Of a DNA stretch of 64,000 nucleotides, positions 1 to 64,000 are shown piece by piece. Each line of letters starts with the position of its first letter. Position 1 is the first letter of the stretch. Both the position numbers and the translations under genes were made by a program. The stretch lies in the NCBI GenBank assembly GCA_021324305.1, contig JAJPJI010000015.1:1-64000 (forward strand). Direction: 5' to 3'. This DNA comes from Gammaproteobacteria bacterium (GTDB lineage Bacteria > Pseudomonadota > Gammaproteobacteria > DSM-16500). Under the pieces are notes generated by a model, which worked only from the letters and a program-made list of their open reading frames with translations, did no database searches and had not been told where the DNA came from.

Positions 1-420
1 GATGTTGGTCCAGAAGCTGGTGGGGAAAAAACGCGGCTGGGAAAAGCCCAGGGTATTCGCGGAGGAACCCGCCGGATTTGCAATAGATGATGAATCATCG
101 GTATGGAGCCGTGTCCAGCCTAAGGTAACGTCATCATTGTCACCAAACTTGATACCGCCAAACAGACGGAACCCCCAGTCATAATCTGGTGATATTGCTT
201 TGGTACTCACCGCACCAGTTGAAGTATTCGGAAATACAGTCACGAAATCGAGATCATCATTTCTTGGCTGCAACCATAGACCGTCCACGCCGATAAACCA
301 ACCTTTCATGTGTGGTGATGACCAAGAGTTATTATTGGCTGCTGACATTGCCGCATATGATGTTCCAGCCATACCGAGAATGATCAAACTGATTGCGCTT
401 TTCTTGAAGAGTGACTTCAT
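1..420 (-). CDS. Legionella-type major outer membrane protein, paralogue 1 (partial)
   Basis: The N-terminal part of an outer-membrane beta-barrel protein whose 3' end lies beyond the window. Reading leftward, a signal peptide (KKSAISLIILGMAGTSYAA) is followed by MKGWFIGVDGLWLQPRNDDL, DFVTVFPNTSTGAVSTKA and DYDWGFRLFGGIKFGDNDD, which recur almost unchanged in the four genes to the right. The start is placed at the ATG preceded by GGAG 9 bases upstream; an in-frame ATG 15 bases earlier lacks a good ribosome site. This is the Legionella_OMP family (OmpS/MOMP-like porin). It is the first of five tandem copies. Family assignment is firm; substrate is not known. Confidence 0.85.
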   Translation of the reverse strand, partial: MKSLFKKSAISLIILGMAGTSYAAMSAANNNSWSSPHMKGWFIGVDGLWLQPRNDDLDFVTVFPNTSTGAVSTKAISPDYDWGFRLFGGIKFGDNDDVTLGWTRLHTDDSSSIANPAGSSANTLGFSQPRFFPTSFWTNI

Positions 421-467
421 TTCTTTATGCTCCATGCAGTAGATTTTGTGTCCTAGATAGTTATAGT

Positions 468-487
468 AACAAAGCACGCACTTTGTT
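468..487. promoter_or_regulatory. Inverted repeat upstream of MOMP paralogue 1
   Basis: AACAAAG and CTTTGTT flank a 6-base spacer, about 50 bases before the porin start. The adjoining text TAG(T/C)TAT(A/G)GTAACAAAG also occurs upstream of paralogue 2 near 1703-1719, so this looks like a duplicated promoter element or operator. Regulator unknown. Confidence 0.35.
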
Positions 488-543
488 AGCAATACAACCA
501 TGAAACAATGAGTAATAGATAGCTTGATGAATCCAGAAAAACA

Positions 544-574
544 AACCCGGCTCAGCATGCAGATGAGCCGGGTT
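544..574 (-). terminator. Rho-independent terminator of MOMP paralogue 2
   Basis: A perfect 11-bp stem (AACCCGGCTCA/TGAGCCGGGTT) with a 9-base loop, followed on the minus strand by a T-rich run. It lies 15 bases past the stop of the porin gene to its right. Confidence 0.85.
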
Positions 575-588
575 GCGCAAGAAAGATA

Positions 589-1683
589 TCAGAACCAGTT
601 TGAGCTGAAGTTCACGCCGAGGAAGAAACCTTGATTGCTATAGCTGGTATCTTTCGTTGTCGAGGTCGGGTAATCTGAAGAAGGTTGAAGCGTGCTTATC
701 CTCAATATGCCGCTATTCGACCCGTCATTTCGTTCTATGGCATTAATATAGGTATCAGCCTGCCAGCCAGCTTCCACTGTCACGACATTACAGGTACCTT
801 CACCGCCTGCCTGGCCAAAATAGTAAGACCAGTTGGCACCAATGCGCATACCCAGATGAGGAACAACAATATGCCGGGTGCTATAATCGATGGAATTCAG
901 AAAATACACGCCGTCAGTCGGATTTTCGCCATTCAAGGCAATATCACGTTTTCCAATTAACAGTGCCGCATTGGCATCCATGAACAAGGCAAAATTATAC
1001 GGCAGATGATAAGTTGCATTGCCTTCGACACGCGGGCCGATTCCTTTAAAATCCAGAGTGTTTTCATATCCATAGTCTTGATATAGACCTGCGCTATTTG
1101 TATAGCCAAGCGTTGCATTGGTTTCAAGATCGCTGTCCAGTTTGGCATATTCAAGACCGCCGGCAAAACGCACGCTCCATGGATTGTTAAAATTAATGGT
1201 ATGTCCCATCACTAACCACACATCATCCAGGTCAAAGTTCACATCTGCATGAATGTTTTTCCACTGATCGCTCGGGAACCAGCGAGGCTGAGAAAAACCA
1301 AGAATGCTGGGAATAGACCCTGCAGGATCCGAAATTGATGAAGAATCATCTGTATGGAATCGTGTCCAGCCGGCAGTAACATCGTTATTGTCGCCAAATT
1401 TGATGCCGCCAAACAGACGGAAGCCCCAGTCATAATCGGGAGAAATCGCCTTGGTACTTACAGCACCAGTTGAGGTATTAGGGAATACAGTCACAAAATC
1501 CAGATCATCATTGCGCGGCTGCAGCCATAATGCGTCCCCGCCTATAAACCAGCCCTTCATGGCCGATGATCCTGAAGTATTGACAGTGGATGGCATCGCT
1601 GCAAACGTTGATCCAGCCATACCAAATACGATCATGCTAATTGCGGTCTTCTTGAAGAATGCCTTCATGTCCATATGCTCCAT
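589..1683 (-). CDS. Legionella-type major outer membrane protein, paralogue 2
   Basis: A complete member of the tandem porin family, 364 aa, with a signal peptide ending near STFAA, then the shared MKGWFIGGDALWLQPRNDDL and DYDWGFRLFGGIKFGDN blocks. The C-terminal end NQGFFLGVNFSSNWF finishes in an aromatic residue, the usual signal for BAM-dependent barrel insertion. Periodic aromatic/polar strands run throughout. The first ATG has AGGAG 9 bases upstream; a second ATG five codons later also has a GGAG, so the exact start is uncertain. It has its own terminator. Likely a general porin in the outer membrane. Paralogues differ mostly in extracellular-loop-like stretches around residues 120-140, 190-215 and 240-270. 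Confidence 0.88.
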   Translation of the reverse strand: MEHMDMKAFFKKTAISMIVFGMAGSTFAAMPSTVNTSGSSAMKGWFIGGDALWLQPRNDDLDFVTVFPNTSTGAVSTKAISPDYDWGFRLFGGIKFGDNNDVTAGWTRFHTDDSSSISDPAGSIPSILGFSQPRWFPSDQWKNIHADVNFDLDDVWLVMGHTINFNNPWSVRFAGGLEYAKLDSDLETNATLGYTNSAGLYQDYGYENTLDFKGIGPRVEGNATYHLPYNFALFMDANAALLIGKRDIALNGENPTDGVYFLNSIDYSTRHIVVPHLGMRIGANWSYYFGQAGGEGTCNVVTVEAGWQADTYINAIERNDGSNSGILRISTLQPSSDYPTSTTKDTSYSNQGFFLGVNFSSNWF

Positions 1684-1790
1684 AGTAAATTGCTCCTGAA
1701 TAGCTATGGTAACAAAGTAATCACTTCGGAAGCAATATAAGCCATGATATGAAATCCCCTATGTGATACTGGAAGAAGCCCTGAAAAGCA

Positions 1791-1814
1791 AACCCGGCCA
1801 TGACGACCGGGCTT
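1791..1814 (-). terminator. Probable terminator of MOMP paralogue 3
   Basis: A stem of AACCCGG pairing with CCGGGCTT (one G-T pair) just downstream of the third porin stop, followed on the minus strand by TTTGCTTTTC. It is weaker than the one at 544-574. Confidence 0.6.
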
Positions 1815-1829
1815 CATGGATGTGTAAAT

Positions 1830-2909
1830 TTAGAACCAATTTGAACTAAAGTTTACGCCAAGGAACAAGCCTTGATTGCTATAGTTGGTGACTTTGGTCG
1901 TTGTGTTGCTGGAGAAGAAAGCGCGCTGCTGCGCCAATCTGGTTGCAATTGAATTAGAAGAGCTTCCATTTACACGCTCAATCGCATCAATGTAGGTATC
2001 AGCTTGCCAGCCTGCTTCCAGTGTCACGACATTGCAAGTACCTTCGCCGCCTGCCTGGCCAAAATAATAAGACCAGTTGCCGCCAATCCGCATTCCCAGG
2101 TGTGGAACAACAACATGTCTGGTGCTAAAGGTAACAGACGGGAACACGTCTGAAATCCCTGCACTATTCAGTGTATTCAAGGCAATATCGCGTCTGCTAA
2201 TCAAAAGCGCAGCGTTGGCATCCATAAATAATGCAAAGTTATATGGCAAATGATACACCGCATTACCCTCCACTCGTGGACCAATGCCTTTCAGATCCAG
2301 TGTGTTTTCAAATCCATAGGTTTCGAAGACACCATTTTCAAGAAAGCCGTAAGTTGCCTGGACCTGCATATCACTGTCGAGCTTGGCATATTCGAGACCG
2401 CCGGCAAAACGCACGCTCCATGGATTATTAAAGTTAATCGTATGCCCCATCACCAGCCACACATCATCCAGGTCAAAGTTCACTTTCGCATTGATGTTCT
2501 TCCAGTTATCAGAGAATAACCAGCGCGGCTGGGAAACACCCAGACTACCCGGCGTTGATCCTGCCGGATCAGATATTGAGGAAGAGTCATTGGTGTGGAA
2601 CCTTGTCCAACCCAGGGTGAGATCATCATTGTCGCCAAATTTGATGCCCCCAAACAGACGGAAACCCCAGTCATAATCAGGAGAGATTGCCTTGGTATTC
2701 ACTGCACCAGTTGAAGTGTTCGGGAAAACAGTTACAAAATCCAGGTCATCATTGCGCGGCTGTAAATCCAGCGCATCAATGCCGATAAACCAGCCTTTCA
2801 TATGTGGTGACCAAGAGGTATTTGCGGTGGATGACATTGCTGCGTATGACGATCCAGCCATGCCCAATACGATCATACTGACCGCGGTTTTCTTGAAGAA
2901 TGACTTCAT
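1830..2909 (-). CDS. Legionella-type major outer membrane protein, paralogue 3
   Basis: A full-length porin paralogue, about 359 aa: signal peptide (AVSMIVLGMAGSSYAA), MKGWFIGIDALDLQPRNDDL, the DYDWGFRLFGGIKFGDNDD block and a C-terminus ending in FSSNWF. It is very close to paralogue 2; differences concentrate in loop-like regions and near the C-terminus (an insertion around SSSNSIATRLAQQ). The open frame extends 22 codons further upstream, but the ATG chosen here has GGGAG 9 bases upstream and begins directly with the lysine-rich signal-peptide head, as in the other copies. Exported to the outer membrane. Confidence 0.88.
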   Translation of the reverse strand: MKSFFKKTAVSMIVLGMAGSSYAAMSSTANTSWSPHMKGWFIGIDALDLQPRNDDLDFVTVFPNTSTGAVNTKAISPDYDWGFRLFGGIKFGDNDDLTLGWTRFHTNDSSSISDPAGSTPGSLGVSQPRWLFSDNWKNINAKVNFDLDDVWLVMGHTINFNNPWSVRFAGGLEYAKLDSDMQVQATYGFLENGVFETYGFENTLDLKGIGPRVEGNAVYHLPYNFALFMDANAALLISRRDIALNTLNSAGISDVFPSVTFSTRHVVVPHLGMRIGGNWSYYFGQAGGEGTCNVVTLEAGWQADTYIDAIERVNGSSSNSIATRLAQQRAFFSSNTTTKVTNYSNQGLFLGVNFSSNWF

Positions 2910-2933
2910 TTCCTTATGCTCCCTGTAGATAAA

Positions 2934-2945
2934 AGTAACGTTACT
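2934..2945. promoter_or_regulatory. 12-bp palindrome before MOMP paralogue 3
   Basis: AGTAACGTTACT is a perfect palindrome 25 bases upstream of the chosen start. Paralogues 1 and 2 share a GTAACAAAG motif in a similar place, so this may be the equivalent control site. Function not known. Confidence 0.25.
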
Positions 2946-3025
2946 GCTGTCAAGAGTATCAGAAATCCTGCTCAACTAACATCGACTTTATGCAAAATAC
3001 GTAACGCCACCATAGCAAGATACGA

Positions 3026-4078
3026 TTACCAGTTAGTGCTGAGTTTCACACCAAAAAACAAGCCTTGATCGCTAAAGCTGGTGATCTTGGTTGTGACTGG
3101 TTGAATAAAATTAGGCTGCGTGTTGAATCTGTCTATGTAATCGATCGCATTGCTATCTACTCTTTCTATCGCATTAATATAGGTTTCTGCCTGCCAGCCT
3201 GCTTCCATATCAAGAATGGTTGCACTCCCCTCACCCCCTGCCGAACCAAACGCATAGGAATAACTGGCGCCAAGCCGTAATCCCAATCTTGGCACAACAA
3301 CATGAGGCGTCGTAAAGTTAATGGACGGACAAATAAATTTTAGTGCATTGGTCTGCAGCGAGTTAAATTCAATATCGCGTCTTCCAATCAAAAGCGCCGC
3401 ATTCGCATTCATGAACAAGGCAAAATGATAGGGCAAATGATAGATTGCATCGCCATCCACCCGCGGCCCTATGCCCTTGAAATCACTCGGACTATCATAG
3501 CCAAATACTTTGTCCGGAATACTCAGGTTACCCGCCTGCACAAGCAAGTCGCTATCCAGCTGTGCATATTCAAGACCGCCAGCATAACGGATAGTCCATG
3601 GATTATTAAAGTTAATGATATGTCCCATCACGAGTGACACATCATCCAGGTTGAAATCCACTTTTGCATTAATGTTTGTCCAGGTATCCGTAAACAGCCA
3701 GCGTGGCTGTGATTCACCAACGCCTGAAAATGACCCCGTTGGATTTGGTATTGATGATGAATCATTCGTGTGTAATCTCATCCAGTCAAGGGTGAGATCA
3801 TCGTGATTGCCAAACTTGATGCCGCCAAAAAGATTAAATCCCCAATCATAGTCAGTTGGTATGGCTTTGGTAGAAACCGCTCCTGTTGAGGAATTGGGAA
3901 AAACAGTGACAAAATCAAGGTCATCATTGCGCGGCTGCAAGCTGAGCGCATCAATCCCGAGGAAAGCGCCATTCACATTAAATTGCCCCATCATGTTAGA
4001 AGTGGCTGCCGCATTCGCCGTTCCAGCCATTCCAATAACAATTATGCCAATGGCTGTTTTTTTAAATAAAGACACCAT
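3026..4078 (-). CDS. Legionella-type major outer membrane protein, paralogue 4
   Basis: A 350-aa porin paralogue with signal peptide (AIGIIVIGMAGTANAA) and the family blocks FLGIDALSLQPRNDDL and DYDWGFNLFGGIKFGNHDD. It ends in LSTNW, lacking the final phenylalanine present in copies 2 and 3. It is more divergent than copies 1-3 and closer to copy 5 (both have FNLF and SLQPRNDDL). GGAG precedes the ATG. Outer-membrane barrel; substrate unknown. Confidence 0.87.
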   Translation of the reverse strand: MVSLFKKTAIGIIVIGMAGTANAAATSNMMGQFNVNGAFLGIDALSLQPRNDDLDFVTVFPNSSTGAVSTKAIPTDYDWGFNLFGGIKFGNHDDLTLDWMRLHTNDSSSIPNPTGSFSGVGESQPRWLFTDTWTNINAKVDFNLDDVSLVMGHIINFNNPWTIRYAGGLEYAQLDSDLLVQAGNLSIPDKVFGYDSPSDFKGIGPRVDGDAIYHLPYHFALFMNANAALLIGRRDIEFNSLQTNALKFICPSINFTTPHVVVPRLGLRLGASYSYAFGSAGGEGSATILDMEAGWQAETYINAIERVDSNAIDYIDRFNTQPNFIQPVTTKITSFSDQGLFFGVKLSTNW

Positions 4079-4222
4079 ACCTGGTTACTCCATGTAAGTT
4101 AATTCATCCTTGATGGATCATATTATCAAAAGACATGCTATTAGCAACACTGGAATGCGATACTGAAACAGATCGCCCTGTTACAGTAATCCAGCAAGAA
4201 CCATAACAGTGCGACAGGAATA

Positions 4223-5299
4223 TCACAACCAGTTGGAGCTAAAATTAACACCGAAAAATAAACCCTGATCGCTAAAACTGCTTACCTTGGTGGTAACAGA
4301 CGATGATGAGATTCCTCCAACAAGCTGTGGCAGTTCAGACACTGTATTTTGCTCGACACGCTCAATGGCATTGATAAAGGTATCAGCTTGCCAGCCCGCC
4401 TCCAGGCCCAGCACATTGCAAGAGTAATCACCCCCCGCCTGGCTGAAGTAGTAAGAATAACTGACGCCAATCCGCATACCCAAGTGAGGCACCACAATGT
4501 GGGGAGTGGTGAAGTTAATGGAAGGAAATCCATTGACAGTACTTGCTCCACCCTGCGTTCTCAGAGAGTCAAAACCAAGGTCACGCCTTCCTATCAGCAG
4601 TGCGGCATCACCGTCCACGAACAGGGCAAAGTTATAGGGCAAATGATAGATAAGATTGCTTTCAACACGCGGGCCAATCCCCTTGAAATCATTTTCACTT
4701 TCGAAACCATAGGTAGATCCAAAAGCACTGGGAACAACATAAGTGGCGAGAACCTGCATGTCACTGTCCAGCTGCGCATACTCAAGACCGCCGCCAAAAC
4801 GCAAACTCCATGGATTATTGAAATTGACTGTGTGCCCCAGAACTAATGACACATCATCCAGTTTGAAATCGACCTTGGCATTAATGTCTTGCCAGGTGTC
4901 GGTAAACAGCCAGCGCGGTTGCGTCTGCCATACGAGCATGCTCACCAGTGATTCCGTCTGATTCGGGATTGAAGATGAGTCATTTGTATGCAATCTCCAC
5001 CAGTCCAGTGTGAGATCATTGTTATTACCAAATTTGATGCCGGCAAATAGATTAAAACCCCAATCATAAGATGTCGGTATCGCCTTGGTAGAAACCGAAC
5101 CTGTCGATGTATCCGGGAATACAGTCACATAATCCAGGTCATCATTACGGGGCTGCAAACTAAGGGCATCCACACCGAAAAACACGCCATTAACACGGAA
5201 CATTCCTGCCGAATTTGCATTTCCCGCCGCAGCGCAAGCAGTACTTGCGATTCCCATCATAAGTAAAGCTGTTGTGAATTTTTTAAAAAATGTATCCAT
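4223..5299 (-). CDS. Legionella-type major outer membrane protein, paralogue 5
   Basis: The rightmost and probably first porin of the tandem set, about 358 aa. The signal peptide (TALLMMGIASTACAA) is followed by FFGVDALSLQPRNDDL, DYVTVFPDTSTGSVSTKA and DWGFNLFAGIKFGNNND; the C-terminus is FSSNWL. The ATG used here has AGGAG 9-10 bases upstream; the longer reading from eight codons earlier has no site. The shared block order with copies 1-4 shows the array grew by gene duplication. Which copy is expressed may vary with growth phase, but nothing in the sequence proves this. Confidence 0.86.
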   Translation of the reverse strand: MDTFFKKFTTALLMMGIASTACAAAGNANSAGMFRVNGVFFGVDALSLQPRNDDLDYVTVFPDTSTGSVSTKAIPTSYDWGFNLFAGIKFGNNNDLTLDWWRLHTNDSSSIPNQTESLVSMLVWQTQPRWLFTDTWQDINAKVDFKLDDVSLVLGHTVNFNNPWSLRFGGGLEYAQLDSDMQVLATYVVPSAFGSTYGFESENDFKGIGPRVESNLIYHLPYNFALFVDGDAALLIGRRDLGFDSLRTQGGASTVNGFPSINFTTPHIVVPHLGMRIGVSYSYYFSQAGGDYSCNVLGLEAGWQADTFINAIERVEQNTVSELPQLVGGISSSSVTTKVSSFSDQGLFFGVNFSSNWL

Positions 5300-5397
5300 A
5301 CAATGCTGCTCCTGACTGCTCAAAGTTATCCATTCAATCTGAATCCTAGCAAAAATTCAGGAATATCCAAAGCAAAATTGCTTTACAGATTCAGGGA

Positions 5398-6480
5398 TTA
5401 ATTCAAATGTTTTTCGCAGCTTGGCTTCTCTTGTTCTCGATAATTATCATTCCTGACATTACTAACTGTCCGGGAAAATAAATTATTGCGGGAATAACCC
5501 GAAGTTGGCATTGGCACGTGAAGCGCGTTTTTCGATTTTTTATCGAAGTCAATTTCATTGCGCAAAAACGCTTCCACACGTTTTTTTTCTTCAGGAACGA
5601 GAGTGCAATATGGATTCATCCTGTAATAAACAATCATGTATGATCCACATTTGGTATAGAATTCAATAAATGCCTCATCATCGACACTGCGCTGGGACTG
5701 TTCCATTTTCATGTATTCAGGTAAATCAGCCGAACTCTTGTATGGCATACGGATAATGAAGGCTGCCGCCAGAATATCTTCCGGCGGAATTTCATCCGTA
5801 ACGATTTCATCTACAAAAAGCAAATTCGCTGATTTTTCATCAATCCCTTTTTCTGCAAACGCTTTATATCCATGTTGATGCACATCAAATCCATACCTGA
5901 CTTTTGCCACATAAACGAAACTCCGGGTTTTGCACGGATTAAGAGGAAAAAATGTCGCTGCTGTGAACCGTGATGAAAGCGCAATAATATTATCGCTTTC
6001 CGATTCAAAAGGGCTGAGGATGACATCATTTCCTTTTGCATAAGGTTTGAAACCCTCTTTGAAAATCGTATCCGGATCCCTGTCATCGCCACGGAAACAG
6101 ATTCGATCTATCTTGCAAAACTGAATTTCATCTCTGGTTAATTTCTCTTTTGGAACAGAGAATACAGGATGCTCTATTTTGAGCCTGGTCAGTTCATTTC
6201 TAACACTTTCCAGCAAATCAATAATTTTTTTCGGGTAATTTTTTCCAAGCTCAATATCTACCAGCGCAATAATTGTCTTCACCTTTTCATCAGGTGCCTG
6301 ATCACGATTGGTCTCATTTGCTTCCCTGATCCCTCTCTCACATTCCCGCAAAAGACTATCCACCAGTGAGCGGAATTGCTTATGAATATTGCGGTAATGC
6401 CGCAATATTGAAACCGCTGCCTTCAGTTTTTCAGTTAAAATGAGATTATGCTCGGAAAGCTGTTCATGGGATGAAATCAT
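5398..6480 (-). CDS. Putative pertussis-S1-like ADP-ribosyltransferase, candidate effector
   Basis: 360 aa, no signal peptide. Residues 1-100 look helical. From about 120 it resembles the ADP-ribosyltransferase fold of pertussis toxin S1: ICFRGDDRDPDTIFKEGF (residues 127-144; R130 would be the NAD-binding arginine), then ALSSRFTAATFF (167-178) in the STS position, SFVYVAKV (187-194), and FVDEIVTDEIPPEDI (222-236), like the S1 segment running into IPPENI that carries the catalytic glutamate. In my alignment D224 falls where the S1 glutamate sits, with E225 next to it, so catalytic competence is open. The last 60 residues are polar. It sits between the porin array and recG with no operon partner. 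In Legionellales such a protein is a natural Dot/Icm effector candidate; that is inference. Confidence 0.6.
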   Translation of the reverse strand: MISSHEQLSEHNLILTEKLKAAVSILRHYRNIHKQFRSLVDSLLRECERGIREANETNRDQAPDEKVKTIIALVDIELGKNYPKKIIDLLESVRNELTRLKIEHPVFSVPKEKLTRDEIQFCKIDRICFRGDDRDPDTIFKEGFKPYAKGNDVILSPFESESDNIIALSSRFTAATFFPLNPCKTRSFVYVAKVRYGFDVHQHGYKAFAEKGIDEKSANLLFVDEIVTDEIPPEDILAAAFIIRMPYKSSADLPEYMKMEQSQRSVDDEAFIEFYTKCGSYMIVYYRMNPYCTLVPEEKKRVEAFLRNEIDFDKKSKNALHVPMPTSGYSRNNLFSRTVSNVRNDNYREQEKPSCEKHLN

Positions 6481-6567
6481 TTAATTATGTCTCAGCGTTA
6501 TTCAGGTGAATTAAAGCCAGCGAGGAATGATATATCAGGCAGATTAAGCAAATATTAAGCAGACAGA

Positions 6568-8664
6568 CTACACTTTCCCATAAATACCCTTGTTTCCAAG
6601 CCAGCGCCTGATCAGGGGATCAATCATTTCCTGATGTTGCTGCATGATCAGTTCAGCAGCCTTGTGGACTTGCGGCAAGATGTCACTGTCCCGCATCAAG
6701 TCAGCGACACGAAATGACAATTCACCCGTCTGCCTGGTTCCAAGAACTTCACCCGGTCCTCGCAACTCAAGATCTCGCTGCGCGATCCTGAATCCATCTG
6801 TCGTTTCACGCATAACCGTCAGACGCTCTTTTGCCAGCTCAGATAAAGGCTGTTGATACAGCAGAAGACAATGACTCGCAACTGCTCCGCGTCCGACACG
6901 GCCGCGCAGTTGATGCAGCTGGGATAGCCCAAGCCGCTCGGCGTTTTCAATCACCATCACACTTGCGTTTGGCACATCCACCCCCACCTCGATAACTGTT
7001 GTCGCAATCAGAAGATCTGTTTCTCCCTGTTGAAATGCCCGCATTGCCTGTTCCTTCTGCTCAGAACCCATGCGGCCGTGAACAAGCCCGATTTTTAATT
7101 CTGGCAGCTGCTTTTGCAAATCTTCAGCAGTCTTTGTAGCCGCCTGACAATCCAGCACTTCCGATTCCTCTATCAGCGGACAAACCCAGTAAGCTTGCCG
7201 TCCTTGCTGACACGTTTCACGAATCCTCGCTATCACCTCATCGCGACGTGAATTTGCGATAACACTGGTCATGACAGGTGTTCTACCCGGCGGCAGCTCA
7301 TCTATGACTGAGCAATCAAGATCAGCATAAAAACTCATGGCAAGTGTTCGCGGAATCGGGGTAGCCGTCATCACCAGCTGATGAGGATAATAGTCTGAGC
7401 GCATGCCCTTTTCACGTAATAACGCACGCTGATGAACACCAAACCGGTGCTGCTCATCCACTATCACCAGGGCAAGACGCGAGAAATTCACCTCTTCCTG
7501 AAACAAAGCATGCGTTCCCAGAACAACTTGTGCCCTGCCATTCGCGATTGATTTCAGAACAGCCGCACGTTCGCGCGCCTTGACACTTCCCGACAGGAAA
7601 ACAACATTAATGTCCAATGGTTCCAGCCAGCGCCGGAAAACACGGTAATGCTGTTCTGCCAATAATTCAGTCGGCGCCATCATGGCTGCCTGGAATTCGC
7701 TCTCAACCGCTTGCAACATGGCAAGGGCCGCAATAACTGTCTTGCCGGATCCCACATCACCTTGCACCAGCCGCAACATGGGATGCGACTTCATCAAATC
7801 ATGCCTGATTTCCAGTGACACGCGTTCCTGAGCCTGTGTAAGCCGGAATGGCAGGAGCTCGCGGAATGCCTGTGACAACCGACCCCCATCGGTTAATTGC
7901 GCACTTTTTTGCGCCTGGAATGCATTCTTGATCTGCAGCAAACTGATACGATGCGCAAGCAGCTCCTCGAAGACCAGACGTTTTTGTGGAGTGGTTTTAT
8001 TTTCCAGCAAGCACGCGATGCCCGCTTCACGAGGAGGCCTGTGCACGTACTGCAAGGCTTCCTTGAAAGTTGGAAATTTCATTGACTGTAAAAGTGAAAC
8101 AGGCAGCAGCTCCTGAAACCGGTTTTCATTTTCCATCCACACAAGTGCATTTAATGCGAGCTTTCTCAACATATGCTGGCTCAATCCTTCGGTCGCAGGA
8201 TAAACAGGCGTCAGATGTTGGTCCACAGGGATCTGTCTCTCAGGGATGATGAGCTGAAACTCCGGGTGGACCATTTCCAGTCCGCTTGGCCCCTGCCGGA
8301 CGGTACTGTAACAGCGTAAGCGGTTGCCAGCTTTCAAAATATCCAACTGAAACGGGAGTACATGAAAAAAACGCAGATGGATGGTACCGGTGTCATCTGT
8401 CAAATCACAAAACAATTTGGTGCGGCCGCGCTGGGGCATGGAAACGCGTTTAATCACTCCTTCAACAACCGCTTCACTGCCAGGGATCAATAGACGCATC
8501 GCTTCGATTTGTGTACGATCCTGATAACGAAAAGGAAGATGAAACAGTAAATCCTCAACAGAATAAATTTCCAGACGGGCAAGATGTTTTGCTATCTGCT
8601 TGCCTACACCACGCAAGCCAAACGCAGGCACTGTGCCTGATTCATTTTGTTTTTTAGCACACAA
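6568..8664 (-). CDS. recG: ATP-dependent DNA helicase RecG
   Basis: 698 aa, the usual length. It remodels stalled replication forks and Holliday junctions. Visible are an N-terminal wedge/OB region (about 60-160), Walker A GDVGSGKTVIA, the DEQH box (IVDEQHRFGVHQ), the TATPIPRTLAM motif, and helicase C-terminal motifs TTVIEVGVDVPNA and QLHQLRGRVGRG. Initiation is at a TTG: AGGAGG lies 8 bases upstream and no in-frame ATG nearby is better placed. It is a single gene, not visibly in an operon with its neighbours. Confidence 0.97.
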   Translation of the reverse strand: MCAKKQNESGTVPAFGLRGVGKQIAKHLARLEIYSVEDLLFHLPFRYQDRTQIEAMRLLIPGSEAVVEGVIKRVSMPQRGRTKLFCDLTDDTGTIHLRFFHVLPFQLDILKAGNRLRCYSTVRQGPSGLEMVHPEFQLIIPERQIPVDQHLTPVYPATEGLSQHMLRKLALNALVWMENENRFQELLPVSLLQSMKFPTFKEALQYVHRPPREAGIACLLENKTTPQKRLVFEELLAHRISLLQIKNAFQAQKSAQLTDGGRLSQAFRELLPFRLTQAQERVSLEIRHDLMKSHPMLRLVQGDVGSGKTVIAALAMLQAVESEFQAAMMAPTELLAEQHYRVFRRWLEPLDINVVFLSGSVKARERAAVLKSIANGRAQVVLGTHALFQEEVNFSRLALVIVDEQHRFGVHQRALLREKGMRSDYYPHQLVMTATPIPRTLAMSFYADLDCSVIDELPPGRTPVMTSVIANSRRDEVIARIRETCQQGRQAYWVCPLIEESEVLDCQAATKTAEDLQKQLPELKIGLVHGRMGSEQKEQAMRAFQQGETDLLIATTVIEVGVDVPNASVMVIENAERLGLSQLHQLRGRVGRGAVASHCLLLYQQPLSELAKERLTVMRETTDGFRIAQRDLELRGPGEVLGTRQTGELSFRVADLMRDSDILPQVHKAAELIMQQHQEMIDPLIRRWLGNKGIYGKV

Positions 8665-8791
8665 ACCCTGTACCTCCTTTTTATACTATACAAAAAAAAA
8701 TCGTGAACGGCATTAACTAACTTGATGGGTGTAAGCTGCAGAAAAAATAATGTCGGCGGGTAAACAGGGATACAATGACAGGCACATTGAT

Positions 8792-8821
8792 CAGCCCTCT
8801 TACCAGTGATCAAGAGGGCTG
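8792..8821. terminator. Stem-loop between recG and the 8.8-10 kb gene
   Basis: CAGCCCTCTT pairs perfectly with AAGAGGGCTG around a 10-base loop. It lies 23 bases beyond the stop of the minus-strand gene to the right. The T-rich side faces the plus strand, so it is not a textbook terminator for that gene. Confidence 0.5.
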
Positions 8822-8843
8822 TTATATTTATTTTACCATACAA

Positions 8844-10010
8844 TTACATACTATTTGTGATCGTGTGTTTAACTTCCTGCGCAGAAGTTGTATTAACCGA
8901 AACATCACTTTGCGGTTTAAAAACGACAAGTTTCCCGCTCTCAGACAATGGTCTGGCTTCAACGTGCTTCCTTGACTCCTCCCATTCGAGTTCTTTCTTT
9001 TTTATTTCCGCCATCGCAAGCTTTAGTGCTCTTATTACATCGCTTTCAAAAATATCGATGCTTTTCTTCGTTTCCTCGATTTCGTTATACAAAAAATTTC
9101 GATACGAATCACTGAAAGTGAGTTCAATATCCGGCAGCGGAATCTTGGTGACAATCAATATGGCAAGAAGAATGAGCTTCTTCGCGGCATTTTCCGTAAT
9201 CTTTTCCGCTTCAAGACAATATTTTATCTCGGACTGGATATTATCGACCATACCAATGAGATCATTGATTATAGTCATGCTGGTATTGCACATATCGATA
9301 CTGATCTTGTGCTGATTTTCTTCAGAAGTAGATGTGTCTTTCAGGAGCTTGCAGGATTCATCCAGATGCTCACATAAGCCCTGTACTTCCTGATGAGCTT
9401 TGTCCAGCATCTCGTGCAGCTCCAGATCTGCCGGCTCCAGATCTTCCTTGATTTTCTCAAACAAATGCCTGAAGAAATTCCGAATGCTCTCCAGCACACT
9501 TTGATGGTGCCTGACCAAAACAGCTTCGTTTGCATACCGCTTCAAATCCATATCATCGCCGATGATTTGCTCCTTGAGCAATTTCCACTTCTCGAGAGCA
9601 GCCTGCAGCTCACTGCCTGTCCTGGTGAGCTGCTGCTGATAAGCGGCAAGCGCATCCTGACCCTGATTGCCGGGCAAGGAAGATGCCGGATCTTCAGGAG
9701 AGCCATCGAGCTGCGGCGAGGCATCAGACACATTATCGCCTAACGAATGAACTATATCTTCTTTTGATTGCTGTTTCGAGGTTAGCAGCGATGCAACCAA
9801 TGTTGTCGCTGTCTGTACTGCTAGCGGCTCAAGGAGTGTGACAAGCGCAGTGGTAGTAGAAGTTCCAAAACTGTCGCTGCGAATCCAGCCGCCCTTGCCA
9901 TCCTGAACCCATTGTTGTTTTCTCGGTTTGCCTGGCTGCCCAGGTCTGGGTAAATTTGTTTTTGATTCTTCATTTTTGGTTTCCTTGTCTCCAAATAACC
10001 AGCTCCACAT
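8844..10010 (-). CDS. Hypothetical coiled-coil protein, candidate effector
   Basis: 388 aa, not recognised. The N-terminus (MWSWLFGDKE, then a Pro/Lys-rich stretch to residue 45) is followed by a weakly hydrophobic segment (ALVTLLEPLAVQTATTLVAS, 55-74), a polar linker, and a long helical, charged region from 115 to 350 with heptad-like patterns and one more apolar stretch (KLILLAILIVTKIPLP). There is no signal peptide or known catalytic motif. GGAG lies 8 bases before the ATG, so it is very likely expressed. Large lone helical proteins like this are typical of Dot/Icm substrates; nothing here proves secretion. Confidence 0.7.
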   Translation of the reverse strand: MWSWLFGDKETKNEESKTNLPRPGQPGKPRKQQWVQDGKGGWIRSDSFGTSTTTALVTLLEPLAVQTATTLVASLLTSKQQSKEDIVHSLGDNVSDASPQLDGSPEDPASSLPGNQGQDALAAYQQQLTRTGSELQAALEKWKLLKEQIIGDDMDLKRYANEAVLVRHHQSVLESIRNFFRHLFEKIKEDLEPADLELHEMLDKAHQEVQGLCEHLDESCKLLKDTSTSEENQHKISIDMCNTSMTIINDLIGMVDNIQSEIKYCLEAEKITENAAKKLILLAILIVTKIPLPDIELTFSDSYRNFLYNEIEETKKSIDIFESDVIRALKLAMAEIKKKELEWEESRKHVEARPLSESGKLVVFKPQSDVSVNTTSAQEVKHTITNSM

Positions 10011-10198
10011 GATGTCATCTCCTTATAGACATGAGGTCATTTTGCTTCGGGTAAGCTAGAAGATATAGCATACGACTCTTAAGGCTTTCTTAAGGTAAAT
10101 TGGGACTGACTCAACAGGCTGGCACGGGTATCATCCTCGAATCTTTCGCATCGACCCATTGAGAAAATGAAATCTGACAAATTTTCAGATTTAGATGG

Positions 10199-10225
10199 TT
10201 GAAAAAATCTGACAGCGAGTATAAA
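10199..10225 (+). promoter_or_regulatory. Probable promoter of tRNA-Leu
   Basis: TTGAAA and TATAAA are separated by 15 bases, followed by a GC-rich discriminator (GTGCGC) of the kind seen at stringently controlled stable-RNA promoters. Start of transcription would be about 30 bases before the tRNA. Confidence 0.5.
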
Positions 10226-10240
10226 GTGCGCTCTCTACAA

Positions 10241-10259
10241 GGCGTGTCATCGACACGCC
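10241..10259 (+). other. Perfect leader hairpin just upstream of tRNA-Leu
   Basis: GGCGTGTC, a 3-base ATC loop, then GACACGCC, ending 4 bases before the mature tRNA 5' end. It would form in the precursor and may guide RNase P or shield the leader. Confidence 0.6.
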
Positions 10260-10263
10260 AGAT

Positions 10264-11675
<1,412 letters not shown>

Positions 11676-11738
11676 TCATTTATTTCGTGGATTTGGAACA
11701 GACAGCTCATACTAGCACTGCCGTAGCCAGCACCCGGA

Positions 11739-11939
11739 CTAATAGTAAAAATCACGTGCAATACAGACCAGAGCAAGGCCTATGAGCATGCTTACCAAAC
11801 CCATAATGCGCAGCGCTCGATCACTCTGGATAAACATTTGCTGCATCAGCCTGCGCCAAAAGCGCGGAGATAGAAACGGCAATATTCCTTCAAAGACGAA
11901 TAGCAGCCCCATTGCAGATACAAATATTGACCACATCAT
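11739..11939 (-). CDS. yjeT: YjeT-like small membrane protein (DUF2065)
   Basis: 66 aa with two hydrophobic helices (about 3-22 and 44-62) and the family-like pattern GLLFVFEGILPFLSPRFWRR followed by ALRIMGL. The frame is open further upstream, but the start used here is the ATG with GGAGG 7 bases before it, giving the normal family length. DUF2065 genes typically lie between hflC and purA; here the purA side of that context is kept. Inner-membrane protein of unknown function. Confidence 0.85.
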   Translation of the reverse strand: MMWSIFVSAMGLLFVFEGILPFLSPRFWRRLMQQMFIQSDRALRIMGLVSMLIGLALVCIARDFYY

Positions 11940-12128
11940 ACAACCATCCTCCTCATTGCTGAAGACCAGAACCACGATAACGCCTGTCCCCCGCTTTTTC
12001 TTTCCGATGCATGAGTTTATTCGTGAGTATACTAGCGAAAAAGCTCGTCTTATTCCATAAATGGGGATAAACATCGGTAGAAAAGATAGGCAGCACGTCA
12101 AGGCTCCGGGTAGATGACCGCAGCAAGG

Positions 12129-13415
12129 CTAATGTTTCTGCGGTCTTCTGGATGCTTTTTGATCACCCTGTAGTCTTTCAAAATCCTCCCGCGGCATCCG
12201 CACTTCCAGGTGACAATTACCTTCATCATCAATCCTTTCCGCCAAAACCGCATTGCGTGAATATAATTCGGCCCTCAGTTTTGACTGCCTGGGAAGTAGT
12301 ACAATTTCCTGTTCAACCATTTCCCTGTTTAACATCTCACCAATAGCGGTAACGAGTTCAGCCATCCCCAAGCCTTTGATGGCGGAAATAAATACACGCC
12401 TGATTTTGCCAGTATCGTCACGATCAATTTTTGGCTGCGCATCAATATTCAAATCAATCTTGTTGTATACCAGTATCCTCGGAACATCTTTTGCATTAAT
12501 CACTTCAAGCACTTCATTTACCTGTTCGATATGAAGATTCCTGTGCTCGTCATGCGCATCGACAATATGCAGCAATAAATCAGCTTCACTGACTTCTTCA
12601 AGCGTGGCATGAAATGCTTCGACCAAATCATGCGGCAAATGCCTGATAAATCCCACTGTATCAGCCAGGATAACCGGTCCATATTCCGGGAAATCAACCC
12701 GTCTCAGTGTTGGATCAAGAGTGGCGAATAGCTGATTCGCAACATACACACTTGATCCGGTCAGGCGATTGAATAAGGTTGATTTCCCTGCATTGGTATA
12801 CCCTACCAAAGCGACAGTCGGCACAATTGCTTTACGCCGTGCACGCCGTCCCTGTTCACGCTGTCTGCGAATCTTGTTTAATCGAGCTGTAATCTGCTTG
12901 ATCCTGTTACGAATCAGCCGCCTGTCAACTTCAAGCTGTGTTTCACCTGGACCGCCGCGTAATCCGATACCACCGCGCTGTCGCTCCAGGTGAGTCCATC
13001 CGCGAACGAGACGGGTAGACTGATGCTTGAGAAAAGCAAGCTCCACCTGGAGCTTGCCTTCAAAACTCCGCGCTCGTTGAGCGAAAATATCAAGTATCAA
13101 CCCAGTCCGGTCCAATACCCGGCAATTGATCAGGCGCTCCAGATTACGCTCCTGGGCTGGGGTTAACTCATGATTGAATATGACAAGCTGAGCCTTATGT
13201 GCAAGCACATTTTCGCGAATTTCTTCAGCCTTACCGGATCCGACGAAATACTTGGATTCGGGCACACGTCGTGTGCCCGTAACAATGCTGACAATTTTTG
13301 CACCTGCGGATAACGCAAGTTCCTCGAATTCCTCAAGGTCTTCTTCCATGTTACCCACAGGAAAATTGACATGAACCAGAACAACGCGCTCACCGCCACC
13401 TGGGCGATCGTTCAA
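12129..13415 (-). CDS. hflX: GTPase HflX
   Basis: 428 aa ribosome-associated GTPase that splits stalled or heat-damaged ribosomes. It has the N-terminal HflX domain (GGGERVVLVHVNFP onward), a basic helical linker (about 165-195), the G1 loop GYTNAGKSTLFNRLTG, G3 DTVGFIRHLP and G4 NKID. It starts at TTG with GAGGAGG 6 bases upstream, and lies 15 bases after hfq, so the two are co-transcribed. An 8-bp stem (GACCGCAG/CTGCGGTC, 12116-12145) overlaps its stop codon but lacks a T-run. hflK and hflC, which normally follow, are missing. Confidence 0.96.
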   Translation of the reverse strand: MNDRPGGGERVVLVHVNFPVGNMEEDLEEFEELALSAGAKIVSIVTGTRRVPESKYFVGSGKAEEIRENVLAHKAQLVIFNHELTPAQERNLERLINCRVLDRTGLILDIFAQRARSFEGKLQVELAFLKHQSTRLVRGWTHLERQRGGIGLRGGPGETQLEVDRRLIRNRIKQITARLNKIRRQREQGRRARRKAIVPTVALVGYTNAGKSTLFNRLTGSSVYVANQLFATLDPTLRRVDFPEYGPVILADTVGFIRHLPHDLVEAFHATLEEVSEADLLLHIVDAHDEHRNLHIEQVNEVLEVINAKDVPRILVYNKIDLNIDAQPKIDRDDTGKIRRVFISAIKGLGMAELVTAIGEMLNREMVEQEIVLLPRQSKLRAELYSRNAVLAERIDDEGNCHLEVRMPREDFERLQGDQKASRRPQKH

Positions 13416-13430
13416 AGATAGCCTCCTCGG

Positions 13431-13742
13431 TTACTCATGTGGAGTCAGTGATGACTTACTGCTATTACCATTTGACTTATTACCGTTTCCGGCGCCAGCC
13501 GCATGATAACCATTATTACTGTATTCAAATGGTGACGAAACATTTCTTGCAGGCACAATAGTAGAAATAGCATGCTTATACACCATCTGACTAACTGTGT
13601 TTTTCAACAACACAACAAATTGATCAAATGATTCAATCACTCCCTGAAGTTTAATTCCATTCACCAGATAAATCGAAACGGGAATTTTTTCTTTACGTAA
13701 CGAGTTCAAGAAAGGATCTTGTAGTGATGGTCCTTTTGTCAT
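13431..13742 (-). CDS. hfq: RNA chaperone Hfq
   Basis: 103 aa Sm-like protein that pairs small RNAs with mRNAs. The Sm1 region ([40 protein letters not shown]) and the Sm2 motif ([13 protein letters not shown], containing YKHA) are intact. A short disordered tail rich in Asn, Gly and Ser follows. First gene of the hfq-hflX unit. miaA, which often precedes hfq, is not next to it here. Confidence 0.97.
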
Positions 13743-14122
13743 GTTTATTCTCCAAATTTTATTTATTAATCCATCCTCACAACGAGGCTACAACCATGAT
13801 CACACCAATAACCCGGCATTAGTATTCCTTTTAATGACCAAGGCTATGAAAACAACTGAGGATAGCTAATCTGATATTCTTAAGCAATATCGATATTTGT
13901 AGAAATGCTGCTCTGGATTATATTTTCCCCAATAGAGCACAAAATCCAACATTTTCAAATACTAACATCAAAAAGCAGGTGTGATGGGGAGACAATTTCC
14001 TACATGTATTTCAGACAACATGGCTATGAATGTTATGCAAAAAGAATGATCATTTATGATCCTGAGAACCCTTATATGTTATATTATTAGATTGTAGCTA
14101 GTGATTTAGCCTGAGATATCTA
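13743..14122. other. Gap between divergent hfq and the zinc-ribbon gene
   Basis: 380 AT-rich bases with no convincing gene. It presumably holds the hfq promoter and that of the gene at 14123. I see no strong hairpin or repeat. Confidence 0.5.
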
Positions 14123-14809
14123 ATGAACAAGACGAATACTTCCTTAACAAAAACCTGCTCCAGCTGCGGACAGCAAAAGCCCATGTCTGCCTTTCTTCAG
14201 CTTGCAGGCCCGCAAGGTACAACCTATGGGAGTGTTTGTGCCTCATGCCGTAAATCCAACGCCGAGAAGCCCTCTCTTCCAAAAGAACTGGAAGGCACGA
14301 CCACCAGTGGAACCTGGACCAAAATTGATTCCAAGACAAAAGTTAAAGCAGAAATCGACAAGCGTGAGTTACGCAAACAGGTCGAAGAAGACTATTTCGA
14401 AGAGCGCGATAAGAAAGATGAAAAAAAAATAAAGCGCACTGAAAAAATCTGGGGCATCGCCCAGGATGAAAAAAAGCGCATCGAAAAGCGCTCGTTTCTG
14501 GATAGCAGCAAAAAGCCGTCAAGTATCAGCTCTTCCATGGTTTTTGGCGGAGAAGAACAAAAAGCAAAAGCTGGAAAAATCGATTTTGCTACTGGGCCAG
14601 TCGAGAATACACGCGTCACAGGACAAGTAAAACTTACCCAATCACCCATCTTTCAGGCCTTCAAAAGCTGGCTTGGCAATGCGCCCATTGTTAGCACTTC
14701 TGAAAAAGCAGCACAGGCGCAAAAAAAATCGCCTAATAACAAGACAGTAGAAACAGAATCACTGGATGAATTCGCCAACAGAACCTGGGGCCCCAGATCA
14801 AGAAAATAG
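14123..14809 (+). CDS. Hypothetical protein with N-terminal zinc-ribbon-like cysteines
   Basis: 228 aa, not recognised. Two CxxC pairs (CSSCGQQKPMSAF at 12-24 and VCASCRKSN at 38-46) make a likely small zinc-binding domain of the kind that recognises nucleic acid or protein. The middle (75-140) is highly charged and probably a helical rod rich in Lys and Glu; the C-terminal half is polar and Ser/Lys-rich. No signal peptide or membrane segment. GAG lies near the ATG. It diverges from hfq and converges on icmQ. Confidence 0.65.
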   Translation: MNKTNTSLTKTCSSCGQQKPMSAFLQLAGPQGTTYGSVCASCRKSNAEKPSLPKELEGTTTSGTWTKIDSKTKVKAEIDKRELRKQVEEDYFEERDKKDEKKIKRTEKIWGIAQDEKKRIEKRSFLDSSKKPSSISSSMVFGGEEQKAKAGKIDFATGPVENTRVTGQVKLTQSPIFQAFKSWLGNAPIVSTSEKAAQAQKKSPNNKTVETESLDEFANRTWGPRSRK

Positions 14810-14918
14810 CCTGATCCTGATCCAGAAACAGAAGAACATGACTATTATTCCTCTGTAATATGCAGACATTCACGCATCATCATGAAGAATCATCACGAAC
14901 GGCAAAGATATATAAACC

Positions 14919-15500
14919 CTATTCCTTCCTGACCACTTGACCAGCCTCATTCACCGTGTATTCGTTTCCCTGATGGGTAAATGAAAACAGCCTGTCGAGA
15001 CGAAGAGAACCCTCTCTGATTTTTATCAGTGGGTTACCAACCTGATCTTTTTGCTGCTCAGTTCCCGCAGGCGGAGGGATGACATCGCTTTTCTTGATCG
15101 CGATAGTCAAAAATCCATGCTGGGCCTTGCTTGGCCTCGATCGGATGAATGCTTCAACAAAATTCTTGTCAGCATAAATTGGCCGATTAACACTATATTC
15201 ATAGAATACTGAAGGAGTTAGCATTTTTTGCCAGGTTTGAAAAACCAGACCCTGGGCATTAAAAATATATACGTAAACCAGAACCTCATCTTCAGCCAGC
15301 TGATCCGTCTTTTTCTCGATCTCTTGCTGGATTGCATTCAGGGCTTCTTCGACACGTTGCTTTAGCGCGTTCAGACGATCTCGTATAAAACGGAATTTGT
15401 CACCCACCTGAAATTTTTCACGAAGTTCCTGATCTTGCTGGATGGCATCAAGAACCATCTGCAGGATTTTATCTTTTTGTTCTTTATTGTCATTTGACAT
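14919..15500 (-). CDS. icmQ: Dot/Icm protein IcmQ
   Basis: 193 aa from the ATG used here (a TTG two codons earlier is possible; the ribosome site is weak). In Legionella, IcmQ is a cytoplasmic Dot/Icm component that binds IcmR, NAD+ and membranes. What matches: an amphipathic N-terminal helical domain (1-70) and a C-terminal domain with VYVYIFNAQG, WQKML, NRPIYADKNFVEAFIRSRPS, DQVGNPLIKIREG and FSFTHQGNEYTV, the same order and spacing I recall for IcmQ. It is preceded by a tiny gene in the icmR position. Unlike Legionella, it is not followed by icmP/icmO and lies 22 kb from icmTS. Identification is from pattern memory. Confidence 0.78.
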   Translation of the reverse strand: MSNDNKEQKDKILQMVLDAIQQDQELREKFQVGDKFRFIRDRLNALKQRVEEALNAIQQEIEKKTDQLAEDEVLVYVYIFNAQGLVFQTWQKMLTPSVFYEYSVNRPIYADKNFVEAFIRSRPSKAQHGFLTIAIKKSDVIPPPAGTEQQKDQVGNPLIKIREGSLRLDRLFSFTHQGNEYTVNEAGQVVRKE

Positions 15501-15549
15501 ATTCAACTACTTGATAAAAGCACAAATTAAATTATATATCAGGTCGAAG

Positions 15550-15771
15550 CTATGTAGCATGAGAAGAAGACTGTACAATTTTTCCACACTCTTCGGCTAT
15601 TTTGGTGAGATTTTCAGAAGTGTTTAATAAATATGATACTGAATTGTTCGGCGTTCCCGATTTATCTCCAGGTGCAGCATTAAGCAATCCAGTACCTAAA
15701 GCAGATGCCTGCTTGGCGATTTCAAGCAGAGTTGTTTTAATAGTGGCTGCCAAAACCGCATTATCAGTCAT
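15550..15771 (-). CDS. Small helical protein in the icmR position (candidate FIR)
   Basis: 73 aa, mostly predicted helix: residues 5-32 form an Ala/Leu-rich amphipathic helix (AATIKTTLLEIAKQASALG), then a Gly/Pro/Asn turn, then a second helix (LLNTSENLTKIAEECGKIV). GAGGTG lies about 8 bases before the ATG, and the stop is 49 bases from the icmQ start on the same strand. In Legionellales the gene just before icmQ encodes a fast-evolving functional homologue of IcmR (FIR), which chaperones IcmQ and shows little sequence similarity between genera. Position, size and helical hairpin fit; homology cannot be shown by eye. Confidence 0.6.
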   Translation of the reverse strand: MTDNAVLAATIKTTLLEIAKQASALGTGLLNAAPGDKSGTPNNSVSYLLNTSENLTKIAEECGKIVQSSSHAT

Positions 15772-15843
15772 TCAAAAATCACCTCGTTATAAGAATCTAC
15801 ACTCTATATAAGCATAGCATACGAACTCTAGCACCATGACACA

Positions 15844-16986
15844 TCATGTGCCATCTGTTTTCCCGTCTGCCACAGCCACCGGCTTTTCTACTTCACTCGT
15901 TTGCCCATTCGCTACGGCTGCTACCGGTGCTTCCGATTCGCTTGCCTGCCCATTTGCTGTCGCTACTGGGGTTTCTGATCCCGGTGCTTCCCTGCTTCTG
16001 TCCGCATAACCAAGATGCTTTACCTGATCGATCTGAAAAGCGCGATGCTGAAGATAGGCATTACGCATAAATACGTATTTATCCACTGCAGCTTCCTCAA
16101 GAACAGGCTCAAACTGCAACAGATTGGCCCTATGATCAATAAAAAACAATCCCAGAACCTGATACCGCCTGGATTGAGGCTGGACATAGGGATAGACAGA
16201 AAACTCAAAATAATCAACTGGGATACCGATTCCGTCACGTATGGTGTTTGAACCAAGGAATGGCAAGACCAGATAACTGGAATCCTGATAGCCCCAGTAT
16301 GCCAGAGTAAGGCCGAAATCATTCTGGAAATAGGGAATATTCATACGCGTCGCGATATCAAACAAGCCGCCGATACCGAGTGTGGTATTAATCCCGAATC
16401 GCCATAAGTCACTGGTCATTTGATAAAAATTGAATTGCAGAAGGTCGTTTGCAATGGTTGGCAACTCACCCAGGTTATTGAAAAAGTTATGTATCCCCTG
16501 ATTCAGAGGTTTGGGCATGATTGTGTTATAAAAAGTCGCGATCGGTTTTAACAGGTAAGTATCGAACTTGTCATTGAATGTAAACATCGCCCGGTTGAAT
16601 TTTTCCAGGGGATCTTTGCTATATTGACCGCCGTCCTCTGCCGGGGTGCCAGTATCTGCTGCTACTGACTGGCCATCATCAGCTTGTTCATCCTGTGTGC
16701 TGCTGTCAGCAGTGCCGGTTTGCGAGGTTTTTTCAGTCTTGACCTGTGCCGGGTTATTACTCGCGATCTGCCCTGAATTGGCCTTGTCAGACTGGGTGCT
16801 GTCTGCCGCCGTGGCAGCAGATTTGACCTTGACAGTTTTGGTTTTAGGAAGCTGTGAGTTTTCAAATGCCGCATCCGCATAGCTTGCTGAACAGCTGAAT
16901 GTCAGCAGGCTGGCGGCCATCATAGCGGAAACAATACCCTTAATATCCCTGTGAGCACGAAATCCCTTTTGTTCATTATTATTCAT
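15844..16986 (-). CDS. mlaA: MlaA/VacJ family phospholipid-transport protein
   Basis: 380 aa. In the Mla pathway, MlaA sits in the outer membrane and removes misplaced phospholipids. The VacJ domain spans about 125-320: DPLEKFNRAMFTFNDKFD, PLNQGIHNFFNNLGELPTIA, INTTLGIGGLFDIATRM, FGLTLAYWGYQDSSYLVLPF, DYRAN-like DHRANLL. Unusual are a 90-residue Ala/Ser/Gln/Asp-rich insert after the signal region and a C-terminal tail with near-repeats (ETPVATANGQ, EAPVAAVANGQ, EKPVAVADGK). The expected lipobox is not canonical (LLTFSC), so lipid attachment is uncertain. GGGAT lies before the ATG. It diverges from gpmI. Confidence 0.92.
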   Translation of the reverse strand: MNNNEQKGFRAHRDIKGIVSAMMAASLLTFSCSASYADAAFENSQLPKTKTVKVKSAATAADSTQSDKANSGQIASNNPAQVKTEKTSQTGTADSSTQDEQADDGQSVAADTGTPAEDGGQYSKDPLEKFNRAMFTFNDKFDTYLLKPIATFYNTIMPKPLNQGIHNFFNNLGELPTIANDLLQFNFYQMTSDLWRFGINTTLGIGGLFDIATRMNIPYFQNDFGLTLAYWGYQDSSYLVLPFLGSNTIRDGIGIPVDYFEFSVYPYVQPQSRRYQVLGLFFIDHRANLLQFEPVLEEAAVDKYVFMRNAYLQHRAFQIDQVKHLGYADRSREAPGSETPVATANGQASESEAPVAAVANGQTSEVEKPVAVADGKTDGT

Positions 16987-17115
16987 ATGTCATCCCAACA
17001 TGAGCTAAAATGTTAGTTTAACGTTGAATATCACAGATAACAAATTCTCTGTTTGCAAAATCAGAACTTTGTTAAATAATGTCAAGCCATATCCATACAG
17101 ACAAGAAAACAAAAC

Positions 17116-18666
17116 ATGAAAAGTATTCGCCCGCGCCCGTTAGCCTTGATCATACTCGATGGCTGGGGATATCGAAAAGAAACTGACGCAAACGCCATTG
17201 CTGCTGCTCATAAACCCAATTGGGACAACCTTTGGTCCCGTTATCCGCATTCACTTATTTCGGGATCAGGCCGCTGCGTAGGTTTGCCCGATGGGCAAAT
17301 GGGCAATTCCGAGGTCGGTCATTTAAACATGGGTGCCGGACGCATTGTCCATCAGGATCTTACCCGCATCGACCTAGCCATCGACAGCGGTGAATTTTTT
17401 GAAAACAAGATCCTGACAGATGCTATTCATACTGCCCGGCAAACCGGTAAATCCGTGCATGTAATGGGATTGTTATCATCCGGTGGCGTGCACAGTCACG
17501 AAAAACATATTCACGCCCTGGTCACGCTCGCAGCCAGCCTAAAGACCAGGTCACTTTATCTTCACGCTTTTCTTGACGGCAGGGATACACCACCGCGCAG
17601 CGCGATGACATCAATTGACGCCCTGGAAACACACTGTCGCAAACAGAATTGCGGAAAAATCGCTTCCCTTATAGGACGTTACTATGCCATGGACAGGGAC
17701 AAGCGCTGGGAGCGCATTCACAAGGCTTATGATTTACTGGTTTCAGGTAAAGCAGATTTCCATGCAGCAACTGCAAGAGAAGGTCTTGAACTCGCATATG
17801 CACGCGGAGAAAGCGATGAATTTGTTCATGCCACATGCATTCATGCTGATAATGAACACCCTGTGACTATTAACGATGGAGATGTCGTGATTTTCATGAA
17901 TTTTCGGGCTGATCGCGCACGAGAAATCACCATGTCACTCATCGAGCCTGAGTTCCACGGATTTATCAGGGAAAAACAGCCGCAGCTCGGGATGTTTGTT
18001 TGTCTGTCTGAGTATGACAATCGTTTTCATGTGCCAGTCGCGTTTCCGCCGCAACCAATGAACAATTTACTGGGTGAATATGTCAGCCAGGTCGGGTTAA
18101 AACAGCTACGCATAGCAGAAACGGAAAAATACGCGCATGTTACTTTCTTTTTCAATGGCGGAATCGAGCATCCCTATCCTGGCGAAGACAGGATATTAAT
18201 CCCTTCACCCAAAGTCGCCACCTATGACTTACAGCCGCAAATGAGCGCGCCCGAACTGACCGAAAGGCTGGTTTTGGAGATCAAATCAAAACAGTACGAT
18301 ATGATTATTTGCAATTTTGCTAACCCCGACATGGTTGGACACACCGGCAATTTTGCGGCAGCGGTAAAAGCGATCGAAACCATTGATCAATGCCTTGGAC
18401 AAATCATCAAGGCACTGCAGGATGTGGGCGGAGAACTTTTGATCACTGCGGACCACGGAAATGCGGAATTAATGTATGATTATCAACACAATCAACCACA
18501 TACAGCCCACACCAGCGATCCCGTACCTTTCATTTTCATGGGCCGGAATGCCAACATTGTCAAGGAAGACGGCAAATTATCAGATATTGCGCCGACCATG
18601 CTTTATCTGATGGGCCTCCCCAAACCGGAAGAAATGACAGGTTCATCCCTGGTGAAATTGGTATAA
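17116..18666 (+). CDS. gpmI: 2,3-bisphosphoglycerate-independent phosphoglycerate mutase
   Basis: 516 aa glycolytic enzyme interconverting 3- and 2-phosphoglycerate using two Mn ions. The alkaline-phosphatase-like core is intact: LIILDGWGYR (metal Asp), GQMGNSEVGHLNMGAGR (catalytic Ser at about 65), HAFLDGRDTPPRSA, RYYAMDRDKRWER, FMNFRADRAREI, and the C-terminal metal residues in NFANPDMVGHTG and ITADHGNAE. It is followed 66 bases later by a C-terminal processing protease in the same direction. In enterics, envC lies between such genes; it is absent here. Confidence 0.97.
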   Translation: MKSIRPRPLALIILDGWGYRKETDANAIAAAHKPNWDNLWSRYPHSLISGSGRCVGLPDGQMGNSEVGHLNMGAGRIVHQDLTRIDLAIDSGEFFENKILTDAIHTARQTGKSVHVMGLLSSGGVHSHEKHIHALVTLAASLKTRSLYLHAFLDGRDTPPRSAMTSIDALETHCRKQNCGKIASLIGRYYAMDRDKRWERIHKAYDLLVSGKADFHAATAREGLELAYARGESDEFVHATCIHADNEHPVTINDGDVVIFMNFRADRAREITMSLIEPEFHGFIREKQPQLGMFVCLSEYDNRFHVPVAFPPQPMNNLLGEYVSQVGLKQLRIAETEKYAHVTFFFNGGIEHPYPGEDRILIPSPKVATYDLQPQMSAPELTERLVLEIKSKQYDMIICNFANPDMVGHTGNFAAAVKAIETIDQCLGQIIKALQDVGGELLITADHGNAELMYDYQHNQPHTAHTSDPVPFIFMGRNANIVKEDGKLSDIAPTMLYLMGLPKPEEMTGSSLVKLV

Positions 18667-18732
18667 GCAAAATTGGTATAAAGAAATACTGAAGTGCTAT
18701 ACTAAAAGTAACTAACGGATGGACACTTCGAA

Positions 18733-20190
18733 ATGAATATGCGCACTCTGATCGTAGGGTTGTTTATTTCTGTTTCTTTGATTTGTGTTAGCCAGTTTTC
18801 CTTCTCCGAATCACAGGCAGTTCCAGCTAATACCACAAAACAAATAAAAACCATCGCAGCCGGACCACAAAGCCAGTCTCCCATCACCCCGGATCAACTC
18901 AATACCGCAACTACACCTTCAAACCAGGGCAAGCCGCAGCCAGTAAGCGATGACGACATTAACCGCTTTACCAACACTATCGTGCTCATCAAGGACTTTT
19001 ATGTGAAGCCGGTAGGTGACAAGTCACTCCTGGATGACGCCATTCGAGGCATGGTAAGCGGACTGGACCCACATTCTGAATATCTTGACGGAGATTCATA
19101 TAAAACATTGTTGATGACCACCTCCGGCGAATTTGGCGGTGTAGGCATCGAAGTTACGCCGGAATACGGCATTCTCAAAATCGTCAGCCCCATGGATGAT
19201 ACCCCGGCTGCAAAAGCAGGGATAAAACCCGGTGATTACATTGTTGCTATCGATGGCAAACTGGTTAGCGAAATGTCATTGCAGGATGCCGTTGATAAAA
19301 TGCGCGGCAAAGAAGGCTCACAAGTCGTGCTCACGATCCTTCGCAAGGGTGAGAAAACCCCGCTGACCTTTAAATTGACCCGCCAGATTATTCATATTGC
19401 CAGCGTGAAATCTAAAATGCTGGATAATGGTTTTGGCTACATTCGTCTGACACAATTTCAGGAACCAACTGCCAAACTCATGCGCGATGCCATTCTTGCC
19501 CTTAAACAGCAAAATCAGGGACAACTGAAAGGCCTTATTCTTGACCTGCGCAACAATCCTGGCGGATTGCTCGAGACCGCAGTACAAGTCGTCGATTCTT
19601 TCCTCGATGTGAAGAAACTGAATAACAAGTATAACGATGTAATCGTGTATACCGAAGGCAGACTGCCAGAAGCGCAGTACAGCGCCAAAGCCGATGGCAC
19701 CGATATTCTGGATGGCGCACCCATGGTCGTGCTGATAAATAACGGCTCCGCTTCTGCTTCCGAGATCGTTGCCGGCGCCCTGCAGGATTATCGCCGCGCA
19801 CTGATTGTTGGAACAACCAGCTTTGGTAAAGGCTCCGTACAAACCGTCATCCCGCTTGATAAAACACATGCGCTCAAACTCACTACTGCGCTTTATCACA
19901 CTCCATCAGGGCGGATCATACAAAATGTCGGCATTATTCCAGATGTGCGGATTGAAGATTTGCAGGTAGTAAAAAACAAATCAGATGAAGATATCGCCAT
20001 GATAGAACCCATCAAGGAATATCAGCTGAAAAATCATCTTCCCGGCGCCAATAACAATAATGACAACACCATGAATGCAAACGGTGTTGAAAATAACGAT
20101 ATTGGCCTCGCCAACCAGGATTTCCAGCTGTTTGAAGCGCTAAAGATCCTGCGCACCATGTATAGCCTGAATCATATTGCTACCAACTAA
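18733..20190 (+). CDS. ctpA: S41-family C-terminal processing peptidase
   Basis: 485 aa periplasmic serine protease. A signal peptide (RTLIVGLFISVSLICVS) and polar linker are followed by the N-terminal helical region (75-130), a PDZ domain (about 140-220, GILKIVSPMDDTPAAKAG and PGDYIVAIDG), and the tail-specific protease core with LILDLRNNPGGLL, INNGSASASEIVAGALQDY (catalytic Ser about 341) and SFGKGSVQTV (Lys about 366). The C-terminal 60 residues are Asn-rich. It probably trims envelope proteins or peptidoglycan-hydrolase partners. Same transcriptional direction as gpmI, probably one unit. Confidence 0.94.
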   Translation: MNMRTLIVGLFISVSLICVSQFSFSESQAVPANTTKQIKTIAAGPQSQSPITPDQLNTATTPSNQGKPQPVSDDDINRFTNTIVLIKDFYVKPVGDKSLLDDAIRGMVSGLDPHSEYLDGDSYKTLLMTTSGEFGGVGIEVTPEYGILKIVSPMDDTPAAKAGIKPGDYIVAIDGKLVSEMSLQDAVDKMRGKEGSQVVLTILRKGEKTPLTFKLTRQIIHIASVKSKMLDNGFGYIRLTQFQEPTAKLMRDAILALKQQNQGQLKGLILDLRNNPGGLLETAVQVVDSFLDVKKLNNKYNDVIVYTEGRLPEAQYSAKADGTDILDGAPMVVLINNGSASASEIVAGALQDYRRALIVGTTSFGKGSVQTVIPLDKTHALKLTTALYHTPSGRIIQNVGIIPDVRIEDLQVVKNKSDEDIAMIEPIKEYQLKNHLPGANNNNDNTMNANGVENNDIGLANQDFQLFEALKILRTMYSLNHIATN

Positions 20191-20257
20191 CAGCCATCCA
20201 CCATCAACGCGCGCTTCCGGAGCCAACAGGCTCCGGATTGACTTATGCTGCTTCGTG

Positions 20258-20638
20258 CTATACCAGCATGATTGCTTCAATTTCAATTTTCGCCGCCTTT
20301 GGCAGCGCTGAGACCTGAATGGTTGAACGTGCTGGATAGGGTTCCTTGAAAAAATTGGTCATGATTTCATTCACGACCGGAAAGTGTGCAAAGTCGGTCA
20401 GAAAAATAGTGAGCTTTACAATGTTATCAAAATTACCTCCCGCTGCCTTGCATACCTCCAGCATGTTGCGAAAAACCTGCTCCGTCTGCGCACTAATATC
20501 ATCAGCTATCAGTGTCATCGTCTTTGGATCAAGCCCTATTTGACCTGAAAGATAAACCGTATTTCCGACATGAATGGCTTGAGAATAGGGACCGATGGCT
20601 TGAGGAGCAGATTGAGAATAAATTTTTTGCTTGTTCAT
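20258..20638 (-). CDS. ridA: RidA family enamine/imine deaminase
   Basis: 126 aa, the normal size. It hydrolyses reactive 2-aminoacrylate released by PLP enzymes. Conserved stretches SAPQAIGPYSQAIHVGNTVY, LSGQIGLDP, AAGGNFDNIVKLTIFL and the substrate-binding arginine in PARSTIQVSALPKAAKIEIE are present. It converges on the ctpA gene and lies near spoT, a frequent pairing in gammaproteobacteria. Confidence 0.96.
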   Translation of the reverse strand: MNKQKIYSQSAPQAIGPYSQAIHVGNTVYLSGQIGLDPKTMTLIADDISAQTEQVFRNMLEVCKAAGGNFDNIVKLTIFLTDFAHFPVVNEIMTNFFKEPYPARSTIQVSALPKAAKIEIEAIMLV

Positions 20639-20691
20639 GATGACGCCTTCTGTGAAATAATTTGATTTTTTTGCCTAAGGGTCTGCAGACC

Positions 20692-21237
20692 CTAATTACC
20701 GGCCAAGGCTATTTTATTCTGCTGCCTGATGAGAGTGCCAATAAAAATTGAGAGGTTTGCCAGCAAATAATAAAACGCAGCCAGCCCAACAGATGAAGGA
20801 ACCAGCAAGGGGAAAATTGAACGCCAGTTATGCCGTAATATTAACACTGATATTTGCGGGTTGGCCGGGTTATACCAGCAAGGATAAGTCCTGCCGATGT
20901 CAAAACGCGACAATATTGCTTTCTGTTCTTCAAAATTCCTGCCAAATGACATATCCATTCCGTTGCCAGAAACCCAACGGTTGTACTGGACACCATTGAC
21001 GTTATAACTAATTAGAAAGTCTGCCCGATACGCTTGCGCCAAATGACCGGCCGACTTGATCTGCTTGCTGATGAGAAAGCAGCTTGTTTGTGAATAGCTC
21101 TGAATTGCTTGCTTATCAGGAAGAAGATTACTGAAATAAATATATTTAATAGAAACTGCACACACGATGAGGACGATTAAAGATCCAGCTACGTGTATGA
21201 TGCGACTTCCTGTCTGCAAAAAATACCCTTTCCACAT
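20692..21237 (-). CDS. DUF3592-like membrane protein
   Basis: 181 aa with a hydrophobic helix near the N-terminus (about 14-35) and a second near the C-terminus (LLVPSSVGLAAFYYLLANLS, about 144-163). The loop between carries ADFLISYNVNGVQYNRWVSG and DIGRTYPCWYNPANPQISVL, the hallmark pattern of DUF3592 proteins. Function unknown. The ribosome site before the ATG is poor. A perfect 16-bp palindrome (AGGGTCTGCAGACCCT, 20678-20693) overlaps the stop codon but has no T-run on this strand. Confidence 0.75.
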   Translation of the reverse strand: MWKGYFLQTGSRIIHVAGSLIVLIVCAVSIKYIYFSNLLPDKQAIQSYSQTSCFLISKQIKSAGHLAQAYRADFLISYNVNGVQYNRWVSGNGMDMSFGRNFEEQKAILSRFDIGRTYPCWYNPANPQISVLILRHNWRSIFPLLVPSSVGLAAFYYLLANLSIFIGTLIRQQNKIALAGN

Positions 21238-21299
21238 AAAAATGGATGTTAGCGAAGGGCTGTTAAAATAGCAATTTTATTTTTTCCAGCAATATCTTG

Positions 21300-21638
21300 T
21301 TATTTCGCCGCTTCGGACTTGTCTGAGGATCCACAGCATTTGCATGACTCGTCGGATTTCTTGCAGCATATGCATTTCTTGCAGCAGCCAGAAATCAGAT
21401 CATAAAACAATGCAACAAAGAACCCAAATACAAAGCCTTTCAATAAAGTTCCAAGTGCATGTATTGCCGCATCCTTATAAGTCGGGACAGGCATATGGAG
21501 CTGAACCATCATTGGCGGCACTCCATGATACATAATCCAGAATGATCCGATTAAAACACCTAATGCACCCGTGATGCCTAATGCTAACCCAAACGAGAAA
21601 GGACATAATTTCATGCTTCCGCATTTGCCACACGACAT
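21300..21638 (-). CDS. Small membrane protein with Cys-rich tail
   Basis: 112 aa. Two hydrophobic helices (about 13-33, SFGLALGITGALGVLIGSFW, and 62-82, LGTLLKGFVFGFFVALFYDL) with a cytosolic-looking tail holding CCKKCICCKK and CKCCG, plus CGKCGS at the N-terminus. At least eleven cysteines suggest metal binding or a disulfide-rich/palmitoylation-like tail. GGGAGG lies 6 bases before the ATG. It resembles two-helix DUF families but I cannot name one with confidence. Confidence 0.7.
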   Translation of the reverse strand: MSCGKCGSMKLCPFSFGLALGITGALGVLIGSFWIMYHGVPPMMVQLHMPVPTYKDAAIHALGTLLKGFVFGFFVALFYDLISGCCKKCICCKKSDESCKCCGSSDKSEAAK

Positions 21639-21813
21639 AGTAACCTCCCAGATTCCATTCTGTACTTAACCTTACATGTTAATTATAGGCCATATTATGA
21701 TATTCGTATTTAAATGCAATTTCACGTGGCTAACTTATCCGGCGCAATCCATAATAATAAATAGTAGAATGTGACTTTCTGTTAAGTCTTTAAACCTGTT
21801 GACTGAGGCATCC

Positions 21814-23961
21814 GTGACCGAGTTCGAATCTTTAAGAGATGAGATAAATCAATATCTTACCCATGATCAAGTAGCGGAGATTGAGAGGGCTTACCGTTTC
21901 GCCAAAGATGCCCACGGCAGCCAAGCGCGCTATACCGGTGAACCGTATATCACACATCCATTAGCAGTTGCACAGATACTCGCACAAATGCGTATGGATC
22001 CTCAAACCATTATGGCTGCCATACTGCATGACGTGGTGGAAGATACGCCGGTCAAGCAATCTGATGTTATTGATAAATTCGGCAAAGAAGTGGCGGACCT
22101 GGTTGATGGCGTCACCAAACTGACCCAGATTCACTTTGAAAATTACGCACAGGCTCAAGCAGAAAATTTTCGGAAAATGGTCATGGCGATGGCCAGCGAT
22201 ATCCGTGTCATACTGGTAAAACTGGCTGACCGCTTGCACAATATGCGTACACTTTCAGGCCTTCCCCCGGAGAAACGCCGGCGTATCTCGCTGGAAACCC
22301 TAGAGATTTTCGCACCGATCGCAAACCGCCTCGGTATGCATGCCTTTCGTGTCGAACTCGAAGACCTCGGTTTTGCCTCACTTTATCCCATGCGCTACAA
22401 GGTTTTGAAAGATGCTGTCGCAAAAGCCCGAGGAAACCGTCAGGAAATTATCGACATGATCCATCATCAGATACGGGATGCGATCAAAAAGAATAATATT
22501 CCTTCAGCCACACTATCCGGCCGCGGCAAGCATCTGTATAGCATTTATAAAAAAATGCATGAAAAGCATTTGTCTTTTTCAGAAATCATGGATGTTTATG
22601 GATTCAGGATTATTGTTGACAAGGTAGATACCTGCTATCGGGTACTTGGCACACTGCATAATCTGTACAAACCCATTGCACAACGCTTCAAGGATTATAT
22701 CGCGATCCCTAAATCCAACGGTTATCAGTCACTCCATACCACTTTATTCGGCCCCTACGGTGTTCCCATCGAAGTACAGATTCGTACGGAAGAGATGCAT
22801 AAAATGGCCGAAAACGGCATCGCCGCGCATTGGCTTTATAAAACCGAGAAAAAAGTTTTTAACGAGGCACAATCGCGTGCAAGGGAATGGCTGAAAGGCA
22901 TTCTGGAGATGGACAAGAGTTCAAAAAACTCGCTGGAATTTATTGAGAATGTAAAAATTGACCTCTTCCCTGATGAGGTATATGTATTTACTCCGAAAGG
23001 ACAGATTATTGAATTACCTGCTGGAGCAACGCCGGTTGATTATGCCTATGCCATTCACTCTGATATCGGAAATACCTGTGTAGCAGTACGCCTGGACAAA
23101 CGCCTGTCTCCGCTCAGCACACCGCTGATCAGCGGCCAGCAGGTTGAAATTATCACTGCGCCGGGCGCGAGGCCAAATTCCGCTTGGCTGAATTTTGTTG
23201 TCACCGGGAAAGCCCGCAGCAAGATCAAGCATTATCTGAAAAAACAGCAACGCGAAGAATCCATGGAGCTTGGCAAGCGTTTGGTAGAAAAAGCATTACA
23301 TGCATATGGGCTGCAGCTTGATCAGGCTTCGGAGACCTTGCTCCAATCCATCGTCAATCATTCTCATCTGGAATCAGTCAATCATTTGTTTGAAGAAGTG
23401 GGCATTGGAAATCGTCCGGCACTGCTGGTTGCAAAACAGATTGCAAAGTCGCTGGGAGAATCCGTTAAAAAAGAAAGTACGGACACAACCGCTCATCACC
23501 CATTGGTAATCAAAGGCACGGAAGGACTCGTCATTACCTATGCGAAATGCTGCCGCCCGATACCTGGCGATCATATCGCCGGCCTGATCAGGGTTGGCCA
23601 GGGAATAGAAGTGCATATGGTGCACTGCCCCAACCTGGAACGTTATCACAACCAGCCGGATAAATATGTGACACTACTATGGGAAGATAAAATTGAAGGT
23701 GATTTCCCCGTTGATCTCAAAGTCGATCTTATCAACCGCCGCGGCAGTCTTGCATCATTGACGCTAGCCATTTCAGAAGCCGAATCCAATATTGAAAATA
23801 TCCGCGCCCAGGAAAGTGACCGGCATCATTTCCATGTGGATATCACTATCTCGGTGCGCAATCGTTCGCATCTTGCCCGCATCCTGCGCAAGATCCGCAA
23901 ACGCAAGGATGTGATTCGCGTCCTTCGCCACAAACCGCATCCAGAGTGGATACAATTGTAA
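21814..23961 (+). CDS. spoT: Bifunctional (p)ppGpp synthetase/hydrolase
   Basis: About 715 aa RelA/SpoT homologue controlling the stringent response. Domains in order: HD hydrolase (AAILHDVVEDT, intact HDxxED), synthetase (YGFRIIVD, RFKDYIAIPKSNGYQSLHTT; the RxKD type of bifunctional enzymes), TGS (DLFPDEVYVFTPKGQIIELP), zinc-finger/RIS region (TYAKCCRPIPGDHIAG) and C-terminal ACT (DVIRVLRHKPHPEW). I prefer the GTG start with GAGG 5-6 bases upstream; the TTG five codons earlier has no site. In Legionella relatives, SpoT/RelA signalling triggers the transmissive phase through LetA/S and CsrA. Confidence 0.96.
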   Translation: MTEFESLRDEINQYLTHDQVAEIERAYRFAKDAHGSQARYTGEPYITHPLAVAQILAQMRMDPQTIMAAILHDVVEDTPVKQSDVIDKFGKEVADLVDGVTKLTQIHFENYAQAQAENFRKMVMAMASDIRVILVKLADRLHNMRTLSGLPPEKRRRISLETLEIFAPIANRLGMHAFRVELEDLGFASLYPMRYKVLKDAVAKARGNRQEIIDMIHHQIRDAIKKNNIPSATLSGRGKHLYSIYKKMHEKHLSFSEIMDVYGFRIIVDKVDTCYRVLGTLHNLYKPIAQRFKDYIAIPKSNGYQSLHTTLFGPYGVPIEVQIRTEEMHKMAENGIAAHWLYKTEKKVFNEAQSRAREWLKGILEMDKSSKNSLEFIENVKIDLFPDEVYVFTPKGQIIELPAGATPVDYAYAIHSDIGNTCVAVRLDKRLSPLSTPLISGQQVEIITAPGARPNSAWLNFVVTGKARSKIKHYLKKQQREESMELGKRLVEKALHAYGLQLDQASETLLQSIVNHSHLESVNHLFEEVGIGNRPALLVAKQIAKSLGESVKKESTDTTAHHPLVIKGTEGLVITYAKCCRPIPGDHIAGLIRVGQGIEVHMVHCPNLERYHNQPDKYVTLLWEDKIEGDFPVDLKVDLINRRGSLASLTLAISEAESNIENIRAQESDRHHFHVDITISVRNRSHLARILRKIRKRKDVIRVLRHKPHPEWIQL

Positions 23962-24072
23962 ACCCTGCATCCGTGATGCCTTCAGAAAGCAAGAGCACAT
24001 CATGGACGTCGCCTGGGGTTTGCCTGCATCATGGTCGTCGTCCCACCCCGGACTGGATCCGGAGTTTGCCCG

Positions 24073-24186
24073 TATCATGACATCGTCTGGAGTTTGTCCG
24101 CATCATGACATCGTCTGGAGTTTGTCCGCATCATGGACGTCGTCTGGAGTTTGTCCGCATCATGGACGTCGTCTGGAGTTTGTCCG
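24073..24186. repeat. Tandem array of about 29-bp repeats
   Basis: Four successive units of the form catcatgGACGTCGTCTGG plus AGTTTGTCCG: two of 28 and two of 29 bp, with more degenerate copies to the left (24000-24072). The array runs straight into the palindrome at 24202 and starts just after the spoT stop. No gene is supported here. Confidence 0.85.
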
Positions 24187-24201
24187 CATCATGGACGTCG
24201 T

Positions 24202-24220
24202 CCCGCGGCTTGTCCGCGGG
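24202..24220. repeat. GC-rich dispersed palindrome, copy 1
   Basis: CCCGCGG-CTTGT-CCGCGGG, a 7-bp perfect stem. It belongs to the same family as the copies at 24649 and 25190 and, more loosely, 37330. Confidence 0.85.
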
Positions 24221-24252
24221 ATCAAACGATACAGTAAGCATTAACCTACAAT

Positions 24253-24543
24253 TCATTTATTTATCTCTTCATATAAATCTCGCCACGCGGGATTAAATTC
24301 TTCGATTAAATTTAATTTCCATTTCCTGCACCAGTTCTTCAATCGTCTTTCACGACGAACCATTTCGGCAATGGTTTGATGTTCTTCATAATATACAAGT
24401 TGCTTTACGCAATACTTCGATGTGAACCCAGAGAAGGTACCATTTTTATGCTGCCAGATACGTTGCATCAAATTGGATGTCGAACCTATGTATAGTGTCC
24501 CATTGCGTTGACTCGCAAGAATGTAGACGAAATATCGTTTCAT
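24253..24543 (-). CDS. Single-domain GIY-YIG nuclease family protein
   Basis: 96 aa consisting of one GIY-YIG domain. Visible: FVYILASQRNGTLYIGSTSN (the GIY..YIG pair as VYI and YIG), arginine in LMQRIWQHKNG, FTSKYCVKQLVYYEEH, and the metal-binding-like glutamate region ERRLKNWCRKWKLNLIEEFN. AAGGA lies about 9 bases before the ATG. This is the UvrC/YhbQ-like superfamily of small nucleases. It sits alone between two blocks of palindromic and tandem repeats, on the opposite strand to spoT, which suggests it travels with, or acts on, the repeats. Actual substrate unknown. Confidence 0.9.
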   Translation of the reverse strand: MKRYFVYILASQRNGTLYIGSTSNLMQRIWQHKNGTFSGFTSKYCVKQLVYYEEHQTIAEMVRRERRLKNWCRKWKLNLIEEFNPAWRDLYEEINK

Positions 24544-24648
24544 GTGTGTATTTCCTTATGATAGTGGATAGATGCTGGATTCAGATGGAAGTGACAAGGA
24601 TTTACTATCCGTCATGATCCAGTCCATGCGCGGGATCCATGTGCCATT

Positions 24649-24682
24649 TCTCTGGATCCCGCGGTCAAGCCGCGGGACGACG
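24649..24682. repeat. 34-bp inverted repeat, left arm (palindromic core)
   Basis: This 34-bp stretch, with core CCCGCGGTCAAGCCGCGGG, is the exact reverse complement of 25190-25223. The two arms bound the tandem arrays between them like ends of a small element. Confidence 0.85.
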
Positions 24683-24690
24683 AGAAGGAT

Positions 24691-25020
24691 CAACGTAAAT
24701 CACGGGACAGCGGGAAGAGTCAGCGTAAATCACGGGACAGCGGGAAGAGTCAGCGTAAATCACGGGACAGCGGGAAGGATCAGCGTAAATCACGGGACAG
24801 CGGGAAGAGTCAGCGTAAATCACGAGGCGGCGAGAAGAGTCAGCGTAAATCACGAGGCGGCGAGAAGAGTCAGCGTAAATCACGAGACAGCGGGAAGGAT
24901 CAGCGTAAATCACGAGACAGCGGGAAGGATCAGCGTAAATCACGAGACAGCGGGAAGGGTCAGCGTAAATCACGAGACAGCGAGAAGAGTCAGCGTAAAT
25001 CACGGGACAGCGGGAAGAGT
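24691..25020. repeat. Eleven-copy 30-bp minisatellite
   Basis: Eleven exactly 30-bp units beginning CAGCGTAAATCACG(G/A)GAC and ending in GCGGGAAGAGT-like text, with no length changes and a few substitutions (units 5-6 share GAGGCGGCGAG; units 7-10 share GAGACAG). Because 30 is a multiple of 3, one frame on each strand stays open across it; I see no ribosome site or homology supporting a protein. The unit looks derived from the edge of the adjoining palindrome (CGGGACGACGAGAAGGATCA). Confidence 0.9.
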
Positions 25021-25089
25021 GCGTGTTAAATACAGAGCGTGAGATTAATAGCTGAAAAGTATGACATGGCTTCTTGCGCCGTACCTCGA

Positions 25090-25189
25090 CGTCGTCCCGT
25101 GCATGCGTAGCGCTCGTCATCCCGTGCATGCGTAGCGCTCGTCGTCCCGTGCATGCGTAGCGCTCGTCGTCCCGTGCATGCGTAGCGCT
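25090..25189. repeat. Four-copy 25-bp tandem repeat
   Basis: Four units of CGTCGTCCCGTGCATGCGTA plus GCGCT, one with a single change (CGTCAT). Each contains GTGCATGC. The last unit abuts the right arm of the 34-bp inverted repeat, which begins with the same CGTCGTCCCG. Confidence 0.9.
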
Positions 25190-25223
25190 CGTCGTCCCGC
25201 GGCTTGACCGCGGGATCCAGAGA
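25190..25223. repeat. 34-bp inverted repeat, right arm
   Basis: Begins CGTCGTCCCGCGGCTTGACC; exact reverse complement of 24649-24682, with its own CCCGCGG/CCGCGGG stem. It lies 10 bases beyond the nagA stop and could also serve as a stem-loop ending nagA transcription. Confidence 0.85.
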
Positions 25224-25232
25224 TCAATCCCA

Positions 25233-26405
25233 TTATAGTTTAAATACTTCCATACCTTCCCGCATGGTCATCACCACATCGAGTGAGGCATTCATCACGA
25301 CAAGGTCCGCGTCCTTTCCGACTCCAATCGATCCTTTGTGATCCGAGAGTTTCAATACACGGGCTGGATTAGCAGCAGCCATGCCAATAGCATCAGCAAG
25401 CGAGCATTTGGTAAATTGCATCATGTTTTTGATTGCCTGTGGCATGCGCAGCGTACTGCCAGCCAGCGTCCCATCCTGCAGCACCGCCCTGTTATCTGTC
25501 ACCGTTACCATCTGCCCACCCAGTTCATATGAGCCGTCACCCAGGCATTTAGCCCGTATCGCGTCGGTCACCAGCAGCAAGCGGTCCTTGCTTTTGAGCC
25601 GCAATGCCAGCTCAACAATAGCGGGATGCAAATGCACACCATCTACAATCAATTCCGCCATGACCTCATGCGCGAGGAGTAACGCGCCCACCGTTCCTGG
25701 TTCACGCTGATGAAGACCACGCATGGCATTAAAAAGATGGGTTGCCTGCGTGCATCCTGCTGTAATGGCACTGACAGCTTCGGCATAGGTTGCATTGGTA
25801 TGGCCAATGGATGCGATGACTCCCATGTTATGCAGTGCCGTGATAAATTGCATTGCTCCAGGCAGCTCAGGCGCCAGGGTAACAAGTTTGATGACATCAT
25901 TCGCTGTATCTTGCCAGTGCTTTATCAGTTTCAAATCCGGTGTTCTTGCATGCGCTTCCTTTTGTGCCCCAGTTTTGGCGCTGGAAATAAAAGGCCCTTC
26001 CAGGTGCGCGCCCAATATGGCAGCTCCTTGTTTATCTCCCATTGCCCGTGAAACTGCCTGTAATACAGCTTCAATGTCTGAGGCATCAGCTGTCATGGTT
26101 GTTGCCAGGTAACCTGTCACACCCTCTTCTGCCAGCTTGCAACTGATCACAGACAATGCCTCAGTGTCTCCATCCATCACATCCTTGCCGCCGGCGCCAT
26201 GAATATGCAGATCGATGAATCCGGGAACCAGATAATATTCCGATGGAAATTCATGAATTTTTGCCGGCAAATGGTGTTTGATCATCCCGCTTTGCAATAT
26301 TGCCTTTATCTTTCCATTTTCAACGACCACCGCGTGATCACACACCCATTGATGATCAATCAGTATTTGCATTCCCTTCAATATGCAGCGCGATTCTTCA
26401 GTCAT
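25233..26405 (-). CDS. nagA: N-acetylglucosamine-6-phosphate deacetylase
   Basis: 390 aa amidohydrolase converting GlcNAc-6-P to GlcN-6-P and acetate. Seen: VPGFIDLHIHGAGGKDVMDG (metal-binding HxH), GAHLEGPFIS, SIGHTNATYAEA, ATHLFNAMRGLHQREPGTVG, LIVDGVHLHP and LLVTDAI. The ATG overlaps the stop of the upstream kinase (ATGACTGA) with GAGG just before it, so the two are translationally coupled. Together they would salvage GlcNAc from peptidoglycan turnover or host glycans. The frame is open 31 codons further upstream, but that stretch lies inside the kinase gene. Confidence 0.95.
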   Translation of the reverse strand: MTEESRCILKGMQILIDHQWVCDHAVVVENGKIKAILQSGMIKHHLPAKIHEFPSEYYLVPGFIDLHIHGAGGKDVMDGDTEALSVISCKLAEEGVTGYLATTMTADASDIEAVLQAVSRAMGDKQGAAILGAHLEGPFISSAKTGAQKEAHARTPDLKLIKHWQDTANDVIKLVTLAPELPGAMQFITALHNMGVIASIGHTNATYAEAVSAITAGCTQATHLFNAMRGLHQREPGTVGALLLAHEVMAELIVDGVHLHPAIVELALRLKSKDRLLLVTDAIRAKCLGDGSYELGGQMVTVTDNRAVLQDGTLAGSTLRMPQAIKNMMQFTKCSLADAIGMAAANPARVLKLSDHKGSIGVGKDADLVVMNASLDVVMTMREGMEVFKL

Positions 26406-27321
26406 TGGTTGCCTCGCGGCTTGAACAAGCGTGATCAGCAAGATGTTTTCGCACCAGAAGGACAGCTCCAATATCCGGTGTTTGTTGACAGGGAGCAATG
26501 CGGGTCCGAAATAATGAGCTGAGGTAAGGCCCTACAAAAGGAGCAATCCCGCCTATCAAGGAAACCGGCAATGATTTTTCCGGATTCAATTGCGCCGAAA
26601 CAAGCGCACTGTTGATGCGGTCAATATGCTGTGCCGATCGTTGTAATAAATTCACCGCCACGGCATCACCCGTTTGGGATTGTTGAATCACAATGGGCGC
26701 AAGCTCGGCAAATGCGGTGGAATTTGCCTGGTTAGCCCAGGTAACAAACTGGTCACGATTGCTGGAAAAATTCCTGAACACCGCCCTGGATAAACCAGAT
26801 TCCGGTAAACGGCCATCCAGCGATTGCAATGTTTCCCTGACAGCTTCCAGCCCCAGCCATGCGCCGCCGCCCTCATCATCGTGAGGGAAACCCCAGCCGC
26901 CCACTTTGGTTGTCTGCCCGGATTCCACCTGAAACCCGACAACGCCTGTGCCGATAATGATAATGGCGCCATCCATGCCACTATGCGCGCCCAGACAGGC
27001 AACATGTGCATCTGAAGTCAGAATCAGGGTATCAAAATGGTGCGGCTGCTTCAGAAATGCGGCGTAAGCTTCTGGTACTTCGCAGCCTGCAAGCCCCATC
27101 CCGGCATGCCAGAGAATACGTTTATCTTCCAGAGACAGATCCAGCGGATGCAGGATTTTTTCCAGCGCCTGATTGATGGATTGCCATGTCTGCGAAACAG
27201 AGATACGAATATTGGCAGGTCCTGTCACCTCACGCCCAAGCAAATGCCCGTCTTCATCCTCAACCCTGACTATGCATTTGGTCGCCCCGCCATCTACGCC
27301 AATGTAAAAAGACTGCGTCAT
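26398..27321 (-). CDS. N-acetylglucosamine kinase-like BadF/BadG family ATPase
   Basis: 307 aa sugar kinase of the ASKHA fold. Phosphate-1 loop YIGVDGGATKCIVRVEDEDG, phosphate-2 GAIIIIGTGVVGF and adenosine loop near SLIGGIAPF are visible, with GGWGFPHDDEGGGAWLGLEA typical of GlcNAc kinases of this family. The start is the ATG just before the kinase motif (AGGA about 11 bases upstream); the open frame extends 33 codons further without support. Its end overlaps nagA by 8 bases. It would make GlcNAc-6-P for NagA. Confidence 0.88.
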   Translation of the reverse strand: MTQSFYIGVDGGATKCIVRVEDEDGHLLGREVTGPANIRISVSQTWQSINQALEKILHPLDLSLEDKRILWHAGMGLAGCEVPEAYAAFLKQPHHFDTLILTSDAHVACLGAHSGMDGAIIIIGTGVVGFQVESGQTTKVGGWGFPHDDEGGGAWLGLEAVRETLQSLDGRLPESGLSRAVFRNFSSNRDQFVTWANQANSTAFAELAPIVIQQSQTGDAVAVNLLQRSAQHIDRINSALVSAQLNPEKSLPVSLIGGIAPFVGPYLSSLFRTRIAPCQQTPDIGAVLLVRKHLADHACSSREATND

Positions 27322-27528
27322 TGTGTTTATCATTCCTGGATACGGTGAAACAGCATGAGACACCATGTCAAATCCAATCAAGACATGATTGACATCAAGT
27401 ATATACCACTCTATTTGCAAAATTGAACTTTCTAAAGGTGGGAAAACATCAAATGATCAGCATCCTGTCAACGAGATGCTTTTAATACAAAGTTCATCTG
27501 GTTGATCAATATTAATTTTTAGAGAGAA

Positions 27529-27560
27529 TAAAAAAAGGGCGTTTATTTAAAACGCCCTTT
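27529..27560 (-). terminator. Strong Rho-independent terminator
   Basis: AAAGGGCGTTT pairs perfectly with AAACGCCCTTT around a 5-base loop and is followed on the minus strand by seven T. It ends the 1024-aa gene to its right. Confidence 0.92.
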
Positions 27561-27592
27561 ATGACTATTTATATTACTATTGTATTACTATC

Positions 27593-30500
27593 TTACATGA
27601 CATATCTGCTTCTGAAAGCTTCCTGCACATAATTTTTCAAATAAGATCCTTCAAAATGTTTGGATTGCAGATCTTTAAACTCATCTGCCAATAAAGCTTC
27701 AGCGCATTCCTTGACAAGACCTTCGCCCCTTGTATTTTTTGTAATTATATCTTTAGGCGTATATGTTTTTCGATCTAACATGCTTTGAAGCTTCCTTTGT
27801 GTTGCCTGGTTCCCCTCATGAAGCTTAACAATCACTGCTTTTGCCAATGCCATTTCAAATTCGGCAAGTCGCTCCATGGTTTCTCTCTGGGTTGAAGAAG
27901 CACCATTCATTCTGCTGCCATACAGAGTTGAGGTATGAGTAGAGACAGTAGACGTAAAACCTAAATTTCTTTGTACCTCATCCAAATCATTTTGGATTGC
28001 ACCAAAATCAACATCAACTACAACTTCCTCTTGAGAACCCCGACGCAACACAGATGGCGACTGACTCGGTGAACGTGATGGCGACGGTTTTTCATCAGCT
28101 GACCCATCCTCATTCAATAACGGATTCTTCGCTTCATCCTCCAGCTCAATTTCGGGCTTGCAGCAATCCGCAATAGCACTGCCTGCTACCCCTGCAACAA
28201 ATCCCACGATCGCGCCGCCCACTAAACCGATGGCTCCCATAATAGTGGCAAGAATAGGTGTCGCAGGAAGACTAGCGCCTAATGTAAACGGAATCGCGCC
28301 TAGACCAATAGCCACACCCAAACCTGCACCGCCTGCGGCACCCACAAGTGCAAATGAAGTGGTGGTCGCCACAATCGCCTTCCAATGCCGTTTAAAGAAG
28401 CCAGGCTTTTCATTTTTAACACGCTTTTTTACTGGTACCCGCACTAATACTCCTGACTCTATATCATCAGACTCAGGACGCTGTGGCGGTTTCTTTCCAC
28501 TTGGCGGCGTGGTTTTTACGCTGCGTTCCATTTCTTTTGCGACGCTGCGCTCCATTTCTGTATAGCTATCAATAAAGTCAGCAACACAATCAGAGCCTTC
28601 TTTTTCCCATGCCTGGTGATATTGTTCCTTAAGATCTGCATATTTCTGATACAGAGGATGTTGTAGACGGGAGTAAAAAAAACCATCTAAGCGACTAGAG
28701 ATGCTCTGAATTTGGAGCATGGCTTCATGAGGATGCTGACGTATTTGTCTTTTTCTTTCAGCATTCTTTTCTTCGAGTTTACGTTGCTGCCGTTCTATCT
28801 CTTCCTGTTGCTTTTCCTTTTTCTTTTTTTCTTCCTCAATGCGTTGTCTAGCCTTCCGCTCTTCACTTTCAAGACGTTCGCGCTCACGTTGCTTTGCATT
28901 GAATACATCCTGCAATTTAGAAGGCTTAGGCAGGGCTACCGACTCCAAATCAGATGGAACTTTAAATTCGTTGACCATGCCCTCGAGCTGCTTCAGTTTG
29001 CCAAGATAGTCTTCTTTTGCTGCTTCGATTGTTTCAACATATATCCCTGCTTCCAGTTTTCTTAATAATAGTTGGCAACTTCTTGCATATTCTTCTAACA
29101 ACTTCCTAGCAGCTTCAACCTTTTCAGCCAACTTGCGCAGATTATTTTGATGAGCTTCCTGATTATGAGAGATAAAAGTACGCTCTATATACTCTTTAAA
29201 TGCCTTGATTTCACTATTAATCAATCGGTCTCTTAGCTCATTATTGTTACCGAATGCTATTTGGAATGAACTAGGAGTGAGATTAGCATCCACCGCACTG
29301 GCGGCCTCTTCCCATAACGGGTTGCCGGTTTTTGTCTGTGCGCGGCACTGATCCTGCAATTCTGATTTAAGCCTTCCTGCAGAGTTAACATGACCCACAT
29401 AACTTCTGTGGTTCTCTTTGGCTGATTTCATCATTGTTATTTCGATAGAATCATCCACAAATCTTCTCATGCGATCAACGGCAGCATTAAAAAGCTGATT
29501 GGCTTTGACACCCAGACCTGATATGGGTGTAATCGTTTTGCTGTCTTGTATATAGCCAAATACCTGAAAGTTCAATTCGTCAAGATGACCACGAATATTT
29601 TTAAGAGCACTAACTCCATATATTTCATCTTCACCCATGGGCGTGACTTGATAATCCCTGCCTGGAGTTTGCTCAACTTCTCTTTTTAAATCTTTTAATA
29701 AACCTTGCTTGACATCCGCGAGCTCTTTTAAAGCAGCGATTCTTTCCTCTAATTTTTGGCGATTAGAGTTAAGCGTGCTAATTTGCAAATCGATCTGGTG
29801 CTGTTCGGTAAAATGGCCTTCAGCAATTGCCTGCTGTACAGCAGCATAATGTTTCTGATATTGCTCTATATCTCGTCGCAAAGCCTCAGGATACCGTATC
29901 AGTCTTAGAAGACGTTCATTAAGAGCACCATAATTTTTGCCGACAACTTTAAAAATGTCATCTCTTTTTTCTTGCAGCTTTCCCGCTAATTCTTCACGCA
30001 AGGCGTGTTCATCAGAAGCGTGGCTCTGCAGTTTGTCCAGTCGTTTCTTTCCTTTGGTATTGAATAATGCCTCTCCGTGAGAATAGTTCTCACTCAATAT
30101 TTCATGGATGCTTTCAATTTGTTCCTCATACGCACCCAGCAAAGTCTTTTGTAACCCCTCGATTGAAGCATTAACTTCTTGTTTGATGCCTTGTTTCAAA
30201 TAAAAATGCTGTAATGCCATTTCCTGAAAGGCATCAATGATGAAAGGAAAAATTTGCTGTTTTTCAGTAGAGAGACTCGAATAAAATTCGACGGGATCGA
30301 ATCGATAGGTATCAATATTAACGATACCCATTTTTTTCATCAAGGCAGATTTTTCTTTTAAAGCGTCTCGATTCTCCTCGAAGTAGGCGCCCACAAAGCC
30401 CGGAAGTTGTGCTTTGAGATCTGCAAATTTCTTTTTAATTTCTTCCTCGGTACCGCTTCCGTCAATGTGAGAGAAAATTCTCTGGAATTCAGCATAAATC

Positions 30501-30667
30501 GCCTGATAGACTAATTGGGAGGGATGATCTTCGTTCTTGTCTTTAAAAGCTTTTTCGAAAGCAGAATTAAGATTGGTTATTCGCTCCTTTAATTCACGAT
30601 CGAGTTCTTTGATGATGGTTTGCAGATCTTTAATTTCTTCTACAGTTTTAGGGCGATTTGAGTTCAT
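27593..30667 (-). CDS. Very large coiled-coil protein with glycine-rich membrane hairpin, candidate effector
   Basis: 1024 aa, not recognised. Residues 1-730 are almost entirely charged helix, with a dense Lys/Glu/Arg coiled coil at about 600-650 (RKARQRIEEEKKKKEKQQEE). Around 765-835 two Gly/Ala-rich hydrophobic segments (TSFALVGAAGGAGLGVAIGL, then GAIGLVGGAIVGFVAGVAGS) resemble glycine-zipper membrane hairpins, followed by CC and an acidic Ser/Pro-rich stretch (KPSPSRSPSQSPS). No signal peptide. GAGG is 8 bases before the ATG used. Long rods with an internal membrane anchor are common among Dot/Icm effectors that decorate host vacuoles; that role is inferred. It has its own terminator. Confidence 0.75.
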   Translation of the reverse strand: MNSNRPKTVEEIKDLQTIIKELDRELKERITNLNSAFEKAFKDKNEDHPSQLVYQAIYAEFQRIFSHIDGSGTEEEIKKKFADLKAQLPGFVGAYFEENRDALKEKSALMKKMGIVNIDTYRFDPVEFYSSLSTEKQQIFPFIIDAFQEMALQHFYLKQGIKQEVNASIEGLQKTLLGAYEEQIESIHEILSENYSHGEALFNTKGKKRLDKLQSHASDEHALREELAGKLQEKRDDIFKVVGKNYGALNERLLRLIRYPEALRRDIEQYQKHYAAVQQAIAEGHFTEQHQIDLQISTLNSNRQKLEERIAALKELADVKQGLLKDLKREVEQTPGRDYQVTPMGEDEIYGVSALKNIRGHLDELNFQVFGYIQDSKTITPISGLGVKANQLFNAAVDRMRRFVDDSIEITMMKSAKENHRSYVGHVNSAGRLKSELQDQCRAQTKTGNPLWEEAASAVDANLTPSSFQIAFGNNNELRDRLINSEIKAFKEYIERTFISHNQEAHQNNLRKLAEKVEAARKLLEEYARSCQLLLRKLEAGIYVETIEAAKEDYLGKLKQLEGMVNEFKVPSDLESVALPKPSKLQDVFNAKQRERERLESEERKARQRIEEEKKKKEKQQEEIERQQRKLEEKNAERKRQIRQHPHEAMLQIQSISSRLDGFFYSRLQHPLYQKYADLKEQYHQAWEKEGSDCVADFIDSYTEMERSVAKEMERSVKTTPPSGKKPPQRPESDDIESGVLVRVPVKKRVKNEKPGFFKRHWKAIVATTTSFALVGAAGGAGLGVAIGLGAIPFTLGASLPATPILATIMGAIGLVGGAIVGFVAGVAGSAIADCCKPEIELEDEAKNPLLNEDGSADEKPSPSRSPSQSPSVLRRGSQEEVVVDVDFGAIQNDLDEVQRNLGFTSTVSTHTSTLYGSRMNGASSTQRETMERLAEFEMALAKAVIVKLHEGNQATQRKLQSMLDRKTYTPKDIITKNTRGEGLVKECAEALLADEFKDLQSKHFEGSYLKNYVQEAFRSRYVM

Positions 30668-31009
30668 AACCATTCCTCGCAACATTTCTAATTTAATTAT
30701 ATTATATAAGCTATTTACGACCCATTATAACTAACCCATATTAAGCACAACTTAAATTACCTGTCTAGCCAAATTAGGCTGCTCAAACGCATCGAAACTC
30801 AATATCACCCTCAAAATCCTTAACAAATTCTGAATCTTCCAGCCCTCTTTATCCGCATTCCAGACATTTTTTATTTAAATTATTTAAATCATCGAGATAG
30901 AATGCGCTTTCGTCTCATCGCATTATGGAAATAAAGAAAATTTCAGGCTATCTTTAAGGTATAGAGACATTTAGAAAACCAGGGACGGCCAGCTGCGACA
31001 GGAGAGCCT
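30668..31009. promoter_or_regulatory. Divergent promoter region of the two giant coiled-coil genes
   Basis: 342 AT-rich bases with no gene. On the minus strand TTGTGC and a perfect TATAAT (30729-30724) are 15 bases apart and would serve the 1024-aa gene; CTTAATAT (30745-30738) just before it is like a half-site of a PmrA box, but the second half is poor. No clear promoter for the plus-strand gene is visible to me. Confidence 0.4.
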
Positions 31010-33310
31010 ATGAAAACCGCTCAGTTCAGGTATACCCATGCCAATGGGGATATCCTTGTGGGAATATATTTTGACCTGAAAGCCTTTGAATTTATTAGCT
31101 CCCCCATGAACAAGGAAGAAGAAGAGGATTTCATCCGCCTGATCTGTGACAGTCTTGCAGCCGCGATGACCAAGGATAGCCCGGAAAAGAACTTTTATAT
31201 CAAACGCGTCATTCGTAATACCGCATCCAATACCTTGAAAATGCTTTGCACGGATGGGTTCCTGATCGATACTGGACTGGCCCTGCCCATCAGCCAGCAG
31301 GCATTTTCCAGGGAACGTATCAAACTCTCGGATATCGAGCAATTGCCCAGCCGGGCAAAACTCAGCATAGAGGTGTTAAAGAACATCAATGACCGCCTGC
31401 CCCAATTCGAGGAAGAAGTGCGCAAGGAACTGGGTCATGGCAAGATCTCAGCCGCCAGGGAATCTGTCAAGCAGGAAAAGCCCGCCTTCACCCTACGCGA
31501 ATTCACTTCCGACAAATCAATTGATGTATTGTCTGAAATCGGTAATGTGAAGAAAGAAATCAGGGAAATTGCGGAAAACAGTATCCGCGCACTGAAAACA
31601 TTAATGGTAAATGTCGACGGCATCCGCAAACGGGTCTATGACGAAGTCATGAAAGAAACACGAAATGGCCTGCAATACGAAGACAACAAGAAACGGCTGG
31701 AGGATTTTGCCAAAAACACTATCTCCCAGTTCGGCGGCGGCGCCGTGGAAACGAACAAAGAGATATTGAACAGCAAAATCAATGAAATCACACCTATTCC
31801 AGGTAAATTTGAGAACGAAATTGAAGACATTTCCCAGCGCATCACCAGTCAGGCAAACACGCTCGCGCAATTCAAGCAAATCCTGATCACCACGCTTTAT
31901 GATTCAGCAAAACAGTATAGCGATATAGTGCTCAAGCAAATGCAAACCGCTGCTCCGCATGCGAAAAAAATCATGTTGAATGAATTTAATAAAAAATTTG
32001 CCGGCATTGCGGCTCTCTCTGAAGGAGGTGAATTATCCAGCCACGATACAGCACAGGAAAAACTGGGCAAATTGACCTTCGAGGACCTGCAGGAAATCAT
32101 CTCCAGTGACAACAAGGAAAATCCCGGATTACTGCAAAAATGCAACACGTCCTGGACCGAAGAGTCACCGGAATTACAGATCGTCATGAAAAACATCAGC
32201 CAGCTCAACAGCACACTTTCCAAACTGTTCAAGGACGATCCTCAATTTGCCCACTACGCAAACAAGGACATGATTCAAATCATCCGCATTCCATTTCCAA
32301 GAAGTTTCCAATTCAAATTCTCCGATAGCGCATTCGCGTATAAAAAAGCTGTGGATGATTTCTGTAAAATTCAAAAAGACAACATTATCAACATGTCTCA
32401 GACATACAAGAAAACCATGCAACTCGATACCATCCGCGATAAAACTCAACGCGCGATCGCAGAAATCCAGAAACAGACAGAGCTCATGAAAAAACCGGTA
32501 TCTGAATATCGTGACCTGCTAAAACGCAAGGAAGCAAGCGGCGAGATTATCTCGTCTGCAAACAAAGACCATGAACTGATTGACAAATCGGTCAATTCCG
32601 CCAGGATGCTGCTGGAAGCCATCAATGTCAAAATTGATCCGTCATTCAAGATACTCACACGCAAGATCAGCACCCTGGCGCAGGAAGTTCAAGCCAAGGC
32701 AGACGAATTAAACAAGATCATGCAAAACATGGCCGATACCAAGGCACAAATTGATTTGGCCATTAACAACTACGGCAACCGTCAGGGAGAAAAGCCCGAC
32801 ATCAAAATCCTTGATGAAAAAATCAAGTCCATGACCGCAGACCGAAATGCCTTGAGCGCGGAAAATAAAACGATAGAATCACTCAATAGCAAACTGGCAA
32901 TCTATGAAAATGCCATTAACATCAGCGACACAATCACGGCGACAATTGCGCAAAGCAATATGCGCAAGCAACACACTGAAGCCAAGGGATTATTACTGCA
33001 ACTGATTAAAAGCCAAACCGGCGACCCCGCCTCCGTCGCACAACAAAAAAAACACATGATTGAATTATTCACCCGGGTGGATACAAGCATTGCAGGCATT
33101 GATAAAATCATTCAGGAATTAGCTGAATTGAAGAATGAACTGTATAGCGAATTGAACAGCAAGGGAGAAGTGCCTGCTGAGAAAATTGATGGGAATCTGC
33201 AAAAAATTGCTGAAAAACTTGGCTCTGTGGAAACAGCGAAAAATATCATCTCTGAAAATATTTCCAGCCTGAGAAAACTAAGCCTGGAATCGACCATGGA
33301 GAAAAAATAA
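31010..33310 (+). CDS. Large coiled-coil protein, candidate effector
   Basis: 766 aa, not recognised. The first 110 residues look globular (FRYTHANGDILVGIYFDLKA, then IRLICDSLAAAMTKD); from 140 on it is long helical coil with many Lys/Glu/Gln heptads, e.g. around 430-560 and 590-720. No signal peptide, membrane segment or cysteine-rich domain. AGGAG lies 6 bases before the ATG. Divergently paired with the 1024-aa coil gene. Could be a cytoskeletal/structural protein instead of a secreted effector. Confidence 0.72.
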   Translation: MKTAQFRYTHANGDILVGIYFDLKAFEFISSPMNKEEEEDFIRLICDSLAAAMTKDSPEKNFYIKRVIRNTASNTLKMLCTDGFLIDTGLALPISQQAFSRERIKLSDIEQLPSRAKLSIEVLKNINDRLPQFEEEVRKELGHGKISAARESVKQEKPAFTLREFTSDKSIDVLSEIGNVKKEIREIAENSIRALKTLMVNVDGIRKRVYDEVMKETRNGLQYEDNKKRLEDFAKNTISQFGGGAVETNKEILNSKINEITPIPGKFENEIEDISQRITSQANTLAQFKQILITTLYDSAKQYSDIVLKQMQTAAPHAKKIMLNEFNKKFAGIAALSEGGELSSHDTAQEKLGKLTFEDLQEIISSDNKENPGLLQKCNTSWTEESPELQIVMKNISQLNSTLSKLFKDDPQFAHYANKDMIQIIRIPFPRSFQFKFSDSAFAYKKAVDDFCKIQKDNIINMSQTYKKTMQLDTIRDKTQRAIAEIQKQTELMKKPVSEYRDLLKRKEASGEIISSANKDHELIDKSVNSARMLLEAINVKIDPSFKILTRKISTLAQEVQAKADELNKIMQNMADTKAQIDLAINNYGNRQGEKPDIKILDEKIKSMTADRNALSAENKTIESLNSKLAIYENAINISDTITATIAQSNMRKQHTEAKGLLLQLIKSQTGDPASVAQQKKHMIELFTRVDTSIAGIDKIIQELAELKNELYSELNSKGEVPAEKIDGNLQKIAEKLGSVETAKNIISENISSLRKLSLESTMEKK

Positions 33311-33329
33311 TTCTTGGTTGCGCCAGTGA

Positions 33330-34151
33330 TTATCGCTGTTTCAACTGCCTGCGTAAATGATCAAGCGGTACACGCGCTATCCCATCGGAAGACACAGATA
33401 CAGCATCAGTTTGCTCAGGCATAAACGCATGGGCAAAAACCACCTCATAGGTCACAGGCAACTGCCCCTCTGCATCATGAATCATGCCTTGATTAACATC
33501 AATGCCAGGCTTTGACAATAGCATTCCGCTGGCGTGTAACTCCCTGAGCAGCCGCACCGGGTCACGATAGAGCACAGTGTACTGATTTACATCCAGAACA
33601 GGATCCGCGAATCCTTCGCCTAGCAGCAAATCACCAAGATCATGCATGTCCACCATAAAAGGAATTTCATTAATATTCAATAAATTATGAAACTCTTTCA
33701 ATGTGTCCGGGCCCAATGCCGAAAACAGCAGCAAGCCTTCAGGCCGCAAGACTCTCCGCCACTCACGCAAGAGTGATTTGACATCTCCGTGCCAGGGCAA
33801 GAGTAAATTAGCCACGATGAGATCAACAGACAGATCCTCAAGCGGTAACCTGCCAGCGTCAGCGCAGACGCAGGAAACCGGCACTTCGCCAGCCAGAATG
33901 AATTGCTCGCGAGCATACTGGACCATGGGTTCTGAGAAATCGAGCGCCAATACTTGCGCATTCGGGTATCTTTCAGGTAAACGTATTGAGAGCCCCCCAG
34001 TCCCGCACCCCATATCCACAATGATTTTTGGCTTGATTGTCATCCAGTCAAGCCTGGACAGCATTTCTTCAGCCACTTCGTTTGCAAGCACCGCAGCATC
34101 GGCATATTCCAGAGGAGACCAGATCATGCGATTTAAGGAATCTTTATTCAT
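33330..34151 (-). CDS. bioC: Malonyl-ACP O-methyltransferase BioC
   Basis: 273 aa SAM-dependent methyltransferase that starts pimelate synthesis for biotin by methylating malonyl-ACP. SAM motif I VDMGCGTGGLSIRLPERYPN, ALDFSEPMVQYAR, the post-motif DLIVANLLLPWHGD, and GLLLFSALGPDTLKE are typical. Its 5' end overlaps that of comF by 26 bases head to head, so each promoter lies inside the other gene. Other bio genes are not in this window. Confidence 0.93.
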   Translation of the reverse strand: MNKDSLNRMIWSPLEYADAAVLANEVAEEMLSRLDWMTIKPKIIVDMGCGTGGLSIRLPERYPNAQVLALDFSEPMVQYAREQFILAGEVPVSCVCADAGRLPLEDLSVDLIVANLLLPWHGDVKSLLREWRRVLRPEGLLLFSALGPDTLKEFHNLLNINEIPFMVDMHDLGDLLLGEGFADPVLDVNQYTVLYRDPVRLLRELHASGMLLSKPGIDVNQGMIHDAEGQLPVTYEVVFAHAFMPEQTDAVSVSSDGIARVPLDHLRRQLKQR

Positions 34152-34878
34152 ATATTCTCGATATGTTTTACGCTCACTAAGCTATCTTCAGGACAGACTG
34201 CTGCCTGCAGCCTGTATACTATGCGGCTGCTCGACAGTTAAAGGTTCTTACAATATTTGTCATCCCTGCCTGCAGGATTTGCCCATTTTACCCCAGTCAT
34301 GCCCACAATGCGCTCATTTTTTACACTCACACTCTGGCCACCCGCATCGATGCGCCACCTGCCTGAAAAATCCGCCACCATTTGAGGCAGCCTATGCACT
34401 CTTTCCTTATTCATCGCCAATCATTCAATTAATCGTTCAGCTCAAGTTTCAGCATAAACTGAGTCACGCAAAAGCCTTCGGTAACCTGTTAGCGCACAAA
34501 ATCCTGTCCACCTATGCGAACAAGCCACAGCCCGATCTGCTTGTACCCGTACCTCTTCACCGCCAGCGCTTGCGTGAACGCGGGTTTAATCAGGCAATTG
34601 AAATCGCGCGGCCTGTCTCCTCCCTCCTGCGAGTTCCCATTGATATTCATGGCATTATCCGAGCCAGGCCGACTCTTGCACAAAGCAGCCTGCCAGCTGA
34701 AGACCGTAAACGGAATGTAGAAAATGCCTTCCGGTGCACACGTGATTACTCCGGCCGCTTTATTCTCCTGATTGATGACGTGATGACGACCGGACATACC
34801 CTCATGGAGATAAGCCGCCTGCTCAAACAGCAGGGCGCAGCCAGCATCCATGTCTGGTGCTGCGCAAGAAGAAGCTAG
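34126..34878 (+). CDS. comF: ComF/GntX family phosphoribosyltransferase-like protein
   Basis: 250 aa. An N-terminal double zinc-ribbon (CILCGC, ICHPC, CPQCAHF, CATC) is followed by a type I phosphoribosyltransferase domain with PVPLHRQRLRERGFNQA and the PRPP loop ILLIDDVMTTGHTL. Family members are linked to DNA uptake and iron-sulfur or carbon metabolism. The start is placed at the ATG with GAGGAG 9 bases upstream, inside the first codons of divergent bioC; the frame is open well before that but only as antisense of bioC. Confidence 0.92.
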   Translation: MRFKESLFIYSRYVLRSLSYLQDRLLPAACILCGCSTVKGSYNICHPCLQDLPILPQSCPQCAHFLHSHSGHPHRCATCLKNPPPFEAAYALFPYSSPIIQLIVQLKFQHKLSHAKAFGNLLAHKILSTYANKPQPDLLVPVPLHRQRLRERGFNQAIEIARPVSSLLRVPIDIHGIIRARPTLAQSSLPAEDRKRNVENAFRCTRDYSGRFILLIDDVMTTGHTLMEISRLLKQQGAASIHVWCCARRS

Positions 34879-35039
34879 CGCCTGGCTCAGCCTGTCTGCA
34901 CTTGGCCCTCGCCAGAACCTTTCTTGCTATTTCGTTAGAAAACTCTCCTGTTGCTCAAAAAGCCGATAACCGATAAATTAACCTCCCCAACCCTGTCAAT
35001 ACAGGTAGGGCATCTATTTATTTGAACAAAGGTAATATC

Positions 35040-35462
35040 ATGCAAGACTTGACTACTTTTTTAGGCAACCATCCATTCCTGAGCCTCGCTGCAGCAACGG
35101 TATTCGTGCTGGTGATGATGGTCGAACTGATACGGGCAAGACGAAACATTTTCAATCTTTCTCCAGTCCAGATCACCCAGCTGATCAACCGTGAGAATGC
35201 GGTAGTAATAGACATCAGACCCAGTGAATCCTATCACAAGGGTCATATCATCGATGCTCATTCGCTGATGCCCCAGGATATCAGACAAAATCTGAAAAAA
35301 CTTGAGAAATTTAAAAGCCGCCCTATTATTATTGTTTCGAATGCAAGCAGCGAATCGCAAAAAATAGCCGCGCTATTGTTAAAACATGGTTATAATGCGT
35401 ATTCACTCGCTGGCGGAATGCGTGCCTGGAGTGAGGCACAAATGCCTTTAGTTAAGGAGTAA
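35040..35462 (+). CDS. yibN: YibN-like membrane rhodanese-domain protein, active-site Cys missing
   Basis: 140 aa. One N-terminal membrane helix (FLSLAAATVFVLVMMVELIR) and a rhodanese fold (AVVIDIRPSESYHKGHI, SLAGGMRAWSEAQMPLV). The loop that normally holds the sulfur-carrying cysteine reads IIIVSNASSESQ with none, so it is probably not a sulfurtransferase. AAGGT is before the ATG. It heads the yibN-grxC-secB-gpsA group, the same order as in E. coli, where YibN is associated with the Sec machinery. Confidence 0.88.
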   Translation: MQDLTTFLGNHPFLSLAAATVFVLVMMVELIRARRNIFNLSPVQITQLINRENAVVIDIRPSESYHKGHIIDAHSLMPQDIRQNLKKLEKFKSRPIIIVSNASSESQKIAALLLKHGYNAYSLAGGMRAWSEAQMPLVKE

Positions 35463-35464
35463 TC

Positions 35465-35719
35465 ATGGCCAAGGTAATTCTTTACACAAAAGACAATTGT
35501 CCATATTGCCGTATGGCTAAAGATTTATTATCAAACCGCAAAATTGCATTCGATGAAGTCCGCATTGATCTCGATGACAGCAAGCGGGATGAAATGATCC
35601 GCCTGAGTAATCGGCGCACTGTTCCACAAATTTTTATCAATGACCAATCCATCGGTGGCTATGATGATCTTGCAGCATTGGCAAAGTCAGGCAAACTCGA
35701 TGAATTATTAAAACCATAA
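35465..35719 (+). CDS. grxC: Glutaredoxin 3
   Basis: 84 aa dithiol glutaredoxin with CPYC active site (TKDNCPYCRMAKDLL), the cis-proline region RRTVPQIFIND and the glutathione-binding GGYDDLAAL. It begins two bases after the yibN stop. Reduces ribonucleotide reductase and protein-glutathione disulfides in the cytosol. Confidence 0.97.
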   Translation: MAKVILYTKDNCPYCRMAKDLLSNRKIAFDEVRIDLDDSKRDEMIRLSNRRTVPQIFINDQSIGGYDDLAALAKSGKLDELLKP

Positions 35720-35737
35720 TCAGAAAAGGGCTCGTTT

Positions 35738-36205
35738 ATGCAATCTACCAATGAAACTCACGCACCTCAATTTGAAATCCAGCGCATCTTTGTCAAAGAC
35801 ATGTCATTTGAGGCGCCCAATACACCACATACTTTCGTTGAAGAATGGAAGCCTGAAGTTTCATTAAATCTTGAGACCAAAAGCAACCGCATACAAGACA
35901 ATCTGCATGAAGTCGTTTTATCAATCACTGCTACCGTGAACACAGGTAAAAAAACCGCTTTTCTTATCGAAGTACATCAGGCAGGTGTTTTCATGATCAA
36001 CGGCTTCCCTAATGATCAACTGCATCAAATGCTTGGCAGCTTCTGCCCAAATATTCTTTTCCCGTATGCGCGTGAAGTGGTATCTGATACCGTTGTGCGC
36101 GGCGGCTTCCCGCAACTGATTCTGGCACCTGTCAATTTTGATGCACTCTATCAGCAGCACATGGAGCAGCAAGGCGGCAAAGAAGGCGCACAGAAAGCTA
36201 ACTAA
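35738..36205 (+). CDS. secB: Protein-export chaperone SecB
   Basis: 155 aa tetrameric chaperone that holds preproteins unfolded for SecA. Family pattern: FEIQRIFVKDMSFEAPNTPH, LEVHQAG-like IEVHQAGVFMI, CPNILFPYAREVVSD, RGGFPQLILAPVNFDALY. Next in the grxC-secB-gpsA operon. The several Sec-exported porins and pilus proteins here would be among its likely clients. Confidence 0.97.
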   Translation: MQSTNETHAPQFEIQRIFVKDMSFEAPNTPHTFVEEWKPEVSLNLETKSNRIQDNLHEVVLSITATVNTGKKTAFLIEVHQAGVFMINGFPNDQLHQMLGSFCPNILFPYAREVVSDTVVRGGFPQLILAPVNFDALYQQHMEQQGGKEGAQKAN

Positions 36206-36263
36206 GCCATTACGGTCTGTTGGCATTCAGGTATGCCAACAGACCATGAATAAGGACAGATTC

Positions 36264-37280
36264 GTGGAAGCTCAGCAATTTAAACCCATTACGATTTTAG
36301 GCGCAGGATCATGGGGTACGGCGTTGGCACTTTACCTGGCGAGACGCGGCCAGACAGTCCGTATCTGGAGTATTGAAACATCGGAAATCAATGCCATGAT
36401 CACTGACAAGGCTAATAATCGTTATATGCCTGGATTCAGCCTTCCGGATCAGATACAGCCTATGGCGGATTTGGCCGAGGCTGTGCAAGATGTGGAAGAT
36501 ATCATCGTGGTGGTTCCATCTGCAGGATTCCGCCAGACACTGCAACAGTTAAAACCTCTTATCAACACACGCAACCGGATTATCTGTGCAGCAAAAGGCC
36601 TGGATACCGAAACAGGACAGCTACTCAGTGAAGTAGCTGAAGACGTTCTCGGCAAGGAATTCAAATTTGCAGTCTTGTCAGGGCCATCGTTTGCACGCGA
36701 GGTAGCCGCTGGCTTGCCTTGCGCTGTTGTGATCGCCAGTCATCACCATGTTTTCCTGAATGACTTAACCCAACGATTCAACAGTCCCGTATTCCGCATC
36801 TATACAAGCGATGATGTGATTGGTGTTGAAATTGGCGGCGTAACAAAAAACGTTATCGCTATTGCCACCGGAATTTCTGATGGCATGGAACTCGGTTCAA
36901 ATGCACGCAGCGCCCTGATTACACGCGGACTCGCGGAAATTATTCGTCTGGGAACAGCACTTGGCGGGAAACTGGAAACATTTGTAGGCCTGTCGGGCCT
37001 GGGCGATCTGATTCTTACCTGCTCCGATAATCAATCACGAAATCGCCGTCTTGGCCTTGCGATTGGCAAGGGACGAGACCTGCAGGAAGCAGAAAAGGAA
37101 ATTGGCCAGGTGGTTGAAGGCAAACGCAACGCGGAACTGGTTGCAAAACTCGCTGAGCGTCATGGCATAGACATGCCGATATGCGAAACAATGTGGCAAA
37201 TCCTGCAAGGTAAAATCACGGCAAAAGAAGCGATTTCCATCTTGTTATCCCGGTCTTCCAAGAGTGAATTGAGCGTTTGA
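36264..37280 (+). CDS. gpsA: Glycerol-3-phosphate dehydrogenase [NAD(P)+]
   Basis: 338 aa enzyme making sn-glycerol-3-phosphate for phospholipids. NAD-binding ITILGAGSWGTALALYLARR, the catalytic lysine region GVTKNVIAIATGISDG, and GLSGLGDLILTCSDNQSRNR are intact. I choose GTG with AAGGA 7 bases upstream, which gives 8 residues before the beta strand as in E. coli; an ATG six codons earlier is possible. Last gene of this operon; it faces icmS. Confidence 0.95.
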   Translation: MEAQQFKPITILGAGSWGTALALYLARRGQTVRIWSIETSEINAMITDKANNRYMPGFSLPDQIQPMADLAEAVQDVEDIIVVVPSAGFRQTLQQLKPLINTRNRIICAAKGLDTETGQLLSEVAEDVLGKEFKFAVLSGPSFAREVAAGLPCAVVIASHHHVFLNDLTQRFNSPVFRIYTSDDVIGVEIGGVTKNVIAIATGISDGMELGSNARSALITRGLAEIIRLGTALGGKLETFVGLSGLGDLILTCSDNQSRNRRLGLAIGKGRDLQEAEKEIGQVVEGKRNAELVAKLAERHGIDMPICETMWQILQGKITAKEAISILLSRSSKSELSV

Positions 37281-37329
37281 ATGTCTTCGAGTACACACTC
37301 GGCATCTGATCCGGCACAAACCCGATACT

Positions 37330-37370
37330 GCTCTGGATCCTGCGTTTTATGCGCGGGATCCAGGCAGAGC
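37330..37370. repeat. GC-rich inverted repeat between gpsA and icmS
   Basis: CTGGATCCtGCG and CGCgGGATCCAG face each other across 7 bases, with outer GCTCTG/CAGAGC arms. The GGATCCAG half matches the edge of the palindromes at 24649/25190, so this is a diverged member of the family. It may double as a terminator between the convergent genes. Confidence 0.7.
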
Positions 37371-37377
37371 ACTCACC

Positions 37378-37725
37378 TCAATCATACATCAGCTGATCGA
37401 GCGGCGCCGCCTCTCCGCGTGGTGTTCCTTTAATTAACTCATTCAGTACATCGGTCAGACACAACAACCTGAGTACATTGGGTGTTATGTCATCGAAAAT
37501 CACTTTCACACCCAATGCCGAGCCTTCTGCCTCTTCAAAAGTAACGCCAATGCCGTAACCCAGGCAAAGCGAGCTCAACTGATCAGCGCGCCGGGCAATA
37601 CCAGGAAGAAGGCCGGTAGGCGCAAAAACTTCTTCCATTGTCATTGGGCGGCCATTTAAAGTGAATTGAGCATTCATTTTTCTGGCGATTTTAATCATCA
37701 GTTGAGTCATATCGACGCTAGGCAT
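37378..37725 (-). CDS. icmS: Dot/Icm adaptor IcmS
   Basis: 115 aa, matching the family length. IcmS pairs with IcmW to bind effectors and deliver them to the coupling complex. Diagnostic stretches: ARKMNAQFTLNGRPMTMEEV, LLPGIARRADQLSSLCLGYG, GVKVIFDDITPNVLRLLCLT and the C-terminus GTPRGEAAPLDQLMYD. Starts two bases after the icmT stop; a GTG six codons upstream inside icmT is a weaker choice. In Legionella icmR and icmQ follow; here gpsA follows on the other strand. Confidence 0.95.
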   Translation of the reverse strand: MPSVDMTQLMIKIARKMNAQFTLNGRPMTMEEVFAPTGLLPGIARRADQLSSLCLGYGIGVTFEEAEGSALGVKVIFDDITPNVLRLLCLTDVLNELIKGTPRGEAAPLDQLMYD

Positions 37726-37727
37726 AC

Positions 37728-37970
37728 TTAATTTTTCCACCAAGGTTGAGCGATCTTGCGAGGGCCTGCGATATAAGAACGCAGCCAGCGCAAAAACACG
37801 GCAACAGTAAATCCAAATCGTTCAAGCAAGCTAAAAAACACCGTTGCGATAACAGCAAAAATAAAAGTCCATAAACGAATATGAAACAAAAGAATAAGCA
37901 ATGGAAATGTTGCCCTGTAATCAATTATAAAAAATCTGACATTTCTTGCTGAATCGCGCCAATTCGCCAT
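37728..37970 (-). CDS. icmT: Dot/Icm protein IcmT
   Basis: 80 aa inner-membrane component. NWRDSARNVRFFIIDYRATF, FHIRLWTFIFAV, FTVAVFLRWLRSYIAGPRK and the end QPWWKN match IcmT; two hydrophobic helices lie at about 22-50. AGGG lies about 9 bases before the ATG. Coupled to icmS and divergent from dotD. Confidence 0.94.
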   Translation of the reverse strand: MANWRDSARNVRFFIIDYRATFPLLILLFHIRLWTFIFAVIATVFFSLLERFGFTVAVFLRWLRSYIAGPRKIAQPWWKN

Positions 37971-38032
37971 AGAGTATTTCCCTTCATCTCAACATTCATT
38001 CTAACTAAAGAAATACTTGATTGCCTAGCCCT

Positions 38033-38064
38033 GAGTATAACACCAGATGAGTATAACACCAGAT
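38033..38064. repeat. Two-copy 16-bp direct repeat
   Basis: GAGTATAACACCAGAT occurs twice with no gap, in the 290-base region between icmT and dotD. Probably slippage; it could alter promoter spacing. Confidence 0.7.
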
Positions 38065-38260
38065 GAGAGACAAACTTATCAGCGGCTTTCCCTGCAGACC
38101 TGTGTTTTAACTTGACATTAGTTGACCATCTTGCTTCAATGCCTTGAAAACCAGATATTTTTTAAGAAAAGTGATTCAAATTTCCTAGTTGTCGTTATAC
38201 CATGTTTGTGATGAGCGGCAACATCAAGGAAGTTGTGCGAATAGAGGGATATCGTCAAGC

Positions 38261-38731
38261 ATGAATTACAAAATTGGAATGATCACTTGTCTTTCACTTA
38301 TTTTATGCGCATGCGCAGCGCCCAGACCGCCTCAGGGCTACGACGTCAGCAAAAGTGAAGCTTCGCTTGCTGAAGCATCTTATTCTGTGAGCCGTTCTAT
38401 GGTTGATCTTGCTGAAACAGCCCAGGCTGCCCATCCGTTACCTGCTCTCGCACCGCCCCCCAGCCCAGCGACATACGGCATGGGAGGATTAACGACAATT
38501 GACTGGTCCGGGCCTGTAGAACCTTTATTAAAACAGATGGCAGTCGCTTCCAATTATCGATTAAGAGTGCTTGGAACCGCCCCGGCAATCCCTGTTCTTG
38601 TCACAGTTTATACAAAAAATGTTATGCTTGGAGACGTCTTGCGAGACGTGGGTTATCAGTGTGGAAGACGGGCAAGCGTGGTCGTTTATCCTGAAAGCCG
38701 TGTGATAGAATTGCGTTATGCTAAAAACTAA
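38261..38731 (+). CDS. dotD: Dot/Icm outer-membrane lipoprotein DotD
   Basis: 156 aa. Signal peptide MNYKIGMITCLSLILCAC with lipobox ending at cysteine, then a variable linker and the secretin-N0-like domain (DWSGPVEPLLKQMAVASNYR, VLVTVYTKNVMLGDVLRDVG). With DotC and DotH it forms the outer-membrane core complex. The open frame continues 24 codons upstream, but the lipoprotein signal starts at this ATG. First gene of dotDCB. Confidence 0.94.
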   Translation: MNYKIGMITCLSLILCACAAPRPPQGYDVSKSEASLAEASYSVSRSMVDLAETAQAAHPLPALAPPPSPATYGMGGLTTIDWSGPVEPLLKQMAVASNYRLRVLGTAPAIPVLVTVYTKNVMLGDVLRDVGYQCGRRASVVVYPESRVIELRYAKN

Positions 38732-38747
38732 CATGGATTGAAGCCGC

Positions 38748-39704
38748 ATGCAGAGGAAACAACACTTCCTGCTTTCATTACGCGATGGAGTGTTTTTAGA
38801 GAAGGCGAGGAGAATTCTTGCCTTCAGGCATTTTCCGTACTCATTACGGAATGCATACACAGCACCAGAATTGAAGCGGCCAACCCTGAAGCTGGTTCTT
38901 CTTGGCTTCTTCTCATCAGCCTTTCTTACAGCGTGCGGCCAGCATCAACAAAATCTGGACAACGTCGATACAACCAATCTTGCCCAGCTCGAAAGTGTCC
39001 GAGTTGATCCATTGGCACCCGGAAACAGCAAAACCGATCTGAGCAATCTCAGAGTGAAATCACTCCAGGATTCCGCCATGAGCATAGGCGCACAAGGCGG
39101 ACTGGCCTGGGCATCAGAGCAAATCAACCAGCGAATGAATCAGGATAGAAAATACCTGGATACCATTTTTAATTTCGATGCCATGGTCTTGAGTCATGGT
39201 GTCATTCCACCGGTTCTTGAAGCAGGTGATAACAGCCTGAATCTGGATGATCCCAATACAATTCGCGTTGCTGACAGAACATACAAGATTGTGCAGCAGG
39301 CACGCTTTGCCACTACACCGCCAAACTGGCGGGAGTATTTGTGGATGACTTATGCCAAACCACAACTGCCGGATAAATCCCTGCTGCCAAAAAACAGTTA
39401 TGAGCAAAAAATCTGGAAAGAAGGCATACGTTCAGGCTGGGAAAAGGGAATTGCACAGTCTTACACTATCTTTCAACAGAATCTTGCCCGGCTTAAACGT
39501 GATTATCGCGGTATGATGCTGTATCGAAAGCTCTTGCAAGAAAGAATGATCAGCCCGCCTTTCGTGGCACGCACCGAATTGGGTGTCACAGGCAATGGAT
39601 CAGATATGCGAATCAACGATCAGGTATTGCGTATCGTTGAATTACCAAAACTTCAAACAAATAGCAGCGGCTGGAAAGCCGTAGTGGTGAAAGGCAATGA
39701 GTGA
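38748..39704 (+). CDS. dotC: Dot/Icm outer-membrane lipoprotein DotC
   Basis: 318 aa. The mature part starts at the lipobox cysteine near residue 63 (FLTACGQ) and contains LGVIPPV-like LSHGVIPPVLEAG, NTIRVADRTYKIVQQARFAT, PPNWREYLWM and GWEKGIAQSYTIFQQNLARL, all typical of DotC. The region before the lipobox is too long for a normal signal, so the true start may be a later non-ATG codon (for example a TTG near 38871). Overlaps dotB by 8 bases. Confidence 0.94.
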   Translation: MQRKQHFLLSLRDGVFLEKARRILAFRHFPYSLRNAYTAPELKRPTLKLVLLGFFSSAFLTACGQHQQNLDNVDTTNLAQLESVRVDPLAPGNSKTDLSNLRVKSLQDSAMSIGAQGGLAWASEQINQRMNQDRKYLDTIFNFDAMVLSHGVIPPVLEAGDNSLNLDDPNTIRVADRTYKIVQQARFATTPPNWREYLWMTYAKPQLPDKSLLPKNSYEQKIWKEGIRSGWEKGIAQSYTIFQQNLARLKRDYRGMMLYRKLLQERMISPPFVARTELGVTGNGSDMRINDQVLRIVELPKLQTNSSGWKAVVVKGNE

Positions 39705-40836
39705 TTTTCTGTTTCCGCAAGAACCAGTTCGCTTAACGATAGAAGCGACCAACGATATCCTGATTCACTGCGTGAAACTGGGTGCATCGGATATCACCTT
39801 TCAGACCGGTGAACCCATTATCGCTGAAATTTTTGGCCGTTTGAAAAAAATCACTCGCCGGCGCCTGTCCAATACAGAAGTGGGCGAGGTTTTAAATGCC
39901 ATGTACGGACCTAACGCAACCACACTCATCATGTCAGGGAAAGACATAGACACGCACTATGAAATCAGACCTAACCGTTCAGATCGTTATCGATTTCGTA
40001 TCAACGGGACTGGCTGCCAGGTTGAAGGTCACGATGGGATACAGATAACAGCGCGTACTATTCCTACAGATCCGCCCAAATTAGACAGCATGAATCTGAC
40101 CAAGGAAATTCTGGATGCGATTGCCCCTGAACAAGGCGTGGTTTATGTCACGGGCGCAACAGGTTCTGGTAAAAGCACCTTACTCGCGGCGATTATCCGC
40201 AGTATCACCGAAGACGCTGAGAGTAACCGCAAGGTATTAACATACGAAGCACCCATCGAATTCGTCTTCGACAACGTTGAAAAGGTATCCAGCGTAGTCA
40301 GTCAGTCAGAAATTCCACGCCACCTCCCCAGTTTTGCCGCCGGCGTACGCAACGCATTGCGCCGTAAACCACGCTTGATACTGGTTGGTGAAGCTCGTGA
40401 TCCTGAAACGATTAGCGCGGTCATGGAAGCCGCCATGACGGGCCATCCAGTGTATACCACCCTGCATAGTAATGGCGTTGCCGAAACCATCAGACGTCTG
40501 GTGATCACTTTCCCCGCGGAAGAAAGACAGGGCCGTACGATTGATATTATTGAAACTGTGCGCCTGGTCATTTCCCAGCGGTTGGTGCCGACAGTTGACG
40601 GGAAGCGTGTCGCCCTGCGCGAGTATCTGATTTTTGATGAAAAAATCCGCGATATCCTGCTCGACACGGATATTCTCAATATCACCAATGTCGTGCGTAA
40701 AATGGTGAGAGAGCATGGACGCACAATGGAATCTGACGCCCACGAAAAATTCCAGGCAGGCGTAATCACGGAACGTCAGTATCGCCTGATTGCTGAACAA
40801 GCCAAGCGGGAAGAAAAGGATTCCGGAGCAATTTGA
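39697..40836 (+). CDS. dotB: Dot/Icm cytoplasmic ATPase DotB
   Basis: 379 aa PilT-like hexameric ATPase that powers the secretion system. It has the N-terminal PAS-like domain (LIHCVKLGASDITFQTGEPI), Walker A GATGSGKSTLLAA, Asp box (TYEAPIEFVFD), Walker B LILVGEARDPETI, and the His box (GHPVYTTLHSNGV). Its ATG lies inside the dotC stop (ATGAGTGA). Full length for the family. Confidence 0.97.
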   Translation: MSDFLFPQEPVRLTIEATNDILIHCVKLGASDITFQTGEPIIAEIFGRLKKITRRRLSNTEVGEVLNAMYGPNATTLIMSGKDIDTHYEIRPNRSDRYRFRINGTGCQVEGHDGIQITARTIPTDPPKLDSMNLTKEILDAIAPEQGVVYVTGATGSGKSTLLAAIIRSITEDAESNRKVLTYEAPIEFVFDNVEKVSSVVSQSEIPRHLPSFAAGVRNALRRKPRLILVGEARDPETISAVMEAAMTGHPVYTTLHSNGVAETIRRLVITFPAEERQGRTIDIIETVRLVISQRLVPTVDGKRVALREYLIFDEKIRDILLDTDILNITNVVRKMVREHGRTMESDAHEKFQAGVITERQYRLIAEQAKREEKDSGAI

Positions 40837-40919
40837 TTTTATTTCTGCAGCATTATTGGTATATCAATACAACGATTTATACAATAATCCCATACATATT
40901 CGTAAAATTCCTTAATTGC

Positions 40920-40956
40920 TTTCATATCATACCAGCGAGATTGGCATGATATGAAA
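40920..40956. terminator. Bidirectional terminator between dotB and dotA
   Basis: TTTCATATCAT pairs with ATGATATGAAA (11 bp), extended inward by ACCA/TGGC, with TTTT after it on the plus strand. It sits between two convergent dot genes. Confidence 0.85.
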
Positions 40957-40990
40957 TTTTCTGGAATGGATAAAATTATTAGATATCAAA

Positions 40991-43309
40991 TTAGCTGCCA
41001 GGTCTAAGCGAAGACTGATCCTGCTTTTCCTTGAGTGCTTTTGTCTTAGCCTGTTCTAAACCACGCTTGGTTCCTGCATATTCCTTGCCTTTTTCACCAG
41101 CGCCCTGCATCGCGCCCATTGTTTTACCGCCAGCCGCCTCAACCGCACCCTTGATTTCGCCAAGCGGTGGTTCGACTGCCTCACCTTGACCACTAATCCA
41201 GCGCATGACTTGTTGCGGGATGACATTAATGACCGCAAAACATTTATTCAATGCAGCCACTATCAGCATGACGTAAGCTGAAAGAAACATAATGATTCCG
41301 ATGGGTTCAATACCGCTGCCTCCGGTTTCAACCAGCGACACATAGACGACTGGCCAGAACAAGGCATTTATCATGATCAGAACAACATTTGCCAATAACA
41401 TGGCTGCGATAAGACCAAAGATCATCAGGCTCGGTCTCAGGAAGATATTGAACAAAAGCATCAGGGCAGGTTCTGCTTTTCCAAGCAGCTCATGATGACC
41501 GCTGGGACTAATTACACCCAGAGCAACTAGCGGTCCCGCTACCATGGCTTCTATCGTTGATATCAGCCAGCCTATCGCACCAAATGTGAATACCAGATAG
41601 GGAATCAGAGGTGTATAAACAGATAATAAACCTCCTAACGTAATCAGAATACCCAGCACAAAATAGATGGCGGGCACAATGAAAATCAGTACCATGCCCG
41701 TTGTTGGCCCCAAGGGATCCACCGCTCCGCTTCCGAGAACAAAAATATCAATATCACCAGCAATACCCATGGCTATTACAACCGCGAGTATCACGACAAA
41801 TGCTATGTCCGCAGCAAGCAGCAATACTGTACCAGCAATCTGAATCCCAACCAGTGGATTCTTTTGGTTGCCAACGGAAGTCTGAAAGGTAGTTGACACG
41901 GTGGACATGGTGGAATTGAAAGGTTGTGATACCTGATTAGTGACTGCATTGCCTGATGAACCCGTCGCTGCGTTTTCCAGTGTCAGCGCCGCATTGAAAT
42001 TATTTCGATAACCACCCATTACACTGCTAGCGATATTTGAAGGCCCATTGTACTTCAGATCAGGAAGGGCATTATTGACCGACTTGCCTGTCATGCTGGC
42101 AAGAAAATAATAATAACCGCCAGCATAGATCCAGCCTTTGGTGACATCGATACCTATCGTACCGCCGGAAGCATTATTTTGGCCTTGGGAAGTGATATAA
42201 GTCGTATAAGCACCCTGGAGCTGGTTCATGTAATACCCGACTGCTGTATTGATGAAATTAGTCCCGGTACCAAGGTTAGGACCCAGCTGCGGCCAATAAG
42301 ACCAATAGATTTTACTGACAGCATCATCGCTTGCATTCTGTGGATTACCGCTATTATTGACATCAGGGAAACTGGTGCCGCCCGAGGCTGCCTTGCATGT
42401 GGAAACTGGCGAATCAGAACCGATACAGCACTGATTTTGAGGAATGTTTTGCGCACTGCAATAGTTGTATATCCATTGCCAGCCAGGATTATTTGCCATC
42501 ATGTTGGAATGTGCGTAAAAATCACGATACGAGTAATCCGCATTTACCATTTGCTGGGCAATGCCGCCCAGGGTTGGAATAATCGCCTGCAACGCCGTGA
42601 CTTGGCCCTGACAGGCAAGACAGGAAATACTATTCGGGTCACTGCAGCTCGATGTTTGATTACAATATGTGATTGTACCGCAAGTACCAGCGGGCCCCAG
42701 ACTCAGGGTGGTTGAATTCGGATTGACAGTTAACGAAGATGAACAAAATGAATCCGAGCTATTGTTGCAATAATATCCGCCATTGGATGAATTTGTGGGG
42801 TCTGCCTTACTCATTCTTGCGCTTGCATCACACACCAGCCCCTGAAAGATTCCTGCAAATGTGTTCGCTGCTCCCGTGCTTGGCAGAGAAGCCTGTGAGT
42901 AAGGAGAACCCACAATGTTAACGTAGTTTAAAACAGTGCTCCATAATGTATCGGCTGCGCCGATACCCTGAATAATCACCCACATCATGACCAGCTGCAG
43001 CGCAGAATAACCTGAGCCTGTCGGAACCATCATGGCTATGCCAAGCACAGCACGGATCGGAATCCAGATATTATTCCACTTCTTGCCCATGAACTCACCT
43101 TCATGGGCTGTTGCCATGACACCCACAACAGTCATGTAAACAAGCATCAGCGCGCCGACGGCAAGAATCGTCGTATTAAACGTTTTAAACATGGTTCCAA
43201 GCAAGGTCAGTGAACTGCCGCCGGGTATGATGCCGTTCATCGACCCGAAAATCTGGCTAAGATAGTTTACTGATTGATCGTCTGACGCAAGCTGAAATAG
43301 ATTTATCAT
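40991..43309 (-). CDS. dotA: Dot/Icm polytopic inner-membrane protein DotA
   Basis: 772 aa. Several strongly hydrophobic helices near residues 45-65, 85-120 and in the block 490-680; a large Cys-rich and Asn/Ser-rich periplasmic domain lies between (about 150-490). The N-terminus VNYLSQIFGSMNGIIPGGSS and GEFMGKKWNNIWIPIRAVLG are typical. It is shorter than the Legionella pneumophila protein (just over 1,000 aa), mainly in the periplasmic part, and the C-terminal tail after about 705 is charged (KGKEYAGTKRGLEQ). Coupled to icmV (ATGA overlap). Confidence 0.94.
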   Translation of the reverse strand: MINLFQLASDDQSVNYLSQIFGSMNGIIPGGSSLTLLGTMFKTFNTTILAVGALMLVYMTVVGVMATAHEGEFMGKKWNNIWIPIRAVLGIAMMVPTGSGYSALQLVMMWVIIQGIGAADTLWSTVLNYVNIVGSPYSQASLPSTGAANTFAGIFQGLVCDASARMSKADPTNSSNGGYYCNNSSDSFCSSSLTVNPNSTTLSLGPAGTCGTITYCNQTSSCSDPNSISCLACQGQVTALQAIIPTLGGIAQQMVNADYSYRDFYAHSNMMANNPGWQWIYNYCSAQNIPQNQCCIGSDSPVSTCKAASGGTSFPDVNNSGNPQNASDDAVSKIYWSYWPQLGPNLGTGTNFINTAVGYYMNQLQGAYTTYITSQGQNNASGGTIGIDVTKGWIYAGGYYYFLASMTGKSVNNALPDLKYNGPSNIASSVMGGYRNNFNAALTLENAATGSSGNAVTNQVSQPFNSTMSTVSTTFQTSVGNQKNPLVGIQIAGTVLLLAADIAFVVILAVVIAMGIAGDIDIFVLGSGAVDPLGPTTGMVLIFIVPAIYFVLGILITLGGLLSVYTPLIPYLVFTFGAIGWLISTIEAMVAGPLVALGVISPSGHHELLGKAEPALMLLFNIFLRPSLMIFGLIAAMLLANVVLIMINALFWPVVYVSLVETGGSGIEPIGIIMFLSAYVMLIVAALNKCFAVINVIPQQVMRWISGQGEAVEPPLGEIKGAVEAAGGKTMGAMQGAGEKGKEYAGTKRGLEQAKTKALKEKQDQSSLRPGS

Positions 43310-43767
43310 TTACTCGTACCTTTTCCGCCGCCCAAAATGCTTGACGTCCATTCGCTAACAGTCAATCCCAGTTTCCGACTTCTCATCTGAAATGACCAAA
43401 AGTCATATTTAAACGCTTGCACCAAAAATAAACCCGATGCGCCCAATCCAAGGAGCCACCCTGTAATGGTATAGTGCCCGAACAAGAGATAAAAGGCATA
43501 AACAAACGCTATAAAACCCAGGAGAAAAAATACGACCGCATACCAACGATAAACTCTGGCGGTCTTGGTGACATCTTCTTCAGTCAGCCCGAGCCGCTGC
43601 ATCGCTTCTTCGAACGTTTCCTGTCTCTCTGGTTGAGGAGCCGAAAATAGAGCCTTTATTGTGGAAAAGATAGTTTGGTTCTGGCTTTTTAATGCATCGA
43701 AATCTATCCACCCAGCAGGATTAAAAAACGTCTTTCGCGTAATTTTGAAAACATCGCGGATAGGCAT
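43306..43767 (-). CDS. icmV: Dot/Icm inner-membrane protein IcmV
   Basis: 153 aa with two adjacent helices (about 75-95 and 100-125). The N-terminal motif RDVFKITRKTFFNPAGWIDF and the C-terminal FKYDFWSFQMRSRKLGLTVS are characteristic. First gene of icmV-dotA. The 200 bases upstream, shared with the divergent gene at 43970, are AT-rich with several TATACT/TATATT-like -10 candidates. Confidence 0.93.
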   Translation of the reverse strand: MPIRDVFKITRKTFFNPAGWIDFDALKSQNQTIFSTIKALFSAPQPERQETFEEAMQRLGLTEEDVTKTARVYRWYAVVFFLLGFIAFVYAFYLLFGHYTITGWLLGLGASGLFLVQAFKYDFWSFQMRSRKLGLTVSEWTSSILGGGKGTSK

Positions 43768-43969
43768 ACTAATCGCATCCTATATCAGTGCTATACTATT
43801 ATTATATTAGATTATTCTTAAATACAACTAAGCTAAAATGTTAATTATAAGTGACTGAAATAAAAGCAGTTACCAAGTTTTTAAGATTTCAGTATACTAT
43901 TCTTCTCGTTGATATGTTAAAAATGGATGTTAGCCGGGTTTAATAATCGAGAATTGATCCTGAACGGAC

Positions 43970-44590
43970 ATGTCTTTTATGTCAAACAATGTAATAAAAT
44001 TAATGATATGTTCAATCGCATTAGTGTGCATGGGTAATAGTGCTGGTTATGCTCAGTCATTTTTTGGCTTCGGCAGTCAGCAAACGACAACCACACCCTC
44101 TCCTGTTCCTGCTCCACCCCAGGGGCCGCCAAAAAGCAATATTCTGTCTCCTGAAGAATTCAAAAATGCGGTCAACGCCCAGGGACAGCAAAACCTGAAT
44201 GATCTGTCACAGCAATTCAATGCACAATTAAAAAAATCACCCGCACCCGTACCGGCAGCGCCGATCAAGCCAGGTGCCACGCCGCCAGCGCCAGCTGCCA
44301 GTGAGAACGCCGCCAATCCGCCGCCTATTACTCAGCCCCCCGGCTCGACAGAAAATCCGGTGACTTCAGCGGCGCCGCAACCCGCAGCAGCGCCGGCAGC
44401 CTCATCCACATACTCAATCAAGCCCTCTGCCCCAACACCCGCCATTGGAACACAAGCACCGGCAGCTGCACCGCAGAAAAGCCAGATCTATACGGGTTTT
44501 GTAGGAGTCGGCAATACAAATGGCAATACCAATAGCAGCACCAGCAATTCATCATCAGGCTCTAGCGGCGGATGGAATATCAAATATTAG
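43970..44590 (+). CDS. Pro/Ala-rich exported protein in the icm cluster (unassigned)
   Basis: 206 aa. Signal peptide (IKLMICSIALVCMGNSAGYA), short SFFGFGSQQTT, then a long low-complexity region rich in Pro, Ala, Gln and Thr (about 30-170) and a Gly/Ser/Asn tail ending GGWNIKY. A central LSPEEFKNAVNAQGQQNLND segment could be a short helix. It is 37 bases before icmX on the same strand and divergent from icmV. I cannot match it to a named Icm protein. It could be a periplasmic spacer or a split-off N-terminal part of icmX. Confidence 0.75.
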   Translation: MSFMSNNVIKLMICSIALVCMGNSAGYAQSFFGFGSQQTTTTPSPVPAPPQGPPKSNILSPEEFKNAVNAQGQQNLNDLSQQFNAQLKKSPAPVPAAPIKPGATPPAPAASENAANPPPITQPPGSTENPVTSAAPQPAAAPAASSTYSIKPSAPTPAIGTQAPAAAPQKSQIYTGFVGVGNTNGNTNSSTSNSSSGSSGGWNIKY

Positions 44591-44627
44591 ACATCAATGG
44601 GAAGATTATTGAGAAGGAGTTACTCGC

Positions 44628-45569
44628 ATGCGGTTAGGTCAAGTTAAAAAGTTCATTGTGCTTCTTGGAGCAGCATCCACTCTCAGCATTGTCAGCATTT
44701 CCAATCTTAGTGCACAAAACAGTGATCAGTATTTACAGCAAATCGCGCAAAACACAGCTGGAATTCTGCAAGATGTGAATAATCTTCCGACATATTTACA
44801 GAATGCAGCAGTACTGGTTCTTTCACTGATAAATCCTGACACATCTCAGGCCACATTGAATATGACAAACCAGTTCCCTCCTCTGGGTACTTATCTTACT
44901 ACACAAACCGCACCCCTTAGCTACGCGACTTCCTTAAACACAGACTTGTTTGACAATGACGGCAATAACGTTTTCAACAGTAATAACGGTAAAAGCAACA
45001 GCGGCTCCGTTCCATCCAATCTCTGGTATCAGAATGATCTTGCGAATACAACTCTGCTAGGCGCATATCCCCTGCCGCCAGCACAGGATATACGTATACA
45101 AAACAAACTCATACAGGCAGCTCAATTACCCTATAACTACATTCGTAATGCTTCTGCCCTTAACATCTTTCACAAGGTACCGGATCCGGGCTGGAAACAG
45201 AGTGACGCCAAAACCCGATATCAGAGTTATTACAATGTCGTGATGTCTGTTGAATCGTTTGATGCATATATATTGGGCAGCCATTATGCAGATATCACCC
45301 AATTCACACCCTTGCAAAATCAACTGATCACCCAGGCTACCGATCAAACTAACTGGTTTAAGCAGGTTGCTTCTGAAAATATCGGGTCTGTTATCCGGCA
45401 AATTCTTCTTTATGAATCACAGAATTTTGTTTTGCTTACGCAATTGCTTCAGGCACAAAAACAGGCTGTCGTGGCCCAGGCAATGACAAATTCATTATTG
45501 ATCGCGATAAACCAGATGAATGAAAATGTCATGGTTTCCAACGCACAGGGAGTCAAGCCGCAGTCATGA
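44628..45569 (+). CDS. icmX: Dot/Icm periplasmic protein IcmX
   Basis: 313 aa. Signal peptide (KKFIVLLGAASTLSIVSISN), then QNSDQYLQQIAQNTAGILQD, a central Asn/Ser-rich insert around 105-130, and a C-terminal helical domain (KTRYQSYYNVVMSVESFDAY, IRQILLYESQNFVLLTQLLQ). The layout matches IcmX but it is shorter than the Legionella protein. AAGGAG lies 8 bases before the ATG. Followed 9 bases later by icmW. Secreted or periplasmic; needed for intracellular growth in Legionella. Confidence 0.85.
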   Translation: MRLGQVKKFIVLLGAASTLSIVSISNLSAQNSDQYLQQIAQNTAGILQDVNNLPTYLQNAAVLVLSLINPDTSQATLNMTNQFPPLGTYLTTQTAPLSYATSLNTDLFDNDGNNVFNSNNGKSNSGSVPSNLWYQNDLANTTLLGAYPLPPAQDIRIQNKLIQAAQLPYNYIRNASALNIFHKVPDPGWKQSDAKTRYQSYYNVVMSVESFDAYILGSHYADITQFTPLQNQLITQATDQTNWFKQVASENIGSVIRQILLYESQNFVLLTQLLQAQKQAVVAQAMTNSLLIAINQMNENVMVSNAQGVKPQS

Positions 45570-45578
45570 GGATTCAGT

Positions 45579-46028
45579 ATGCCTAAGTTAGATCTGACTT
45601 CAGCACATGAGTTTTGGAAAAATTACGATGACCCGATGATTTATCGGGTCATTTCCTTCATGGAAACGGCTGAAGACTTTACCATGGATGGAAATCCGAC
45701 GCTTGAACAAGTGATCAGCAAAATAGGTGAAGCACTGGATACCTTGACATCGTTTGAACTAGGCAAGGAAGACCAGTTCATTACACTCTGCTCTCACATC
45801 AAAACTTCCCGAATTTTGCGACTGCTTCAAGCCATCGACACCATTGATCCTGGTTCAGCATCAAAACTCTTGATGTACGCTGAAGAAAACAATACACCCG
45901 AACATGCCATGGCTGGTCTGTTTTTGCGCCGCAATATTGTTTTTGAGCGTCTGCGCCTTCTTGCCAGGGTATTTTCTGCAGAACGGTTTGAATTAGTACT
46001 GAAAGTGCTGGAGCAGGAACACGCCTAG
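45579..46028 (+). CDS. icmW: Dot/Icm adaptor IcmW
   Basis: 149 aa, the family length. Acidic cytosolic partner of IcmS. Diagnostic stretches: YDDPMIYRVISFMETAEDFT, DGNPTLEQVISKIGEAL, RILRLLQAIDTIDPGSASKL and FLRRNIVFERLRLLARVFSA. GAGG precedes the ATG. In Legionella icmW comes before icmX; here the order is reversed. Confidence 0.96.
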   Translation: MPKLDLTSAHEFWKNYDDPMIYRVISFMETAEDFTMDGNPTLEQVISKIGEALDTLTSFELGKEDQFITLCSHIKTSRILRLLQAIDTIDPGSASKLLMYAEENNTPEHAMAGLFLRRNIVFERLRLLARVFSAERFELVLKVLEQEHA

Positions 46029-46142
46029 CTCTCTCCTGCCTAGCAAATACCGCATTCAGCGGCCCCAGAGCATTTGTCTCGCAATAAGAACTCCGTAATG
46101 GCATAATTTCCGCATTGGCGAATAGAACAGAGGTCTGCAATT

Positions 46143-46328
46143 TTGTGGTCTGCCATTATCCAGTTCTTCACCCGCAATCATTTCCGCAAGGAAATTACCA
46201 TTGTTCTTGCATTGAAATTTATTGCTCTAATTTTGTTATGGAAGTTATTTGTACCGCATTCTGACCCTCAGCAGTTGTCTACGCCAAAACTGGTTGAGCA
46301 TTTCATTTCCGTGCAGAAATATACATAG
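46143..46328 (+). CDS. cydP: CydP-like small membrane protein
   Basis: 61 aa. HFRKEITIVLALKFIALILL followed by WKLFV matches the small single-helix CydP family (putative small subunit/assembly factor of cytochrome bd oxidase) with its basic residues before the helix. It starts at TTG with AGAGG 8 bases upstream. No cydAB is near, so it is either an orphan or the genes have moved apart. Assignment is moderate. Confidence 0.55.
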   Translation: MWSAIIQFFTRNHFRKEITIVLALKFIALILLWKLFVPHSDPQQLSTPKLVEHFISVQKYT

Positions 46329-46547
46329 CCATATCCGGCACCTCTTACAAAAATATTATTTGTATATATGTATAAATTTTTACCACATTGCCCTATATAT
46401 GATTTTTATTGCCCTACCTTGGTACGTCTGCTTCATCTAATACACGGACAATCGTGCTAATATAAATTTGAAAAGGGCTTTACATACGCCCACACTAATG
46501 AAGGCAGCATGATAAATAACAGGGATCTAGTATCTACTTACTGAAAT

Positions 46548-46563
46548 GTTCATTCACATGAAC
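46548..46563 (+). promoter_or_regulatory. Small dyad in the flp leader
   Basis: GTTCA-TTCACA-TGAAC, ending just before the flp Shine-Dalgarno (GGAGG). As RNA it could hide or expose that site; as DNA it could be an operator. Confidence 0.3.
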
Positions 46564-46576
46564 GGAGGATAAGAAA

Positions 46577-46732
46577 ATGAAACAGATCACTCTTATTAAA
46601 AGACAGGAAGGCGCGACGATGATTGAATATGGATTGATTGTTGCCTTGATCGCACTCGTCTGTATCGCAGCAATCACACTGATCGGAACAAACGCATCCG
46701 CGCTGTTTAACAACATTGCAGGCAGCTTATAA
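46577..46732 (+). CDS. flp: Flp/Fap-type IVb major pilin
   Basis: 51 aa: MKQITLIKRQEG then a cleavage site (G before ATMIEYGL, with Glu at +5), and one hydrophobic helix (IVALIALVCIAAITLIG) ending NNIAGSL. GGAGG is 8 bases before the ATG. This is the structural pilin of the Tad pilus encoded to the right. Prepilin peptidase TadV/CpaA is not in this window and must be elsewhere. Confidence 0.95.
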   Translation: MKQITLIKRQEGATMIEYGLIVALIALVCIAAITLIGTNASALFNNIAGSL

Positions 46733-46805
46733 TCATGGAAGAAATGGAAACAGTGTCTGCTGATACCAAGTTTTTAATAATCTTATAGTGATGGTGGATA
46801 ACAAA

Positions 46806-46851
46806 TTTATCATGCTGGCTCCGAACTGACTACCGGGACCAGCATGATAAA
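46806..46851. terminator. Terminator between flp and tadD
   Basis: TTTATCATGCTGG pairs perfectly (13 bp) with CCAGCATGATAAA across a 20-base loop. It serves flp and the convergent tadD. Confidence 0.8.
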
Positions 46852-46859
46852 ACAAACAA

Positions 46860-47609
46860 TCAGACACACCATTTACGAGCAGCAGACATGGTTTTGTTTA
46901 CGAGAGCAGGAGTCGCCACTCCAGATTTCACCAGCAGCATGTCATCGAGCTGCTTCTTGCGTAATACTGGATCTTTTATTTTTGCAAAGTAGCCATTAAT
47001 CAGCTTCAGGTTCTCTTTTTGTCTGGAATGTGACATGTCTCTGAGTGATAACATCAGATAATATCTGGCTTCTTTCAAATTACCGCTTAGCGCAAATGAA
47101 ACACCCAGATTGTTTTGTAATGCTGCATCCTGGGATGTATAAGACAGACCTTTTCGATAACAGGATTGAGCCAGATGGTTTTTCGAGAGATTATCCAGTA
47201 ACACACCCATGCCATTTAAGGCCCGCGTGTTTTTCCTGTTTTGCTGCAATAGATAGCTATACTGTATATAAGCGGTATTCATGTCACCGCGCAGCATGGA
47301 GACCCTGGCAAGACTATATCGTGCATTATCATTTTTTGGATCAAGTGATATGATCTGCCTGTATGAATGTATCGCTTCGATGTATTTTCCTTGCTGTACC
47401 TGTGCATCCGCAATTTTCATCCTGAGATTCAGCTTATCTGGTTCAATGTCCTGCGCCTTGGAATAATAGTTTTCCGCTTCCACGAAATGATTTGACCGGG
47501 CATAGACATCGCCCAGACTGGACAGGGTTTCAGCCTTCTGATTCTCGGATTGATTGGCACAACCAGCTATCGCGGCCACCAGGATGCAAAAAATAATTCT
47601 GATCAACAT
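46860..47609 (-). CDS. tadD: TPR lipoprotein TadD
   Basis: 249 aa. Lipoprotein signal MLIRIIFCILVAAIAGC, then tetratricopeptide repeats (SLGDVYARSNHFVEAENYYS, IADAQVQQGKYIEAIHSYRQ, YSLARVSMLRGDMNTAYIQY). TadD/pilotin-type proteins help secretin assembly in Tad systems. The start is set at the ATG with GGAGG 7-8 bases upstream; the frame is open 25 codons before it. Confidence 0.85.
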   Translation of the reverse strand: MLIRIIFCILVAAIAGCANQSENQKAETLSSLGDVYARSNHFVEAENYYSKAQDIEPDKLNLRMKIADAQVQQGKYIEAIHSYRQIISLDPKNDNARYSLARVSMLRGDMNTAYIQYSYLLQQNRKNTRALNGMGVLLDNLSKNHLAQSCYRKGLSYTSQDAALQNNLGVSFALSGNLKEARYYLMLSLRDMSHSRQKENLKLINGYFAKIKDPVLRKKQLDDMLLVKSGVATPALVNKTMSAARKWCV

Positions 47610-47704
47610 TTGGATCGCCTCCCTTACGATATGATTAACTCTGATATCACAATGGACACAGTCAGCACAAGCGCTATCTTTCAATCATCGTTATCACGCC
47701 GTGA

Positions 47705-48643
47705 TCAGGAACCGCCCGAACCAAATACTTCCATTGCCCGTATGATTGCGGGACCCAGAATTACCAACAGCAACGCGGGAAAGATAAACAAAACCAGTGG
47801 CAGCGTAAGCAGAATAGGCAATCGCATCGCCTTATGCTCAACATAGCTCAATCTTTCGCTGCGAAACATTTCCACCTGCGCACGCAGAGCCTGGGAAATG
47901 GAAGCGCCTAACTGCTCGCTTTGCTTGATAATTTGCGCGACCACTTTCGTTTCATCGATACCGGTACGATCGGCGAAGTTATCCCAGGCATCACGGCGAT
48001 TCGGCAATATTCTCAGCTCTGTAGACAGTATTTTCATTTGCTCACATAACGCAGGATGCAATAACATAAGTTCATTGCTGATTCGTTCTATTGATTTATC
48101 ATTACTGAATCCGGCCTCGATACAAATCAAATACAAATCCATGAATTCAAGGATCGACTTGCGCAATACTGCCCGATATGACTTTGTTTTTCTCGATAAA
48201 TACCATTCAGGCAGGCGGTATCCCAGCCACATCAATAACACCAATAAAATCGCCCGCAGGATGAATGGCTTGCCAGAGATTGACGGCACAAACAGAATCA
48301 GGGCAAATCCAAAGAAAATACCGGCAAAAATTGAAATCAGCTGTATGCTAAGAAAAACAATCAAGGCGTTCTTTGACAGCCATCCGGCATTTGATAATTT
48401 TTTTGTAAATTCCTTCGTTGTTTCCGCAGTCAGCACATTCATGTAGTTCAGTATCTGTTTCGCGGATGTGATATATTTTTTCTTCATCCGCTCCTGCTTG
48501 GATGGCATCATTTCCCGGGCTCCGCGATAAAATGGCGACGCAATCTTTTCTATGCGCTGCCTGAGTAGAACAAAACGACGCATATTATGTATGCTGATAA
48601 GCAGCAATCCCGTCATTACCATTAACAATATAAGAATACCCAT
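47705..48643 (-). CDS. tadC: Tad pilus inner-membrane platform protein TadC
   Basis: 312 aa T2SF-domain protein with helices at the N-terminus (ILILLMVMTGLLLISIHNM), mid-region (LIVFLSIQLISIFAGIFFGF) and C-terminus (LPILLTLPLVLFIFPALLLV). The cytoplasmic loop carries YLICIEAGFSNDKSIERISN, characteristic of GspF/TadC. With TadB it forms the assembly platform. Confidence 0.9.
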   Translation of the reverse strand: MGILILLMVMTGLLLISIHNMRRFVLLRQRIEKIASPFYRGAREMMPSKQERMKKKYITSAKQILNYMNVLTAETTKEFTKKLSNAGWLSKNALIVFLSIQLISIFAGIFFGFALILFVPSISGKPFILRAILLVLLMWLGYRLPEWYLSRKTKSYRAVLRKSILEFMDLYLICIEAGFSNDKSIERISNELMLLHPALCEQMKILSTELRILPNRRDAWDNFADRTGIDETKVVAQIIKQSEQLGASISQALRAQVEMFRSERLSYVEHKAMRLPILLTLPLVLFIFPALLLVILGPAIIRAMEVFGSGGS

Positions 48644-48723
48644 GATGCAACCTCGAACATCAATGAATCATCACAAGAATAAACACGCCCAGAGATTAGC
48701 ATGGATCGGCAGCAATCCAGACT

Positions 48724-49632
48724 TCAGATATCTACCCGCACCATACGCGCAATAACAATACAACCTATTATTTCACTAATTATTCCTGCAATCAGCAAAT
48801 GCTGGCCGGTCGAATTTGTAAACAGAAGCAATATATATTCAGGACGTATTAATTCAATCAGTCCCGCCACCAGAAACGGCAATCCGCCCATAAAAAAAGC
48901 ACTGAATATGCCTTCTGATGAAAGCGCCTTGACCTTCATGCGCATTAACTGGCGCTGACGAAGCATATTCGAAAGACTGCTTAACGTCTTGATGATATTG
49001 CCGCCTGTCTCCTGCTGCACCGAAAGCACAATAACAAAAAAACTGAACTCGGGAATTTTAATCTTGTTGGATATATCATTTGCCACCACGACAAATTCCT
49101 TGCCCATTTCAACCTGATCCACAATACTTTTAAACTGGACTGCAACAGGTCCTTCCGTTTCCTCGCCAACAATCTTGATTGAATCAACAATCGTGCGGCC
49201 TGCCCTCAGGCTTCGAATTATCAGATCAATACTGTTCGGCAATTCCGTGACAAATGCCTTGTGATAACGCCGCTTTCGAATGCCGATGGTCAACACGTAA
49301 ATGACGATGATCACACTGAAATAAATGATCACGCTAGTCATCGCCGAATAAAAATTGTGTGAAAAAAGCAGAATGAATAATGCCGGTATGGGCATAATGA
49401 CCAGAAACATGATTTGAATGGGTGTCAATCTTGTGCGGACATTCTTTTTCTGCTGCTTTATCGCTATCTTGCGCTCGCCGCGCAGAGCGCTGCTTTGTTT
49501 GTTAATGATGCGGATCCGTTCTTCGAGAGCCTGCCGCTTTAATTTGTCGTGCAATTGCATGAATATGACATACGGAGCAATAAGGAGTATGGACAGGATC
49601 AAAAAGACAAACAGGTAGATGACTGGATCCAT
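48724..49632 (-). CDS. tadB: Tad pilus inner-membrane platform protein TadB
   Basis: 302 aa, T2SF domain. Strong helices at 5-30 (YLFVFLILSILLIAPYVIFM) and around 75-110, then PNSIDLIIRSLRAGRTIVDS and KIPEFSFFVIVLSVQQETGG, both typical of TadB. The start is four bases past the tadA stop (reading on the minus strand tadA comes first), so the genes are co-transcribed. Confidence 0.92.
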   Translation of the reverse strand: MDPVIYLFVFLILSILLIAPYVIFMQLHDKLKRQALEERIRIINKQSSALRGERKIAIKQQKKNVRTRLTPIQIMFLVIMPIPALFILLFSHNFYSAMTSVIIYFSVIIVIYVLTIGIRKRRYHKAFVTELPNSIDLIIRSLRAGRTIVDSIKIVGEETEGPVAVQFKSIVDQVEMGKEFVVVANDISNKIKIPEFSFFVIVLSVQQETGGNIIKTLSSLSNMLRQRQLMRMKVKALSSEGIFSAFFMGGLPFLVAGLIELIRPEYILLLFTNSTGQHLLIAGIISEIIGCIVIARMVRVDI

Positions 49633-49635
49633 AAA

Positions 49636-51207
49636 TTAGTAAATCTCCTCTAATGCCTTATCCAGTCCAAACTGAAAAGCCCGGGACATGAATAATGGCT
49701 TATCGCTAGTCTGTTCGAAATCACCGATTATTTCGTTCGTCCCCTCCTTCATTGTATATTTGAATTCATAGAGATGTCTTAACTTGATTCCGCCATCTTC
49801 GGTCGATTCGATTTCCGAAATTGCTATGACCCTGCGCTTTCCATCTTGCATGCGATTAATTTGCACGATTAAATTAATCGATGATGCGACTTGCTGTTTG
49901 ATTGCGTCGCCGCTCATCCCAACATTAGCCATGGTCACCATATTCATAAGACGCGTTGGAACTTCACTCGGCTTGTTTGCGTGGATGGTACACATGGATC
50001 CGTCATGGCCTGTGTTCATCGCCTGCATCATGTCAAATGCTTCAGCACCGCGCACCTCGCCCAGAATGATACGATCAGGCCGCATTCGGAGCGCGTTCTT
50101 TACCAGGTCACGTTCTGATACCGCACCCGTCCCTTCGATATTTGCAGCACGTGTCTCAAGCCGAACCACATGCTCTTGCTGCAATCGCAGTTCCGCCGAG
50201 TCTTCAATTGTCAGTATCCGCTCATTATGGGGAATAGCACGTGACAAGGCGTTAAGCAGCGTCGTCTTTCCCGAACCAGTACCTCCTGATATGACAATAT
50301 TCAGACGGCATTTAACCGCGATCGTAAGAAGCGTGGCCATTGCGGCTGATAAATTCTTCTGAATGATCATCTTGCCAAGCGTGATGGATTGCTTGTTGAA
50401 TTTTCTTATGGAAAGCACCGGCGCATCCAGTGCCAACGGCGGTATGATCGCATTCACACGGCTTCCATCCTTGAGCCGCGCATCCACATATGGCGTTGAC
50501 TCATCGATACGCCTGCCAATCTTGGTGACAATACGGGTAATGACATGCATAAGATGAGAATTATCTCTGAACCGTATACTGCAGGGCTGCAATTTTCCAT
50601 TTCGTTCGATATAAATTTTATTTGGCGAATTGACCAGAATATCGGTCACTGATTCATCGGCCAATAGCGGCTCTAATGGACCAAGGCCTGTAATCTCATC
50701 AAGCAGCATGCTCTGCAATAGAGTTTGTTCGACATTGTTCAGCTGAATATGGGTCTCATCCAGAACCTTGACAATGGCGGGAGACAAATAGCCAAGCAGT
50801 TTGTCTGCCGTCATGCTGGAAGCTTCTTTTATGTCAATTGCATCCATGACCGCGAGATGGACGCGATGCAGGGCATTGTAAACCCGCTCCTCCGATGCGG
50901 CATTGACCACAGGATATCCCGGCTTGTGTGTTGGCTTGGGATAATAAAATTCATTTGACGCATGACTACGTACGAGAGAAAGCTCAAGCAAGACTTTTTT
51001 GATTAGTTCATTTAGCACTTGCTCCTGCACTTTGATGTTTTGCTTGTTTGCCAGATGCTGCAGCATTTCGCCAGCCAGCAGCCCCATATAATTTGATTGA
51101 TCCGGCTCTGACAGCAACCCCATTAATTGTACTGCCTGGCGAACCAATAAATCCTGGTTTTGCAGTTCATTTCCAGGTGAAAGAGTCGAGTTTTCGGTAA
51201 AACTCAT
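49636..51207 (-). CDS. tadA: Tad secretion ATPase TadA/CpaF
   Basis: 523 aa hexameric ATPase powering pilus assembly and retraction. Walker A VISGGTGSGKTTLLNALS, Asp box ERILTIEDSAELRL, Walker B RPDRIILGEVRGAEAFDMMQ, His box NTGHDGSMCTIHANKPSEV. A helical N-terminal domain (20-150) precedes the N2 domain (GPLEPLLADESVTDILVNSP). The ATG overlaps the tadZ stop by one base, with GGAG upstream. Confidence 0.96.
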   Translation of the reverse strand: MSFTENSTLSPGNELQNQDLLVRQAVQLMGLLSEPDQSNYMGLLAGEMLQHLANKQNIKVQEQVLNELIKKVLLELSLVRSHASNEFYYPKPTHKPGYPVVNAASEERVYNALHRVHLAVMDAIDIKEASSMTADKLLGYLSPAIVKVLDETHIQLNNVEQTLLQSMLLDEITGLGPLEPLLADESVTDILVNSPNKIYIERNGKLQPCSIRFRDNSHLMHVITRIVTKIGRRIDESTPYVDARLKDGSRVNAIIPPLALDAPVLSIRKFNKQSITLGKMIIQKNLSAAMATLLTIAVKCRLNIVISGGTGSGKTTLLNALSRAIPHNERILTIEDSAELRLQQEHVVRLETRAANIEGTGAVSERDLVKNALRMRPDRIILGEVRGAEAFDMMQAMNTGHDGSMCTIHANKPSEVPTRLMNMVTMANVGMSGDAIKQQVASSINLIVQINRMQDGKRRVIAISEIESTEDGGIKLRHLYEFKYTMKEGTNEIIGDFEQTSDKPLFMSRAFQFGLDKALEEIY

Positions 51208-52460
51208 CAGCTGGGTCTCCACAGCTTTTTGAATGGCGAAGATTTAATTTTCTCGACCGGCTTTAACTGTGGATAATTGGTTTGAAGTAATTTGAGCAAA
51301 TCCGTGCTAAAAGCATGATTCTTGTTTGTTTTAATAAATGGCTCACCCGTATTCATACCCTCAAGCATGTGTGACTTACAAAATGGAAGCGAGTTGTTCA
51401 CAGGCGAGCCAATGGCTTTTTCGAACATGGATTTGCTTATGGTTCCGCCGGCAGGAAATATTTGATTGGCAACAATGCTATATTTTGTGGCCGGCAAATT
51501 TGCCAGCAGATATGCTTTTAAACGCAAGACAGCCTGAATTGAAACGAGTGACAGATCAGTCACGATAATGACTGAATTAGCCAATTTCAGCGCCTCACGC
51601 GAAAAACTGGTATTCAGCGACGAGGGCAAGTCAGCAAAAATAAAGTCGAACCTGCCCCTTAGCATAGTAACAAGTTTATGGATAGACTCCTCGGAAAAAT
51701 TCGCATCCTGCCCCAAGGGCAACTGTCCAGTCAAAACCGATAACTTGTCATCTTTCTGCAAGATAAGCCGTTTCAGGAAGGTGTCATCCAGCCTGTCTAC
51801 CTCTGAAAGCGCGTCATTCAGGCCTGCATTCTGATTCAGGTCCAGCATGACACAGGCACTGTCATGATATAAATCCAGATCGATCAGACAAACTTTTTTG
51901 TTGAATTCTGATGCGGTCACATAAGCCAGATTCACGCAAACGGTCGAGGCACCTACGCCTCCTTTTGCTCCGATGACCACGACAAATGGTTTTAACTGGG
52001 TTGCAGCTTCCTTGCTCAGTCGCGTGACCGGAGACGTCATTGCTTCATTGATTGCGCTTTTGACAATATTTTCCTGCAAGGGTAGCGATAAATAATCCGT
52101 CACACCAGCATGTTTTAATTCTCGATAAAGGGAAATGAGATCATCCTTCCCTATAACGATTAAATGAGTATTTGCAGGACAATCCTCGATCAATGATTTT
52201 GTGTCATTCAAAACATCAGACGATCTGGTCAAATCAAGTAAAATAACTTTCGGTTCAATACCGCTTTTTAAAACTGATCGAACTCTGGATGCTTCGAAAG
52301 ACTGTACGCAAGCGGGAGGATATCCCTCCTTGATTGCGAACTGGTTCAATATTTCCCGGGCAGATTCGTCAGATATAAATGCGATCAATTGTGGATTCGG
52401 CCCCAAAATATCGATCAGATTGAGTTCCTGGCTTAAATTGGCATTTTGATCTGTTATCAT
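51207..52460 (-). CDS. tadZ: Tad pole-localisation ATPase TadZ/CpaE
   Basis: 417 aa. An atypical response-regulator-like N-terminal domain (VILLDLTRSSDVLNDT, LIVIGKDDLISLYRELKHAG) lacks a normal phosphoryl-acceptor context; a ParA/MinD-like ATPase follows with VVIGAKGGVGASTVCVNLAY (deviant Walker A) and FDFIFADLPSSLNTSFS (Walker B). In related bacteria it places the pilus machine at the cell pole. Overlaps cpaD by 4 bases. Confidence 0.92.
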   Translation of the reverse strand: MITDQNANLSQELNLIDILGPNPQLIAFISDESAREILNQFAIKEGYPPACVQSFEASRVRSVLKSGIEPKVILLDLTRSSDVLNDTKSLIEDCPANTHLIVIGKDDLISLYRELKHAGVTDYLSLPLQENIVKSAINEAMTSPVTRLSKEAATQLKPFVVVIGAKGGVGASTVCVNLAYVTASEFNKKVCLIDLDLYHDSACVMLDLNQNAGLNDALSEVDRLDDTFLKRLILQKDDKLSVLTGQLPLGQDANFSEESIHKLVTMLRGRFDFIFADLPSSLNTSFSREALKLANSVIIVTDLSLVSIQAVLRLKAYLLANLPATKYSIVANQIFPAGGTISKSMFEKAIGSPVNNSLPFCKSHMLEGMNTGEPFIKTNKNHAFSTDLLKLLQTNYPQLKPVEKIKSSPFKKLWRPS

Positions 52461-53101
52461 GAACTGCTTTCCATATCTAATTTCGATACCTTGCCTATCC
52501 GGTAATTTTTCTCTCCGATGGCGACTCGATCACCTTCTGTTCCATTATCGCCGGAGGTTGCAAGCAGATTCCATGGGTTAACAATCATCTGGGCCAAATT
52601 ATAATTGGTGGTACATCCAAAAGTGTTGCCTATCACCTGCACGCTAGGCATCAAGGTCAGGTTCGGGCAATTCTCAACGTACAAATGCAGCTTGCCTCTC
52701 ACCAGATTCACACAATTTCTTGCCGGCTCCATGGGCAGCGTCGCTTTTAACTTTATCGAGCTGTAGCCTAAATGATGGACTTCGCTTCGGACGGCGTTAA
52801 TTCTCGCCAGATTCAATGGAATATTGTTAGGATTAGCCACACAAGGAGAAACAAAAACCCGCTCATTGCGTTTGGTCGCAAATACAAATCGCCTGATTTT
52901 ATCTTGCTGCCGCGGGGTCAGGTCGGCTGAACCAGGATAAAAATAAATTGTCTGGCACGATTTCCCGCAAACCACCTGAATTGGATTCTTGTCCTGACCT
53001 GTCCACACCTCTTCATCCGGCGTGCAGGCAAGCGAGAAGATGGACATCGCGCCAATTAAAAAAACGTAGAGTAAATTTTTCCTGATATCGTGCTTTGTCA
53101 T
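52457..53101 (-). CDS. cpaD: Tad pilus lipoprotein CpaD
   Basis: 214 aa. Lipoprotein signal (LLYVFLIGAMSIFSLAC), then the CpaD domain: KIRRFVFATKRNERVFVSPC, a central repeat-like fold, and the C-terminal signature FGCTTNYNLAQMIVNPWNLL. In Tad systems CpaD/RcpB assists the secretin. AAGGG precedes the ATG used; an open stretch of 20 codons upstream has no site. Confidence 0.88.
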   Translation of the reverse strand: MTKHDIRKNLLYVFLIGAMSIFSLACTPDEEVWTGQDKNPIQVVCGKSCQTIYFYPGSADLTPRQQDKIRRFVFATKRNERVFVSPCVANPNNIPLNLARINAVRSEVHHLGYSSIKLKATLPMEPARNCVNLVRGKLHLYVENCPNLTLMPSVQVIGNTFGCTTNYNLAQMIVNPWNLLATSGDNGTEGDRVAIGEKNYRIGKVSKLDMESSS

Positions 53102-53207
53102 TTCTAATCCCTTAATCATGGATGATATCATCGTCCGGTTCCTGCAACGATGATTCCGCAATCAGGACAGGTAATACATTCAAACATGCAGCCTGATGAG
53201 CGGCTTA

Positions 53208-54545
53208 TCAATCAAGAATAAAACCCACATTCCGATTTTTACATCTTCTGCAATAGGACAACGTGATATCTGCATTGGCATTATCCGTTGGATAAAGTAA
53301 TCCATCGTTGGAAGCTGGTTGAACAATATAGGGTGTGACAATGATCACCAGCTCGGTTTCATTTCGTTGAAATCGTTCGGAGCGGAACAACCTGCCTAAT
53401 ACAGGAATCTGGCTTACGCCAGGCAGCTGCTGAACCATTTTGTTCGCATTATTTTGCAGCAATCCTGCAATTGAAAAACTCTGCCCGCTTCTCAGTTCAA
53501 CAGTTGTTTGCGCACGGCGTGTCGAGAGAGAAGGCACCTGAAAGCCATTGATATTGACCGCGCCTTCAGTGGAAAGCTGGCTCACTTCCGGCCGGACTTG
53601 CAGGTTAATCTTGCCGTTCTCAAGAATGGTTGGTGTAAACGCGAGTGAAACACCGAATTTCTTGAACATGACGGTAACAGCACCCGTGTTTCCCTGCGGG
53701 ATTGGAATCGGAAATTCACCGCCCACCAGGAACGACGCTGTCTGCCCGGAAAGCGCGGTCAAATTGGGTTCTGACAAGATGGTCACTAACCCATTCTGCT
53801 CAAGGACATTGATGATAGATTGTATGGAAAAGTTACCGCGATTCAACAAATCCGCAGTAAAATTTATCGCGTTGGGTGTTGTTCCTGTCACGGCAAAATC
53901 ACTGGGAATGAGAATTGGATTGACTAGAAATTTGGTGTTATTGGTCGCAAATCCACCCGTCCAGTTGATGCCCAATGAGCGGATGACTTCTCGAGTCATC
54001 TCTATAACCTGAACACGCAAATTAATCTGAGTTGGCGCAGAAACGTGTAAAAAAGTGAGAACCTTGGCTGGATCACCCATATAACGTTCTACCAGATGCC
54101 GCGCATCCTCAGCCTGCGCCGCTGACTTCACTGTACCGCGCAGAATGACATTATCTCCCGCGGACATGACTTTGATGGTTGCGCCAGGAACAATTTCTTT
54201 TAGCAAATAGTCAAGCTGGCTTAAATCCTGAGTGACCCTGACAATATATTTGAATGCCACCTTGCCGCTTTTGCTGGTCGCATAAAGTGAGGTTTCTCCA
54301 ATCTTTTTCGCGTATATGTACAAGATTCCTGGCGCCCTGACGTGATAATCAGCGATTGATGGATCAGCAACAAAAATAGTACCGACATTTTTGCTGATGG
54401 CGATAATTTTTCCCTTGTTTAGTTCAAGATTAAGAAGCGTAGAATTGCTGTTGTTCCACTCTGCGTGAGCAACCAGCGCATGAATGCACATAGTCATCAA
54501 GCATAATACATGTAAAATTCTTCGCAGCATCCGCTTACGAACCAT
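53208..54545 (-). CDS. cpaC: Tad outer-membrane secretin CpaC/RcpA
   Basis: 445 aa. Signal peptide (ILHVLCLMTMCIHALVAHA), N-terminal secretin-associated domain (LNLELNKGKIIAISKNVGTI), a BON-like domain (VPGATIKVMSAGDNVILRGT) and the GspD secretin C-terminal region with NVLEQNGLVTILSEPNLTAL, GEFPIPIPQGNTGAVTVMFK, LRSGQSFSIAGLLQNNANKM and TELVIIVTPYIVQP. Forms the pilus exit pore. Its start overlaps the end of cpaB. Confidence 0.94.
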   Translation of the reverse strand: MVRKRMLRRILHVLCLMTMCIHALVAHAEWNNSNSTLLNLELNKGKIIAISKNVGTIFVADPSIADYHVRAPGILYIYAKKIGETSLYATSKSGKVAFKYIVRVTQDLSQLDYLLKEIVPGATIKVMSAGDNVILRGTVKSAAQAEDARHLVERYMGDPAKVLTFLHVSAPTQINLRVQVIEMTREVIRSLGINWTGGFATNNTKFLVNPILIPSDFAVTGTTPNAINFTADLLNRGNFSIQSIINVLEQNGLVTILSEPNLTALSGQTASFLVGGEFPIPIPQGNTGAVTVMFKKFGVSLAFTPTILENGKINLQVRPEVSQLSTEGAVNINGFQVPSLSTRRAQTTVELRSGQSFSIAGLLQNNANKMVQQLPGVSQIPVLGRLFRSERFQRNETELVIIVTPYIVQPASNDGLLYPTDNANADITLSYCRRCKNRNVGFILD

Positions 54546-55374
54546 TGTTACCTGCTCTTTCAATTCTGTCTCCATGAATTAGAGTAAGACCTACTGAATT
54601 GTCCTGATCCTTGTTGCTATTCAGAATATCACTATTATTCAAAGTCGGTAATGAAAATTCGCCTTGCTGATTGCTCTCTGAAGCAGGACCGGTCAAACTC
54701 AGCGATAATGTCCCCATTGATTGTCCTAATGCGAGAATCTCTGCCTGCTGCGGTGTCACTTCAAGCGTTACGTTGCGGGAATTATTATTGATGCCAGACA
54801 TTTTTGCATTCGCTTTGGCGGTAACTGTATTAGGCGATAAACTCTGGTCTACCGCGATCACCGGAATATTAAAGAGTATTGTTTTGGTAATATATTCCTT
54901 GTTAACTCCGCCGGATGTATTCAGGCTATAGCTCAGGATAACATCCACGGAATCACCGGGATTAATTAATCCGCCCAACGATGAAGCCAGTGTCACATTG
55001 ACGTTAAACGCACGCATTCCGGGTTTCAGAACACTTGCTAATGCGCTCATGTTTTCCTTGGATAAAAACATGGCATCAACAATCGGTTCATCGGCATTGA
55101 TGGGTTCTCGTACCAGGGATCCGACAACATCCGACTTATCGCGCACTCCTTTGACAATGAATTGTGGTGAAAGCTGGGATTGAGGCCATGATTTCCAGGT
55201 AATATCCGTATCAGAAATAACCGTGCCCCGCGTCAGGTTTTTTGTTGCGACCAGGACGTCACTATTCGCGAAAGCAGTTGCTTCCTTTTGCTTCTGATGC
55301 TTATAGACCAATGCAGTAAAGATGGCAGAAATGATTAAGGCGCCAAAGATGAATAGTATCCCTAATCGATTCAT
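54535..55374 (-). CDS. cpaB: Tad pilus assembly protein CpaB/RcpC
   Basis: 279 aa. One N-terminal helix (LGILFIFGALIISAIFTALV), then a SAF domain (VLVATKNLTRGTVISDTDIT) and the RcpC-type domain (KPGMRAFNVNVTLASSLGGL, INPGDSVDVILSYS, PQQAEILALGQSMGTLSLSL). Periplasmic; associated with the secretin. AAGGG lies 8 bases before the ATG used. First gene of the leftward cpaB-to-tadD run, divergent from tadE. Confidence 0.93.
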   Translation of the reverse strand: MNRLGILFIFGALIISAIFTALVYKHQKQKEATAFANSDVLVATKNLTRGTVISDTDITWKSWPQSQLSPQFIVKGVRDKSDVVGSLVREPINADEPIVDAMFLSKENMSALASVLKPGMRAFNVNVTLASSLGGLINPGDSVDVILSYSLNTSGGVNKEYITKTILFNIPVIAVDQSLSPNTVTAKANAKMSGINNNSRNVTLEVTPQQAEILALGQSMGTLSLSLTGPASESNQQGEFSLPTLNNSDILNSNKDQDNSVGLTLIHGDRIERAGNNGS

Positions 55375-55444
55375 GTTCATTCCCTTGTGACAAGCAGCAC
55401 TGACAGATAAGTGCTAATATATATATATACGAGGAGATGATAGC

Positions 55445-55858
55445 ATGATTTCTTCGGGCATTAAAAGATATACAACCGGCTCAGCTCTGATCGAATTTGC
55501 ACTATTGCTGCCAGTACTGATAACGCTAATTCTTGGCACAATTGAGATTGGATGGGCATTATTTGTTCAGGACACACTGGTTGATGCGGCTCGCGAAGGG
55601 GCAAGGGTTGCTGTAACCCAGAATGTCAGCACGACTACTATCACAGCATCGATAGAAAATTTATTAACCAATTCAAACCTCCCGGGTGATAAATCAACAG
55701 TCACTATCTCACCTTCAGCTGTCAGTCTCCAGACCAAGGGCACACCAATAACGGTTCAGGTTTCCTTGCCGTATTCTGATGTTTCTATCCTGCCCACCAC
55801 TCTCTTTCTTGGAAGTACAACACTGAGTGCACAAGTTACCATGGTAAAAGAATATTAA
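55445..55858 (+). CDS. tadE: Minor pseudopilin TadE
   Basis: 137 aa. TGSALIEFALLLPVLITLIL is a typical TadE prepilin helix with Glu at +5-like position, followed by GTIEIGWALFVQDTLVDAAR and EGARVAV. GAGGAG precedes the ATG. Processed by the same prepilin peptidase as Flp. Confidence 0.9.
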   Translation: MISSGIKRYTTGSALIEFALLLPVLITLILGTIEIGWALFVQDTLVDAAREGARVAVTQNVSTTTITASIENLLTNSNLPGDKSTVTISPSAVSLQTKGTPITVQVSLPYSDVSILPTTLFLGSTTLSAQVTMVKEY

Positions 55859-55990
55859 TTAAACTGTAAGTAAATTACTGTTCAATTTTTGAATATACAA
55901 TGTCTTACACTTAAGCCAGGACAAAACAGGATATGGTAATATTTAATTAACGAGGCAATCATTATACACGCCATGTCGGAGGTAACGGCC

Positions 55991-57361
55991 ATGGCAACCA
56001 CAAGAAAAAAGATAACCAATTTACACAAAAATCTGCAAGGTAGTTTCCTTAGCCTGGCTCCCTTTTTGTTAATCGCTCTGGCCGGGATTTCAACATTGGT
56101 AATAGATATGGGTGTCATGCGTGTTGCACATGCTGAACTACAAAACACGACTGATTCTGCTGCTCTGGCAGCCGCGAATGCTCTTTCGAACGGCATTGAC
56201 TCAGCAACCAGCGCAGCAAACAACATCATCAGTCAGAGTTCCATCATCGGCAGCCTGGATCCGGACAATGTACAGATTACATACGGTACATGGGATTCCA
56301 CATCCAGCACATTCACTCCTACCAATACCAATGCGAATGCGGTACAAGTGACTGCCAGTGTTACCTCGCCGGAATTCTTTTCCTCTCTATTTTCATCCAC
56401 AAAGCACGTGCTCACAACGACTTCCACTGCGTCAACCATAGGCGGTCCAAGAGATATTGTTTTCGTGGTCGACCTGACGCCTGCAATGAATGAATACAGT
56501 CAACTGCAATCAATCAACCTGTTAAGCCAGGCATCCATCGAAAGTAATTTAAAAGCAATATATGACGCGTTGAATATGCCGCAGATTGGCAGCATGCAGT
56601 GGACACCACAATTATTAACCGGATCGGTGAGTAAAATTAAAACCGCCCTGGGGCTCACGAATGGAAATTATCCTTATCCAGGCGGATCGTGGAATAGTTA
56701 TATCAACTATGTCAAGAATGATGCTTCGCTTGCGGCTGCAGGATATCAAAACAAATATGGCTACCTGACTTTCGTTAATTATCTACTATCACAAGAGCCC
56801 ACTGCCAGTGAAACACCGTTACTCTATCAAACTCCGGAAGAACCCTTGCAATATGTAAAAAACGCCATCAGCGATTTTGTCACCAATAATGTGACATCTT
56901 CCGATCAGGTCGCTCTTGTTACGTATAATACAACTGGTAATAATGCAATGGTTGAAGAACATCTGACGACTGATTTTTCTTCCATCAGCAGCACACTGAA
57001 TAACCGGCAAGCCGCCAACTACACAACCACTTCAGATTTGACCTCTGCAATTAACGCTGCCGTCAGCGAACTGAATACAAATGGACGCCAAAATGCACAA
57101 TGGATTATTTATATATTAAGCAGCGCACAATTTTCTAACAATGGCAACGCTGCCATCATTAATGATGCCACCAAGGCTGCCACCAATAATATTATCATCA
57201 ACACGGTAACGATAGGCGCGCAGGGACAGGAGAGCGTCATGTCGCTCATCTCGCAAATAACCAATGGCGTAAGCGCACAGGAATCCGCTTCACAGACTGA
57301 TTACTCACAAACGCTGGCTGATATTGCTGATCAAAACGGCAAGGCGCAAATCGTTCAATGA
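55991..57361 (+). CDS. tadG: TadG-like protein with von Willebrand A domain
   Basis: 456 aa. N-terminal TadG region (FLLIALAGISTLVIDMGVMR, VAHAELQNTTDSAALAAANA) then a VWA-like domain beginning PRDIVFVVDLTPAMNE at about 155. The metal site that normally reads DxSxS is DLTPA here, so metal-dependent adhesion may be weakened. GGAGG is 8 bases before the ATG chosen. It sits 130 bases after tadE on the same strand. Likely a minor pilin-tip or anchor protein. Confidence 0.88.
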   Translation: MATTRKKITNLHKNLQGSFLSLAPFLLIALAGISTLVIDMGVMRVAHAELQNTTDSAALAAANALSNGIDSATSAANNIISQSSIIGSLDPDNVQITYGTWDSTSSTFTPTNTNANAVQVTASVTSPEFFSSLFSSTKHVLTTTSTASTIGGPRDIVFVVDLTPAMNEYSQLQSINLLSQASIESNLKAIYDALNMPQIGSMQWTPQLLTGSVSKIKTALGLTNGNYPYPGGSWNSYINYVKNDASLAAAGYQNKYGYLTFVNYLLSQEPTASETPLLYQTPEEPLQYVKNAISDFVTNNVTSSDQVALVTYNTTGNNAMVEEHLTTDFSSISSTLNNRQAANYTTTSDLTSAINAAVSELNTNGRQNAQWIIYILSSAQFSNNGNAAIINDATKAATNNIIINTVTIGAQGQESVMSLISQITNGVSAQESASQTDYSQTLADIADQNGKAQIVQ

Positions 57362-57402
57362 ATTCTTTAATGGTGTGATGAAAACTGCAGCCATTTCCAT
57401 GG

Positions 57403-57738
57403 TTACTTTTTCTTCCAGTCAACGATCACCGCCGTGCCATAACATAAAACTTCCGTACCCGATACTCCACCAGCGCTTATCTGGGAAGAATCATAACGCA
57501 TGCCAATGACAGCGTTGGCACCGACCTGCCTGGCATGTTCAATCATCAAATCATAGGCAAATTTGCGCGCCTGTTCGCACATGAGCGAATAAGAACCGAT
57601 ATTTCCGCCAAACAAATTTTTCAGCGCACCCCAAAAGCCCTGCATGATCGTGGGCGCACGCACAATCACCCCGCGCACAATGCCGCGATATTCCATTATC
57701 TGGCATCCTTCAACTTCAAATGTCGTCATCACCAGCAT
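57403..57738 (-). CDS. ybjQ: YbjQ/UPF0145 family protein
   Basis: 111 aa. MEYRGIVRGVIVRAPTI, LMIEHARQVGANAVIGMRYD and VSGTEVLCYGTAVIV match the YbjQ fold (putative heavy-metal-binding pentamer). GGGAG precedes the ATG. Last gene of the argS-SPOR-yicC-ybjQ run; converges on tadG. Function unknown. Confidence 0.92.
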   Translation of the reverse strand: MLVMTTFEVEGCQIMEYRGIVRGVIVRAPTIMQGFWGALKNLFGGNIGSYSLMCEQARKFAYDLMIEHARQVGANAVIGMRYDSSQISAGGVSGTEVLCYGTAVIVDWKKK

Positions 57739-57753
57739 GTCAAACTCCCTGTC

Positions 57754-58623
57754 TCATTCGACATTTTGCACTTGTTCCCGTACCTGCTCGATCAGTACTT
57801 TCATTTCAACTGCAGCATGCGTCAGCACCGGATCAACGGATTTTGACCCTAACGTATTCGCTTCGCGGTTTAATTCCTGCAATAGAAAATCCAGGCGTCT
57901 TCCAGCAACACCGCCCTGCTTCAACACCCTGCGTACTTCAGCAATATGCGTTTCTGTCCGATCAATTTCTTCCGCGACATCTATCTTTTGCGCGAAAATC
58001 ACCATCTCCTGCTCCAGTCTGCCTGAATCCAGCTCAAGCTTGGCTTCAGCAAGACGCTTCAACAAGCGTTCATGTTGGTCAGTCATGACTTGCGGCAAGC
58101 GTTCGCGGACTTTAACCAGTTCGTTTTGCAGCAAATCCATACGCTGGAGAAATAAATGCTTTAACTCTTCGCCTTCGCGGGCACGCGCAGCCAACAAGTC
58201 CTTGACTGCCTTCTCCAACAGCTTGATGACTTCATCCTGGAGTTTGTCGAGACCAGAATCCCTGGTTTCCATCACTCCAGGGAAGCGTAAAATATCAGTA
58301 GGAGAAATGAGACCTGGATTTTTTAACAATACAGCAATTTCTTCGCTCGCTTTGCACAATTCCCGAGCCAGAACGGGATTGATCGAAAACAAGCTGGCTT
58401 CGGCTGCCGGTGCAGGCTGATACCTGATCACGCATTCAATTTTACCGCGCTTGATATGATGACGGATTAATTCACGCATTGGCATTTCGAGCACGCGCAG
58501 CACATCCGGCACATGAATGCCGATTTCAAGATAGCGATGATTGATAGATCGCATTTCACACACGAGCGTGCCCCAATCACCCTGACTTTGAACTCGCGCA
58601 AACGCTGTCATACTGTAAATCAT
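57754..58623 (-). CDS. yicC: YicC family endoribonuclease-like protein
   Basis: 289 aa, the usual length. MIYSMTAFARVQSQGDWGTL, SINHRYLEIGIHVPDVLR, the central helical part, and the C-terminal DUF1732 signature AGRRLDFLLQELNREANTLG with KSVDPVLTHAAVEMKVLIEQ. YicC proteins affect RNA decay and sRNA levels. The start avoids the upstream 21-codon extension that lies in the SPOR gene. Confidence 0.95.
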   Translation of the reverse strand: MIYSMTAFARVQSQGDWGTLVCEMRSINHRYLEIGIHVPDVLRVLEMPMRELIRHHIKRGKIECVIRYQPAPAAEASLFSINPVLARELCKASEEIAVLLKNPGLISPTDILRFPGVMETRDSGLDKLQDEVIKLLEKAVKDLLAARAREGEELKHLFLQRMDLLQNELVKVRERLPQVMTDQHERLLKRLAEAKLELDSGRLEQEMVIFAQKIDVAEEIDRTETHIAEVRRVLKQGGVAGRRLDFLLQELNREANTLGSKSVDPVLTHAAVEMKVLIEQVREQVQNVE

Positions 58624-58673
58624 TATTTTATTCTCACTTATTGGTTTCTGTTGGCGTTGACCAGTTTCGCCGC

Positions 58674-59456
58674 CTAATCTTCCCATTTTATTTTACGAAC
58701 GATTCCGTTCAGGTTTTTCTTTAGCAATTGCCGCTGGGCTATTCTGACCTGCTCCTTGCTTTCAAACGGACCAACCTGGACCCGGAATACATCCTGGCCG
58801 CCTGCTGTTGTTTTAACGATACTGGCTTCAAAACCAGCTTCTGAAAGTGTCATGCGATATTGTTCCGCTGCAGCTGCATTTCTAAATATACCCAATTGAA
58901 TGACATATTTGTCTTGCTGCATTTCAGAAGTTAAATCCGCTTCCAATTGATCCGCATTGATAATAGCGTGATTAAGCGCAGCTTTTTTGACTGTTTTTAC
59001 GGGCTGCGAGGACTCATGCTGAATAATACCCGTATCCGCTGAGCTGGCTATTGTCGCTGGTTTTACTGGTTGGCTTTTCGCAGAGGCGGAAGTATTACTG
59101 TCATGATTACCCGCAGATGTTAATTCGGCGACGTTTACCTGCATGTTTGGCAAGGTGGTATAAAATTCAAAATGAATATCCTGGTCATTCTCTTTGTTCG
59201 CCGCGATTTTCTTGACCTTTACCATGCCTTGCTGGATATGATTTTTCCGCTCCGCAACCCAGGTCTTGAAACGGCCTATACAAGAAGCCACCGCCGTAGA
59301 AACACCCGACTGGGTCCGATATTGATAAAGAAAAACAGCGCCACCCCCAATTATCGCGGCAAAAATCAGAGCTAGGAATAGCCAGCGCCGCAGGGAACCT
59401 GCAGCGCCCGCATTCTGTTTATTCAAATAAGATTGTTTTTCAAAGTCCATTTTCAT
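58674..59456 (-). CDS. SPOR-domain membrane protein (FtsN-like)
   Basis: 260 aa. Short cytosolic head, one helix (SLRRWLFLALIFAAIIGGGA, about 21-40), a long periplasmic linker and a C-terminal SPOR domain (KYVIQLGIFRNAAAAEQYRM, VFRVQVGPFESKEQVRIAQR) that binds denuded peptidoglycan at the septum. Lies six bases after argS, as in many gammaproteobacteria. FtsN role is likely but not proven. Confidence 0.9.
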   Translation of the reverse strand: MKMDFEKQSYLNKQNAGAAGSLRRWLFLALIFAAIIGGGAVFLYQYRTQSGVSTAVASCIGRFKTWVAERKNHIQQGMVKVKKIAANKENDQDIHFEFYTTLPNMQVNVAELTSAGNHDSNTSASAKSQPVKPATIASSADTGIIQHESSQPVKTVKKAALNHAIINADQLEADLTSEMQQDKYVIQLGIFRNAAAAEQYRMTLSEAGFEASIVKTTAGGQDVFRVQVGPFESKEQVRIAQRQLLKKNLNGIVRKIKWED

Positions 59457-59462
59457 AAACCA

Positions 59463-61217
59463 TCACATGCTTTCCGGTGCACTGATACCTAACAGATTAA
59501 ATCCATTTAGCAATGTCTGTCGAGTCGCAGTAACAAGCGCAAGACGCGCATTGCGGAGTCCTGTGTCCTCAACCAAAAATTGATGCGAGTTATAGTATGC
59601 ATGAAAATCTGCCGCCAGATCGCGCAAATAATTTGTTAATTGATGCGGCTCATAATGCAGTGCCGCATTCACAATCATATCAGGATACCGTGATATTGTA
59701 TTTAATAATTGCCTTTCATGCGGTTGAGACAACAGGCTTAAATGCGATAACCCGTTTGCTTCATCATAACTTAAATTGCGTTCTGCCAGCTGCTTGAAGA
59801 CACTGCAGATACGCGCGAAAGCATATTGAACATAGTAAACCGGATTTTCATTCGACTGCGCCTTTGCAAGGTCAAGGTCAAAATCAATATGCTGCTCACC
59901 CTTACGCATCACGTAAAAAAATCTGGCTGCGTCATTGCCAACTTCTTCGCGTAGTTCGCGCAAGGTCACGAATGTTCCGCTGCGTGTCGACATTTGCACC
60001 TGGGAACCACCCCTGTATAAAGTCACAAATTGCAGCAACAAATGCACCAGACGTTCCGGATTAATGCCTGACGCCTCCATGGCCGCTTTCATACGCGGTA
60101 CATAGCCATGATGATCCGCTCCAAAAATATCAATCGCAATATCAAACCCGCGCTCAAATTTGCTTAGATGGTAAGCGACATCATTTGCGAAATAGGTACG
60201 CTGTCCGTTAGAGCGAACCAGTACACGGTCTTTCTCGTCGCCAAAATCTGTTGACTTGAACCATAAGGCATTATCTTGCTCATAAACGTGACCGCTTTCC
60301 TTTAATTTATCGAGCAATTTATCCACCACATCTGTGGAAATAAATTGCCGTTCAGAAAACCAGTTATCGTAGTGGACACCGAATTCAGCCAAATCATCGC
60401 GTATGTCAGCGAGCACGTTATCCAGCCCCAATATGAATACAGGCTCATATTTATCTCCCAGCAATGCCTTCGCCCTGGCGATAATTGCGTCGATGTAAAC
60501 TTCCTTGTCTCCGCCTTGCGGTTCATCAGGCGGAAGATTTTCAAAAACCTGATTTGCGGAAACATGAAAATGTCGGTCATGCTGATCGAATATGGCCTTG
60601 GCGATACCGACAACATATTCACCCCGATAAGCATTCGCCGGAAATATGATTGTTTCTCCGCACAATGCCAGATATCGAAGCCAAATGCTCGCCGTGAGAA
60701 TATCCATCTGTCTGCCGGCATCATTAACATAATACTCACGGTAAGTCTTGAACCCCACCGCATCAAGCAGATTGGAAACAACGGCTCCAAAAGCACCGCC
60801 ACGTCCATGACCCACATGCAAGGGACCCGTTGGATTTGACGACAAAAATTCAACCAGTACTTTTTTCTCTCTGCCAATTTTGCTGCGGCCATACTTCTCT
60901 TTCTCGGCCAGCACTCTGGCAACAACGCCGGTCAATGCATCCGGTGACAGGAAAAAATTGATAAAACCAGGACCGGCGACTTCTGCTTTGATGACATACT
61001 GCGAAGCAGGCAACGCCTGAATGATACGATCCGCGAGTTCACGTGGTTTTTTTTGCGTAACTTTTGCCAGTATCAGTGCAACGTTTGATGCAAAATCTCC
61101 ATGCTGCTTGTCTTTCGTGGCATCCACCTGAATCAAGGAAGGCATTTCCGGCAAATAGCCAGAATCCTTGAGCTGTGTAAGCGCATTCTGTATCAGAGTT
61201 TCAATATGTTGTTTCAT
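59463..61217 (-). CDS. argS: Arginyl-tRNA synthetase
   Basis: 584 aa class I synthetase. Add1 domain at the N-terminus, the HIGH-like motif GPLHVGHGRGGAFG, YYVNDAGRQMDILTASIWLR, MSTRSGTFVTLRELREEVG and the anticodon-binding C-terminal helices. First gene of the leftward argS-SPOR-yicC-ybjQ unit. The 5' flank (61218-61489) holds no gene. Confidence 0.97.
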   Translation of the reverse strand: MKQHIETLIQNALTQLKDSGYLPEMPSLIQVDATKDKQHGDFASNVALILAKVTQKKPRELADRIIQALPASQYVIKAEVAGPGFINFFLSPDALTGVVARVLAEKEKYGRSKIGREKKVLVEFLSSNPTGPLHVGHGRGGAFGAVVSNLLDAVGFKTYREYYVNDAGRQMDILTASIWLRYLALCGETIIFPANAYRGEYVVGIAKAIFDQHDRHFHVSANQVFENLPPDEPQGGDKEVYIDAIIARAKALLGDKYEPVFILGLDNVLADIRDDLAEFGVHYDNWFSERQFISTDVVDKLLDKLKESGHVYEQDNALWFKSTDFGDEKDRVLVRSNGQRTYFANDVAYHLSKFERGFDIAIDIFGADHHGYVPRMKAAMEASGINPERLVHLLLQFVTLYRGGSQVQMSTRSGTFVTLRELREEVGNDAARFFYVMRKGEQHIDFDLDLAKAQSNENPVYYVQYAFARICSVFKQLAERNLSYDEANGLSHLSLLSQPHERQLLNTISRYPDMIVNAALHYEPHQLTNYLRDLAADFHAYYNSHQFLVEDTGLRNARLALVTATRQTLLNGFNLLGISAPESM

Positions 61218-61489
61218 GGTTTTAATTAAATATCCTGGTTATGAAGGAGACTAAAAAATCAGACACCCGTTTGTTATATGAATCCTGCTATTATCGCTTC
61301 TTGTGGTGAACTTGCAACAGGAACTAAGGAATAGGTTATTTTACCTTTTCAAATGTAAGTCTCTGGCTATTAATTAAATCAGACATATTCCTGCAAGAAA
61401 TCGCTAACCAGGCAGCAACAGGCTCCGTTTGATAATACAAGCAATTGATTTATATGAATATATTTTCATGGCTGCGCGAAACTGACGAC

Positions 61490-61505
61490 TGAGAAATACG
61501 GCTAA
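61490..61505 (+). promoter_or_regulatory. Possible GacA/LetA-type box upstream of the candidate sRNA
   Basis: TGAGAAATACGGCTAA resembles the LetA element I recall as TNAGAAATTTCTNA: the left half matches fully, the right half keeps CTAA with altered spacing. It lies about 55 bases before a TATACT -10 (61556-61561). Suggestive only. Confidence 0.35.
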
Positions 61506-61562
61506 CTCAAGGGTAAGCTATTGATTTTAAATCCCATCTGTATGGCAGATTTATGTATACTT

Positions 61563-61712
61563 GCACCTGTGGTCAAGGATTGACTACTCTTGCGAAAAAG
61601 GACTTGTGCAACCACTCCTCGTTTTGTGTGTTCAGGGATGGATTTTTTGGCACGGAATGCCAGTCTACATTGAGCATATCCAGGCGGTGTATGTTATACG
61701 CCGCCTTTTTTT
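61563..61712 (+). ncRNA. Candidate CsrA-sequestering small RNA (RsmY/RsmZ type)
   Basis: About 150 nt with five GGA motifs and no open frame worth translating. Two GGAs sit in hairpin loops: GTCAA-GGA-TTGAC (61572-61584) and GGCA-CGGAA-TGCC (61649-61661), the exact presentation CsrA binds. Others are AAAAAGGACTT and CAGGGATGGATT. A TATACT -10 lies just upstream and a strong terminator closes it. No 5'/3' end is proven. In Legionella such RNAs are induced by LetA/S and titrate CsrA, switching on transmission traits. Alternative: an unrelated sRNA or an untranslated leader. Confidence 0.55.
61683..61712 (+). terminator. Strong Rho-independent terminator
   Basis: GGCGGTGTAT pairs with ATACGCCGCC (one G-T) around a 3-base loop, followed by seven T on the plus strand. 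No plus-strand protein gene precedes it, which argues for a non-coding transcript. Confidence 0.9.
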
Positions 61713-61739
61713 CATTCCGTCATCTCAACGCCAGGTTAG

Positions 61740-62660
61740 TTACATCTGGAAGATTGTCTGAGTATGCGCGCTGATGAAATCGATCAATAACCGCGTACGT
61801 TTAGGCAGCGCATGTTGCTGGACATATACCACATAAATATTAAATTCACCCCAGTTGTACGCTTCAAGAACCGGTCGTATCGGCTGGCTGGACTGTGCCT
61901 TTAAGTACACCATCTCGGTGAATTTTCCAATGCCGCGGCCAGCCATGCACGCAGCCGCACGGCTATCCATATCATTAGAATTGAATGCTGGATTAATTGT
62001 GATGCTGCCTTTTTTGTTTTTATAACGATATGACCAGGATTCATGTTCAGAATACCGGGTCTCATTCATGAATCCAATGATAGAATGATTCAATAAATCT
62101 TCCGGTACTTGCGGTTCTCCATGTTTAACTAGATATTCAGGGCTCGCGTACAAGTTGATTTTTTGCCTGATTAACAATCTGGTTTTCATGCTGCTATCCT
62201 TGAGTGTCGCGTCATAATAACCTGCACCCCGGATAAGCAAATCAATTTTTTCTTTTACTGGATCGGTATATTGATCGGTTAATATCAAATCAATATTGAT
62301 ATCATTAAAATTAGTCATGAATTTATTGAGGATGGGCATCAAATAGTGCCGGCCAAAATAAGGCGGCGCACTAATCCGGATACTGCCGCGCGGTTTTTCA
62401 GCAAGCGACTGAATCAGGCAAAGTGCTGAATCCAGTTCCTGCTGTATGCGCTGTGCGTGCTGCCAGAATAACTCCCCCTCAGGTGTCATTTGCAATTGAC
62501 GGGTCGTACGCTTGAGCAGTGTCACACCCAATTGCGCTTCCATTTGCGCAATCCGACGGCTAATCAGCCCGTTTGACAACCCCAGGTGCTTTGCGGCGCG
62601 GCTGAATCCACCTTGCTGAACAACCGCCACAAATATGGCGGTATCATCTAATAGACTCAT
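61740..62660 (-). CDS. LysR-family transcriptional regulator
   Basis: 306 aa. N-terminal winged helix (FVAVVQQGGFSRAAKHLGLS, GLISRRIAQMEAQLGVTLLK, RTTRQLQMTPEGELFWQHAQ) and an LTTR effector domain from about 90 (GSIRISAPPYFGRHYLMPIL). The closest feel is the CrgA/DmlR-like subgroup. The ATG used has GGAT upstream; a TTG four codons earlier is possible. Downstream of topA by 22 bases on the same strand; targets unknown. Confidence 0.9.
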   Translation of the reverse strand: MSLLDDTAIFVAVVQQGGFSRAAKHLGLSNGLISRRIAQMEAQLGVTLLKRTTRQLQMTPEGELFWQHAQRIQQELDSALCLIQSLAEKPRGSIRISAPPYFGRHYLMPILNKFMTNFNDINIDLILTDQYTDPVKEKIDLLIRGAGYYDATLKDSSMKTRLLIRQKINLYASPEYLVKHGEPQVPEDLLNHSIIGFMNETRYSEHESWSYRYKNKKGSITINPAFNSNDMDSRAAACMAGRGIGKFTEMVYLKAQSSQPIRPVLEAYNWGEFNIYVVYVQQHALPKRTRLLIDFISAHTQTIFQM

Positions 62661-62681
62661 TATTATATCCAAAAGGTATCG

Positions 62682-64000
62682 TTATTCTTTCACATCCTCT
62701 ACCTGTTCGACATATCCACAGGTCTGACGCGGACATACCAATTCGGTACCACGTTTTTTTGTTTTCTTTATCGTCAGAATTGGCCACGCACATTTCGGAC
62801 AACTCTGGGCGACAGGCTCATTCCAGATCGCGTATTTACAATCCGGATAGCGTGAACAGGAGAAAAATACCCTGCCGCGGCGCGATTGCCGCTTTACAAT
62901 TTTGCCCTGTTTGCATTCAGGGCACTCGACACCTGTATCCGCCGGCTTGTTCAGTGATTCGATGTGTTTGCATTTTGGATAGTTACCGCAGCCAATAAAC
63001 TTGCCAAAACGTCCATGCTTGATCTTGAGATCACCGCCGCAATCCGGACATTGGCGGCCTTCGACAATTTCAGCGTCTTGCGACGCTTCTTCGGGTTTTT
63101 CTTCCATTGCCCTGGTATAAGAACAATCAGGATATCCTGTGCAACCGATAAAACGGTCACGCTTGCCCAATCGAATGGAGAGGGGCTTGCCACATTCAGG
63201 GCATTTTTCATCAAGCAATTCCTGGGTCACATCCTTGCGCTTGACGGTTTCAAGAATATTATCGACCTGATGTTTGAAGGGATCCCAGAATTCTTCGAGC
63301 AAAGGTACCCACTCTTTTTCCCCACGGGAAATTTCATCCAGCTCATCTTCCAGTTTTGCGGTAAAACCGTAATCCACATAACGAGTGAAATATTGCGTCA
63401 GGAACTTGTTCACGATACGGCCAATATCGGTTGGCTTGAAACGCTTGTTTTCCAGGACAACATATTCACGGGTCTGCAGAGTGGAAACAATGGCAGCATA
63501 GGTAGATGGTCTGCCTATGCCATGTTCTTCCAATGCCTTGATGAGGGTCGCTTCAGAATACCGCGGCGGCGGTTCCGTGAAATGCTGATTGCAGACGATA
63601 TCATTGAGTTTGACTTCATCGCCCTCCGCCAGCTGGGGAAGCAAATGCTCATCAGCCAATTCCTCAGGCTTGTCATCCGTTCCCTCCTGGTAAACACGCA
63701 TATAGCCAGGGTCAACAACAACCGAGCCCGTTGCGCGAAACTGGTTTTTTGCGCCCGCAGACATATCAAGTGTCAATGTATCAATCGTCGCAGAAATCAT
63801 TTGTGAGGCAACCGTGCGTTTCCATATCAGATCATATAACTTGAATTGTTCCGGGGATAAAAATGCCTTTACTGATTCGGGTGCACGCATGGCTGAGGTC
63901 GGACGAATCGCCTCGTGAGCTTCTTGTGCATTCTTGGATTTTGTCTTATAGATACGTGCTTCTTCAGGCACATTCTCCTTGCCATAACGCTCCGCGATCA
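62682..64000 (-). CDS. topA: DNA topoisomerase I, C-terminal part (5' end off window)
   Basis: At least 438 codons are present; the catalytic tyrosine region lies beyond the right edge. Visible: KSKNAQEAHEAIRPT, the domain 2-3 core (LIKALEEHGIGRPSTYAAIV, LVGKFL-like RIVNKFLTQYFTRYVDYGFT) and four C-terminal zinc ribbons: CPECGKP...CTGYPDC, CPDCGGD...CGNYPKC, CPECKQG...CSRYPDC and CPKCAWP...CPRQTCGY. The frame stays open to the window end (GAAGAAGCACG follows an in-frame GTG that is not the start). Relaxes negative supercoils. Probably co-transcribed with the LysR gene. Confidence 0.95.
   Translation of the reverse strand, partial: IAERYGKENVPEEARIYKTKSKNAQEAHEAIRPTSAMRAPESVKAFLSPEQFKLYDLIWKRTVASQMISATIDTLTLDMSAGAKNQFRATGSVVVDPGYMRVYQEGTDDKPEELADEHLLPQLAEGDEVKLNDIVCNQHFTEPPPRYSEATLIKALEEHGIGRPSTYAAIVSTLQTREYVVLENKRFKPTDIGRIVNKFLTQYFTRYVDYGFTAKLEDELDEISRGEKEWVPLLEEFWDPFKHQVDNILETVKRKDVTQELLDEKCPECGKPLSIRLGKRDRFIGCTGYPDCSYTRAMEEKPEEASQDAEIVEGRQCPDCGGDLKIKHGRFGKFIGCGNYPKCKHIESLNKPADTGVECPECKQGKIVKRQSRRGRVFFSCSRYPDCKYAIWNEPVAQSCPKCAWPILTIKKTKKRGTELVCPRQTCGYVEQVEDVKE

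What the first reader, a model, noticed from the sequence alone, without database searches (positions are those of the whole stretch)
14919..15771. icmQ with a candidate icmR-like (FIR) partner, 22 kb from icmTS
An IcmQ-like protein is preceded by a 73-aa helical protein in exactly the icmR position. FIR genes evolve so fast that each genus has its own; this may be an undescribed one. The pair is detached from icmT-icmS and from icmP/icmO, unlike in Legionella and Coxiella.
Basis: partly seen in the sequence, partly recalled or inferred. Interest (0 to 1): 0.8.

Follow-up and report, generated by a model that had tools for sequence, protein, structure and literature searches.

The report
IcmQ and its conserved, sometimes fused, partner
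Next to a gene for a known part of a bacterial protein-injection machine sits a small gene that very probably encodes its binding partner: in the relatives examined that have the one, the other lies beside it, and in some the two have become a single gene, which helps to show how the pair works.

Summary
The ORF at 14919-15506(-) is IcmQ: Pfam PF09475 at 73 bits against a cut-off of 25; best structural match the L. pneumophila IcmQ 4EYY. The 73-aa ORF just upstream matches no known family but is a real, conserved gene. A homologue lies directly upstream of icmQ in all 29 same-family genomes with IcmQ, and in a 30th found later. It was not found elsewhere.

The best evidence that it is IcmQ's partner was not in the finding. 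In 6 of these 30 genomes the two are one continuous gene. Fusion arose probably at least twice. AlphaFold2 of a natural fusion makes the small protein a helical hairpin that closes a four-helix bundle with IcmQ's N-terminal hairpin (pLDDT 95, pTM 0.84).

It therefore works like a FIR (functional homologue of IcmR); binding is untested. One premise fails: this FIR is not one-per-genus. It is shared by 12 genera and, within the genus, diverges about as fast as IcmQ. Detachment from icmTS is real but not unique.

The parts
15550..15771 (-). candidate FIR (functional homologue of IcmR), 73 aa, predicted helical hairpin; conserved motif around the turn, in the window ALGTGLLNAAPGDKSGTPNNSVSYL
   Evidence: model of the fused homologue
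14919..15506 (-). icmQ (195 aa from TTG; 193 aa from the likelier ATG at 15500)
   Evidence: PF09475, 4eyy_Q (with the family profile; fold of a homologue)
15507..15549 (-). 43-base gap between the FIR stop and the icmQ TTG
15807..15819 (-). TGCTATGCTTATA, extended -10-like element 36-48 bases upstream of the FIR start; identical upstream of the FIR gene in L002, L003, L005, L009, L011 and L012 (6 of 27 relatives shown, by eye)
   Evidence: promoter function inferred
15779..15785 (-). ribosome-binding site gaggtga of the FIR gene
15844..16986 (-). mlaA, upstream neighbour on the same strand; in several other genera a SpoU/TrmL-type methylase gene (named by eye) stands between or instead, so not an obligatory part
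37378..37743 (-). icmS, about 21.6 kb away
   Evidence: PF12608
37728..37970 (-). icmT
   Evidence: NF038220

Best explanation
The 73-aa gene encodes the dedicated IcmQ partner of this bacterial family (probably the Aquicella group, GTDB DSM-16500): a protein that works like IcmR. Its two helices form a hairpin that packs on the two N-terminal helices of IcmQ and closes a four-helix bundle. This would keep the self-associating, membrane-active IcmQ soluble and ready for the Dot/Icm machine. The two genes are probably co-transcribed and the proteins made side by side. In some relatives they have become one polypeptide. Shown here: homology, linkage, co-occurrence, selection, fusions and the predicted bundle in a fused homologue. 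Inferred: binding in the separate-gene form, co-transcription, and the chaperone function (by analogy with IcmR).
Confidence: 0.88

Rival explanations
1. The small protein is a permanent structural subunit of IcmQ rather than a chaperone that comes off: the four-helix bundle is one domain encoded by two genes, and it never has to open for IcmQ to work. (A sharper form of the best explanation, not exclusive of it.)
For: Natural fusions, probably in at least two lineages, with a predicted linker of about four residues (64-67 of L062) between the FIR and IcmQ helices, and similar divergence of the two proteins within the genus.
Against: A fused hairpin could still swing away. The fused IcmQs of G025 and G005 have the longest end branches (1.67 and 1.39 against a median of 0.46; G018 0.99), so their function may have shifted. 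In L. pneumophila IcmR blocks IcmQ self-association (passages), which fits a releasable partner.
Confidence: 0.4
2. The small protein is a conserved neighbour with another role (for example linked to mlaA or the envelope) and is fused to IcmQ by chance loss of a stop.
For: mlaA is the commonest upstream neighbour.
Against: The upstream neighbour changes between genera while icmQ is downstream in all 29; fusion is with IcmQ in all 6 cases; the gene was not found where icmQ is lacking.
Confidence: 0.05
3. The fusions are sequencing or assembly errors that lost a stop codon.
For: Five of the six are metagenome assemblies by their record titles.
Against: Three fused genomes of one genus (g8) from separate records agree, one of them single-cell; in two of the six no start codon is left for full-length IcmQ; both parts stay in frame and conserved.
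Confidence: 0.03

Closest known systems
IcmR-IcmQ of Legionella pneumophila (structure 4EYY)
   Same: IcmQ with N-terminal helices and a C-terminal mixed domain; a small helical protein encoded directly upstream (position of icmR: recalled, and stated in the passage); predicted bundle of two partner helices and two IcmQ helices (a bundle of this kind in the L. pneumophila complex is recalled, not checked).
   Different: No sequence similarity found between the small protein and IcmR; not between icmS and icmQ; fused to IcmQ in some relatives.
FIR genes of other Legionella species (e.g. L. antarctica, PMC8528123, passages seen)
   Same: Non-homologous gene in the icmR position, proposed to do the same job.
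   Different: Those are described as hypervariable between species; this one is shared by 12 genera and, within the genus, keeps pace with IcmQ.
IcmR functional homologues of Coxiella and Rickettsiella (PMC11338181, passages seen)
   Same: IcmQ present, IcmR absent, another protein in its place.
   Different: Those FIRs were not identified or compared here by name. In the class-wide sample each IcmQ locus that could be read (25 of 26) has some small ORF upstream, and none matched profile A1.

Membership tests
Dot_icm_IcmQ (Pfam PF09475) | profile score over the gathering cut-off | tested here: met
   73 bits against 25
Dot_icm_IcmQ (Pfam PF09475) | IcmQ fold | tested here: met
Dot_icm_IcmQ (Pfam PF09475) | genome with a Dot/Icm system | tested here: met
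   DotD, DotB, DotA, IcmT, IcmV, IcmW by NCBIfam models over their cut-offs and IcmS by Pfam in the window; DotC inferred from Pfam T4SS_TraI beside DotD and DotB; IcmP on C27
Dot_icm_IcmQ (Pfam PF09475) | pore formation and NAD binding | not testable with these tools
   properties recalled from the L. pneumophila protein
NCBI equivalog TIGR02527 (IcmQ) | score over the equivalog cut-off | tested here: not met
   71.7 bits against 99.1; not filed under this model
FIR (functional homologue of IcmR) | gene directly upstream of icmQ on the same strand | tested here: met
FIR (functional homologue of IcmR) | physical binding to the cognate IcmQ | not testable with these tools
   indirect: six natural fusions and a confident bundle model
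FIR (functional homologue of IcmR) | replaces IcmR together with its own IcmQ in cells | not testable with these tools
   needs an experiment; so it is called a candidate FIR, not filed as one
FIR (functional homologue of IcmR) | fast, species-level divergence relative to IcmQ (typical, not defining) | tested here: not met
   53.7% against 54.8% mean identity within the genus; 43.8% against 49.1% over all 231 pairs, so somewhat faster between genera
FIR (functional homologue of IcmR) | position between icmS and icmQ (typical of Legionella, not defining) | tested here: not met
   21.6 kb from icmS
IcmR (L. pneumophila) | sequence homology to IcmR | tested here: inconclusive
   no IcmR among PDB sequence matches by single sequence or profile; that IcmR is among those sequences is taken from the title of 4EYY

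The most novel reading that the evidence does not exclude
In this bacterial family the IcmR-type partner is not a releasable chaperone but the second half of one obligatory four-helix domain of IcmQ. Fusion has made this permanent in several lineages, so the IcmR-IcmQ complex, not free IcmQ, would be the working form of the protein throughout Dot/Icm systems.
Probability: 0.4. Interest if true: 0.75.

Novelty: new variant of a known kind. Interest (0 to 1): 0.6.

Why it matters
What IcmR and its stand-ins do for IcmQ (a chaperone that leaves, or a permanent subunit) is an open point of the Dot/Icm machine. Natural single-chain versions bear on it directly, since in two of them full-length IcmQ has no start codon of its own. 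A partner gene that stays recognisable across 12 genera also gives an alignment deep enough to model the pair, and goes against the expectation that these partners are too variable to compare.

Tried and rejected
Family and PDB searches with the small protein: no Pfam or NCBIfam match; scattered weak Pfam matches for its relatives (best E 0.0022, a fungal domain, 5 of 29 members), taken as chance. Its PDB sequence matches were mostly designed helical or coiled-coil proteins (in one search also two weak natural ones at E 0.43 and 1.3), which fits a helical hairpin but shows no kinship.

The genome-contig scan with the single protein found no relative; the scan with an alignment found 27 loci, 6 fused, 20 separate, and L087 from another lineage with an unrelated small ORF upstream.

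Possible further fusions outside the family: IcmQ frames of 256-268 aa with N-terminal extensions in L101, L103, L108 and L109, 4 of 26 loci. Not claimed, since no FIR is recognisable there by sequence and all four also have a small ORF upstream.

Number of fusion events: the fewest changes on the IcmQ tree are four, but the tree is weak (6 of 29 inner branches starred). The AU test does not clearly reject one clade of all six (p 0.054), nor the three g8 fusions with G018 (p 0.38) or with G025 (p 0.17); it rejects the three g8 fusions with G005 as one clade (p 0.001). 'At least two' also leans on the group codes, which place G005 in genus g1 among 13 separate-gene genomes.

The sigma-70 scan found no promoter upstream of the FIR gene. 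The element at 15807-15819 was picked out by eye across relatives; allowing two mismatches it is no rarer than chance in the window (2 found, 2.2 expected).

The IcmR chain of 4EYY does not appear in the rows shown for the bundle model; this does not exclude it.

The class-wide counts of upstream ORFs, and of icmT/icmS upstream of icmQ (16 of 24 loci that could be judged), were made by eye; L092 was not read by the script and L105 starts inside the region.

Full report
What is there. On the - strand, 15550-15771 encodes 73 aa and 14919-15506 encodes 195 aa. The larger protein is IcmQ: PF09475 at 73 bits, cut-off 25; L. pneumophila IcmQ 4eyy_Q at E 7.9e-17, and at 5e-25 with the family profile. 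It falls short of NCBI's equivalog cut-off (71.7 against 99.1). The small protein has no Pfam or NCBIfam match and no natural PDB relative.

The rest of the system. The window holds icmT, icmS, dotD, dotC (inferred), dotB, dotA, icmV and icmW between 37.4 and 46.0 kb. The 313-aa ORF at 44628-45569 lies where icmX would be, but no model named it. icmP lies on another contig, C27. icmQ and icmS are about 21.6 kb apart here, 21-22 kb in G010, G006 and G014, 26 kb in G001, 14 kb in G003 and 4.5 kb in G015. In the other family genomes where both were found they are on different contigs, at unknown distance; within 1.5 kb upstream of icmQ the scripts showed mlaA or a methylase gene, not icmS. So the split is common in this family. 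It is not unique: by eye, icmT and icmS lie upstream of icmQ in 16 of 24 judgeable loci of other families and not in 8.

Conservation. IcmQ was found in 30 of 56 genomes searched (own included), 29 of them in the window's own family. In all 29 a homologue of the small gene lies directly upstream (alignment A1). Invariant in A1 are L25, L29, P34, Y47 and L48 of the window protein. The profile finds these 29 (by construction) and nothing convincing in the other 27 genomes, the next best match being E 0.038; G054, which has IcmQ but belongs to another family, has none. A 30th genome outside the alignment, G056, has both genes. In the whole family 30 of 36 genomes have IcmQ. Three of the six without it still have icmS: G004, G031 and G033; incompleteness may explain some, but G033 is rated 98% complete.

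Rate. Over 22 genomes with separate genes the mean pairwise identity is 43.8% for the small protein and 49.1% for IcmQ (231 pairs); within the genus it is 53.7% and 54.8% (13 genomes, 78 pairs). Between genera the small protein can be clearly less conserved, e.g. window against L012: 32% against 50%. dN/dS was 0.10, 0.15 and 0.09 in the three of six chosen pairs where it could be estimated, with synonymous sites near saturation. This is a constrained gene.

Fusions. In G005, G018, G025, G030, G032 and G034 the two proteins are one frame without stops, also seen in the named records L085, L069, L088, L063, L062 and L064. L069 and L085 have no ATG, GTG or TTG between the YL of the small protein and the LR at the end of the first IcmQ helix; the other four have two to five such codons there. 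L063 is strain BBSC-SA01, a single-cell genome from strawberry-farm soil (PMC7453286, abstract and outline seen). On the IcmQ tree the fused state needs at least four changes, but the tree is weak. All six as one clade gives AU p 0.054; the three g8 fusions with G005 p 0.001; with G018 p 0.38; with G025 p 0.17. At least two events is the cautious reading.

Mechanism. Passages in PMC8528123 and PMC12754634 state that IcmR keeps IcmQ from forming dimers or polymers; that it pairs with the N-terminal helices of IcmQ is recalled. The small protein is placed to do the same. Fusion keeps partner and IcmQ at one to one and side by side, which a partner that must leave would tolerate badly; this makes a permanent subunit a live alternative.

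Expression. TGCTATGCTTATA (15807-15819, - strand) lies 36-48 bases upstream of the small gene. It is identical upstream of the gene in L002, L003, L005, L009, L011 and L012, 6 of the 27 relatives shown, read by eye. It resembles an extended -10 element and suggests that the pair has its own promoter; the consensus scan did not find one, and the motif with two mismatches is not rarer than chance in the window.

Wider view. In a class-wide sample IcmQ was found in 29 of 369 genomes, 26 of them in 17 other families. Of those 26 loci, 25 could be read, and each has a small ORF of 57-217 aa ending within about 170 bases of the icmQ start or overlapping it (by eye; an ORF alone is weak evidence). 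None matches A1 (best E 0.053, not at that place). So this FIR type appears confined to one family, while other families have others, as expected for FIRs.

Literature. Searches show, in titles, abstract starts and the passages read, no paper on this gene or on FIR-IcmQ fusions; shown were 24 of 24, 3 of 3, 40 of 52, 10 of 17, 15 of 95, 5 of 6 and 12 of 34 papers. I saw passages of PMC11338181, PMC9803151, PMC8528123, PMC12039232, PMC12754634, PMC12482156 and PMC3070162. The key FIR paper (Feldman et al. 2005) is not held. The family name (Aquicella group, DSM-16500) is inferred from record titles such as 'Legionellales bacterium' and the table in PMC11338181, not tested.

Noticed in passing
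window 14123-14809 (+): 228-aa ORF with two CxxC pairs (CSSCGQQKPMSAFLQ...CASC), convergent with icmQ; similar ORFs lie near icmQ in at least L010, L013, L016, L018 and L020. No Pfam match over cut-off and only a sub-threshold NCBIfam hit.
   Followed up: no
window 43970-44590 (+): 206-aa proline-rich ORF with a signal-like start just upstream of the 313-aa ORF in the icmX position; no NCBIfam match.
   Followed up: no
L101, L103, L108, L109: IcmQ of four other families has a long N-terminal extension (frames of 256-268 aa); may be further, unrelated partner fusions.
   Followed up: partly
L089 806-1459: In G054 the ORF between icmS and icmQ is 217 aa with an internal repeat (EKKLVDWDTDKIEDNVAEDxRKSDSKKTTSAELKDSKQS).
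   Followed up: no
L029: icmQ of G022 is split over two frames beside an intact upstream gene; decay or an assembly error.
   Followed up: no
G004, G031, G033: icmS present but neither icmQ nor the small gene found; joint loss or missing sequence.
   Followed up: no
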